From: Rhodocyclaceae bacterium
GTDB taxonomy: Bacteria; Pseudomonadota; Gammaproteobacteria; Burkholderiales; Rhodocyclaceae
Assembly (NCBI GenBank): GCA_020445745.1
Contig: JAGRGB010000135.1
Coordinates: 1 to 42,447 of the forward strand
Direction of reading: 5' to 3'
Length of the DNA stretch: 42,447 nucleotides
This document shows, one piece after another, positions 1 to 42,447 of this stretch (position 1 is the stretch's first letter; each line of letters starts with the position of its first letter). A program made the position numbers and the translations under genes. The notes below the pieces were generated by a model. That model saw only the letters and a program-made list of their open reading frames with translations, was not told where the DNA came from and did no database searches.

Positions 1-533
1 AGGGTCCAGCCGACGTAGTCGCGGATCTGCTCGAAGGGCTTGCCCTCGGCCATCCAGCGCAGCAGCAGCTCGTCGCTGCCGAGCATCACGTAGGCGCCGT
101 GGTCGAGGATCGGCACGTCGCCCATCTCCATGTGGGCGTGGCGCGCGTTGGCCGGCACCATCGCCGGCTCGAAGGCCGAGGTGTAGCCCATCTGGGCGTA
201 GCGGTAGCCGGTCAGCAGCGTGCCCGGGGTGACGTGGGCGGCCGGCTCGAGGCGGGCCGGCCAGGCCTGCGCTGCCTCCGGGTGGCAGCAGTCGCGCTGC
301 AGCTCGGGCAGCAGCAGCCGCGCGAGATTGACCTTGCCGCCGCCAATGTGGGTATGCAGGTCGATGCCGCCGGCCATCACCAGGCAGCCGCCGCAGTCGA
401 TCGTCTCCTCGACCGGCGCTTGCGGCGCGATCGCGACGATGCGGCCGTCGCGCACGCAGACATCGCGGATCGCGCCGCTGTCCGGGTTGGCCGGGTCGAT
501 CACCCGTCCGCCGGCGAGTCGCAGGCTGCTCAT
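1..533 (-). CDS. fhcA: Formylmethanofuran transferase/hydrolase subunit A (N-terminal part, cut by window edge)
   Basis: This is the first ~177 residues of an amidohydrolase-fold protein; the rest lies beyond base 1. The HxH zinc-ligand motif sits in 'DLHTHIGGGKVN' at about residues 58-69, as in FwdA/FhcA proteins. In methylotrophs FhcA belongs to the cytoplasmic FhcABCD complex, which moves the formyl group from H4MPT to methylofuran and releases formate. The ATG at 533 overlaps the TGA of fhcB by 4 bp (ATGA), so the two genes are translationally coupled and in one operon. fhcD and fhcC probably follow to the left. The family call is secure; only the full length cannot be checked. Confidence 0.93.
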   Translation of the reverse strand, partial: MSSLRLAGGRVIDPANPDSGAIRDVCVRDGRIVAIAPQAPVEETIDCGGCLVMAGGIDLHTHIGGGKVNLARLLLPELQRDCCHPEAAQAWPARLEPAAHVTPGTLLTGYRYAQMGYTSAFEPAMVPANARHAHMEMGDVPILDHGAYVMLGSDELLLRWMAEGKPFEQIRDYVGWT

Positions 534-1765
534 GATTGGCGCTCCAGCGCACCCGCGATCCCTTGGACGACCGCGGCGAGGGTCGGCAGGGCGGTGCTGC
601 GCAAGGCATGGAGCGGCATCAGCACGACACCGTCGGTGCGGAACAGGTGGCCGCGGTGATCGACGCCGGGCATCGCCACCGGCACGAACACCGTGCGGGA
701 TTCGTCGCCGAGCGTGGCAGCGAGCACCGGGTCGCCGATCACGATGCGCGGCAGATCCGTGGCCGGCGGCGGTTCACCGGGGAACGGGTCGAGCCAAAGC
801 AAGAGGTCGGCAGCCTGGGTCGCCAGCACCTGCCCTGCGGCGTAGCGAAGCGGCTCGTGGCGCAGGCCGTCGGGAGCGATCCGGGAGCGCAGCGGCAGGC
901 CACCGAGCCACATGAATACCTGGTTGGCGGTCACCGTGCCGGCCCCGCCGGCGAGCGGAAAGCCGGCCGCGCGGGATGTCCGGTTGAGCGTCACGACCAG
1001 GCGCTGGATCTGCTCGACCAGCAGCGCGGCGTGGCTGCCGAGTTGCCCGGCCTCCCACACCAGCACCGCGTAGCGGGCGGCCCGCAGGCGCTCGGCCAGG
1101 GTCTGCAGTTCGGGGTTGGGCCGGCGCAGACGCCGCCCGGCCACCAGCGCGGCGAGCATCGGCAGGCTGTCGGCCAGCGCCACCGACGGCAGCACCACCT
1201 CGACCCCGGCTTCACCCGGCTCGACACCGAGGGCGACCAGCGCCGGACGGTGCTCGCGCCCCCGCGTGAAGCGCGCGAGCAGGCGCGGTGCCCTGGCCGC
1301 CGGCCAGCTGCCGACGAACAGGACCAGATCCGCGCGCTCGCGCACCTCGGCGATCGTCGCGGTGAAGCCACCGCGATCCTGCTGCGCCCGCAGGCCCTGG
1401 GTCAGGGCCTCGCCACCGGCCGCGTCGCAGATCGCCCCGGTGGCGGCGGCCAGGCGGAAGACGGCGCGGTTGGCGGCGACGTCGCCCGCCAGGCCGGCGA
1501 TCAGCGGCTGGCGGCTGGCGGCCAGCCTCGCCGCCGCACGGGCGATCGCCTGGTCCGTCGCCACTTCGCTGCCGTCCACCCGCGCGCTGCCGGCCACCCG
1601 CCCGCCCAGCGCCGCGAGCCGGCCGCTGGCCAGCGGGCACTCGGCCGCCGGCAGCGATGCAGACGCCCGGTCGGGCTGCAGGTCGTCGCACAGCAAGGCA
1701 CAGAACGGGCAGGTCCAGGGGGTGACGGAAGCGGCAGCCGTTCCCGCATCGGTCGTGTCGGTCAT
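530..1765 (-). CDS. fhcB: Formylmethanofuran transferase/hydrolase subunit B
   Basis: This ~411-residue protein resembles the molybdopterin-oxidoreductase-like FwdB/FhcB family. Its N-terminus carries the typical 'TCPFCALLCDD' stretch at about residues 18-28. Known bacterial FhcB proteins act as structural partners of FhcA in the Fhc complex and do not do molybdenum redox chemistry. Two in-frame ATGs exist, at 1786 and 1765; neither has a clear Shine-Dalgarno. I prefer 1765 because 1786 lies inside a sigma-54 type promoter (1777-1792). It overlaps fhcA by 4 bp. Upstream is a short divergent intergenic region shared with the beta-propeller gene. Confidence 0.92.
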   Translation of the reverse strand: MTDTTDAGTAAASVTPWTCPFCALLCDDLQPDRASASLPAAECPLASGRLAALGGRVAGSARVDGSEVATDQAIARAAARLAASRQPLIAGLAGDVAANRAVFRLAAATGAICDAAGGEALTQGLRAQQDRGGFTATIAEVRERADLVLFVGSWPAARAPRLLARFTRGREHRPALVALGVEPGEAGVEVVLPSVALADSLPMLAALVAGRRLRRPNPELQTLAERLRAARYAVLVWEAGQLGSHAALLVEQIQRLVVTLNRTSRAAGFPLAGGAGTVTANQVFMWLGGLPLRSRIAPDGLRHEPLRYAAGQVLATQAADLLLWLDPFPGEPPPATDLPRIVIGDPVLAATLGDESRTVFVPVAMPGVDHRGHLFRTDGVVLMPLHALRSTALPTLAAVVQGIAGALERQS

Positions 1766-1776
1766 GGCCCGGCCTG

Positions 1777-1792
1777 AGCAAGACATATGCCA
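1777..1792 (-). promoter_or_regulatory. Candidate sigma-54 promoter of fhcBA
   Basis: Read on the minus strand the bases give TGGCAT-N5-TTGCT, against the consensus TGGCAC-N5-TTGCW, with the required GG-N10-GC spacing. One base departs from consensus. The predicted transcription start (about 1766) falls directly next to the fhcB ATG at 1765, implying a leaderless or nearly leaderless message. That is unusual and lowers confidence. Confidence 0.55.
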
Positions 1793-1839
1793 AGCGCCCG
1801 GCAGTCGATTGGCGACCCGGGCGGGACGGGGCTACCGGC

Positions 1840-1883
1840 CACTGTGTCAAATGGCGCTCAAGCTGACTGGCACACTGTGTCAC
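1840..1883. promoter_or_regulatory. Paired 11-bp direct repeats, candidate activator sites upstream of fhcB
   Basis: On the minus strand TTGACACAGTG (1850-1840) and GTGACACAGTG (1883-1873) are direct repeats with 10 of 11 bases identical. Their spacing is 33 bp, about three helical turns. They lie roughly 50-90 bp upstream of the candidate -24 box, where enhancer-binding activators usually bind. Related motifs occur upstream of xoxF and mptG. The site also sits between fhcB and the divergent beta-propeller gene, so it could serve both. Confidence 0.5.
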
Positions 1884-1983
1884 CGCGCCGGCTGCCCGTA
1901 GCGCGCCGGCGCAAAGGCGCGGGCGGCGCGGAGGCTGCGGCCCGGGCGTGATGCGCGGCCGCGACCGGCGCCGGCGCCGCCCT

Positions 1984-1999
1984 TGGCACGAAAGCTGAT
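1984..1999 (+). promoter_or_regulatory. Weak sigma-54-like element before the beta-propeller gene
   Basis: TGGCAC followed after 5 bases by CTGAT gives a perfect -24 element but a -12 element lacking the important C (GG-N10-GA). The predicted start (about 2010) again falls right at the start codon at 2012. It may be chance, but it mirrors the arrangement at fhcB across the same intergenic region. Confidence 0.25.
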
Positions 2000-2011
2000 T
2001 CGACGCCCGGT

Positions 2012-3013
2012 GTGCACCCCCGAACCCCGACCTCCCCGATCCGCCTGCCAACGCGCGTGGCGGCCGCCGCGCTGACCCTGGCAGCGGCGGGCGGCGCGGC
2101 GTGGGCCGGGCCGTGGGCCTACGTGACCAACCAGGGCTCCGACGACGTCAGCATCGTCGATGGTGATCGCCTGACCGAGACCGCACGGGTGCCGGTCGGC
2201 CGCTCGCCGGCCGGCGTCAGCGTCTCCGACGTCGCCGGCCGGGCCTACGTCAGCAATCCGGACGGACCGTCGCTGTCGGCGATCGAGCTGGCCAGCGGAC
2301 GCGTGGTCGCCGAAGTCGCGCTGTCGGGCGCGGCGGTCGGCATCGCCACTGCGCCGGACGGCAGCCGGGTCTATGCCGCCGACTGGTATGCCCACCGGCT
2401 GCGCGTCTTCGATGCCGGACTGGCGCCGGTCGGCCATGTCGAGGTCGGCCGCACACCGGCCGGCATCGCGATATCGCCGGCCGGCGATCGGATCTACGTC
2501 GCCAATCGCGACGACGACGACGTGGCGGTGATCGACGCGCACCGCTTGCAGGTGCTCGCTCGGATCGGCGTCGGTGAACACCCGTTCGCGCTGGCGCTGA
2601 CCCCGGACGGCCATCGGCTGCTGGCGGCCAACGTATTCAGCGACGACGTCAGCGTGATCGATCTCGCCGAAGCACGGGAGATCGCCCGGGTGCCGGTCGG
2701 CAGCGCGCCCTACGGCATCGCCTTCGACGGCGACGGCGCCCGCGCCTTCGTCACCAACCAGCACGCCGACTCGCTGTCGGTGATCGACATGGCGCGCCTC
2801 GAGGTCGCCGCCACCTGGCCGACCGCGGAGTATCCGGAAGGCGTCGCCTGGTCGCCGAACCGGGTGTGGGTGGTGAGCTGGATGGAAGAACGCCTCCAGG
2901 TGCTCGACGACACCAGCGGCCGGCCGCTGGGCAGCGTCGCGCTGGGCAGCAACCCGCGTGGCTTCGGCAATTTCCTGAGCCACACCGCGCCACCACCGGC
3001 GGCCGCGCAATGA
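2012..3013 (+). CDS. Secreted YVTN-type beta-propeller protein (PQQ/methanol-oxidation associated)
   Basis: This 333-residue protein starts with GTG and has an N-terminal signal peptide of about 32 residues, ending '...GGAAWA'. Repeated blades follow, such as 'AYVTNQGSDDVSIVD', 'IYVANRDDDDVAVID' and 'AFVTNQHADSLSVID', typical of YVTN/YncE-like seven-bladed propellers. Such proteins are often encoded beside PQQ-dependent alcohol dehydrogenases, but their role is not settled; a periplasmic binding or scaffold role is only an inference. It is divergent from fhcBA and is followed on the same strand by the MxaD-like gene. No good ribosome-binding site precedes the GTG, and there is no other in-frame start that keeps the charged signal-peptide n-region. 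Confidence 0.85.
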   Translation: MHPRTPTSPIRLPTRVAAAALTLAAAGGAAWAGPWAYVTNQGSDDVSIVDGDRLTETARVPVGRSPAGVSVSDVAGRAYVSNPDGPSLSAIELASGRVVAEVALSGAAVGIATAPDGSRVYAADWYAHRLRVFDAGLAPVGHVEVGRTPAGIAISPAGDRIYVANRDDDDVAVIDAHRLQVLARIGVGEHPFALALTPDGHRLLAANVFSDDVSVIDLAEAREIARVPVGSAPYGIAFDGDGARAFVTNQHADSLSVIDMARLEVAATWPTAEYPEGVAWSPNRVWVVSWMEERLQVLDDTSGRPLGSVALGSNPRGFGNFLSHTAPPPAAAQ

Positions 3014-3146
3014 CGCGACCGGCCGGCCCATTTCCCTCCCTCCCCGCGGCAACGGGATACGTCTCTTCCGACGCCGCATTTCGTCCCTGGCCGAAGCGCT
3101 GCGCGCGGCGGCCGGGGTAGCTTTTTTCGATCAAGGAGATCCCCCG

Positions 3147-3683
3147 ATGCGTAGCACCGCGCCTGCCCGCAGCCTCGCCCTGCCGCTCGCCCTGATGCTG
3201 GCGGCACCGATCGCCGTCGCCCACGGCCCGACCCGCCAGAAGGTCACCGAGACCATCGAGATCGACGCGCCGGCGGCCAAGGTATGGGACACGATCAAGG
3301 AATTCTCGGCGCTCGACGCCTGGCATCCGGCGGTGGCATCGTCGGAGGCCACCGCCGGCAACGCGCCGGGCTCGGTGCGCACCCTGCATCTCGGCGGCGG
3401 CGGCACCATCGTCGAGAGCCTGAAGAAGTACGACGGCGGCGCGATGAGCTATTCCTACCGGATGGAGGATGCCGGGCCGGTGCCGGTCACCAACTACACT
3501 TCGACGATCAGCGTCGCCGGCAAGGGCGACGGCAGCGTGGTCACCTGGAAGGGGGCCTTCTATCGCGGCGACCCGAACAACAACCCGCCGCCCGAGCGCA
3601 ACGACGAGGCGGCGATCGAGGCGATCACCGGCATCTACAGGGCCGGCCTCGGAAACCTCAAGAAACTGGTCGAAGGCCGCTAG
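3147..3683 (+). CDS. MxaD-like periplasmic SRPBCC-fold protein
   Basis: This 178-residue protein has a signal peptide (about residues 1-24, ending 'APIAVAHG'). An SRPBCC/polyketide-cyclase-like domain follows, with 'IEIDAPAAKVWDTIKEFSALDAWHP' split around the usual N-terminal helix. It resembles MxaD, a periplasmic accessory protein of methanol oxidation reported to help methanol dehydrogenase interact with its cytochrome. A strong ribosome-binding site (AAGGAGAT, 3132-3139) fixes the ATG. It lies 133 bp after the beta-propeller gene and converges on the SoxYZ-like gene, with a terminator hairpin between them. The match to MxaD is by pattern; a generic SRPBCC protein is the alternative. Confidence 0.8.
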   Translation: MRSTAPARSLALPLALMLAAPIAVAHGPTRQKVTETIEIDAPAAKVWDTIKEFSALDAWHPAVASSEATAGNAPGSVRTLHLGGGGTIVESLKKYDGGAMSYSYRMEDAGPVPVTNYTSTISVAGKGDGSVVTWKGAFYRGDPNNNPPPERNDEAAIEAITGIYRAGLGNLKKLVEGR

Positions 3684-3693
3684 TCCGCCCCGC

Positions 3694-3717
3694 GGCGCGG
3701 CCGCCACCGGCCGCGCC
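3694..3717. terminator. GC-rich hairpin between convergent genes
   Basis: A perfect 10-bp stem (GGCGCGGCCG / CGGCCGCGCC) with a 4-base CCAC loop lies in the 42-bp gap between the stops of the MxaD-like gene (+) and the SoxYZ-like gene (-). It is suited to bidirectional termination. There is no strong T-run on either side, so termination efficiency is uncertain. Confidence 0.6.
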
Positions 3718-3725
3718 ACCAGCGA

Positions 3726-4568
3726 TCACGACGTGCCGTTCTCGTCCACCCGGGCACGAGCTTCGAACTGGGTGTCCTCGGTATCCTCGGCATGCACCAC
3801 CAGCACGCCGGCGCCGTCGTGGCGGAAGTTGAAGCGGAAGCTCGGATTCTCGGCGATCGCGAAGGTGACCTCGGCGTTCATCACCGGCCGGTCGCGGTAG
3901 CTCACCGCGATCTTGCGCACGTAGTGGGGCTGCGGATACATCCGGGTGAGCTGGTCCATCGCCAGCCCGGTGACGTTGGGGTGGCGAATCAGCACCTGGG
4001 CGCGGGCGGCGCCGCCCGGCTGTGCGGGCGGCTCGATCCGCAGCTTGATGCGGCCCATGGACTGGGCGGCGGCGGCGGGATCCTTCGATGCCGGCGCCGA
4101 ACAGCCGCCGGAAGCCTTGACGAAGTTCGCGGTCATGTAGAGCTTGTCGTCGCTGGTCTCGGCGATCGCCCGCACGAAGGTGTAGTCGTTGACCCGCACC
4201 CGGGTCTCGACGTCGGCACCGGCGCTTTCCGGGAAGAAGTCGAACACGCCGACCACCGGCGTCGGGTTCTGGTCGATCAACAGCCACAGGCGCTTGATGT
4301 AGCGTCCGTCCGCGCCGTCGAGACGACCACGGATCGCGACCGGCACCGAAGCCGCGTCGGCGGCCCGGTAAGGGGTTTCCAGGCCGATCACGCCGTCGGC
4401 GTCGATCGCGATCTCGCGCTCGCCGAACAGTTGCCGGCGCAGCCCCTGCCACACTTCGACCGCGAGCGACTCGGCGGTGCCCGGGCCCTTCCTGCTCGGT
4501 GCCGCGATCGCCAGCCGTGCGCCCAGGGTCAGGCCCAGGCCCGCCGCGATGAATTGCCTGCGTTTCAT
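3726..4568 (-). CDS. Quinoprotein dehydrogenase-associated SoxYZ-like carrier protein
   Basis: This ~280-residue protein has a twin-arginine-like signal ('KRRQFIAAGLG', residues 2-12) and a fused SoxY-like plus SoxZ-like layout. A carrier cysteine lies in 'ASGGCSAP' at about residue 155. Such fused SoxYZ-like proteins are recognised partners of PQQ dehydrogenases, encoded with a metallohydrolase, but their cargo is not known. The start is set by GAGGAG seven bases before the ATG at 4568; an upstream in-frame ATG at 4592 lacks such a site. It is the last gene of the xox operon, 61 bp after the metallohydrolase, and ends at a hairpin. Confidence 0.85.
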   Translation of the reverse strand: MKRRQFIAAGLGLTLGARLAIAAPSRKGPGTAESLAVEVWQGLRRQLFGEREIAIDADGVIGLETPYRAADAASVPVAIRGRLDGADGRYIKRLWLLIDQNPTPVVGVFDFFPESAGADVETRVRVNDYTFVRAIAETSDDKLYMTANFVKASGGCSAPASKDPAAAAQSMGRIKLRIEPPAQPGGAARAQVLIRHPNVTGLAMDQLTRMYPQPHYVRKIAVSYRDRPVMNAEVTFAIAENPSFRFNFRHDGAGVLVVHAEDTEDTQFEARARVDENGTS

Positions 4569-4629
4569 GTCTGCCTCCTCGGGATCGTGCACCCGCGCCC
4601 TTTCGCCAACTGCGACCGGCCGATCCTCT

Positions 4630-5565
4630 TCAGTCTTCCCACTCCAGTTCCGTGTAGGCGGCGCTCAGGTTGCGGGCGTGGAAGCGCGCCGTCAGCGCCC
4701 AGTCGCCCGCCACCGTGCCGTCGTCGGCATCGAGCACCTCGCCCAGGGTGTCGCCGCGCGCGATCGCCGCCCGGACGGTGGCGGCCACGTGCTCGAGATA
4801 GGCCTTCTCCCTGGCCAGCGCTTCGCCGCCGTGCGCGACGATCGCGCCATGCCCGGGCAGCAGGCGCTCCGCCGGCAGCCGCGCGAGCCGCTCGATCGCA
4901 GCGAGCCAGCCGCGGATGCTGCCGTCGATGATCGGGATGAAGCGCTCGAACAGCAGGTCACCGGTCCACAGGCTGCCGGTGCGCTCGTCGAACACCGTCA
5001 GGTCGTTGTCGGTATGGGCGGTCGGCCATGCCTGGAGTGCGAGCGTGCGCCCGCCCAGGTCGAGCGACAGGCGGTCTTCGACGAGCCTCGTCGGATAGAC
5101 CGCGCGCGTACCCGCGGCGGCCTCGCCGAGCTCATGCGCGAGGGTCCGCAGATAGCCTTCGGCGCGCGCCGACAGGCTTGCCGGCATGCGCGCCGCGGCG
5201 ACGAACTCGACGCCGGCCTCGCCCTCGAAGCCTGCATTGCCGAAGACATGATCGAGATGCATGTGCGTATTGATCACGTAGCACACCGGCAGTTCCGTGC
5301 GTGCCCGCAGTGCGGCCCGCAGCGACTCGCCGATGCGCTGCGTACTGCCGGTGTCGATCACCGCGACGCAGCGCTCGCCGACGACGAAGCCGATATTCGC
5401 GATGTCGCCACCGTTTTCCGCGGCGAGGTCGGCGACCTGTCCCTGGTGGACGAACACCCCCGCCGCGACCTCGTCTACAGCAAAGGGCGCATCCGCGCCC
5501 GACACCCGCGCCGCGACCACCGCCAGCACCCCGCACACGGTCACGCCGGCTAGTCGAGGAAACAC
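4630..5565 (-). CDS. Quinoprotein-associated zinc metallohydrolase (metallo-beta-lactamase fold)
   Basis: This 311-residue exported protein has a signal peptide of about 24 residues. The metallo-beta-lactamase metal motif HxHxDH is in 'INTHMHLDHVFG', at about residues 97-108. Later metal-binding histidines appear in 'WPTAHTDNDLTV' and 'LLPGHGAIV'. It resembles the SoxH-related hydrolases that accompany SoxYZ-like carriers in quinoprotein gene sets. It starts with GTG at 5565, preceded by AAGGAGG about 10 bases upstream, and overlaps the preceding gene by 16 bp. The substrate is unknown; removal of a group bound to the SoxYZ-like cysteine is a reasonable inference. Confidence 0.85.
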   Translation of the reverse strand: MFPRLAGVTVCGVLAVVAARVSGADAPFAVDEVAAGVFVHQGQVADLAAENGGDIANIGFVVGERCVAVIDTGSTQRIGESLRAALRARTELPVCYVINTHMHLDHVFGNAGFEGEAGVEFVAAARMPASLSARAEGYLRTLAHELGEAAAGTRAVYPTRLVEDRLSLDLGGRTLALQAWPTAHTDNDLTVFDERTGSLWTGDLLFERFIPIIDGSIRGWLAAIERLARLPAERLLPGHGAIVAHGGEALAREKAYLEHVAATVRAAIARGDTLGEVLDADDGTVAGDWALTARFHARNLSAAYTELEWED

Positions 5566-5936
5566 GCCTTGCGGGCCTCCTTCTCGACCGCGCGCAGTTC
5601 GCGCGCCAGCCGTCGGCCATCCACGTAGGCGCGCATCACCTCGCCGCGCTCACCGCCGATCGACAGCGCGTTGGAGGTCGTGGCGTCCTTCGTGAACTCC
5701 TCGTAGCTCATCTGCTCGGCGATCTTGTCGATCACGCACGAACACTTGTAGAGCAGTTCCTGCTGCGGTCCTTCGCGGTCGCGCATGCAGCCGAGCACGT
5801 ACTCCACCCGTTCGCGGGTCGGATAGTCCTCGCCCGCCCAGGCCGGCAGCACCGCGCCGGCGAGCAGCGAGGTCGCGGCGACAGCGCCGGCGATCAATGC
5901 CATTCGATTAGCCACTTTCGTCCTCGTCTCGTTCAC
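5550..5936 (-). CDS. Small secreted cysteine-containing protein, unrecognised
   Basis: I do not recognise this ~128-residue protein. It has a clear signal peptide (n-region 'RTKVANR', hydrophobic core, cleavage near 'LPAWAGED'). The ~95-residue mature part is charged and mostly helical, with cysteines in 'VLGCMRD', 'YKCSCVIDKIA' and near the C-terminus 'KACFLD'. The paired CxC and two outer cysteines suggest disulfides or metal binding; CxC is not a haem motif. The start is either GTG at 5936, which overlaps the upstream stop as GTGA, or ATG at 5903. Its place inside the xox operon points to a periplasmic accessory role in methanol oxidation. Confidence 0.75.
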   Translation of the reverse strand: MNETRTKVANRMALIAGAVAATSLLAGAVLPAWAGEDYPTRERVEYVLGCMRDREGPQQELLYKCSCVIDKIAEQMSYEEFTKDATTSNALSIGGERGEVMRAYVDGRRLARELRAVEKEARKACFLD

Positions 5937-6625
5937 TGTACGGGTTCCGACAGGGTCAGCACCTCTTCGATCCGCGGCCCGCGCTCCCCGGGTGCGGGCT
6001 CGACGCTGGTCCGCAGCCGGAAGATGCCGCCGGGCACCAGCTCGGACAGCGTGAACTCGTAGCGCTTGCGTTCCATGCCGCGAAAGCGCCGGCGGTTGGG
6101 GTCGTCCCGGTAGGGGCTCACCGCGACCTGCGTACCCTCGAGCCGCCGGCCACCGTATTCGAAACTGACCGGCTCGATCCGGGCGTCGCCGGCGAGCGCC
6201 AGGCGGATGCGCTTGCGGAAGTAGTTCTCCATGCCGCCGAGGCGGCGCCGCATCTCGCGCACGTCGCGTTCGAGGAAGAACAGCACCACCGGATTGGCGG
6301 CCGCATGATCGACCTCCGGCAGCGCCAGGCGGCGCTCGCCGTGAAGGAATTCGGCGCTGACCACCCGGCCGCGCTCGGCGTCCGTCCGGACATCGAGCGT
6401 GACCGAATCCTCGATGACCGCGGCGGCGTCCTCCCGCAGCACGAAGTCGTAGCGCAGGCGGCGAGGATCGTCGACACCGCGCAGGTGCTCGTCGACGAAC
6501 ACCGCACGTTCCGCGTCCGAGAAGTCGCCGGCGGTCGCGGCCGACGGCTCCAGCCACACCGTCAGCGCCAGCAGCCACAGGGCGTGCAGGCACCGGGCGA
6601 CGCCGTCAGCGTTCCGCGGCGCCAT
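5933..6625 (-). CDS. Secreted protein of the xox operon, unrecognised
   Basis: This 230-residue protein has a signal peptide (about residues 1-32, ending 'AATAGDF') and a beta-rich periplasmic part with no cysteine pattern or catalytic motif I can name. The mature region has a 'DVREMRRRLGGMENYFRKRI' helix and a C-terminal strand-rich part. The ATG at 6625 has GGAGGG seven bases upstream. It overlaps xoxJ by 20 bp and the next gene by 4 bp, which argues strongly that it is translated and works with its neighbours. A chaperone or assembly role for the dehydrogenase system is only a guess from context. Confidence 0.75.
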   Translation of the reverse strand: MAPRNADGVARCLHALWLLALTVWLEPSAATAGDFSDAERAVFVDEHLRGVDDPRRLRYDFVLREDAAAVIEDSVTLDVRTDAERGRVVSAEFLHGERRLALPEVDHAAANPVVLFFLERDVREMRRRLGGMENYFRKRIRLALAGDARIEPVSFEYGGRRLEGTQVAVSPYRDDPNRRRFRGMERKRYEFTLSELVPGGIFRLRTSVEPAPGERGPRIEEVLTLSEPVQ

Positions 6626-7475
6626 CCGCGCCCTCCAGCGCGAGGCGCGGCACGCCGAAGTCGTCGAGGATCGCGGCGATCTCGTCGCGATTCTCGTCGA
6701 TCAGGCGTTCGACCTCGGCCTGCCAGGCCGCCTCGCCGCGCCGCACGCCCATCGCCATCGCGTAATCGAACCGGACGCCGATCTCGGACTCGAGCGGCAC
6801 CACGCGCAGTTGCGGATCGCGGACGCGCTTGGCGAACCAGGCGCCGACCGGCCCCCACACCACGGCGACGTCGATCTTGCCTTCGGCGAGGTCGCGCTCG
6901 ACGATCTGCCCCGGATATTCGTCCGGATTCGGATTCATCGTCTTGTAGGGCACGCCGGAATCGACCAGCCCGTGGCGGGCCACCCAGGCCGAGCCCGGTG
7001 AGCGGTCGAAGACACCGATCTTCAGCTGCGCCAGCTGCTGCGCCGGCAGGGCCAGGAAATCCGCCTCGGTGTTCACGCCGTCGAGACCGCCACGGCCCGG
7101 CGCGAACACCATCACGTAGGTGGACCGGTAGTAGGGCTTGGTGGATGCCACCTGGCCCCAGCCCGCCGGCACGCCCATGACGATGTCGCACGGGTAGTCC
7201 TGGCCCGGGATCTTGAAACGGAGCGTGTTGCGGATGAAGCCGAGCCGTTGGGGAAACGTGAAGTATTCGACCGCCACCCCCAGCTTGCGCGCGAACAACT
7301 CGGCAATGCGGTCTTCGAAGCCCTCGCCCTTCATGTTCGCGAAGGGCATGTTGTTGGGATCCTTGCAGACGCGGAGATTCTTGTGCGGCATCGCGCTGCC
7401 GTCCGCGGCGATCGCTGCCGCTGACGACGCCAGCAGCAGCCCGGCGGCGATTCCGGAAATCCATGTGCTGCGCAT
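6606..7475 (-). CDS. xoxJ: XoxJ, periplasmic substrate-binding-like protein of the methanol dehydrogenase system
   Basis: This ~289-residue protein has a signal peptide (about 24 residues, ending 'AAIAADG') and the fold of a family 3 solute-binding protein. Motifs include 'LRVCKDPNNMPFANMKGEGFEDRIAELFA' (broken around the ligand site) and 'DIVMGVPAGW'. The family is the quinoprotein dehydrogenase-associated binding proteins (MoxJ/MxaJ/XoxJ), thought to help activate or mature the dehydrogenase rather than feed a transporter. It lies directly after xoxG (8-bp gap), the classic xoxF-G-J order. The ATG at 7475 begins the signal peptide. Confidence 0.93.
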   Translation of the reverse strand: MRSTWISGIAAGLLLASSAAAIAADGSAMPHKNLRVCKDPNNMPFANMKGEGFEDRIAELFARKLGVAVEYFTFPQRLGFIRNTLRFKIPGQDYPCDIVMGVPAGWGQVASTKPYYRSTYVMVFAPGRGGLDGVNTEADFLALPAQQLAQLKIGVFDRSPGSAWVARHGLVDSGVPYKTMNPNPDEYPGQIVERDLAEGKIDVAVVWGPVGAWFAKRVRDPQLRVVPLESEIGVRFDYAMAMGVRRGEAAWQAEVERLIDENRDEIAAILDDFGVPRLALEGADGAAER

Positions 7476-7483
7476 CTCGAGCC

Positions 7484-7885
7484 CTACTTCATCAGCTTGA
7501 CTTTGGCGCTGGTGATGGCGCCGTCGGAGCGACCCTTCAGATAGGCATAGAGATCGTCGAGATTCTCCATGACCTTCTTGTTGGTGTTCCATGCCGGCAT
7601 GCCCTTGGCCATGCGGCCCTCGGTCAGCACCTTGGAGAAGTCGTCGCGCGTCAATACCTTCAGGCTGTCGATCAGTGAAGGTCCGACCAGGCCCTCCTGG
7701 TTGGGACCATGGCAGCGGTCACAGGCGGCCGCCCGCCACACCTTGAAGCCGTTGTAGGTGGCGGCATCGACCTTGTTGCCATCCTCCACCGTGTAGAGCG
7801 GCTTGTCGCCACCGGCCAGTGCCGCCAGCGGCATGGTCACCGCCAGCGCCAGGCCGGCGATCCGACCCAAGAATCCTCGCTCCAT
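7484..7885 (-). CDS. xoxG: XoxG, c-type cytochrome electron acceptor of XoxF
   Basis: This ~133-residue protein has a signal peptide (about 25 residues) and one haem site, CDRCH (Cys55, Cys58, His59). A Met in 'MAKGMPAW' is the likely axial ligand. Class I cytochromes of this type accept electrons from lanthanide methanol dehydrogenase in the periplasm and pass them to the terminal oxidase chain. GGAGGGG seven bases before the ATG at 7885 decides the start over a TTG at 7900. It follows xoxF after a 149-bp gap that contains a strong hairpin. Confidence 0.93.
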   Translation of the reverse strand: MERGFLGRIAGLALAVTMPLAALAGGDKPLYTVEDGNKVDAATYNGFKVWRAAACDRCHGPNQEGLVGPSLIDSLKVLTRDDFSKVLTEGRMAKGMPAWNTNKKVMENLDDLYAYLKGRSDGAITSAKVKLMK

Positions 7886-7977
7886 GTACAACCCCTCCAA
7901 TGCTGTCGATTGTCGGTACGCGGGCCGATGCCGCGCCTCGTGCCGGCGCTGTCGCGCAGTGCCGGCCGGATGTTCGA

Positions 7978-8008
7978 ACGAGCCCCCGGCATGGCGCCGG
8001 GGGCTCGT
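7978..8008 (-). terminator. Strong hairpin between xoxF and xoxG
   Basis: A 13-bp perfect stem (arms 7978-7990 and 7996-8008) with a 5-base ATGGC loop lies 27 bp after the xoxF stop. There is no long T-run after it on the minus strand. It therefore looks like an attenuating or mRNA-protecting structure that would make xoxF more abundant than xoxGJ, rather than a full intrinsic terminator. Confidence 0.6.
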
Positions 8009-8034
8009 CGGGATGCTGCGTCAACCGACCCCCG

Positions 8035-9837
8035 TCAGGGAATCGCGAAGACCGTCAGGGAACCACCAAGGTTGGTGAACTTCTGCAGGTCGCGGTAGCC
8101 GCCCACCGCGCCGAGGCCGTCGCTGTCCTTCTCGAGGCCCGCGGCCATGCCGATACCGGCCCAGCCACCGATGCCCGAATACACGCCGACGTACTGCTTG
8201 CCCTTGTGCAGGTAGGTGAACACGTTGCCGATGATTCCGGACGGCGTCTTGAACTTCCACAGCTCCTTGCCGTCCTTCAGGCTCACGGCCTTCAGGTAGC
8301 CTTCCAGCGTGCCATAGAAGATCACGTCACCGGCCGTGGTCAGCGCACCGCTCCACACCGAGAACTGCTCGGGCTTGGACCACACGATCTTGCCCTGGCC
8401 AGCGTCCCAGGCGACGAAGTTGCCCATCCCGCCATGGCTGTTCGGCGCCGGATACATCGCCAGCGTCGCGCCGACATACGGCTGACCGGCCGTGTATTCG
8501 ACCTCGAACGGCTCGTAGTCCATGCAGACGTGGTTGGTCGGCACGTAGAACAGGCCGGTCTTGGGATGGAACGCGGCAGGTTGCTGGTCCTTGGTTCCCA
8601 GCGCGGCCGGGCAGATGCCCTTCGAGTTCACGTCCGGGCCGTTTTGCTCGGTACTGTACTGTGCGACGACCTGCGGACGACCGCTCTTCATGTCCACGTG
8701 GGTCGCCCAGTTCACTGCCGGGTCGTACTTCTCGGCCACCAGCAGTTCGCCGGTCACGCGATCGAGCGTGTAGCCGAAGCCGTTGCGGTCGAAATGCACC
8801 AGTGCCTTGTGCTTCTGGCCCTTGACGTCGATGTCCGCGAGGATCATCTCGTTGATGCCGTCGAAGTCCCACTCGTCGTGAGGCGTCATCTGGTAGACCC
8901 ATTTCACGGCGCCGGTGTCGAGGTTTCGTGCCCAGATGCTCATCGACCAGCGGTTGTCGCCCGGACGCTGGGTCGGGTTCCAGGTACTCGGGTTGCCGGT
9001 GCCGTAGTAGAGCAGGTTCTCGGCGCGGTCATAGGAGTACCAGCCCCAGGTCGTGCCGCCGCCGATCTTCCACTGGTCGCCCTGCCAGGTCTGCAACGAC
9101 GAATCCTTGCCGACCGCCTGCATCTTGCCGTCCATCCAGGTCATGGTCTTGGCGGGATCGATCAGCATCTCGTTGTCCGGGCCGGTCGAGTAACCGCGCC
9201 ACACCATCTTGCCGCTCTTGATGTCGTAGGCGGAGATGTAGCCACGCACGCCCCATTCGCCACCGGAGATGCCGGTGATGACCTTGTCGCCGAACACGTG
9301 CGGTGCGTTGGTGTTCACCGCGCCGAGCTTCGGATCACCGTTGGTCGCAGACCACACCACCTTGCCGGTCTTGGCGTCCAGCGCTTCCAGCACCGAGTCG
9401 GCCCGTTGCAGGAAGACCTTGCCGTCGCCGTAGGCGAGGCCGCGGTTGACGGTGTCGCAGCACATCTGCGCGATCACCGCGGCATCCTGCTTGGGCGTGT
9501 GCTTCCAGACGATCTGCTGGGTGTTCAGATCGACGGCATAGACGTTGTTCGGGAATGGCGAGTGGATGTACATCATGTCGCCGATGACCAGCGGCGAGCC
9601 CTCGTGACCGCGCAGCACCCCGGTCGAGAAGGTCCATGCCACCTGCAACTTGTCGACGTTGCCGGCCTTGATCTGGTCCAGCGAGCTGTAGCGCTGGTTG
9701 TACTCGTCACCGGCTTGCGATGCCCAGTTGCCGGGATCCTTCATGGCCCGATCGAGATCCGCGTCCGCAAACGCGACTCCCGCCGCCGTCATGCAGGCTA
9801 CCGTGGCCGCCACCTTGTGCTTAAGCCCTGCGATCAT
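8035..9837 (-). CDS. xoxF: XoxF, lanthanide-dependent PQQ methanol dehydrogenase
   Basis: This 600-residue protein has a signal peptide (about residues 1-25) and is an eight-bladed quinoprotein. The vicinal disulfide Cys126-Cys127 ('QMCCDT') is present. Metal ligands are Glu194 ('SGGEWG'), Asn282 ('GTGNPST') and the catalytic Asp324. The extra aspartate Asp326 in 'EWDFDGINE' is the marker of lanthanide-type XoxF; calcium MxaF has Ala there. It oxidises methanol in the periplasm with PQQ and a light lanthanide. AAAGGAG six bases before the ATG at 9837 sets the start. It heads the operon to 3726, and a consensus sigma-54 promoter lies 140 bp upstream. Confidence 0.97.
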
Positions 9838-9977
9838 TCATGTCTCCTTTTTTTACCCCCCAGGATGCCGACGCTTGTCGAAAGCCCGGAACCTGTGTTC
9901 CCGCCGGGTCGGGCAGTTGCCCTTCGGACGGCGGAACTTCGGACAAGACTCGAGCGAATCTTTCCGACGATCGCACC

Positions 9978-9993
9978 TGCAAGTCATGTGCCA
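9978..9993 (-). promoter_or_regulatory. xoxF: Consensus sigma-54 promoter of xoxF
   Basis: The minus strand reads TGGCAC-ATGAC-TTGCA, a full match to the sigma-54 consensus TGGCAC-N5-TTGCW with GG-N10-GC spacing. The predicted start is near 9967, giving a leader of about 130 bases before the xoxF ribosome-binding site. Sigma-54 promoters need an AAA+ enhancer-binding activator; one is encoded at 16979-18952. Confidence 0.82.
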
Positions 9994-10147
9994 CTGAGCG
10001 GAACGGGCAGACCGGATGCAACGGCTCAATCACGCCGGCGTGGCCCTGGTCGCATCGTTGGCGCCGGAAAAGCGCGCCGTCGCGACGGCCGGGGACCGAC
10101 GTGCGACAGCGCCCGACGAGCGCTGCGCGCTCGACAAGGCACGACCG

Positions 10148-10173
10148 GTTACACACTGCGACGTGACACTTTG
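10148..10173. promoter_or_regulatory. Tandem 11-bp motifs upstream of the xoxF promoter
   Basis: GTTACACACTG (10148-10158) and GTGACACTTTG (10163-10173) each match the fhcB repeat GTGACACAGTG at 9 of 11 bases. They lie in tandem 15 bp apart and 155-180 bp upstream of the xoxF -24 box. That is a usual distance for an enhancer bound by a sigma-54 activator. Binding by the local activator is inferred. Confidence 0.45.
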
Positions 10174-10336
10174 CTCCCCGATGCACACAGCGCATCGTTC
10201 GTCAAGTCAGCCGCCACCCGGTCTTGCCGGGGCCCCCTCGGAATCGGCTCTGCTGGCGCCCCCGCGGACGCTGCCGACCGCCGAGCACGCCGGTGCGACT
10301 GGCATGGATCGTGATTCGGGAGTGAGGCGGCCCGCC

Positions 10337-11041
10337 CTAGGGTCGGAGCGCCACGGGAGGAATCCGAAGTTCATGAAGCACCGACGCCACCAGCCAGGCC
10401 GATGCCGGGCCGCGGGCGGCAGCGGCCAGATCTCCCCCATCACGAATGCCACCCGCACCGACGTAGCGGAGGCCGGGGCGCTGGCGATGGAGGCGTTCGA
10501 CGGTCTCCAGATCCGGGCCGTCGCCGCTGCCGACCCGGTCGAGGCTCATCGCGATCACCGTGCCCGGCCAGAGTTCCGGGGTGGACCAGCATCCGGCGCG
10601 ATCGGGCAGTGCCAGCCGGCGCTGATCGAGCGAGAGGATCGTCGACCCGCAGGCGAGCGCCTCGCGGGCCTGCCGCGCTCCCGCCAATGTCTCGCTCGCG
10701 AACACCGGTGCCACCCGCCGCGCGGCATCGCCGAGCTTGCCGCGCAGCCTGCGCCAGTCGCCGAGGTCACGAAAACCGGCGTCCAGCCAGATCGTCAGCG
10801 ACGGCTCCGCCGCGAGCAGCGCGGCGAACGACGCGGCCTGCGGCGAACCTCCGCCGAGCGCATCGAGATCGGCAACGTAGAGGAGGTGGCCGCTACAATG
10901 GCGCAGCATCGCCCTGGCCACGACGACCGGGTCGCTGCCCTCGCACAGCCCGGACACCACAGGGCGATAACTGGCGCGTTCGCCTCGAACGGCGCGAACC
11001 GCGCAACCGGACATCAGATCGACCACGGGAATTAACAGCAT
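10337..11041 (-). CDS. HisA-like TIM-barrel protein
   Basis: This 234-residue protein belongs to the HisA/HisF family. It keeps the N-terminal 'LLIPVVDLMSG' with Asp8, a second candidate catalytic Asp in 'ILSLDQRR', and a phosphate-binding 'GAGGIRDGG' near the end. True HisA isomerises a histidine-pathway intermediate (ProFAR to PRFAR). The position here, beside methylofuran and H4MPT genes and away from his genes, suggests a recruited paralogue in cofactor synthesis; that is inference. The ATG at 11041 overlaps the start codon of the divergent ATP-grasp gene, so control elements must lie inside coding sequence. Confidence 0.85.
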   Translation of the reverse strand: MLLIPVVDLMSGCAVRAVRGERASYRPVVSGLCEGSDPVVVARAMLRHCSGHLLYVADLDALGGGSPQAASFAALLAAEPSLTIWLDAGFRDLGDWRRLRGKLGDAARRVAPVFASETLAGARQAREALACGSTILSLDQRRLALPDRAGCWSTPELWPGTVIAMSLDRVGSGDGPDLETVERLHRQRPGLRYVGAGGIRDGGDLAAAARGPASAWLVASVLHELRIPPVALRP

Positions 11042-12038
11042 GGCGGCTGGTCGCAGCTTACTCGTCTATGAATTTATCACCGCCGGCGGCATGCAGGGCC
11101 CGGCCGATGCCGCCGATGCCGGCCTGCGCGCCCAAGGCGCGGCGATGCGGAACGCGATGCTCGCGGATCTGGTTGCGATCGCCGGTCTGCGCGTCGGCTG
11201 TGCGGTGACGGCCGCGGACGAACTGCCGGCCTCCGCCGCCGCCGTGGCCCGCCACGAGCCGGCCCCGGGCGAGACCCCCGAGGACTTCCTGCGCCGGGTC
11301 GCGCCGGCCTTCGACCGGGTGTGGGTGGTGGCGCCGGAGTGTGGCGGTGTACTCGGCCGCCTCCACGCCGCAGTGGGCGCGCAGCGCTGGCTCGGTGCCG
11401 ACTCCGACGCGATCCGCGTGGCCTCGTCGAAGCGGGCCACGCGACGGCGGCTGGCGGCCTTCGGCGTGACGGTACCGTGCGACGGCGACAGCCCGACCTC
11501 GCCGCACACCGCCTGGGTGGTCAAGCCCGACGACGGTGCCGGTGCCCAACAGGTCCGGCTCCACGGCGAGATGACGGAGGCGTGGCGGGATTTCGCGGCG
11601 CGACTCGGTCGCGGCCAGACATCCACCCTCGAGGCCTGGGTCGAAGGTACGCCGATGAGCCTGTCCGTGCTGTCGGACGGACGCGCCGTCGAGGTGCTGT
11701 CGGTCAATCGCCAGGCGATCGACGTGGACGCCACCGGGCAGGTGCATTACCGGGGCGTCGCGCACAGCGGTTCCGCCGCCGACAGCGAGTTGAGCGAGCT
11801 CGCCCGGCACGTGCAGCGGGCTATTCCGGGGCTGTCCGGCTACTGGGGCATCGACCTGGTGTTTCGCGAACACCGCCCGCCGGTGGTGATCGAGGTGAAC
11901 CCGCGGCTGACCTGCGCCTACGTCGGCCTGTCCGCGCGCCTCGGACGCAACCTCGCGGCCGAGATGCTCGCCCGCCGGCGGCGCAAGCCGTCGACCGTCG
12001 TCCGCGGTCGTCCGGAGACCGGTTTTGTCGACGGCTGA
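11040..12038 (+). CDS. ATP-grasp ligase, MfnD-like (methylofuran biosynthesis)
   Basis: This 332-residue ATP-grasp protein has an N-terminal 'LLVYEFITAGGM', a nucleotide-site lysine in 'WVVKPDDGAGAQQV', and the metal-binding 'VVIEVNPRLTCAY' near residue 285. It resembles the archaeal tyramine-glutamate ligase MfnD. Bacterial methylofuran contains tyrosine in place of tyramine, so the likely reaction is addition of glutamate to tyrosine or a related unit. It is the first gene of a three-gene run with mfnF and mfnE, which supports the assignment. The ATG at 11040 shares bases with the HisA-like start on the other strand, and no Shine-Dalgarno is visible. Confidence 0.8.
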   Translation: MAAGRSLLVYEFITAGGMQGPADAADAGLRAQGAAMRNAMLADLVAIAGLRVGCAVTAADELPASAAAVARHEPAPGETPEDFLRRVAPAFDRVWVVAPECGGVLGRLHAAVGAQRWLGADSDAIRVASSKRATRRRLAAFGVTVPCDGDSPTSPHTAWVVKPDDGAGAQQVRLHGEMTEAWRDFAARLGRGQTSTLEAWVEGTPMSLSVLSDGRAVEVLSVNRQAIDVDATGQVHYRGVAHSGSAADSELSELARHVQRAIPGLSGYWGIDLVFREHRPPVVIEVNPRLTCAYVGLSARLGRNLAAEMLARRRRKPSTVVRGRPETGFVDG

Positions 12039-13080
12039 ACACCGGGTGATCGGCTGGGACGTCGGCGGCGCCCACGTCAAGGCCAGCCTGCTGCGCGGCA
12101 ACACGATCGACGACGTCGTCCAGTGGCCGGCGCCGGTGTGGCAGGGCATGGAACACCTCGACCGCACGCTGCAGGCGGCCCGCAGCCGCTGGCCGGAACT
12201 GCCTGCGTGCCGCCACGCGATCACCATGACCGCGGAGATGACCGACCTGTTCGACGATCGGGAAAGCGGCGTCGCGGCCGTCGTCGACCGCATCCGCCGG
12301 GGCCTCGACGGACCGGCCCGCTACTACGCCGGCCCGGCGCGCTGGCTGGACGCCGACGAGGCCTGCGGGCAGTGGCGTCGGGTGGCGTCGGCCAACTGGC
12401 TGGCGACCGCCGAGTGCGTCGGCCACGCCGTCGGCGACGCCGTGCTGCTCGACATCGGCAGCACCACCACCGACATCGTCCCGATCGCCGGCGGCCGCCC
12501 GTGTCCTGGCGGCATCGGCGACGCCTCGCGCCTGGCCGCCGCCGAGCTGGTGTATGTCGGGGTCGTGCGCACGCCGTTGTGCGCGCTGGCCGAACGCATC
12601 GCCTGGCGCGGCGCCGAGTACAACGTGATGAACGAGCTCTTCGCCACCACCGCGGACCTGTTCCGGATCACCGCCGAGCTTGCGCCGGAACACGATCAGC
12701 ATGCGGCCGCGGACGGCGGCGCCAAGGATGTCGCCGGCAGTTGCCGCCGGCTGGCCCGCATGATCGGCCACGACGGTCGCGATGCCGCGCCCGAGCACTG
12801 GCTTGGCCTGGCCCGGGCCTGGCGGCAGCGTCTGCTGCGACGGATCCTCGACAACCTCGACCGCGTGCTGCGCGACCATCCGCTGCCGCCCGCCGCGCCG
12901 ATCGTCGGTGCCGGTTGCGGCAGCTTTCTCACGGCAGAGCTGGCGCGCCATGTGGGTCGCCGCCACCTGCCCTTCCACCGCCTGGTCGCGGCGCCGCAAG
13001 CGCTGGCGGCGTGGGTCGACACCTGCGCGCCGAGCACGGCGGTGGCCAGTCTCTATCGCGGAGCGCCGGCATGTGGGTAG
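12025..13080 (+). CDS. mfnF: MfnF-like protein (hydantoinase/ASKHA-fold, H4MPT-linked C1 pathway protein)
   Basis: This 351-residue protein has the sugar-kinase/hydantoinase A type phosphate loops 'IGWDVGGAHVKASL' (about residues 9-22) and 'LLDIGSTTTDIVPI' (about 142-155). It matches the family long labelled 'H4MPT-linked C1 transfer pathway protein' (orf20 in Methylobacterium). The archaeal member MfnF joins the activated furan to glutamyl-tyramine in methanofuran synthesis. It starts with TTG at 12025, preceded by GGAG seven bases upstream; GTG at 12046 is the alternative. It overlaps the ATP-grasp gene by 14 bp and mfnE by 10 bp. Confidence 0.85.
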   Translation: MSTAEHRVIGWDVGGAHVKASLLRGNTIDDVVQWPAPVWQGMEHLDRTLQAARSRWPELPACRHAITMTAEMTDLFDDRESGVAAVVDRIRRGLDGPARYYAGPARWLDADEACGQWRRVASANWLATAECVGHAVGDAVLLDIGSTTTDIVPIAGGRPCPGGIGDASRLAAAELVYVGVVRTPLCALAERIAWRGAEYNVMNELFATTADLFRITAELAPEHDQHAAADGGAKDVAGSCRRLARMIGHDGRDAAPEHWLGLARAWRQRLLRRILDNLDRVLRDHPLPPAAPIVGAGCGSFLTAELARHVGRRHLPFHRLVAAPQALAAWVDTCAPSTAVASLYRGAPACG

Positions 13081-13673
13081 TCAAGCTGGGCGGCAGCCTG
13101 GCCGAGGATCCCCTGCTGGTCGACTGGCTCGAAGTGCTCACCGACCTCGGTGGCGGACGTGTCATCATCGTGCCGGGCGGTGGCAGCTTCGCCGATTGCG
13201 CGCGCCGCGCACAGACCCTGTGGCAGTTCGACGACGTCGCCGGCCACAACATGGCGGTGCTCGGCATGGCCCAGTTCGCGTTCATGCTGAACGGCCTGCA
13301 CGGCGAGTTGGAGATGTGCGCCAGCGAGCAGGACATGATCGCGACGATGCGGCGCGGCCAGGTCGCCCTGTGGATGCCGCTCGGGCTGCTGCGCCAGCAC
13401 GCCGACGAGCTGACCAGTTGGCGCGTCACTTCGGACAGCCTGGCGCTGTGGCTCGCCCGGCGCCTGAACGCCGAGCGCGTGGTGCTGGTCAAGGCCTGCG
13501 AGATCCCGCCGTTCGAGGATTGGGGCGAGCTCGCCGACCGCGGCATCGTCGACCATGGTTTCCCGGAGCTCGCCAGCGATTCGGGCAACGTCGTCAGCAT
13601 CCTCGAGCGCACCGCGCTGCCGACCATGCGCGCGATGCTGCTCGACGCGCACACCCCCTGCGCGCTGCCCTGA
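13071..13673 (+). CDS. mfnE: MfnE-like amino acid kinase family protein
   Basis: This 200-residue aspartate/glutamate/uridylate kinase-fold protein has 'VVKLGGSLAEDP' at residues 3-14, 'VIIVPGGGSFAD' at about 33-44, and 'RVVLVKACEIPP' later. The archaeal homologue MfnE phosphorylates the furan phosphate to a diphosphate before coupling by MfnF; this matches orf21 of methylotrophs. The ATG at 13071 overlaps the mfnF stop by 10 bp. It ends 29 bp from the convergent mfnB, in a GC-rich stretch with no clear terminator. Confidence 0.87.
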   Translation: MWVVKLGGSLAEDPLLVDWLEVLTDLGGGRVIIVPGGGSFADCARRAQTLWQFDDVAGHNMAVLGMAQFAFMLNGLHGELEMCASEQDMIATMRRGQVALWMPLGLLRQHADELTSWRVTSDSLALWLARRLNAERVVLVKACEIPPFEDWGELADRGIVDHGFPELASDSGNVVSILERTALPTMRAMLLDAHTPCALP

Positions 13674-13702
13674 CGGCCGCCGGCCGCGAGTCGCGGTGCT
13701 CC

Positions 13703-14398
13703 TCAGGCGGTGACGCCGGGCGTCGGGGTGCGCAGCGCGCGGATCAATGCCGACAGTCGCGCCGGATCGAGCGCGGTACTGCGCCCGCCACGACAGACGG
13801 CACTGCGAAACCCGGCGAAGTCCGGCGCCAGCGCCTGCAAGCGGGGAAGTTCGTCGCGACGCAGGGCGCCGGCCACTCCGACCAGCAGTCCGGCCCGGCG
13901 TGCGGTCGCGACGAGGTGGGCGAGTTCGGCCGGGGGACAGAGGTCGAGCAGCGAGCCACCGGCCTTGCGGACGGTATCGGCCATGACCCCGGCGAATCGT
14001 CGCGCCACCACCGCATCGACGAATTCCGGCGCCAGCCCCCGATCGGCCAGCAGCACCGGCACCAGCGGATGACCGCTGGCCTGCAGCCGGTCGAGCAGCC
14101 GCATCGCCGCCGCGCCACCGCGGCCCGGCAAGCCGACCTTGACCAGATCGACCCCGCACCCGGCGACCGCGGCAACCCGCTCCAGGATCAGCCCGCCGGC
14201 CTCGACCGGTACGTCGCCGATGGTCGCGCTGAGGTGGGCGCCGGAGGTGGACATCGCATCCACGATGCCGCGGATCGCCACCGGCCCGAGATCGCCCAAT
14301 GCGCCTCGGGAGGGCTCCTTGAGATCGATGAAATCGACACCGGCCGCGGCCACCAGGCGGGCTTCGACGACATTGCGCACGCTGACCAGCACGCGCAT
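13703..14398 (-). CDS. mfnB: (5-formylfuran-3-yl)methyl phosphate synthase (MfnB, DUF556)
   Basis: This 231-residue TIM-barrel protein has the typical opening 'MRVLVSVRNVVEA', the lysine-bearing 'FIDLKEPSRGALG' at about residues 23-35, and 'GVDLVKVGLPG' at about 81-91. MfnB makes the furan ring of methanofuran from two glyceraldehyde 3-phosphate molecules; it corresponds to orfY of methylotrophs. The ATG at 14398 overlaps the preceding stop (ATGA). It is the last gene of the run that begins with the sigma-54 regulator or with dmrA, and it converges on mfnE. Confidence 0.9.
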   Translation of the reverse strand: MRVLVSVRNVVEARLVAAAGVDFIDLKEPSRGALGDLGPVAIRGIVDAMSTSGAHLSATIGDVPVEAGGLILERVAAVAGCGVDLVKVGLPGRGGAAAMRLLDRLQASGHPLVPVLLADRGLAPEFVDAVVARRFAGVMADTVRKAGGSLLDLCPPAELAHLVATARRAGLLVGVAGALRRDELPRLQALAPDFAGFRSAVCRGGRSTALDPARLSALIRALRTPTPGVTA

Positions 14399-14976
14399 CA
14401 CGCCGCACCTCGCGCGCCGCCCGCCCGATGTCGGGCAACCGCCTGCCGCAACCATTGCCAGGCCTCCGCCTCGGCCGCGCCGGCGGTCTTGTCGATCGCG
14501 ATCTGCAGGTAGGCCATCTCGCGCTCGACCTTGTCGTGCGGCAGCATGCCGAGGCGGCTGACCAGCACCGCGGCCTCGATCACCGCCGCCTGCGCACGGT
14601 TGAAGCCGGCGAACGGGCCATGGATGACCTGTTCGCCCGGCAGCATCCAAAGCACCGGCCTGAGTTCGTCGTCCTGCTGGCGCGCGAGGCGCAGCGGCAC
14701 GTGGGCGAGGCTGTCGGCCAGCCGATCTCCGCTGCCGTCGGCCAGCGGCACGGTCGGCCAGTCGCGGCGCCCGGTGACGCAGCCGGCGAACACCCGCACG
14801 TCGTCGGTCAGGTTCAGCACCGCGCGACCGCTGGCGAGGATGTTGTCGAGGGTCGCGGACGGCTTGAACGGCATCAACAGGACGTGGCCGCGCTCGTGGC
14901 GCACGCCCATCGGCGCCAGATGCCCGCGCCCGTCGGGCGAGCGCGTGGTGACGATGGTTTCATGAATTCTGGGCAT
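14398..14976 (-). CDS. DUF447-type protein of the H4MPT cluster
   Basis: This 192-residue protein starts 'IHETIVTTRSPDG', with 'HLAPMGV' near residue 20 and 'ASGRAVLNLTDDVRVFA' in a flavin-reductase-like split-barrel region. This pattern fits the DUF447 family, which recurs in bacterial and archaeal methanopterin gene clusters. Its biochemical role is not known to me; the fold suggests FMN binding. The C-terminal half is helical with charged residues. The ATG at 14976 overlaps the preceding gene by 17 bp, and the stop overlaps mfnB by 1 base. Confidence 0.8.
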   Translation of the reverse strand: MPRIHETIVTTRSPDGRGHLAPMGVRHERGHVLLMPFKPSATLDNILASGRAVLNLTDDVRVFAGCVTGRRDWPTVPLADGSGDRLADSLAHVPLRLARQQDDELRPVLWMLPGEQVIHGPFAGFNRAQAAVIEAAVLVSRLGMLPHDKVEREMAYLQIAIDKTAGAAEAEAWQWLRQAVARHRAGGARGAA

Positions 14977-16390
14977 TGGCGTTGCCGTCCTCGGTGGTGG
15001 ACGCGCGCCGGCGCCCGCGCATCGTGGTCCCCGGTGCGCGATGACGCAGCAAGTCCTCCTCGGCGTGATCGAAGGCACATCCCCAGTCGAGCGGCCGATC
15101 CTGGACGTAGCGCTTGCCGAGCTGCCAGGCGATCTCCGCGCGGGCCAGTTCGACGCCCATGTAGAAGGCGTGGCCGGCGTCGTCGTCGAGCGCCAGCCGG
15201 GGATAGAGTTCGAACGGATCGGTATCGCAGTGCAGGCCGTCACGGTTATAGACATGGATGCCTTGCGGCGAGACCTGCACCCGGAAGTTCGGGTCCTTGA
15301 CCGCGGCGGCATTGCGCGCCACGTCGTCGGCATCGTCGGGAAACGGGCGACGTTCGTGAATCGTCATCAGCGCGTCCGAATAGCCCTTCGGCAGCGACTG
15401 GTTCTCGCGCGCCGCGAACATCACGCGGCGCGCGATGTCGGCCTCGCGCACCGCACGCCGGGCATGGGGGCTGACCTCGGTGGTGAGCACCGCCGCGGCC
15501 CGCAATTCGGCGGCGATGCCGAGCAGCACCGCGTTGATGCCGCTGGTGTCGGCCTCGGTCAGCTCGGTCAGGTTGCCGATGCCCATCATGATGTCCACTT
15601 CGGGATAGCGGCCGCGCAGGCGCTGGTATCGGCCCAGCGAGGCGAGCAGGCCGAACGGTATCGGATCGAGGATGCTGTCCGCGAGGAAGGGCCGGCCGCG
15701 CACCGCGAAATCGTCGATCAGCGCGTAGAGGGCGGCTTCGTCGGACGGCTCGCGGGCGATCAGCACCGGTGTCGAGGCGACCTCGTCGGCGATCCAGCAG
15801 GTGTCCGGCGTCAGGCTCAGCAGGTAGTCGGCACCGGCGCGGCCGCCACGCAACAGTTCGTCCGCGTCGAGCGAATCGACGCTGACCCGGTAGCCCTCGG
15901 CCTTCAGCGCGGCGATGCTCTCCTCGAGGTGGGGGAACGGCGTCGCCGGCAGGCATCCGAGGTCGATCACGTCGGCGCCGTTGCTGGCAAGCCGGCGCGC
16001 CCGCTCGACGATGCCGGCCACCGGCAGCGTCGAGGCGTCCACGATCTCGGCAAAGATGCGGGTATCGAAGCAGGACAGATCGACGCCTTGGGCAGCCCGG
16101 TCGAAATGTCGCGGGATGTCCTTGAGTTCGTCGGGGCCGCGCACCACCGGCAACCCGTAGTGGCCGGACAAGGCGTCGAGATCGCCACGGCAGCGCCCGG
16201 GCACCATGATGCGGTCGGCCACCACCGGCGCCGGCACGCGGCGGCGGATCAGGTCGGCGGTCATCAGGCCGGCGACCTGCAGGCCGATCTCGCGCACCTC
16301 CCAGGAAAAAAGCGGCGGGTCGATCCCCGCCAGCACCTTCTCCAGGCTCGGCTGCGCCAGCCGCCCGGTCAGAAAGACGATGTGTTCCAT
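14960..16390 (-). CDS. Dihydropteroate-synthase-related protein
   Basis: This 476-residue protein has a central dihydropteroate-synthase-like TIM barrel. Signatures include 'SNGADVIDLGCLPATPFPH' (about residues 140-158, echoing the DHPS pterin-site strand), 'RVSVDSLDADE' and 'DIMMGIGNLTELTEAD'. It belongs to the DHPS-related family found in organisms that make methanopterin. A role in joining the pterin to the ribofuranosyl-aminobenzene unit is plausible but not proven by sequence. The N-terminal ~110 residues and C-terminal ~100 residues are extra to normal DHPS. The ATG at 16390 overlaps dmrA by 22 bp. Confidence 0.82.
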   Translation of the reverse strand: MEHIVFLTGRLAQPSLEKVLAGIDPPLFSWEVREIGLQVAGLMTADLIRRRVPAPVVADRIMVPGRCRGDLDALSGHYGLPVVRGPDELKDIPRHFDRAAQGVDLSCFDTRIFAEIVDASTLPVAGIVERARRLASNGADVIDLGCLPATPFPHLEESIAALKAEGYRVSVDSLDADELLRGGRAGADYLLSLTPDTCWIADEVASTPVLIAREPSDEAALYALIDDFAVRGRPFLADSILDPIPFGLLASLGRYQRLRGRYPEVDIMMGIGNLTELTEADTSGINAVLLGIAAELRAAAVLTTEVSPHARRAVREADIARRVMFAARENQSLPKGYSDALMTIHERRPFPDDADDVARNAAAVKDPNFRVQVSPQGIHVYNRDGLHCDTDPFELYPRLALDDDAGHAFYMGVELARAEIAWQLGKRYVQDRPLDWGCAFDHAEEDLLRHRAPGTTMRGRRRASTTEDGNANAQNS

Positions 16391-16978
16391 TTCAGCGACA
16401 GCTCGGCAAGTCGCGCATCCAGCATGCGCTCCAGTTCGGCAGGTGTCGCGACCACCCGGCAGTGGTCGATGCGACGCAGGCGTTCGACGTTCTCCAGCTC
16501 GATGTTGCGGGGCCTCAGCTCGACCCATTCCTTCGGGGCCCGGGTCACCACCACCGGCGCGGTGTCACACGCAAATACGATGCCGGGAATCGCCAGCTTG
16601 CCGGCCTGGGCGAAGACGTTGGTGGGCAGGGTGTCGGAGATGCCGAACGCGCACTTGGCGACGGTGTTGCTGGTGGCCGGCGCCACCACCACCGTGTGAT
16701 AGACGTCGTCATAGAGCGCACCGACCGGAACCGAGCTGGCAGTCTTGTCACGGAACACGCGACAGCGCTGCTTCAGGCTGTCCAGCGGGTAGTCGTAGAT
16801 GGGCAGCACTTCCTCGGCGGCCGCCGACAGGAACAGGTCCACCTCCGGCAGGCGCAGCGCCAGCGCCAGGGATTCCTCGAGGAAGTGGCCGGAGCCGGTG
16901 ATCGCCCACGCGAAGCGGCTGCGCCGGGCCGGATCGCCCGCGGTGCCGCCGGTCGGGCGTGCCGCCTCGGACCAGGCG

Positions 16979-18952
<1,974 letters not shown>

Positions 18953-19083
18953 CGTCTCCCCCATTATCAGGTCAACCTGCGGGGCAAGCGGCAGGCGGTC
19001 TGTGTCGCCCTGTCGTCCGCTTCGTCTCCACCCATCCTGCTTGCAGATCCAACCTTCGCTGTTTTTCTTCAGCCGCGCTGCAA

Positions 19084-19089
19084 ATTATA
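19084..19089 (-). promoter_or_regulatory. TATAAT -10 box upstream of the sigma-54 activator gene
   Basis: The minus strand carries a perfect TATAAT within an unusually A+T-rich patch (about 19040-19095). It would start transcription near 19077 and give a leader of about 125 bases before the activator ATG. No good -35 hexamer is seen at 16-18 bp, so it may depend on another factor. Nothing else in 18953-19190 was recognised. Confidence 0.45.
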
Positions 19090-19190
19090 GCGCCCGCAAT
19101 GGGCCCGAAAGCCATCATTCCACACGTTTCGCCGCAAGGACGAGACTGTCGGCCGGGCCGCCACGGACATTTGCCGATGTGACGAAGGCA

Positions 19191-19775
19191 ATGGCCGGTT
19201 TTTTGCTTGACCGACCGCCACGGTTCGCGCCATCGTGGCCGGACCCGATCGACGAAGAGGCCGTCCGCTTGTCATTCGCCAGCCAGATTCGACCGCCCGC
19301 CGACGCCCGCGCCGCGGGCGCCGACCACACACCGCTGGACATCGTCTTCATCGACGGGTTCCGCGGCGACACCGTGATCGGCATCCATCACGACGAGTTG
19401 CACGATGCCCAGCCGGTGCGCATCGATCTGGCGATCGGCGTGCCGCGGCCACGCGCCTGCGACACCGATCGCATCGCCGACACGATCGACTACGGCGAGG
19501 TGCGCATGGCCCTGCGCGAGATGCTGGCGAACCACCGCTACCGGCTGCTGGAGGCCTTCGCCGAAGCCATCGCCGGCCTGCTGATCCAACGCTTCGGCGC
19601 CCACTGGGTCCGCATTGCGGTTGCCAAGCCCGCCAAGTTCGACGACGTCGACGGCGTCGGCGTGATCATCGAGCGCCGCCGCGACGATTTCCGCAGCGCC
19701 GGCAATGCCGCCCACGACGGCGAGGTGCTGAGCGTGCTGGGCGGCGGCCTGGTACCGGGCAGCAAGCTGCGTTGA
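19191..19775 (+). CDS. folB: Dihydroneopterin aldolase-like protein (FolB family)
   Basis: This ~194-residue protein has a FolB/tunnelling-fold core. It has 'LDIVFIDGFRGDTVIGIHHDEL' (broken around the substrate Glu region), 'TDRIADTIDYGEVRMAL', and 'VRIAVAKPAKF' with the conserved lysine. FolB enzymes cleave dihydroneopterin to 6-hydroxymethyl-dihydropterin, the pterin precursor shared by folate and H4MPT. It is longer than usual (about 120 residues), with a ~45-residue N-terminal and ~25-residue C-terminal extension, which suggests a cluster-specific form. The ATG at 19191 is preferred; GTG at 19179 is possible. It is divergent from the activator and convergent with fae. Confidence 0.82.
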   Translation: MAGFLLDRPPRFAPSWPDPIDEEAVRLSFASQIRPPADARAAGADHTPLDIVFIDGFRGDTVIGIHHDELHDAQPVRIDLAIGVPRPRACDTDRIADTIDYGEVRMALREMLANHRYRLLEAFAEAIAGLLIQRFGAHWVRIAVAKPAKFDDVDGVGVIIERRRDDFRSAGNAAHDGEVLSVLGGGLVPGSKLR

Positions 19776-19802
19776 GACGGTACCGGGGCGTGGGATGCGA
19801 CG

Positions 19803-19852
19803 AGACCGGGCATGCCCGGTCTAGTCGGAACGGCACGGGGTTCCCCCCGTGC
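19803..19852. terminator. Two adjacent palindromes between folB and fae
   Basis: A perfect 20-bp palindrome (AGACCGGGCA/TGCCCGGTCT, 19803-19822) is followed by a hairpin with an 8-bp stem (GCACGGGG / CCCCGTGC) and TTCC loop (19833-19852). They lie between convergent genes, the second only 4 bp from the fae stop. They probably end or stabilise both transcripts; neither has a strong T-run. Confidence 0.6.
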
Positions 19853-19856
19853 GAGT

Positions 19857-20366
19857 TCAGTTGGCCGCGAACGGATGTGTCGCGCTGCCCTTCTGCGCGA
19901 CGACCTCGGATGCGGTCGGCTTGCCGCTGACGGCGCGCTGGATCGCCTCCCGCGTGGCCTTGTAGTTGTATTCCTGGATCTTGGCGTCGTCCTCGGCCAG
20001 CCAGTGGATGAACACGCCGACGCTGACGAACACGTTGTCCGCCTCGTCGGCCGGGATGGTGCCGTCCTCGACGCTGTCGGCGACCGCCATCGCGACGGCC
20101 CGCTGGGCCGGACCGAACATCTGCACCGCCTGCTTGGCGCCCTTGATCGTGACCTTGTTGAACATCACGGTCGCCGGCTTGCACAGCAGATTGGGTGCGA
20201 CGACCGCGAGCAGGGACGTGAAGCCGTCCTTGTTGTTGGTCAGCGCATTGGCGAAGGCAGTCTCGGCGGCGCTGCCACGCGGTCCCAGGATCAGGTCGAT
20301 GTGGGCAACCTCGTTGCCGTCGCCTACCAGGGACTCGCCCACCAACATGCGATCGATCTTTGCCAT
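19857..20366 (-). CDS. fae: Formaldehyde-activating enzyme (Fae)
   Basis: This 169-residue protein, the normal Fae length, starts '[17 protein letters not shown]' and has the catalytic histidine in '[15 protein letters not shown]' (His22 here). Fae speeds condensation of formaldehyde with H4MPT to methylene-H4MPT in the cytoplasm. GGAG nine bases before the ATG at 20366 sets the start. It lies 22 bp after the orf7-like gene, so it can be co-transcribed, although fae usually needs very high expression and may have its own promoter inside that gene. It is followed by strong palindromes. Confidence 0.97.
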
Positions 20367-20388
20367 TCTTATGTCTCCGTTCTGTGAA

Positions 20389-21342
20389 TTATCCGGATTT
20401 GCCCCCCACTGGGTCCGGACGCCCGAACGCCGATTGACGCTCATCGCGGAAGCTGGTCATACAGAATCCGTGCCAATTGTCGGTGGCGGATACGGCGACG
20501 CAACCGGGCCGCAGCATTGCCGCACAGAACAATGTCGCGACCGTCATGTCGGCACTGGTGCCGGGGTTTATTCCGCGCGCCTTCAGCGATTTGTCCCAGG
20601 CCGCCAGTTCGTCGCGGTGGCTTGCCGCGGCAGCGGCGCGCAGTCGGGCCAGCCAGTCGCCGGCGCGCTCGGTGACAGGTTGCGCAATGCGATCGCCGAG
20701 TTTTCGAACAATGTGTGAATCTGGGCGGCGCGCCAGGTGGCGCAGATAGACCCGCAGCACGGCGTCGCCGGTGCTCGGCGCCGCGGCCGCCAGTTCGTCG
20801 AGGCCGTCGTCGAGGATCTCGGCGAAACCGTCGCGATACTGGCGCGCGATGCTGTCGCGATCGGCGGCCAGAATCATCGCCTGGCGCAGGTCCACCGTCG
20901 GTTCGTCGCGCACGTCCTCGGCCGCGGCCCGCCCGAGCCCGCCGGGGGCCGCCAGCGCGATGGCGCGATAGGCCGCCCGGGCGTCGTCGCGGTCGAGGCC
21001 GGCCAGCACCTCGCCGACGGCACGCCGCAAGCGGGGCCGGTCGCAGCTTGCCGCCCGCTGCCGGGCCGCGGCCAGCGGCGCGCACAGCAGCACGATGCCG
21101 AGGTTGGTGTTGCAGCCGGCGGCTTGCCGGGTTGCCGCCACCGCGCCCTCGATGCGCGCCCCGACGCTGGCACCGCGCCGGCACAGCGGCTCGGCGGCGG
21201 CCGCGGCGCTGGCCAGGAAGTCGCGCGCGTGCATGCCGTGGCCGGCCGACGCGAGGCTGACGTTGCCGGGCTTGGCCACCGCGATGTCCAGCCCGCAGGC
21301 CCAGTGCCAGGCCTCCTGCAGCATGTCGTGCCGGCGATTCAC
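20389..21342 (-). CDS. CitG/MdcB-like triphosphoribosyl-dephospho-CoA synthase family protein (orf7-like)
   Basis: This ~317-residue helical protein of the CitG family has '[19 protein letters not shown]' near the N-terminus, '[18 protein letters not shown]' at about residues 80-97, and '[17 protein letters not shown]' near the end. Classic members build the citrate lyase prosthetic group from ATP and dephospho-CoA. The methylotroph homologue between mch and fae is needed for H4MPT synthesis, with an unknown reaction. The start is GTG at 21342 (GTGA overlap with the upstream stop) or ATG at 21324. The linker '[12 protein letters not shown]' is the conserved substrate-contact region of the family. 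Confidence 0.87.
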
Positions 21343-22301
21343 CCGGCGCCGTCGCGCCGCGGCGACGCCCCTGGGGCGATGCCGAGCCGTCGCCCGAGCA
21401 GGTCGTCCACGATCGCCGCCGCGATGTCCACGCCGCAGGCCCGTTGCAGCGCACGCCACGCGGCGACGCCATTGACCTCCATCACCCGCAGCCCGGCCCG
21501 GGCACCGGCATCCGGCAGCAGGTCGACGCCGGCGTAGTCCATGCCCAGGGCCGCAGCCGCCGCCTCCGCGATCTCGGCCAGCGGCGGGGTCAGGGGCGCC
21601 GCGACGCCGCGCGCGCCGCGCGCGACGTTGCGGATCCAGTGCCGGCTGTGGCGCTGCATCGCGGCGATCGCACGTCCGCCGACCACCATCACGCGCCAGT
21701 CGTAGCCGACCGCGGATGGCGGCGGCACGTAGCGCTGCAGGTAAGCAAGCCCGCCAAAGCCGGCGAGGTCCGGCAGCGGCACCGATTCGCCGTCCACCAG
21801 GCCGACGCGCACCAGCCCCCGCCCCTGCGAACCGAACAGCGGCTTCAGGACCAGGCAGTGACCGGCCGCGGCCTCGCGGATCAGGATCCTGCGCGCCTGC
21901 GCGGCCGACTCCAGCGCCCACGCCGGCGGCGTATCGACGGCGGCCCGGGCCAGCAGGAAACTGGTCATCGCCTTGTCGACGCTGCGCTCGATCGCGCGCG
22001 CGTCGTTATACACCGGCACCCCGGACTCGCGCAGCGCGTGCAGGATGCCGAGCCGCTTGGTGATCTGTTCCAGGCTGCCGCCGGCGATGCCCCGCACGAT
22101 CGCCGCCACCGGCAGCTCCCGGCCGAAGCCGGGAATCACCAGCCCGGTCGGCGAACGGCTGTCGAAGCGACAGTCGGCGAGATCCGCGCAGCGTCCGTCG
22201 AAACCGCGCCGGGCCAGTGCCTCGCGCAGCTTGCGGGTATGCCAGCCGGTCTCGTCGGTGAGAATCGCGACCCGCGGCTGCCAGCGACCGGCCGCGATCA
22301 C
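21339..22301 (-). CDS. RimK-like ATP-grasp ligase (orf5-like)
   Basis: This ~320-residue ATP-grasp protein has 'RLGILHALRESGVPVYNDARAIERSVDKAMTS' (read in parts), 'CLVLKPLFGSQGRGLVRV' at about residues 153-170, and metal-binding 'LRVMEVNGVAAW' near 285. RimK-type ligases add glutamate by ATP-driven amide formation. A likely role is glutamylation in H4MPT or methylofuran synthesis, as for archaeal MptN, but the exact acceptor cannot be read. It starts with GTG at 22301, overlapping the mch stop (GTGA). It lies between mch and the orf7-like gene. Confidence 0.87.
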   Translation of the reverse strand: MIAAGRWQPRVAILTDETGWHTRKLREALARRGFDGRCADLADCRFDSRSPTGLVIPGFGRELPVAAIVRGIAGGSLEQITKRLGILHALRESGVPVYNDARAIERSVDKAMTSFLLARAAVDTPPAWALESAAQARRILIREAAAGHCLVLKPLFGSQGRGLVRVGLVDGESVPLPDLAGFGGLAYLQRYVPPPSAVGYDWRVMVVGGRAIAAMQRHSRHWIRNVARGARGVAAPLTPPLAEIAEAAAAALGMDYAGVDLLPDAGARAGLRVMEVNGVAAWRALQRACGVDIAAAIVDDLLGRRLGIAPGASPRRDGAG

Positions 22302-23302
22302 GCCTGGCCCAGCCACAGCGCGCGCAGCAGGCCCATGTCGAGGCCGCCGGCGCGCCAGCTTCGTCCGCTGGCCAGGTTGCTGACCCACACCTCGGCCGGC
22401 GCGAACAGCATCGGATCGATCCGGTAGAAGTCGAACTCGACGTCCCGGAAGGTGTCGGCGAAGCTGCGGCCGTAGTCCCGCGAATTCGACGACGGCAGCG
22501 CCCGCGCCAGCTGCTCGGCACTGGCGTCGTCGGCGCTGACGGTCAAGCGCACCTGGCCGCCATAGAGGATCGCGTCGTTGGTGCGGCCCATCGCCTCGAC
22601 GCCGTCGGGGCTGGGCGCCGGCAGAGGGGCGCAGGCGCTGCCGTCGAGCACGGCGCCGAGCGGGAAGCCGAGTTCGTGGACCTTGTGCATCGCCACCTCC
22701 AGCACCCGCGCGACCACCTGCGTGGTGCCCGCCAGGCTGGAGGTCGGGGTCAGCACGATGGTCAGCCCGCCGGGCGCGAGGCCACACTGGTCGAGCACCT
22801 TGTCGATGACCACCGCCGGCGGGCGGCGGTCCACCTCGAGCACCAGTACGCCGCAGTCGCTGTGGTCGCGGTAGCCCAGTTCGCGGAACAGATCCTCGCG
22901 CACCGACAGCGCCCGAGCCGGCCCGGAACCGAGGGCGAAGAATTTCTTGCCGCCCGCCTCCTCCTTGCTCGCGGCCAGGCTCCATCCCGCGTACTGGCTG
23001 GCCAGGCACGACAACACCGGGCGGGGACTGGAGACTTCGAGCCAATCCGGCCAGCCGTCGCGACCACCGGCAGCGAGGCCGACCCTGCCCAGCCCGCCCA
23101 TGCAGATCTCGCCGATCCGCAGACCGGCCTCGACGCTGCCGGCCGCATCGATGCCGGCATCCACCAGGGTGACCCCGCCTTCCAGCTGCTCGACCAGCAG
23201 ACCGAGTTCGTCCGCCTGGTCGAGCAGGCGCGACACCAGCGGCGCCGCCAGTCCATTCACGCTGAGGCCGGTGCCGGGTATCGCCTGCGTCGTGCCGCTC
23301 AT
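22298..23302 (-). CDS. mch: Methenyl-H4MPT cyclohydrolase
   Basis: This 334-residue protein covers the whole Mch family. Landmarks are 'TLVDAGIDAAGSVEAGLRIGEICMGGLG' (read in parts, about residues 45-72), 'GSGPARALSVREDLF', 'GGQVRLTV' and 'SSNSRDYGRSFADTF'. Mch hydrolyses methenyl-H4MPT to formyl-H4MPT in the cytoplasm, between MtdB and Fhc. The ATG at 23302 is one base after the orf17 stop (TGACATG), giving tight coupling. The length is close to that of known Mch proteins. Confidence 0.96.
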   Translation of the reverse strand: MSGTTQAIPGTGLSVNGLAAPLVSRLLDQADELGLLVEQLEGGVTLVDAGIDAAGSVEAGLRIGEICMGGLGRVGLAAGGRDGWPDWLEVSSPRPVLSCLASQYAGWSLAASKEEAGGKKFFALGSGPARALSVREDLFRELGYRDHSDCGVLVLEVDRRPPAVVIDKVLDQCGLAPGGLTIVLTPTSSLAGTTQVVARVLEVAMHKVHELGFPLGAVLDGSACAPLPAPSPDGVEAMGRTNDAILYGGQVRLTVSADDASAEQLARALPSSNSRDYGRSFADTFRDVEFDFYRIDPMLFAPAEVWVSNLASGRSWRAGGLDMGLLRALWLGQA

Positions 23303-23303
23303 G

Positions 23304-24455
23304 TCAATGCTCCATCAGTTTCGTCACCTGCGCCCGCCGACGACGCAATTCGTCGCCGACCGCATCGGCGTCCGGCCCCGAGGCCGTGATGCTGCACACC
23401 GGCTCGCCCCACGAAAACCCGGTCGCCGACGCCGGTCGGTCGTGGCACCACGGCAGCTGCGCCAGTCGATCCGCCTGGTCGCCGTCGAGGTACAGGCGGC
23501 GACGCGCGAATACCGTCTCGCAACCGTGCACGACCCCGGCCGGTGGCTTCGAGCGGGACGGCAAACGCCCATCGAGCAGGGCCGACAGGTGTGCCGCGAT
23601 CGGCCCACCGGCGACGCTGTCGTGCAACACGGCAATGCTGGCGACCGGGCGCGGGTTCAGTTCGAGGATCGCGACACCCATGCCGTCGAGCAGGAAGTCG
23701 ATGCCGTTGACGCCCCGCAGCTCGAACGCCCGGGTCAGGGTGTCGGCGATGCCGGCGATGCGCCCGGCGACGGCGGCGTCCACCGTCACCGGTCCGATAC
23801 AGCCGCGATAGACCATCGGCCGGCCGCCCAGGGGCCTCACCAGCTGCCGCGAGAATCCGAGCACCCGGGCGCGCTGCCGGTCCGCGACGAACAGGGCCGA
23901 CATCGGCACACCGGCCTGCTCGCGCTGAAAGTAGTGCCCGCCGCCGGTGGCCGGCAGCGGCTGCCGCGGATCGTGTCGCCGCACGTGCCAGCCGCCGCTG
24001 CCCCACGCGTCCTTGGCGAGCCAGCCGCTCTCCGGCGGCGGATCCAGGCGGATCGGCGGATGCGCGATGGCAAGCGCCGACAGGCGTGAGAAGAAGGTCG
24101 CCGGCGTGCGCACCTGCCGCAGCACCGCCGCCGGATTGCCGAGCAGCGGGAGCAGCGCCTCGCCCTGCGCCAGCAGATCGGCACGGCCTTCGAAACCGTT
24201 GCCTGCGACCCACCCGAGGAATTCGCCGCCGCGCGCCAGTTCGGCGAGCAGCGCCAGCAGCCGTGCCGGTGCCAGCGCGAGCTGTCCGCCGGCACCACAG
24301 GGATGCCAGCGATCCACCACTGCCAGCGTGTCGCGATCGCCGAAGCAGTCGGCGGCGTCGACGCGGAATCCGGCGGCCACCGCGCCTTCCGCCATCGTCC
24401 GCGCCGACAGGCCGACCACCAGCAGGCGGCCGCAGGCATTCGCCCGGCGCGTCAT
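23304..24455 (-). CDS. ATP-grasp protein of the H4MPT cluster (orf17-like)
   Basis: This 383-residue protein has an N-terminal Rossmann-like part ('LLVVGLSARTMAEGAVAAGF', read in parts) and an ATP-grasp core. 'GWLAKDAWGSGGWHVRRH' (about residues 143-160) provides the nucleotide lysine, and 'VAILELNPRPVASIAVLH' (about 268-285) provides metal ligands. Orf17 in methylotrophs is required for H4MPT synthesis; the reaction is unknown. A third ATP-grasp enzyme in one window fits two cofactors that each need several amide bonds. It lies 21 bp after mtdB and 1 bp before mch. Confidence 0.87.
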   Translation of the reverse strand: MTRRANACGRLLVVGLSARTMAEGAVAAGFRVDAADCFGDRDTLAVVDRWHPCGAGGQLALAPARLLALLAELARGGEFLGWVAGNGFEGRADLLAQGEALLPLLGNPAAVLRQVRTPATFFSRLSALAIAHPPIRLDPPPESGWLAKDAWGSGGWHVRRHDPRQPLPATGGGHYFQREQAGVPMSALFVADRQRARVLGFSRQLVRPLGGRPMVYRGCIGPVTVDAAVAGRIAGIADTLTRAFELRGVNGIDFLLDGMGVAILELNPRPVASIAVLHDSVAGGPIAAHLSALLDGRLPSRSKPPAGVVHGCETVFARRRLYLDGDQADRLAQLPWCHDRPASATGFSWGEPVCSITASGPDADAVGDELRRRRAQVTKLMEH

Positions 24456-24476
24456 CGCTTGCGTGCGCCGACCCGC

Positions 24477-25382
24477 TCAATCGCCCTCCGCAGCCACCTC
24501 GCGGGCCATCGCGAAGGCCTCGCGAAAGCCCAGGTAGCGCGGTTTGTCGGCCTCGCGCATCGACTTCAGCAGGCGGTGCTCGGTCTGGTACTTGACGTTG
24601 CCCACCGCGAGCGCGCCGATGCCCACGCCCCGCCCCTCGGGCAGCGCCTTGCCATCGTCCATCACGCCGACGCCGGCGATGCCTTCGGGCGGCACCGCAT
24701 TGACGTCGGCCGCGACCAGCAGCGCCGCGGCCTGGCCCCGCTCGTCGGCATCGAGCACCTGCACGCCGGCCGCCGCGGCGGCAAGCACCACGTCGGCGTC
24801 GGCGATCAATCCGGCACGATCCGACGGATTCGCCGCCGACGCCGCCTCGAGGCGACAGTCGAATCGCCGTCCGGTCTCGTCCGCCGCCTGGCGCGCTGCC
24901 GCCGCGTCGCGGTGGCTGCACAGCACCACCCGCGCGCCCTCGCCCGCCGCCAGCACGCCGGCGATCCGCCCGACCGTGCCGGTGCCGCCCAGGATCACCA
25001 CCTTGCGCCCCACCAGCGTGGCATCGTGTACGGAACGCAAGCGGCGTTCGACGCAGGCCACCAGCGCCGCTGCCGTCGTGTAGGAGCCGCTGGGGTCGGC
25101 CATCACCGACACCTCGAACGGCGGCACCATCGACTTGCGGGCGGTGTCGAGCATGTCGGCGGCGAGCACGACGTCGCGCCCGCCGATGAAGATGCCGGTC
25201 GCCCGGACACCCTTCGGCCCACGAGAGAAGATCGCGTCCTGGGTCATGCCGCGGATCTCGTCGGCACCGACACCACAATACGGCACCACCACCTGGTAGC
25301 CGGCGTCGACGGCCATGTTGATGTCGAACGGGCTCATCTGCCGGCCCGGTGAAAACATGTGGAGAATGTACTGACGCTCCAT
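24477..25382 (-). CDS. mtdB: NAD(P)-dependent methylene-H4MPT dehydrogenase
   Basis: This 301-residue protein has the MtdA/MtdB N-terminal domain ('ILHMFSPGRQMSPFDINMA', residues 6-24). A Rossmann domain follows with 'VVILGGTGTVGRIAG' at about residues 127-141. It oxidises methylene-H4MPT to methenyl-H4MPT. The presence of fae and mch around it favours MtdB over the H4F-using MtdA. GGAGG about ten bases before the ATG at 25382 sets the start. It lies 36 bp after mptG in the operon to fae. Confidence 0.94.
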   Translation of the reverse strand: MERQYILHMFSPGRQMSPFDINMAVDAGYQVVVPYCGVGADEIRGMTQDAIFSRGPKGVRATGIFIGGRDVVLAADMLDTARKSMVPPFEVSVMADPSGSYTTAAALVACVERRLRSVHDATLVGRKVVILGGTGTVGRIAGVLAAGEGARVVLCSHRDAAAARQAADETGRRFDCRLEAASAANPSDRAGLIADADVVLAAAAAGVQVLDADERGQAAALLVAADVNAVPPEGIAGVGVMDDGKALPEGRGVGIGALAVGNVKYQTEHRLLKSMREADKPRYLGFREAFAMAREVAAEGD

Positions 25383-25418
25383 GACCTGCCTGCCTCCGTA
25401 TGACTGTCGATCGCCGGA

Positions 25419-26456
25419 TCAGCGCCGACCGTTGCGCGCGCTGGCCGTTGGCTGGACGAACTCGCGCTCGCCGCCGCGATTGCGGCCGCCGGTGACCAGA
25501 GCCCGCAATTCGCCGGCGACGACACCGGCCGCCCGCGCGGCATCGAGAACCTCGCTCGCCCGCGCTGCCGACTCGACGAACGCGAAACCGGTCGGTCCCC
25601 ACGAACTCTGCCCGATTCCGGCTGTGTAACGCGCGCCGATCCACTCGAGTGCATGGGCGACCGCCGGACTCGTGAACATCGAGCCACCCTGGGCGTGCGC
25701 AAAATACGCGCCGAGCTCGCGCTGGATCTCGCTGACTCCCTCGGCGAAGGGTTCGAACTCGCCCTCGATCGCCGCCGGCAGGATCTTCATCAGCACCTGA
25801 TGGCACATCGCCGCTGCCCGCTGGGTCGCAAACGGCGGCAGGTTGGCCATCGCACGGTGTTCGGCGCCGCCGTGCAGCCCGTGCCGACTCTCGTCCATCA
25901 CCAGGATCACCCGCCACTCGGCGGGGAACTCGGCTCGCGCCAGCAACGGCGCCGGCCGCCCGTCCGCGCCCGGTCCGCCGTCGAGCAGCAGCCCGCCGTG
26001 CTCGAACCCGGCAATGCCGATGCCCGAGCGCTCGCCGCGGCCGAGCATCGCCGCCAGCGAGCGGCTATCCAGCTTGAGGCCGTGGGCGTCGGCAAACGCG
26101 CTGCCCAGCGCCAGCGCCAGCTGCGTCCCCGAGCCGAGCCCGCAATGGGCAGGTGCCGCGCGGTGCAGCACCACCCGCAGCGGATGGCCGGCGGCGGTCT
26201 CGCCCTGGAGCCGCGCCAGCATCTGGCCCAGGCGCTGGGCCAGGCGCGGATCCCGCGAATCGTGGACGACGACCTCGTTGATGCTGGCCGGCTGCACTTC
26301 GACGCAGGTGCCGAAGTCGCCGATGACCAGGCCCAGGCTCGCGAAATGACGGCCGAGCGAGGCGCTGGGGTCGAGAAATCCGAGGTGGATGCGCGCCGGC
26401 GCTTGCGCCACCACACGGGCCGGGACCGCAGCGATCTGTCGCAGGCTTTGACTCAT
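25419..26456 (-). CDS. mptG: Beta-ribofuranosylaminobenzene 5'-phosphate synthase (MptG)
   Basis: This 345-residue GHMP-kinase-fold protein has 'APARIHLGFLDP' near residue 20, the phosphate-binding loop 'AHCGLGSGTQLALALG' at about 104-119, and 'GIGQSSWGPTGFAFVE' near 280. MptG joins PRPP and p-aminobenzoate, with loss of CO2, in the first committed step of H4MPT synthesis; it is orf4 in Methylobacterium. It appears to head a seven-gene operon (mptG-mtdB-orf17-mch-orf5-orf7-fae). The ATG at 26456 has no clear Shine-Dalgarno; a downstream GTG near residue 14 is possible. Confidence 0.93.
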   Translation of the reverse strand: MSQSLRQIAAVPARVVAQAPARIHLGFLDPSASLGRHFASLGLVIGDFGTCVEVQPASINEVVVHDSRDPRLAQRLGQMLARLQGETAAGHPLRVVLHRAAPAHCGLGSGTQLALALGSAFADAHGLKLDSRSLAAMLGRGERSGIGIAGFEHGGLLLDGGPGADGRPAPLLARAEFPAEWRVILVMDESRHGLHGGAEHRAMANLPPFATQRAAAMCHQVLMKILPAAIEGEFEPFAEGVSEIQRELGAYFAHAQGGSMFTSPAVAHALEWIGARYTAGIGQSSWGPTGFAFVESAARASEVLDAARAAGVVAGELRALVTGGRNRGGEREFVQPTASARNGRR

Positions 26457-26517
26457 TTGACATGGCGCGCACCGCAGTGCCGCAATAGACGTGGATAGGT
26501 GTCAGCCGGCACCCCGA

Positions 26518-26533
26518 AGCAATCACCATTCCA
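26518..26533 (-). promoter_or_regulatory. Possible sigma-54 promoter of the mptG operon
   Basis: The minus strand reads TGGAAT-GGTGA-TTGCT: a perfect -12 element, a -24 element with two departures from TGGCAC, and correct GG-N10-GC spacing. The predicted start is about 50 bases before the mptG ATG. On its own this is weak. The 11-bp motif 91 bp further upstream (26624-26634) raises its standing. Confidence 0.4.
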
Positions 26534-26623
26534 GGCACGCGGGCCGGGTAGCGGGGCGCTTGGCCTTCGCCCGATTGACAACCTGACCCAAACTCCGGTC
26601 GCGACGCCCCGTTTGCGGCGGGA

Positions 26624-26634
26624 CACTCTGTCAC
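26624..26634 (-). promoter_or_regulatory. 11-bp motif upstream of mptG
   Basis: GTGACAGAGTG on the minus strand matches the fhcB-upstream repeat GTGACACAGTG at 10 of 11 bases. It overlaps the last codons and stop of the LysR gene. A second, poorer copy on the opposite strand is TTGACAACCTG at 26575-26585. Confidence 0.4.
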
Positions 26635-27569
26635 CCCGGGGCGGCGCGCCGCGAAGCGGCCAGCCGGCGCACCAGGAAGCGATGCAATGCGTCGACGAAG
26701 GCCCGCGTCTTGGGCGGTATCAGGCGATTGCTCGGCATCACCGCCCAAGCCGGCACCGACGGCATCGACCAGGCCGGCAGCACGTGCCGCAGGCATCCCT
26801 GCTCGAGCAACTCCACCGCATAGTGCAGGCTGACCGCTGCAATGCCGGCGCCAGCCGTCGCGAGTTGCATCAGGGTACCCATCGAATTGGCCGACAGGCG
26901 GCCACCGATCCGCCCCTCCCAGCGCTCCGGCCCGCATTCCAGGTGCCACGCCAGCGGCCGCCCGTCACGCCCGAGCAGCGCCAGGCAGTCGTGGTCCGGC
27001 AGAGCGGCCGGGCGATCCGGCATGCCGCGGCGCGCCAGATAGCCCGGCGAGGCCACCAGGCAGGTCGCGAAATCGCCCAGCCGGCGCGCCACCAGGCTCG
27101 CATCGTCCGGCAGCTGGCCCATCCGTATCGCCAGATCGAAGCCTTCGGCGAGCAGATCGACACGGCGCGGCGAGAGATCGAGTTGGACCTCCACCGCCGG
27201 GTGCCGGCGGCTGAAGCCGGCAAGCAGGCGCGGCAGCGTCAACATCGCAAAGTCGCCCGGCATCGACACCCGCAGCAAGCCGGAAGGGCGGGCACGCCGC
27301 TGTTCGGCGAGCGCGTCGACCGCGTCCACTTCCTCCCCCACCCGCCGCCCGTGCTGCACCAGACTGCGACCGAAATCGGTGAGCGCCAGCCGCCGCGTGC
27401 TGCGTTCGAACACGCGCTCGCCGAGGCGCGCCTCGAACGCCGCTATGCGGCGCGACACGGACGACTTCGGCAGGCCCAGGCGTTCCGCCGCGGCACTGAA
27501 GCTGCCCGCCTCGGCAACCCGGGCGAAGATCATCAGATCGCTCGCGACGGCCACATCATTGTTGCTCAT
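26631..27569 (-). CDS. LysR-family transcriptional regulator
   Basis: This 312-residue protein has an N-terminal winged helix ('FARVAEAGSFSAAAERLGLPKSSVSRRI', read in parts, residues 15-42). The usual substrate-binding half follows, with 'FDLAIRMGQLPDDASLV'. It is divergent from the azoreductase gene, 87 bp apart. This is the standard arrangement for a LysR regulator that controls its neighbour and itself, perhaps in response to quinones or electrophiles. The ATG at 27569 begins the family N-terminus. It probably has nothing to do with the C1 genes on its left. Confidence 0.92.
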   Translation of the reverse strand: MSNNDVAVASDLMIFARVAEAGSFSAAAERLGLPKSSVSRRIAAFEARLGERVFERSTRRLALTDFGRSLVQHGRRVGEEVDAVDALAEQRRARPSGLLRVSMPGDFAMLTLPRLLAGFSRRHPAVEVQLDLSPRRVDLLAEGFDLAIRMGQLPDDASLVARRLGDFATCLVASPGYLARRGMPDRPAALPDHDCLALLGRDGRPLAWHLECGPERWEGRIGGRLSANSMGTLMQLATAGAGIAAVSLHYAVELLEQGCLRHVLPAWSMPSVPAWAVMPSNRLIPPKTRAFVDALHRFLVRRLAASRRAAPG

Positions 27570-27656
27570 ACGGAACGATGATATCCAAAATCACGGCTTC
27601 CGGGCCATTCTGGCAACAGGTAGATTGCAGGAACCCTGACAAGAGGAGCCCACGAC

Positions 27657-28256
27657 ATGAACATCCTGCAGATCAATTCCTCCGCCCGCAGCCGCGGATC
27701 TGAATCCACCCGCGTCGCCGAGCGCATCGTCGAGCGTCTGCAGACGAACAATCCGGATGCCCGCCTGACGAGGCGCGATCTCGCCAGCGACCCGCAGCCG
27801 GTGCTCGACGAAGCGGCGCTGCAGGCCCTGTTCACACCGCCCGCCGAGCGGACGCCGGTGCAGGCCGCGCGGGTCGCGATCGACGACCGTGCGATCGCCG
27901 AGGTGCAGGCCGCGGACGTGCTGGTGCTCGCCGTGCCGATGTACAACTTCACGATCACCACCCAGCTGAAGGCCTGGATCGATGCGATCGCCCGTGCCGG
28001 CGCGACCTTCCGCTACACCGAGGATGGCCCGCAAGGCCTGCTGACCGGCAAGACCGTCTACGTGGCGCTTGCCCGTGGTGGCCGGCATCGCGACACCGCC
28101 GCCGACACCCAGGTGCCCTATCTCAGGACCGTGCTCGGCTTTCTCGGCATGACCGACGTCCGCTTCGTGTTCGTCGAAGGCGTCGCCCTCGGCGACGAGG
28201 CACTGGCGGCGGCACGCCAGGATGCCGAACGCCAGCTCGCCGAACTGGTCGACTGA
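27657..28256 (+). CDS. azoR: FMN-dependent NADH-azoreductase / quinone reductase
   Basis: This 199-residue flavodoxin-like protein has the FMN phosphate loop '[16 protein letters not shown]' (about residues 7-22), '[20 protein letters not shown]' with the AzoR P-M-Y-N-F signature (about 92-111), and 'ALARGGRH'. AzoR-type enzymes carry out two-electron reduction of quinones and azo compounds using NADH, protecting against thiol and quinone stress. AGAGGAG before the ATG at 27657 is a good ribosome-binding site. It is followed 28 bp later by the pirin gene and is probably co-transcribed with it. Confidence 0.93.
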
Positions 28257-28283
28257 CACGGCCCGATCACCGGAGGAGAGACC

Positions 28284-29153
28284 ATGTCCACCCAGACCCG
28301 CACCGTACTTGCCCGATCGCGCACGATCGAGCGCCAGGTGGCCGGCATGCCGACGTCCGACGGCGCCGGCGTGCGCCTGACCCGGGTGCTGACCCAGCCG
28401 CTGCAGCGGCGCCTGGATCCGTTCCTGATGCTCGACGCCTTCCGCAGCGATCGCCCGGAGGACTACATCGCCGGCTTCCCGCCGCACCCCCACCGCGGCT
28501 TCGAGACGATCACCTACATGATCGCCGGGCGCATGCGCCACCGCGACAGCACCGGCGGCGAGGGCCTGCTGGAGAGCGGCGCGGTGCAGTGGATGACCGC
28601 CGCCCGCGGCATCATCCACAGCGAGATGCCGGAGCAGGAGGACGGCCTGATGGAGGGCTTCCAGCTATGGCTGAACCTGCCGGCCCGCACCAAGATGCAG
28701 CCCGCCGCCTACCGGGACATCCCGCGGTCGGAGATTCCCGAACTGTCCCTGGAGGACGGCGTCCGGGTGCGCGTGATCGCCGGCGCGAGCCACGGCCTCG
28801 GCGGCGCGGTCGAGCGGCCCGATACCGAGCCGCTGCTGCTCGACATCCATCTGCCGGCCGGTGCCGCCTTCCTCCAACCGATCCCGCCGACCCATAACGC
28901 CATCGTCTACGTCTACCGTGGCGAAGTGTCGATCGCAGGCGAGACGGTGCCGGACGCCCGCATGGCGATCCTCGCCAACGACGCGAACGCCGACGGCGTC
29001 GCGCTGACCGCGCGCAGTGACGCCCGCGTGCTGCTGGTGGCCGGTCGCCCGCTCGACGAGGCGATCGCCCAGTACGGCCCCTTCGTGATGAACACCCAGG
29101 CCGAACTCGAACAGGCGATGGCGGACTACCGCGACGGCACGCTGGCCGACTGA
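28284..29153 (+). CDS. Pirin family protein
   Basis: This 289-residue bicupin has the pirin metal ligands in 'PPHPHRGFETITYM' (HxH at about residues 70-72) and 'GIIHSEMPEQ' (His and Glu at about 112-114). The typical C-terminal 'YGPFVMNTQAELEQAMADYR' is present. Bacterial pirins often act as quercetinase-like dioxygenases or redox-sensing proteins and are commonly paired with azoreductases, as here. GGAGGAG before the ATG at 28284 fixes the start. Its last 111 bases (29043-29153) are repeated in diverged form at 34257-34367, on the far side of the large SIR2 gene. Confidence 0.94.
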   Translation: MSTQTRTVLARSRTIERQVAGMPTSDGAGVRLTRVLTQPLQRRLDPFLMLDAFRSDRPEDYIAGFPPHPHRGFETITYMIAGRMRHRDSTGGEGLLESGAVQWMTAARGIIHSEMPEQEDGLMEGFQLWLNLPARTKMQPAAYRDIPRSEIPELSLEDGVRVRVIAGASHGLGGAVERPDTEPLLLDIHLPAGAAFLQPIPPTHNAIVYVYRGEVSIAGETVPDARMAILANDANADGVALTARSDARVLLVAGRPLDEAIAQYGPFVMNTQAELEQAMADYRDGTLAD

Positions 29154-29167
29154 ATCGAAGCAATTCA

Positions 29168-32100
29168 TCATCGCCCGGCGACGTCGGCCATTGCGCGGAA
29201 CCCGCGAACACAGGAGAAATAGTCGGCCGATTGCGCCATCTCGATGCCGCTAGCGGCGATTGCTGCCGCCTGTTGCGAATCGCCCCGAGCATCGAGCACC
29301 CTGGCCATCGTCAGCAGTGCCTTGCACTTGACCAGCTTGAGATCGTAGAGCGCGGCGATGTCGGCACCAAATGCCGCCTCGTGCAGGGACTGTCGCGTCT
29401 CGCCCTGGCTCAGCAACACCTTGGCCCGCGTCTCGTGGGCTGCTGCGAGAATCCGCGGCATATCCATCGTCCGTCCGTAACGTTCGACGGATTCGACCAA
29501 GGCGAACGAATTGACATGGTCGTGGCCCTCGCGCAGCTTGGCCCTCGTTCTGACCAGAGTCAGCAAGCCGAGCATCCGCACGTCTTCGTGCCGCCCCCGC
29601 TGGGCGACGGCGACCGCCTCCTCGGCGAGCCGCTCGGCCTCGCTGCCACGTTCGGGATGGCGCGCAAGTTCGAGGTCGGCCTGGGCGCGGAGCACGAACG
29701 AGGCCGCCCGCGTCCGGTCCAGTTGGCGAAATCCTTCGAGCGCCTTCTGGTAGCGATTGGAGGCGGAGTGATATTCGCCGCCCAGGTGCTCGATGATGCC
29801 CAGGTAGAATTCGGCGATCAGCGGCAACATCTCGTGACCACAGCGCCGCGCGGCGATCGGCTCCAGCATCCGCCGGGCGTCGTACGGCCTTCCCCGCTCG
29901 ATCGCGGTCATCGCCAGATGCAGCAGGATCCTGGCGTGCAAGGACCCGGTGGCGTCGCACTCGACCTGGCGGGCAGCGCACAAGGCGAGCTTGAGCAGGC
30001 TCTCCGCGTCCTCGAGCTTGCCCTGGGTCAGGCTCATGACCCCGCATTCGGCGTACAGCCAGACGAGTTCCCCGGCATGGAAGAAGCCGGTACGGCGCTC
30101 TTCTACTCCCTGCGCACCTTCGGCAATCGTCGCGGCTTCGAATTTGGCCTGGAGGATCTTGGCCCGATGGGTGATCCAGCGAATCGAGCGCCGATACGCT
30201 TCCATGTGACCGGACTCACCATCGCTCGCGTCACGCGGCGCGGTCGCTGCGATGTGCGACAGCACACCCACCGAGTAGGTCGATCGCGCGACGAAGTAAG
30301 CGGCACGCAGCGCCTGGTACTGTTCGATGATTTCGGACGACGCGGCCTCGATCCCGACCGTGGCGGAGTCGCCCGCATCGTCGGCTGCTTCATTTCCCAC
30401 GTATTGACTGAGCGCATCGATCAGCGACTTGATGCGAAGATGGCCTCCAGCCGACAAGGACGGAACCTCGTCCGGCTGCGACGCATACATCGACGTCGCA
30501 AACTGGTCCCATTCGATCGATTCGATGTTGCGACCGCCCATCATGCGGAGAAAATAGCGCTGCACCGTGCGATGCACCGTATAGCGGCGATCCACATCTC
30601 GCTGAGTCTGCAGCCCCAGCTTCCGCCGGCTCACACGCAAGGCCAGGCAGCGAACCGCGCAGAGGTCGGCGACGACACCGACCAGTTCGTGTTTCAAGCC
30701 GCCACATATTTGTTCGCGACGGTCAATGTCGAGAAACCTCAGTGGTCCGTCCCGCGCGATTTCGAGCCAGCCTTCGACTGCATTGCGGATCTCCGGGCAA
30801 CGTTTCAGCACGGCCAGTTCGACCGGATGGGACATCACCGACAGATGCCAGAGGATCTCCTGACTCAATTGCCAGGTGGATCCCCGCAGATCCATTGAAT
30901 CCAGCAGGGGATCGATGACCAACTGCTCGAGCTCTCTGTTACCTCCGCTCTTGTGCAAACAAAGTGCTTGCGCGAGCAGCTTCCGCAGCGCCTCGTCCTG
31001 GGTCGGCTTCCTGGCCGGCTTCATATGAAGCGCCGACCAATGATCGAACACCAGTTGCATCGTGGCTTCCGGCGCATCCTCGAAGATCTGTGACGCAAGC
31101 CTGACGCTCAACGACTCCAGGACGCCACAGACCTGTTCGCGCAGTTCGCACAGATCTCCTTCGTTGAAATTCGTGATGCCTTCTTCGCGGCCATCCTTTT
31201 CACGGTCGTTCGGGGTGATCCAATCGGGGATTCCGCACTCCTCGGAGCAAAGTGCGAGAATCATCGTGATCGCGATCCGGTTGCCACCAACCGCCTGGTG
31301 GAGGCTTTGAAGACACTGATCGAGGCCGTCGTCAGGCAGCAAGCGGCCAAGGAACGGTCCGGCCACTTCGCTAGCACGTTCGTGACCCGGCGCGAATATG
31401 TGCTCGCTCCTGGATATCGCGTCGGTGCAACGGATCCCCTGCATCGCGAGCCGGTTCGGCCACTCGTAGCTCGCCGGGCCTCGGGTGTCGCCCCCGATGC
31501 CGTCGCCGCCCGCAACAGCACTGCTCGAGTCCACGTTGCGGAATCGCCGCGGCACATGGCCTTCATCGCAGAACACGACGAAATCGATCGGCGCCACCTC
31601 GAAGCGCGGATCCCGCAACAGGCGCAGCAAGCGCAATACCAATCCGTTCTTTTCGCGCCCATCCCCGTCGAACAGCATTCCGGCATTGGTCAGCACGATC
31701 AATACGCGTTGCTGCGTCAGCGGTTTCGGTAAGTCCCGCTTCGCGCAAAGTTCGAGCGCTTTTTCCAGACGCCCATAGATGTTGCGGGCAGGCAGCTGGT
31801 GTCCTTCCTTCAGCTTCGGGGCAATGACATGGGCGAATAGTTCGGCGATCGTCGCGACATCGGAGAGAAAATTCAGGCTGACAAGAGCGCAGCGCCAGCC
31901 CAGGACCGCCCCGCGGCGTCTCCAGCCAAAGCCGACCGGTGCTGGCTGCAATGCCAATTGCAATGCCGCCAGGGTTTTCGACCCGTCGCACGCCAGTTGC
32001 TCGAACATGCAGCCCTTGCCGGCACCGCGCCGCACCGGCAGCAACACGAGGCGACGGCCATCGAACTGCTTGAACGCCTTGTGCTGGTTCAGCCGCTCGA

Positions 32101-33985
32101 ACAGTTGCCGCCAGCGGGAATCCGGTTCGTCCTTGCAATTCGCGGCAAAGCGGTCGTGAAGTTTCCCTTCGACAAGATCCCCCGGCTCGTGGCGCAGATG
32201 GCAATAGACATTGGAGCCCGGTTTCAGCTTGAAATCCGTCTGGCAGGGCGCGGCAGGTTCGGCCAGATACTTTTCCCGCGCAGCCCGGTACATCTGCTCG
32301 GTTTTCAAGCGCGCGCATAGACAGGCGGAGGTAACGGAGGTCCGCAAATCGTCTAGCAGGACACGCAGGCTCTTGTAGTCCAGATCCTGAGGCAGAATGC
32401 CTCGAGCAAGCACCGTGCTGATTTCATTGAGCAGTTCGACCTCGATGCCGACATCGAAATGGCTGACGTCGGTTCCATGATAAATGCAGTCCTTGTTCGG
32501 ACATCCCTGGCCATCGATGCAGGGCGGCGTCTCGAGCGTTACTTCCAACTCCGCCCAATCCGTACCTTCGAGCATCCGCTTCCTCAGCTCGAGTTCTTCC
32601 GGCCACATCGCGAGGGCCCTGCATCGCTTCTCGACGAGCGCAATCCGATTCGTGAATTGGCAGAGCCAGGATTCGTCCTCCCAGTCCATGCCGCCTGCTT
32701 CGGCCGAGGCTTGTGAATTGCATTCCGGGCACGCGCTGTAGCCGTAATGGACGATGTGGATCCCGTAACGTAGCAGTGCCTCGATCTTCTGTAGCCGGAG
32801 GTCCTTCTCCCGCTTCGCTGCCGGCAACAGCGCGACGCCCAAGGTGTCGCCGACACGCGGCGTGCGACTCATGAACTCGCGCAATGGCCGCAGCACGTCA
32901 TCCTCGGAAATGCTCGACCCGACGTACAGAATCGGATTGGCCGCGAAAAGCGAGCGCAGTGCAGCGGCCAGCAGGTCGCGGCGCTTCGATTGGCGCAGAT
33001 AGCGTCGCTGGTAATCCCGCTCGGAAGCGATCAGATCGCGATCGTCGATGCGGCCATGCAGATGCAGCACCGATGCGTGCCGACGACGGCCATCGACCGC
33101 GAAGCCGAAGGCCCGCGCCGACGCATCGGCCGACACCACGATCGAATCGACACAGGCATCGGTCGGCGCCGGATCCTGCCCGTCGATCTTCCCGCCAGAC
33201 GCTGGCGCCAACGGCTTCCGTCCCGCAGTCACCAGCGCATTCTGGATTTCGCTGTCGTAATTGGTCGTGGCGAAGCGCTGGATCTTGAAATCGTTGATCA
33301 GAATCGCCAACGGCGAAGTGGCGTCATTCGTGTGGAGTGACTGCTCCCGTGGAGGAATCCGTGGCCCGATCTGTAGCAGCCGGAGGTAGTGGCGGCGTGC
33401 AGGCTCCCCGATCGCGCCCTTCGCATCGCTCTTGTTCGCCACACGGTTCAATATCTCGATGAACCACTGGCATTTGCTCAGACCGTCGATCGCAGCAATC
33501 AGGTTTTCATCGTGCGCGCGAGGACTCTCGAGCGCCCTCCTGAACGTACCCGCGATGACCCTTGTCTCGTGGTCTTGCCCAGCCGCACTCTGCAGGACAT
33601 CCTCGCACAGTTGCAGGATAAGCAATTGCTTGTCGGCGGGCAGGTCGCCTTCGAAATCACCTTCGTCGCCGGACGACAACAAGCCGAGTTCGTTCGAAAG
33701 TGTCTCTCGACGCCGGCGCATTTCGGGCGTCAGCCTTTCACCCGCGCCCAGATCCCTGACCTCTCGCAGCACATCTCTGACCAGGTTATGCCAGGACTGC
33801 CGCCCATAGGCCATCGACACGCCGGCACCGATGAACGCCAGCAAGCGCCCATGAGTTGCCCCGCGCGCGAGAATTTCGCGCCCATGGCGGGCAATGGACG
33901 CCCCTTTCAGCGACGAATGGATCTGTCCGGCCAGGTATGGCCAAGTGGATTCGACAGGGTATCGCGGCCTCCCATCCTCCGCCAT
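29168..33985 (-). CDS. Very large SIR2-like / P-loop / TPR protein, candidate antiphage defence gene
   Basis: This ~1605-residue protein opens with a SIR2-like NADase domain: 'LLAFIGAGVSMAYG' at about 49-62, 'RFATTNYDSEI' at about 237-247, 'VLHLHGRIDD' at about 306-315 and 'LYVGSSISEDDVLRPL' at about 354-369. A cysteine-rich part follows (CPEC at 419-422, CPNKDC at 495-500). Next is a P-loop-like 'VRRGAGKG' at about 651-658, a long helical region, and TPR-like helical repeats from about 1260 to the end. Effector-NTPase-repeat layouts of this kind occur in Avs/STAND-type defence proteins, where phage sensing triggers NAD+ loss. GAGGGAGG before the ATG at 33985 sets the start over 34087. Its base composition is visibly less G+C-rich than its neighbours, suggesting transfer. 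Confidence 0.85.
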   Translation of the reverse strand: MAEDGRPRYPVESTWPYLAGQIHSSLKGASIARHGREILARGATHGRLLAFIGAGVSMAYGRQSWHNLVRDVLREVRDLGAGERLTPEMRRRRETLSNELGLLSSGDEGDFEGDLPADKQLLILQLCEDVLQSAAGQDHETRVIAGTFRRALESPRAHDENLIAAIDGLSKCQWFIEILNRVANKSDAKGAIGEPARRHYLRLLQIGPRIPPREQSLHTNDATSPLAILINDFKIQRFATTNYDSEIQNALVTAGRKPLAPASGGKIDGQDPAPTDACVDSIVVSADASARAFGFAVDGRRRHASVLHLHGRIDDRDLIASERDYQRRYLRQSKRRDLLAAALRSLFAANPILYVGSSISEDDVLRPLREFMSRTPRVGDTLGVALLPAAKREKDLRLQKIEALLRYGIHIVHYGYSACPECNSQASAEAGGMDWEDESWLCQFTNRIALVEKRCRALAMWPEELELRKRMLEGTDWAELEVTLETPPCIDGQGCPNKDCIYHGTDVSHFDVGIEVELLNEISTVLARGILPQDLDYKSLRVLLDDLRTSVTSACLCARLKTEQMYRAAREKYLAEPAAPCQTDFKLKPGSNVYCHLRHEPGDLVEGKLHDRFAANCKDEPDSRWRQLFERLNQHKAFKQFDGRRLVLLPVRRGAGKGCMFEQLACDGSKTLAALQLALQPAPVGFGWRRRGAVLGWRCALVSLNFLSDVATIAELFAHVIAPKLKEGHQLPARNIYGRLEKALELCAKRDLPKPLTQQRVLIVLTNAGMLFDGDGREKNGLVLRLLRLLRDPRFEVAPIDFVVFCDEGHVPRRFRNVDSSSAVAGGDGIGGDTRGPASYEWPNRLAMQGIRCTDAISRSEHIFAPGHERASEVAGPFLGRLLPDDGLDQCLQSLHQAVGGNRIAITMILALCSEECGIPDWITPNDREKDGREEGITNFNEGDLCELREQVCGVLESLSVRLASQIFEDAPEATMQLVFDHWSALHMKPARKPTQDEALRKLLAQALCLHKSGGNRELEQLVIDPLLDSMDLRGSTWQLSQEILWHLSVMSHPVELAVLKRCPEIRNAVEGWLEIARDGPLRFLDIDRREQICGGLKHELVGVVADLCAVRCLALRVSRRKLGLQTQRDVDRRYTVHRTVQRYFLRMMGGRNIESIEWDQFATSMYASQPDEVPSLSAGGHLRIKSLIDALSQYVGNEAADDAGDSATVGIEAASSEIIEQYQALRAAYFVARSTYSVGVLSHIAATAPRDASDGESGHMEAYRRSIRWITHRAKILQAKFEAATIAEGAQGVEERRTGFFHAGELVWLYAECGVMSLTQGKLEDAESLLKLALCAARQVECDATGSLHARILLHLAMTAIERGRPYDARRMLEPIAARRCGHEMLPLIAEFYLGIIEHLGGEYHSASNRYQKALEGFRQLDRTRAASFVLRAQADLELARHPERGSEAERLAEEAVAVAQRGRHEDVRMLGLLTLVRTRAKLREGHDHVNSFALVESVERYGRTMDMPRILAAAHETRAKVLLSQGETRQSLHEAAFGADIAALYDLKLVKCKALLTMARVLDARGDSQQAAAIAASGIEMAQSADYFSCVRGFRAMADVAGR

Positions 33986-34256
33986 GCCAGACGCCTCCCT
34001 CGTAGCACGGTCGACAGCTGGACGCGGCCGCGTTTCCGCCCGCGGCGCCAGCGCATGCCTTGAGCATGCCGCAGCACACAATCTCATTCAACAAGTTTTT
34101 GGCAGACACTCGGCAGGCGCGCCGGGCTGGCGGGAGGGAGGTGGCGCGATGACGCCACGAGGGTTCGGCGGGGGCAATCTCGAGCCCTGCGTGCACTGCC
34201 GGAAGTCGCCGCAGGCTAGCTTGCCTCGCCGCCAAGGGCGTCGACCCGACACGTCA

Positions 34257-34367
34257 GGCATGCCGTCCGACGCGGCGGTCGCCCGGTATGGTCGCTTCGT
34301 GATGAACACCCGCCCCGAACCGGCACAGGCACTGGCGGATTACCGCAACGGCACGCCGGCCGGCTGA
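34257..34367 (+). pseudogene. Remnant of a pirin gene 3' end (direct repeat of 29043-29153)
   Basis: These 111 bases align without gaps to the last 111 bases of the intact pirin gene, stop codon included. I count 87 of 111 bases identical, and 22 of 36 residues. The core 'FVMNT' and 'ADYR' are kept. No pirin body precedes it, so it is a fragment. Same-orientation copies bracket the large SIR2 gene, as expected if that gene entered next to, or together with, a pirin 3' end. The rest of the gap 33986-34412 has no recognisable gene; the region after the stop has a GCCGGC inverted repeat (34357-34378). Confidence 0.75.
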
Positions 34368-34412
34368 CGCTCAAGCCGGCCGAACCAGGATTTGCTGTTT
34401 TGTGGCCGGGTC

Positions 34413-35165
34413 TCAAGCCGCCGCGCGGCTCTTGGCCTCTTCCTTGTCGCCGGCCGTTTCGGCAGCGGTCGGCGCGGCTTCGGCCGCGGCAGCCTGATCG
34501 CCGGCCGCTACGGCTGGCGTAGCGCCGGCGTCGGCCTGCCCCCCGTCGGCGGCGCTCGCCATGCCGGCGGCCACCGGATCCACAGCATCGGCCTTGGCTT
34601 CATCGGCCTTCCCTTCGCCAGCCTTGGCTTCGTCGGCCTTGGCTTCGTCGGCCTTGGCTTCGTCGGCCTTGGCTTCGTCGGCCTTGGCTTCCTCGCGCTT
34701 CGCTTCCTCTGCAGCCGCGTCATCGGGGGCTGGGGTCTCGGCCTTGGCGTCGCCTTCCGCAGCCGTCGCCACAGCGGCGTCCGTCGCCTCGGCGGCGCCA
34801 GCGGCTTCGGCGGCCTCGCGCTCGCTGCGTTCGGCCAGGGATCCTTCCAGCAGGACCGCATCGATCCGTTGCCGGAACAGCTCGCGAGCCGAGCCTCCCG
34901 AGAGCTTTTCATAGCCCGTCGACAAGTGCTCGAACAGCTGGCGGTAGTTGCCGGCCATCGCCGTGAACAGCGACGCGGTCTGGTCGAAATGGGACTCCAC
35001 TTCCCGGCGATAGCCGTCGATCTCCTGCTTCTGCCGGTCGACTTCTTCCTGCAGCTCGTTGGCGCGCAGACGGTCGGCCTTGCCGTGCCGCCCGATCAGA
35101 AAACCGATCGCAGCGGCCAGCACGACCGCGACGATGCCCACCAACCCCCAAAGCTGCTGCGTCAT
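34413..35165 (-). CDS. YhcB/ZapG-like inner-membrane protein with low-complexity repeat tail
   Basis: This ~250-residue protein has one N-terminal membrane helix ('GLVGIVAVVLAAAIGFLIG', about residues 7-25). A coiled coil follows ('ANELQEEVDRQKQEIDGYRREV', read in parts), then the family region 'FDQTASLFTAMAGNYRQLFEHLSTGYEKL'. This matches the YhcB/DUF1043 family, linked to cell division and envelope growth. The second half is a disordered Ala/Glu/Lys/Asp tail with EAKAD repeats that ordinary YhcB proteins lack. GGAG seven bases before the ATG at 35165 sets the start. Confidence 0.85.
   Translation of the reverse strand: MTQQLWGLVGIVAVVLAAAIGFLIGRHGKADRLRANELQEEVDRQKQEIDGYRREVESHFDQTASLFTAMAGNYRQLFEHLSTGYEKLSGGSARELFRQRIDAVLLEGSLAERSEREAAEAAGAAEATDAAVATAAEGDAKAETPAPDDAAAEEAKREEAKADEAKADEAKADEAKADEAKAGEGKADEAKADAVDPVAAGMASAADGGQADAGATPAVAAGDQAAAAEAAPTAAETAGDKEEAKSRAAA
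34591..34695. repeat. 15-bp tandem repeat encoding EAKAD units
   Basis: Four exact copies of GCCTTGGCTTCGTCG lie at 34621-34680, with degenerate copies on both sides (34591-34620 and 34681-34695), about seven units in all. They are in frame within the YhcB-like gene and encode DEAKA/EAKAD pentads on the minus strand. Exact nucleotide copies mean recent slippage, so copy number may vary between strains. Confidence 0.9.
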
Positions 35166-35560
35166 TGTTCGCTCCCTGTCTGATGTTCGTCCTTCGCGGA
35201 CGTGCGACACCGTTCCTCGCGGTGCCTCTTGCCGGGCACAAGGATAACGCCTATCCCGCCCCGTCGCCGAAACTTGCCGACGGTTTGCAGGGGATTTCGG
35301 GCCGGCAAGCTTCCGATCGGGCGAAGGGCCTTTCCCGCGCCTCGCCTGAGACGATCTCGGGCAGCCGCATCCCCCTTCTCCGCACCTCTGGCCGGCCTCG
35401 CCCGCGCCCCCCAAACGCAACCGCCCTGGTAGCGGGGTCGATTTCGCCGCCGACCGCGGGCAGCCGGCCCGCCGCTGTGCGACACTGCGAGCGTCGCCCA
35501 ACCGGCCGTCCGCCCAGGGCGGTCGCTTGACGGCGGCTTCTGGCGCCACTTCCGAAGGCG
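35166..35560. other. Divergent intergenic region, nothing recognised
   Basis: This 395-bp gap between the YhcB-like gene (-) and the sirtuin gene (+) has open frames but no family resemblance or ribosome-binding sites. It must contain both promoters; no clear -10/-35 or sigma-54 pair stands out. Confidence 0.5.
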
Positions 35561-36427
35561 ATGGACCGCAACACACTCGCCCCCCTGATCGAACTGCTGC
35601 GCGACGAGCCGATCGCCGTGTTGAGCGGCGCCGGCCTCAGCGCCGCCAGTGGGCTGCCGACCTACCGCGGTGCGGACGGCCAGTGGCTGCACCGCAAACC
35701 GATCCTGCACCAGGATTTCATCCGCTCCGCGGCCGTGCGCCGCCGCTACTGGGCACGCAGCCTGGTCGGCTGGCCCACGATCGGGCACGCCGAGCCGAAC
35801 GTCGGCCACCTCGCCCTGGCCAGCCTCGAGCACCGCGGCGCAGTCAACGCGGTGATCACCCAGAACGTGGACGGCCTGCACCAGAAGGCCGGCAGTCGCG
35901 CCGTCATCGAGCTGCATGGCAGCATCGCCCGCGTCCGCTGCCTGGCGTGCGGCGCCGACCACCTGCGCGCCGAGGTGCAGGACTGGCTGCGGGCTTCGAA
36001 CCCGGCATTCGACGGCGCGTTGGCCGAAGGCGTCACGGGCGGCCCGGACGGCGACGCCCAGCTCGACGAAGGGCGACACGAGGACTTCACGGTGCCGGAC
36101 TGCCCGGCCTGCGGCGGCGTGCTGAAGCCGGACGTCGTCTTCTATGGCGACGGCGTGCCGCGCGAGCGTGTCGATCGTGCGATGGCCGCCGTCGACCGGG
36201 CGTCCGGCCTGCTGATCGTCGGTTCCTCGCTGATGGTCTATTCGGGCTACCGCTTTGCCGATCGGGCCCATCGCCAGGGCAAGCCGGTGGTCGCCATCAA
36301 TCGCGGCCTGACCCGCGCGGACGCGCTGCTGAGCGCGAAGGTCGATGTCGACTGTGCACTCGCGCTCGACGAAGCCGCGAACGCGATCGGCGCCCCGGGG
36401 AACGCCGTGCCGACTCCGTCCCGCTGA
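35561..36427 (+). CDS. Sirtuin, NAD-dependent protein deacylase
   Basis: This 288-residue class of Sir2 enzyme is complete: NAD loop 'VLSGAGLSAASGLPTYRG' at about 20-37, 'TQNVDGLHQKAG', and the catalytic histidine in 'IELHGSIARVRC'. A zinc site is formed by two CxxC pairs ('CLACG' and 'CPACG'), and 'PDVVFYGD' and 'GSSLMVYSG' are also present. It removes acyl groups from lysines using NAD+. It is longer than CobB, with an insert of about 25 residues between the zinc pairs. It is a housekeeping-type sirtuin, clearly different from the SIR2-like domain of the large gene 1.6 kb away. A weak GAAGG precedes the ATG. Confidence 0.93.
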   Translation: MDRNTLAPLIELLRDEPIAVLSGAGLSAASGLPTYRGADGQWLHRKPILHQDFIRSAAVRRRYWARSLVGWPTIGHAEPNVGHLALASLEHRGAVNAVITQNVDGLHQKAGSRAVIELHGSIARVRCLACGADHLRAEVQDWLRASNPAFDGALAEGVTGGPDGDAQLDEGRHEDFTVPDCPACGGVLKPDVVFYGDGVPRERVDRAMAAVDRASGLLIVGSSLMVYSGYRFADRAHRQGKPVVAINRGLTRADALLSAKVDVDCALALDEAANAIGAPGNAVPTPSR

Positions 36428-36598
36428 CGACGCGAGCCGTCCGCCCGCTTGACATCGCACCCGGTCCGGCGCCTATGCTGGGATCGGCGTGCGACGCTGT
36501 CGCCGCGATATGCACCGCCCGCCTGAAAGGCTTCCGGTGACGAGACTGCCCGGCAGACCGAATCGCGAGGCTGCGACGATGACCATCGACGGCGCGAC

Positions 36599-37408
36599 AT
36601 GACGATCCCCCGCCCCTTCCACCGCGAAGCCGGCAGCGGCGCCGGCGTGGTCTGCCTTCATTCGAACGCCAGCACCTCGGCCCAGTGGCGTGCGCTGATG
36701 GATGCCCTGGCCGGCGGACACCGGGTGCTGGCGCCCGACTCCTATGGCGCCGGCAGGAGCCCGGACTGGCATTCCAGCCGCGAGATCTCACTGGCGGACG
36801 AGGTCGCCCTCGTCGAACCGCTGCTGGCGCTGGCCGGTTCGCCACTTGCCCTGGTCGGGCATTCCTACGGCGCCGCGGTCGCGCTGATCGCCGCGCTCGC
36901 CTGCCCCGAGCGCGTGCGAGCGCTGGTGCTGTACGAGCCGACGCTGTTCTCCCTGGTCGACGCCGACGCGCCGCCGCCGAACGGCGCCGACGGCATCCGC
37001 GAAACCGTCGCCGCGGCGGCGACGGCGCTGGATCGGGGCGACAAGGATGGCGCCGCGCGGCGATTCATCGACTACTGGATGGGTCCAGGCAGCTTCGACG
37101 CGATGCCCGACGGCCGCCGCACGACGATCGCCGATTCCGTGGTCAATGTCCGGCGCTGGGCCCACGCGCTGTTGACCGAGGCGACCCCGCTGGCGGCGTT
37201 CGCGGCCCTCGACATGCCGATTCTCTATCTGCTCGGCGGACGCTCGCCGGAGCCGGCGCACGCCGTCGCGCGCGTCCTGCTGCCGGCCCTGCCTCGAGCG
37301 CGGGTGGTCGAGTTTCCCGAGCTCGGCCACATGGCGCCGATCACCGACGCCGAGCGGGTCAATCGTGAGATCGCCCGATTCCTCGAACAGACTCGTCCGA
37401 GCGGATGA
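36599..37408 (+). CDS. Alpha/beta hydrolase
   Basis: This 269-residue alpha/beta-hydrolase-fold protein has the nucleophile elbow GHSYG (Ser89), an oxyanion region near 'CLHSNASTS', and a catalytic His in 'FPELGHMAP' near residue 248. No signal peptide is visible, so it is probably cytoplasmic. The substrate cannot be named. It lies 171 bp after the sirtuin in a region with no other recognisable feature. Its 3' end overlaps the convergent LysR gene by 50 bp. Confidence 0.88.
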   Translation: MTIPRPFHREAGSGAGVVCLHSNASTSAQWRALMDALAGGHRVLAPDSYGAGRSPDWHSSREISLADEVALVEPLLALAGSPLALVGHSYGAAVALIAALACPERVRALVLYEPTLFSLVDADAPPPNGADGIRETVAAAATALDRGDKDGAARRFIDYWMGPGSFDAMPDGRRTTIADSVVNVRRWAHALLTEATPLAAFAALDMPILYLLGGRSPEPAHAVARVLLPALPRARVVEFPELGHMAPITDAERVNREIARFLEQTRPSG

Positions 37409-38351
37409 CTGCCCTCCCGCGCGCCACGGCCTGGCGCGGATTCGCCCGCCCCTGCCAGTAGCCGGGCTGGTTGTAGATCTCCTTCAGGTAGGTGGCGAAG
37501 TGGCGGACCTTCGCCGGCAGGTAGCGCTGCTGGGGGTACACCGCCTGGATGTCGTAGCTGGGCAAGGCGAATTCGTCGAGCACGGTGACCAGTTCGCCAC
37601 GGCCCAGCTCGGCCTGGATCTCCCAGGTCGAGCGCCAACCGATGCCGAGGCCCTGACGGACCCAGTTGAACAGCAGCTCGCCATCGTTGCAGTCCAGGTC
37701 GCCGTCGACGCGCACGGCAAAACGCCGGCCGTCCTGCTGAAAGGTCCAGCCGCGCTGCTGTCCGCCCTGCAGGTTGAAGGCCAGGCAGTTGTGGCCGGCC
37801 AGCTCCGCCGGCGTGCGTGGCACGCCGTGGCGCTCGAAATAGGCCGGCGTGCCGCACACCACGCGCCGGTTCGGGAACAAGCGCACCGCGACGTAGTTCG
37901 GGTCGGCGACCTCGCCGATGCGGATGGCCATGTCGTAGCCCTCGCGTACCAGGTCGACGACGCAGTCGGTGAAGTTGAACGACAGCTTCAGCTCCGGATG
38001 GCGTGCCTTGAAGGCCGGCGCATGGGGACCGACGTGACGTCGGCCGAAGGCAGCCGGCGCCGACACCACCAGGTGGCCGCGTACCGTCGCGCGCTTTTCC
38101 GAGATGCTGCTCTCGGCGGCGTCGAAATCCCGCAGCAACTGGCGACAGGGCTCGAGGAACTGCTCGCCCAGGTCGGTCAGCGTCAGCCCGCGCGTCGAGC
38201 GGTGCATCAGGCGCACGCCCAGTCGCCCCTCCAGCGCATCGAGACGACGCCCCATCACCACCGGTGTCACACCATCGACCAGCGCGGCCGCCGCGAAGCT
38301 GCCCTTCTCGGCAGTCAGCACGAAGCTGCGGATCTCGGTATAGCGTCCCAC
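37359..38351 (-). CDS. LysR-family transcriptional regulator (paralogue of the one at 40038)
   Basis: This ~330-residue protein has an N-terminal winged helix ('EIRSFVLTAEKGSFAAAALVDGVTPVVMGRRL', read in parts) and a LysR effector domain. It shares long near-identical blocks with the LysR at 40038-40943, such as 'WRSTWEIQ', 'RGELVTVLDEFALP' and 'AVYPQQR'. The start is GTG at 38351 with GGGGAGG six bases upstream; GTG at 38372 is less likely. It is divergent from the GlcG/HbpS gene across a 331-bp gap. Its C-terminal ~20 residues extend past the paralogue and overlap the hydrolase gene. Confidence 0.92.
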   Translation of the reverse strand: MGRYTEIRSFVLTAEKGSFAAAALVDGVTPVVMGRRLDALEGRLGVRLMHRSTRGLTLTDLGEQFLEPCRQLLRDFDAAESSISEKRATVRGHLVVSAPAAFGRRHVGPHAPAFKARHPELKLSFNFTDCVVDLVREGYDMAIRIGEVADPNYVAVRLFPNRRVVCGTPAYFERHGVPRTPAELAGHNCLAFNLQGGQQRGWTFQQDGRRFAVRVDGDLDCNDGELLFNWVRQGLGIGWRSTWEIQAELGRGELVTVLDEFALPSYDIQAVYPQQRYLPAKVRHFATYLKEIYNQPGYWQGRANPRQAVARGRAVIRSDESVRGIGRSHD

Positions 38352-38682
38352 CGCCCACCTCCCCGCCGCCACCGCGGCGCAGTCGATACCAAGAGTATCG
38401 ACAGAAGCGATCTCCGCGGCAATTCCAGCAACACCGCCGCGCCTCTATTCTGCCCCCCGACGATTCGCGGCGCGGCCTGTCGCAGGCCACCAGGCGAACC
38501 AAGCCGGCCGGACGCGCTTCGAATCGATTGGATGGAGCAACGTGTTCGGGCGAGACCTGCGACGCCTACGAACGGCCCAGCGGGGCGTCGCCGCGCACCG
38601 GTCCGACACGAACGTAGGACGATGAATTCCGCGCCACGCCGACGAAGCGTCAGGGCATGGCCGGCCAAAGGAGGATCCGACG
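38352..38682. other. Divergent LysR-GlcG/HbpS intergenic region
   Basis: This 331-bp gap has no convincing gene. It is the expected site of the LysR operator and two promoters. I could not pick out a T-N11-A box with confidence. Confidence 0.45.
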
Positions 38683-39081
38683 ATGAAGGAGACGAAACTG
38701 CTGACCCTCGACGACGCCCGGCGCATCGCCGCGGCCGCCGAGGCCGAGGCCACGAAGAACGGCTGGGCGGTCTCGATCGCGGTCTGCGATGGCGGGGGGC
38801 ACGCCCTGTGGCTTCAGCGCATGGACGGCGCACCGCTGATGAGTGCCCAGGTCGCGCCCGAAAAAGCGCGCACCTCGGTGCTCACCGGCAAGCCCAGCAA
38901 GGCGTTCGAGGACATGGTCAATAACGGCCGCTTCGCTGCGCTGGCGATGCCGGTGTCGCCCCTCGAGGGCGGCGAGCCGATCGTCTACGACAGCCGGGTG
39001 ATCGGCGCGGTCGGAGTCTCCGGCGTCAAGGCCGGCGAGGATGCACAGATCGCGCGCGCCGGCGTCGCCGCCCTGACCTGA
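38683..39081 (+). CDS. GlcG/HbpS-family haem-binding-like protein
   Basis: This 132-residue protein is a single GlcG/HbpS (DUF336) domain: 'LTLDDARRIAAAAEAEATKNGW' (read in parts), 'VSIAVCDGGGHALWLQRMDGAP' and 'VIGAVGVSGVKAGEDAQIARAG'. The family includes GlcG of glycolate operons and the haem-binding HbpS; it binds small ligands, and the function here is unknown. A strong AAAGGAGG fixes the ATG. It has no signal peptide, so it is cytoplasmic. It is divergent from a LysR gene and lies 2 kb from malate synthase G, a glycolate-pathway enzyme. Confidence 0.9.
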   Translation: MKETKLLTLDDARRIAAAAEAEATKNGWAVSIAVCDGGGHALWLQRMDGAPLMSAQVAPEKARTSVLTGKPSKAFEDMVNNGRFAALAMPVSPLEGGEPIVYDSRVIGAVGVSGVKAGEDAQIARAGVAALT

Positions 39082-39193
39082 ACGAACCGGCGGAACACCG
39101 CCCGACCCGCTGCCGGCAGGCAAGGATCGGCTACCGGACGGCGCAGCCCCGATGCCGACCGCAATCGACGCGTCGCGGTGCGATGCCCGGGCC

Positions 39194-39757
39194 TCATTGC
39201 GCGCGAGGCTTGGCCGGGTGGAGCGCGATGTGCTTGCGCAGTTCACGATAGCGCTCGTCGAAATCGACGCCACTCAGCGGATCCGGTGCGCCCTGCACCG
39301 CTTCCCCGGCGGCCGCCCAGTCGTCGCCGGTCAGCAGTTCCTTGGCGAGGGGCATGATCTTGCCTTCCTCGGTCGCCAGATGGTGTCGATAGTAGACAAG
39401 GTAGGTCGCAGCAGCGGCCTCCACGTCGGCACGCTCGGTCATGACGTCGTCGGCGACTTCGCCGAGGCGCTCGAGAACGTCGTCACCGGCCCGGGCGATG
39501 ACACGATGCTCCTGCAGCAGACGATTCACCGGCAGTCGCATCTCGGGGTCGCGTTCGACCAGGCGGCAGAAAGCCGCCTCCTCGCGTGGATGATGAAAAC
39601 GATCGCCATACTGGCGCAGGTAATCGACGATATCGGTCATCAGTTCGTAGTTCGGCCGTTCACCGGCATGAAACGCGGCGACCTGGATCTCGAGCAGGTC
39701 GAGAAGCCGACCGAAAACGACGTGATCTGCATGCCATAGGGCAAGTGGTTCAGCCAT
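39194..39757 (-). CDS. Hemerythrin-domain protein
   Basis: This 187-residue four-helix protein has the hemerythrin iron ligands spread over 'WHADHVVF' (about residues 8-15), 'DRFHHPREEAAF' (about 52-63), 'LLQEHRVI' (about 80-87) and 'YYRHHLATEEGKIMP' (about 121-135). Such diiron proteins bind oxygen or help repair oxidative and nitrosative damage. GGGAG seven bases before the ATG at 39757 sets the start. It stands alone, convergent with the GlcG/HbpS gene, with a 280-bp gap upstream in which I see nothing definite. Confidence 0.9.
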   Translation of the reverse strand: MAEPLALWHADHVVFGRLLDLLEIQVAAFHAGERPNYELMTDIVDYLRQYGDRFHHPREEAAFCRLVERDPEMRLPVNRLLQEHRVIARAGDDVLERLGEVADDVMTERADVEAAAATYLVYYRHHLATEEGKIMPLAKELLTGDDWAAAGEAVQGAPDPLSGVDFDERYRELRKHIALHPAKPRAQ

Positions 39758-40037
39758 GGGAATCTCCCTCGTAAACGGTCTGACGCGGTCCCCGGTCTAA
39801 CCTTGGGAACAAGCGTGCGGATGGATAGCGGTCCGCGCGGGACTCCTCGTACGGAAGCACTCGTCGCGCTTCCATTCTAGTCGGCCTGGCGACAATCTCG
39901 GCGTCGGTGCGGTTCGGTCGGATTCGCCCCGCCTCAGCGGCCCGTACCGGCCACGCGCGGGCGCGCCGCCCGCCGTGGCGGGCAACGACGCGGAGCGTTC
40001 CACCAGGGTGCCGCGGCGGCATCGCGTCCCGCTGGAA

Positions 40038-40943
40038 TCACGCGTCCCAGTAAGCGGCCGCGCGGTAGATCTGCTTCAGGTGATCGACGAAGAAGCGCAC
40101 CTTGGCCGGGATGTGGCGTTGCTGCGGATAGACTGCGCGGATGTCGTAGTCGGGCAGCGCAAATTCGTCGAGCACGGTCACCAGCTCGCCCCGGTTAAGC
40201 TCCCGCTGGATCTCCCAGGTGGACCGCCATGCCAGCCCGAGGCCGGCGCGGGACCAGCGGTGCAGCATCTCGCCGTCGTTGCAGTCCGGGTTGCCGCGTA
40301 CACGCACGGTCACCGCCTTGCCGTCGCGCAGGAAGCTCCATCCGCGGCTCTGACCGCCCTGGGGCGTAAATACCAGGCAATTGTGCGCCTGCAGGTCGGC
40401 GAGATCGCGCGGCATGCCATGGCGGGCGAGATATTCGGGCGTCGCGCATACCGCCCGGCGGTTGGCCGCCAGCCGGATCGCGACGAGATCGGTGTCGGCT
40501 ACCGCGCCGATACGGATGCCCACATCGTAGCCCTCGCGCACCACGTCGACGACCTGATCGGTGAGGTCGAACGAGAGCTGTACGCGGGGGTTTGCGGCGA
40601 GGAAGCTGGCGGCGTGCACCGCCACGTGGCGGCGGCCAAAGCCGGCCGGGGCGGTCACCCGCAGGTGGCCCACCGCCGATGCGCGCGAGCTGCTCATCAG
40701 CTCCTCGGCGAGTTCGACCTCGGCGAAGATGCGCCGGCAGCGCTCGAGGAACAGTTGCCCCTCCTCGGTCAGCGCCTGGATGCGGGTCGAGCGGTGGAGC
40801 AGCTTGACGCCGAGACGCCGCTCCAGCGCGTCGACACGACGGCCGAGCATTGCCGGCGACACGCCGATCGCCTGCGCTGCCCGGCTGAGGCTGCCGAGTT
40901 CGACCGCGGCGACGAATGCCTGCATTTGCTTGAGCTTGTCCAT
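40038..40943 (-). CDS. LysR-family transcriptional regulator (paralogue of the one at 37359)
   Basis: This 301-residue protein starts 'MDKLKQMQAFVAAVELGSLS', the typical LysR helix-turn-helix opening. Its effector domain has 'VDVVREGYDVGIRIGAV', 'NPDCNDGEMLHRW' and 'RGELVTVLDEFALPDYDIRAVYPQQRH' (read in parts). It is close to the LysR at 37359 along its whole length. It is divergent from malate synthase G over 203 bp and is the likely regulator of that gene; this is inferred from position. Confidence 0.92.
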   Translation of the reverse strand: MDKLKQMQAFVAAVELGSLSRAAQAIGVSPAMLGRRVDALERRLGVKLLHRSTRIQALTEEGQLFLERCRRIFAEVELAEELMSSSRASAVGHLRVTAPAGFGRRHVAVHAASFLAANPRVQLSFDLTDQVVDVVREGYDVGIRIGAVADTDLVAIRLAANRRAVCATPEYLARHGMPRDLADLQAHNCLVFTPQGGQSRGWSFLRDGKAVTVRVRGNPDCNDGEMLHRWSRAGLGLAWRSTWEIQRELNRGELVTVLDEFALPDYDIRAVYPQQRHIPAKVRFFVDHLKQIYRAAAYWDA

Positions 40944-41146
40944 CGCCCGATTCTAAACCTGAGGTATATTCAAAAAGTACGAATTGAGCCTTTCTGAACC
41001 CTGAATGGGCAATTAGACTGCCAGGGCATCGCCGACCCGGAAACCGGGAGCCGTGGCATCTATGATGAGTCTGCGCCCGCGCCATGCATGCGATCGGGCG
41101 GCGGCGCTCCCAGCCGCAGAACTGCAAACGAGAGAGAGTTCAAGTC
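40944..41146. promoter_or_regulatory. A+T-rich divergent control region of LysR and glcB
   Basis: Around 40950-41020 the base composition drops sharply compared with flanking genes. TAGAAT on the minus strand (40952-40957) and TATATT on the plus strand (40965-40970) could serve as -10 boxes for the two genes. No confident -35 or LysR box was assigned. Confidence 0.4.
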
Positions 41147-42447
41147 ATGACCGACCGTATCCAGTGCGGGCGCCTGCAGGTGTCCAGCCAGTTGCACCAG
41201 TTCATCGAAAACGAAGCGCTGCCGGGCAGCGGCGTCGATGCCGCCGCATTCTGGAGCGGCTTCGACGCGCTGGTCCACGACCTGGCGCCGAAGAACAAGG
41301 CGCTGCTGGCCGAGCGCGACCGCCTGCAGAGCGAGATCGACGGCTGGCACCGCGCCAATCCGGGTCCGATCAAGGACATGGCGGCCTACCGCGGCTTCCT
41401 CGAGTCGATCGGCTATCTGGTGCCGGTGCCCGGCAAGGTCGAGATCACCACCGCGAACGTGGACGCCGAGATCGCGATCCAGGCCGGCCCCCAGTTGGTC
41501 GTGCCGGTGATGAATGCACGCTACGCGCTGAACGCCGCCAATGCGCGCTGGGGTTCGCTCTACGACGCGCTCTACGGCACCGACGCGATCAGTGAAGAGG
41601 GCGGCGCCGAGCGCGGCGCCGGCTACAATCCGGCCCGCGGCGCGAAGGTCATCGCCTACGGCCGCCAGTTCCTCGACCAGGCGGCACCGCTCGCCAGCGG
41701 CACCCACGGCGATGCGACCGGCTATGCGGTGGCCTCCGGTGCGCTCGCCGTGACGCTCGCCAACGGCGGCACCATCGGCCTTGCCGACCCAGGCCGCTTT
41801 GTCGGCTATCGTGGTGACGCCGGTGCGCCGAGTGCGGTGCTGATCCGCAACAACGACGTCCACGTCGAAATCGCGATCGACCGCAACGGCGCGATCGGCA
41901 AGTCCGACGCGGCCGGCATCAACGACATCGTGCTGGAGTCGGCGCTGACGACGATCATGGACTGCGAGGATTCGGTCGCCGCGGTGGACGCCGAGGACAA
42001 GACGCTGGTCTATCGCAACTGGCTCGGCCTGATCACCGGCGAGTTGACCGACAGCTTCCAGAAGGGTGGCAAGGCCGTCGAGCGACGGCTCAGCGCCGAC
42101 CGCGAATACACCACGCCGAATGGCGGTTCGCTGTCGCTGCATGGCCGGGCCCTGCTGTTCGTGCGCAACGTCGGACACCTGATGACCAATCCGGCGATCC
42201 TCGACGCCAACGGCAACGAAGTGCCGGAAGGCATCATCGACGGCGTCGTGACGATGCTGATCTCGAAGCGCGACCTCACCCTGAAGGGCAACTCGCGCAC
42301 CGGCAGCGCCTACATCGTCAAGCCGAAGATGCACGGTCCGGCCGAGGTGGCGTTCGCCAGCGAGCTGTTCGGCCGCATCGAGGCACTGCTCGGCATGCCG
42401 GCCGACACCGTCAAGATGGGCATCATGGACGAGGAGCGTCGCACCAG
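41147..42447 (+). CDS. glcB: Malate synthase G (N-terminal part, cut by window edge)
   Basis: The first ~433 residues are present and the gene runs off the right edge; full-length GlcB is about 720. Family landmarks are '[18 protein letters not shown]', '[24 protein letters not shown]' (read in parts), '[16 protein letters not shown]' and '[11 protein letters not shown]'. It condenses glyoxylate with acetyl-CoA to malate. In a methylotroph this may serve glyoxylate or glycolate use, or acetate growth. The ATG at 41147 follows a purine-rich GAGAGAG. It is divergent from a LysR gene. Confidence 0.95.

What the first reader, a model, noticed from the sequence alone, without database searches (positions are those of the whole stretch)
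9978..9993. Consensus sigma-54 promoter drives xoxF
The minus strand has TGGCAC-ATGAC-TTGCA 140 bp upstream of the xoxF ATG, a full match to the sigma-54 consensus. Methanol dehydrogenase genes are usually discussed in terms of two-component or LysR-type control. A sigma-54 promoter for a lanthanide dehydrogenase, with a GAFTGA-containing activator encoded 7 kb away, points to a different switch.
Basis: partly seen in the sequence, partly recalled or inferred. Interest (0 to 1): 0.8.

Follow-up and report, generated by a model that had tools for sequence, protein, structure and literature searches.

The report
Sigma-54 switch controls lanthanide methanol dehydrogenase
The gene for a rare-earth-dependent methanol-oxidising enzyme carries a textbook sigma-54 promoter with a likely upstream control element and a linked activator gene, an arrangement kept in many related bacteria, which suggests how these bacteria switch methanol oxidation on.

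Summary
TGGCACATGACTTGCA (9993-9978, minus) lies 140 bp before the xoxF ATG and is the window's only perfect -24/-12 match (0.03 expected). Comparison says it works. In five genus genomes the diverged xoxF upstream region keeps this element and a 32-bp enhancer-like block (10146-10177) about 165 bp further up. The GAF-PAS-AAA+-Fis activator (16979-18964) is present in the five genus genomes with xoxF and absent, like xoxF, from the sixth. Among 78 named genomes searched, 50 have a relative, and in 36 it lies 0.9-65 kb from xoxF. A sigma-54-like site precedes xoxF in 29 of 34 loci with a strong relative and 4 of 28 with none. A second promoter of like design precedes an fhcB-like gene in the five genus genomes, so a C1 regulon is likely. 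The signal is unknown. No second methanol dehydrogenase was seen, so this looks like induction, not a lanthanide swap. Sigma-54/activator control is a known kind; my searches found no report of it for xoxF. Nothing is bench-tested.

The parts
9978..9993 (-). sigma-54 -24/-12 element of xoxF, TGGCACATGACTTGCA; predicted start near 9967
   Evidence: no mismatch, invariant in five genus genomes; best site in the window by weight matrix (20.6)
10146..10177 (-). UAS-like block GGAGCAAAGTGTCACGTCGCAGTGTGTAACCG; on the + strand it holds two one-mismatch copies of TGACACNNTGNG (10149-10160, 10164-10175)
   Evidence: 32 invariant columns in five genomes, centre 165-188 bp above the -24 element
8035..9837 (-). 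xoxF, PQQ dehydrogenase with WDFDG motif
   Evidence: (TIGR03075, above cut-off)
7484..7900 (-). c-type cytochrome, XoxG-like by position
   Evidence: TIGR03874 and MoxG models below cut-off
6606..7592 (-). XoxJ/MoxJ-like periplasmic protein
   Evidence: TIGR03871, above cut-off
4630..5565 (-). quinoprotein relay zinc metallohydrolase 2
   Evidence: TIGR04559, above cut-off
3726..4592 (-). quinoprotein-associated SoxYZ-like carrier
   Evidence: TIGR04557, above cut-off
16979..18964 (-). bacterial enhancer-binding protein, GAF-PAS-AAA+(GAFTGA)-HTH_8
19084..19090 (-). conserved CTATAAT, possible sigma-70 -10 element of the activator gene
   Evidence: ATTATAG on the + strand, kept in all five genus genomes
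1777..1792 (-). second sigma-54 element TGGCATATGTCTTGCT, before an fhcB-like gene
   Evidence: second best in the window (18.9); in five genus genomes, first 15 bases invariant
1869..1882 (-). UAS copy TGACACAGTGTGCC before the fhcB-like gene
   Evidence: only exact match to TGACACASTGTGYC in the genome; kept in five genus genomes
1838..1849 (-). second UAS copy TGACACAGTGGC before the fhcB-like gene
530..1765 (-). fhcB/fwdB-like gene (formyltransferase/hydrolase complex)
   Evidence: TIGR03129, 155 bits, below its cut-off of 327.8; start at 1765
19192..19207 (+). weaker sigma-54-like element TGGCCGGTTTTTTGCT before the folB-like gene
   Evidence: GG and GC cores kept in five genus genomes

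Best explanation
xoxF is transcribed by sigma-54 RNA polymerase from 9978-9993. The linked GAF-PAS-AAA+-Fis protein (16979-18964), perhaps made from a sigma-70 promoter, binds the upstream block (elements of the type TGACAC-N3-GTGTCA) roughly 165 bp above the promoter, reaches the polymerase by DNA looping and remodels it when its GAF/PAS part senses a C1 signal. The same protein activates the fhcB-like gene, and perhaps folB, so methanol oxidation and formaldehyde removal are induced together. Shown by sequence: the promoter element, its conservation, the conserved upstream block, the activator and its linkage. Inferred: binding, activation, looping. Guessed: the signal (methanol or formaldehyde most likely, because bEBPs such as BmoR sense alcohols).
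For: Site. In five genus genomes 154 of 568 alignment columns are invariant; outside the 60-bp leader the only invariant runs of five or more are the promoter (17) and the upstream block (32). Block-to-site spacing is 165, 166, 166, 167 and, in one genome, 188, a shift of about two helical turns. Activator present in the 5 genus genomes with xoxF and absent (best 43%) from the one without. In 36 of the 50 named genomes with a relative it lies within 65 kb of xoxF; 35 of 37 rows labelled linked fall on one branch with SH-aLRT 100 (one of the 37, G001, is on another contig and was labelled by kinship). Site in 29 of 34 loci with a strong relative, 4 of 28 with none; phylogeny-aware pairs 6.7 to 0.3, median p 0.031. 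Like design before the fhcB-like gene in five genomes. Of 12 perfect sigma-54 sites only xoxF's has the UAS-like elements.
Against: No transcript, binding or mutant data. The UAS consensus was found after looking and is degenerate at xoxF: the window's xoxF promoter did not pass the joint site-plus-UAS scan, has no GACAC-N3/N5-GTGTC dyad within two mismatches, and the 12-base pattern is no commoner in the window than chance (9 against 8.9). With a strong relative, Ramlibacter, Azohydromonas and Methylibium show no site, and Piscinibacter and Rhizobacter SG703 fall just under the cut-off; with a weaker relative 5 of 14 show none, two of five Massilia loci among them. L035 and a Thauera draft have the site but no detected relative. 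The cut-off of 8.5 was chosen after seeing the data. Independent-pair p values range up to 0.69. Absence of both genes from one genus member may be absence of one island. The lack of a sigma-70-like match says little, since only 0.3 were expected.
Confidence: 0.8

Rival explanations
1. The sigma-54 promoter is real, but another of the genome's enhancer-binding proteins activates it; the linked one serves other C1 genes.
For: The genome has four further matches to this protein at E 1e-90, and two xoxF contigs (G014, G058) carry bEBPs of other branches.
Against: Linkage, clade and co-occurrence point to this one; the fhcB-like promoter in the same window has related upstream elements.
Confidence: 0.12
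2. Main xoxF expression comes from an unrecognised sigma-70 or other promoter nearer the gene, and the sigma-54 site is minor; the conserved leader at 9856-9895 carries the control.
For: The last 60 bp before the ATG are also nearly invariant in the genus.
Against: No sigma-70-like match at 7400-10350, though only 0.3 were expected; the leader folds no better than shuffles in three genomes; no Rfam match in the window.
Confidence: 0.1
3. The 16-mer is a chance match in GC-rich DNA.
For: A few chance perfect matches are expected in a 4.9 Mb genome (backward control 1; about 3 by scaling).
Against: Invariant in five genomes in diverged DNA, and similar sites recur at xoxF in other genera.
Confidence: 0.02

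Closest known systems
BmoR and the Pbmo promoter of Thauera butanivorans (PMC8899819, passages; PMC6366067, abstract start in a search listing)
   Same: Sigma-54 promoter of an alkane/alcohol oxidation operon, alcohol-responsive bEBP, UAS far upstream (193 bp there, about 165 here)
   Different: Controls butane monooxygenase, not a lanthanide methanol dehydrogenase; orthology to BmoR was not tested
exaA of Azospirillum brasilense, sigma-54 plus LuxR-type regulator (Singh 2017, seen only as cited in a passage of PMC6115532)
   Same: Sigma-54-dependent PQQ alcohol dehydrogenase
   Different: Regulator is LuxR-type; enzyme is not called XoxF there
rpoN control of soluble methane monooxygenase (PMC5874634, passages)
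   Same: Sigma-54 control at a C1 oxidation operon
   Different: Acts on mmo, one step earlier, in methanotrophs
MxaY/MxaB and MxbDM control of xoxF and mxaF (PMC5018670, passages)
   Same: Transcriptional control of xoxF
   Different: Two-component regulators with a lanthanide switch between two enzymes; no sigma-54 control of xoxF named in the passages seen
PedS2/PedR2 in Pseudomonas putida (PMC6115532, passages)
   Same: Control of PQQ dehydrogenases
   Different: Two-component, rare-earth switch, ethanol-type enzymes

Membership tests
sigma-54 (-24/-12) promoter | GG and GC cores ten bases apart within TGGCAC-N5-TTGCW | tested here: met
sigma-54 (-24/-12) promoter | conserved upstream of the gene in relatives | tested here: met
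sigma-54 (-24/-12) promoter | sigma-54 encoded in the genome | tested here: met
sigma-54 (-24/-12) promoter | mapped start 12 bases below the GC and dependence on rpoN | not testable with these tools
   needs RNA and mutants
AcoR/DhaR-type enhancer-binding protein | GAF (and PAS) sensor, AAA+ with GAFTGA, Fis-type HTH | tested here: met
   PAS_4 just below the Pfam cut-off (22.9 against 23.1); the type name is recalled, the nearest NCBIfam model (DhaR) is below its cut-off
AcoR/DhaR-type enhancer-binding protein | binds a dyad UAS upstream of its target | tested here: inconclusive
   conserved dyad-like blocks, degenerate at the window's xoxF; binding not shown
XoxF methanol dehydrogenase | PQQ propeller enzyme with an extra Asp two after the catalytic Asp (recalled) | tested here: met
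   WDFDG at residue 323; TIGR03075 740 bits
XoxF methanol dehydrogenase | XoxG and XoxJ partners | tested here: met
   a c-type cytochrome (specific models below cut-off) and a MoxJ-like gene next to it
lanthanide mxaF/xoxF switch | a Ca-type MxaFI to switch with | tested here: not met
   next best relative 39% identical in a genome rated 100% complete; a dedicated mxaF model was not run

The most novel reading that the evidence does not exclude
This activator family is the master regulator of C1 oxidation over much of the Burkholderiales-type bacteria: one sensor protein, through related upstream elements and sigma-54, turns on xoxF, the H4MPT genes (fhc, folB cluster) and accessory quinoprotein genes in answer to methanol or formaldehyde, without a lanthanide switch.
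Probability: 0.45. Interest if true: 0.75.

Novelty: new member of a known kind. Interest (0 to 1): 0.62.

Why it matters
The xoxF control described in the papers seen here runs through two-component systems and the lanthanide switch. Many Burkholderiales-type genomes carry xoxF, and I found no paper that says how they turn it on (searches, in a library without most subscription journals). A named promoter, upstream element and activator, with a second like promoter before an fhcB-like gene, make this directly testable and give a candidate methanol or formaldehyde sensor.

Tried and rejected
No single dyad fits every clade (against single-base shuffles). Paraburkholderia/Caballeronia loci match GACAC-N5-GTGTC and GACAC-N3-GTGTC within two mismatches in 22 of 23 each; Comamonadaceae-type loci match spacing three in 8 of 13 (2.9 expected) and five in 7 of 13 (2.8); the genus xoxF regions match spacings six and eight in 5 of 5 and three in 3 of 5, the window itself matching neither three nor five. 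Massilia, Pollutimonas/Candidimonas and Nevskia groups show no excess at three or five. At two mismatches TGACACASTGTGYC has 30 matches in the genome against 16 backward, palindromes counted on both strands, so only the exact match carries weight. The idea that the conserved leader is a riboswitch got no support. A UAS-like site near an fdhD-like gene (G000 contig 72; named by eye) has no convincing sigma-54 site beside it (best 9.7, with a broken -12). Further literature searches gave background only.

Full report
WHAT WAS CHECKED. The site TGGCACATGACTTGCA is at 9978-9993 on the minus strand, with no mismatch to TGGCACN5TTGCW, and is the only such match in the window (0.03 expected). With two mismatches allowed nothing is enriched, so the weight lies on the perfect match. 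The genome has 12 perfect matches against 1 for the pattern read backwards. In a mechanical look below each of the 12, 9 had a plausible reading frame starting within about 150 bp and 3 (L003, L005, L006) had none in the stretch held, two of these close to a contig end.

THE SURROUNDINGS. xoxF (8035-9837) is followed by a cytochrome, a XoxJ/MoxJ-like protein, a relay metallohydrolase and a SoxYZ-like carrier. It has the WDFDG motif expected of a lanthanide enzyme (the meaning of the motif is recalled). Beyond xoxF the window carries genes of the kind found in the H4MPT pathway: Fae, Mch, Mpt_N, DUF6513, a flavoprotein, a FolB-like protein and others. The activator 16979-18964 is GAF-PAS-AAA+-HTH_8 with GAFTGA. 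The genome has one rpoN. The best other PQQ dehydrogenase is 39% identical to XoxF, so no second methanol dehydrogenase of the mxaF kind was seen. The nearest named XoxF hits are mostly drafts and genomes of Betaproteobacteria/Burkholderiales kind, so the organism is probably of that kind; it is not named.

CONSERVATION IN THE GENUS. Six genomes of the genus were searched; five have XoxF (G000, G001, G002, G004, G005) and one, rated 100% complete, has none at E 1e-150. The same five have a close activator (83-100% identical) and the sixth has only a 43% relative. In G000, G002, G004 and G005 both genes are on one contig; in G001 they are on different contigs. Aligning the five xoxF upstream regions gives 154 invariant columns of 568. 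There are only six invariant runs of five or more: a 32-bp block (10146-10177), the 17-bp promoter run (9977-9993), and four runs (19, 17, 14 and 5) in the leader and start codon region. The distance from the block's centre to the promoter is 165, 166, 166, 167 and 188 bp. The odd one differs by about two helical turns, as expected if the parts meet by looping (inference).

CONSERVATION BEYOND THE GENUS. A weight-matrix scan of 500 bp before xoxF in 98 upstream segments (one more, L071, was too short) gave 17 at 16 bits or more, 0 for the sequences read backwards and 1 for the reverse complement; at 12 bits 36, 2 and 11. The 17 include repeats of the same DNA; they come from 14 genomes. In 23 Paraburkholderia/Caballeronia-type loci the 12-mer CATGGAATATGC is found in 23 of 23 within two mismatches (19 exactly), 138-170 bp before the predicted start, and TGACACAGTATG in 22 of 23 (19 exactly) at 233-366 bp. 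GACAC-N5-GTGTC is exact in 14 of those loci. In Ca. Paraburkholderia kirkii (L090), where the site has lost its GG, no activator match was found either. In 13 Comamonadaceae-type loci GACAC-N3-GTGTC with up to two mismatches is in 8, 2.9 expected.

THE ACTIVATOR GOES WITH XOXF. The 80 named xoxF loci lie in 78 searchable genomes (L096 not held; L071 and L101 share one). Relatives at E 1e-130 were found in 26 of 40 and 25 of 39, which is 50 of 78 distinct genomes. I tabulated 44 loci for linkage (43 with a hit, and L086), judging same contig by equal contig length. A relative lies 0.9-65 kb from xoxF in 36 of the 44; in one (Methyloversatilis) it is 3.2 Mb away; 7 have none on the contig. The loci of the other 7 genomes with a hit were not tabulated; there the relative is on a contig of another length. 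So linkage is seen in 36 of the 50 genomes with a relative. L086 also shows an N-terminal match at the edge of its flank. A tree of 75 of 88 activators (13 near-copies dropped) puts 35 of 37 rows labelled xoxF-linked on one branch of 49 rows (SH-aLRT 100), 24 of them in a 29-row branch that holds the window's protein. One of the 37, G001, was labelled linked by kinship though its genes are on different contigs. The other two linked rows (G014, G058) are elsewhere.

SITE AND ACTIVATOR TOGETHER. Among 78 named xoxF loci (L071 too short, L096 not searched), a site of 8.5 bits or more at -60 to -300 is found in 29 of 34 with a relative of 700 bits or more, 9 of 14 at 470-700, 1 of 2 below 470, and 4 of 28 with none; backward controls 0, 2, 0 and 4. 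The cut-off was set after seeing the Paraburkholderia sites. The 5 misses of the first group are Ramlibacter, Azohydromonas and Methylibium, and Piscinibacter (7.1) and Rhizobacter SG703 (8.1) just below it. The 5 misses of the second are two Massilia, two Methyloversatilis-type loci and L101. Of the 4 in the last group, L086 has the activator fragment just mentioned, L035 and L042 are drafts, and L114 scores less forwards than backwards. On an XoxF tree of 89 rows (44 both, 11 activator only, 6 site only, 28 neither), 13 independent pairs gave 6.7 in favour and 0.3 against, median p 0.031, range 0.004-0.69. In Ramlibacter, where xoxF lies behind fae (by eye), the best site of the locus (14.2 bits) sits between the activator and a FolB-like gene (by eye), with a UAS-like GGAACAGAGTGTCG above it.

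A SECOND TARGET. The second best site in the window, TGGCATATGTCTTGCT at 1777-1792 (minus), precedes an fhcB/fwdB-like gene (below the model's cut-off). In all five genus genomes it is kept (first 15 bases invariant, last base A or T), with two upstream copies, GTGACACAGTGTG[CT]C and TTGACACA[CG]TG. TGACACASTGTGYC occurs exactly once in the genome, at that place. The looser pattern TGACACNNTGNG (one mismatch) has 9 matches in the window, as many as chance gives. But 5 of the 9, at four places, lie in the 500 bp above these two promoters, where 0.1 are expected. That test was made after the motif was seen, so it is only a guide. Of the 12 perfect sigma-54 sites in the genome only xoxF's has such elements within 260 bp. 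A stricter joint scan of the window, 80 named loci and 4 genus stretches for a 12-bit site plus GACAC-N3-GTGTC with at most one mismatch gave 12 places: the five fhcB-like promoters; two Caballeronia xoxF promoters; an ABC-transporter promoter facing xoxF in two Variovorax; a site before a likely pterin dehydratase gene in a Paraburkholderia (named by eye); and two less clear ones. The xoxF promoters of the window and genus did not pass that scan, so their upstream block is at best a degenerate form of the element.

HOW IT PROBABLY WORKS. The activator gene has a conserved TATAAT-type element and may be made at a steady level. Its sensor domains probably detect a C1 compound; it binds the upstream block, loops to sigma-54 polymerase and opens the promoter, raising methanol oxidation and the formaldehyde-clearing H4MPT path together. 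The sensing step is a guess from bEBPs such as BmoR.

LITERATURE. Searches for xoxF with sigma-54, RpoN, enhancer binding protein or Fis family and a broader one showed no report of sigma-54 control of xoxF in their listings or in the hits I opened. Three of their hits (PMC5623727, PMC11237559, PMC6754898) were seen in listings only. Of those opened, Methylosinus sporium 5 (PMC12403871, passages) places sigma-54 sites at nitrogen genes, and PMC5874634 (passages) at mmo. The library lacks most subscription journals, so this is not proof of absence. PMC6115532 (passages) cites sigma-54 control of exaA in Azospirillum; the original paper is not held. PMC8899819 (passages) describes the BmoR system. 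PMC5018670, PMC5023235 and PMC12997753 were seen as passages only.

VERDICT. A conserved sigma-54 promoter with a conserved upstream block and a linked activator: a new member of a well-known regulatory kind, at a gene where I found no earlier report of it, and probably part of a C1 regulon.

Noticed in passing
window 1765-1792: The predicted start of the fhcB-like transcript (about 1766) falls on the ATG at 1765; in the three genus genomes where read this frame the gap from site to ATG is 11-12 bp, so the mRNA may be leaderless.
   Followed up: partly
window 9856-9895: A nearly invariant leader just before the xoxF ribosome-binding site; the predicted hairpin is no more stable than shuffles in three genomes.
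   Followed up: partly
G000 contigs 175, 149 and 99: Other PQQ dehydrogenase genes lie on contigs with perfect sigma-54 sites (175, 149) or further GAF-type activators (175, 99), so sigma-54 control may be wider among quinoprotein genes here.
   Followed up: no
G000 contig 72, 9904-9917 (L220): UAS-like TGACAAACTGTGTC beside an fdhD-like gene (named by eye), without a clear sigma-54 site.
   Followed up: partly
window 29168-34087: A 1639-residue protein with a SIR2-like domain, possibly a defence gene, near the C1 genes.
   Followed up: no
L068: A draft genome labelled Bordetella parapertussis carries a XoxF 76% identical to this one; the label looks doubtful to me, untested.
   Followed up: no
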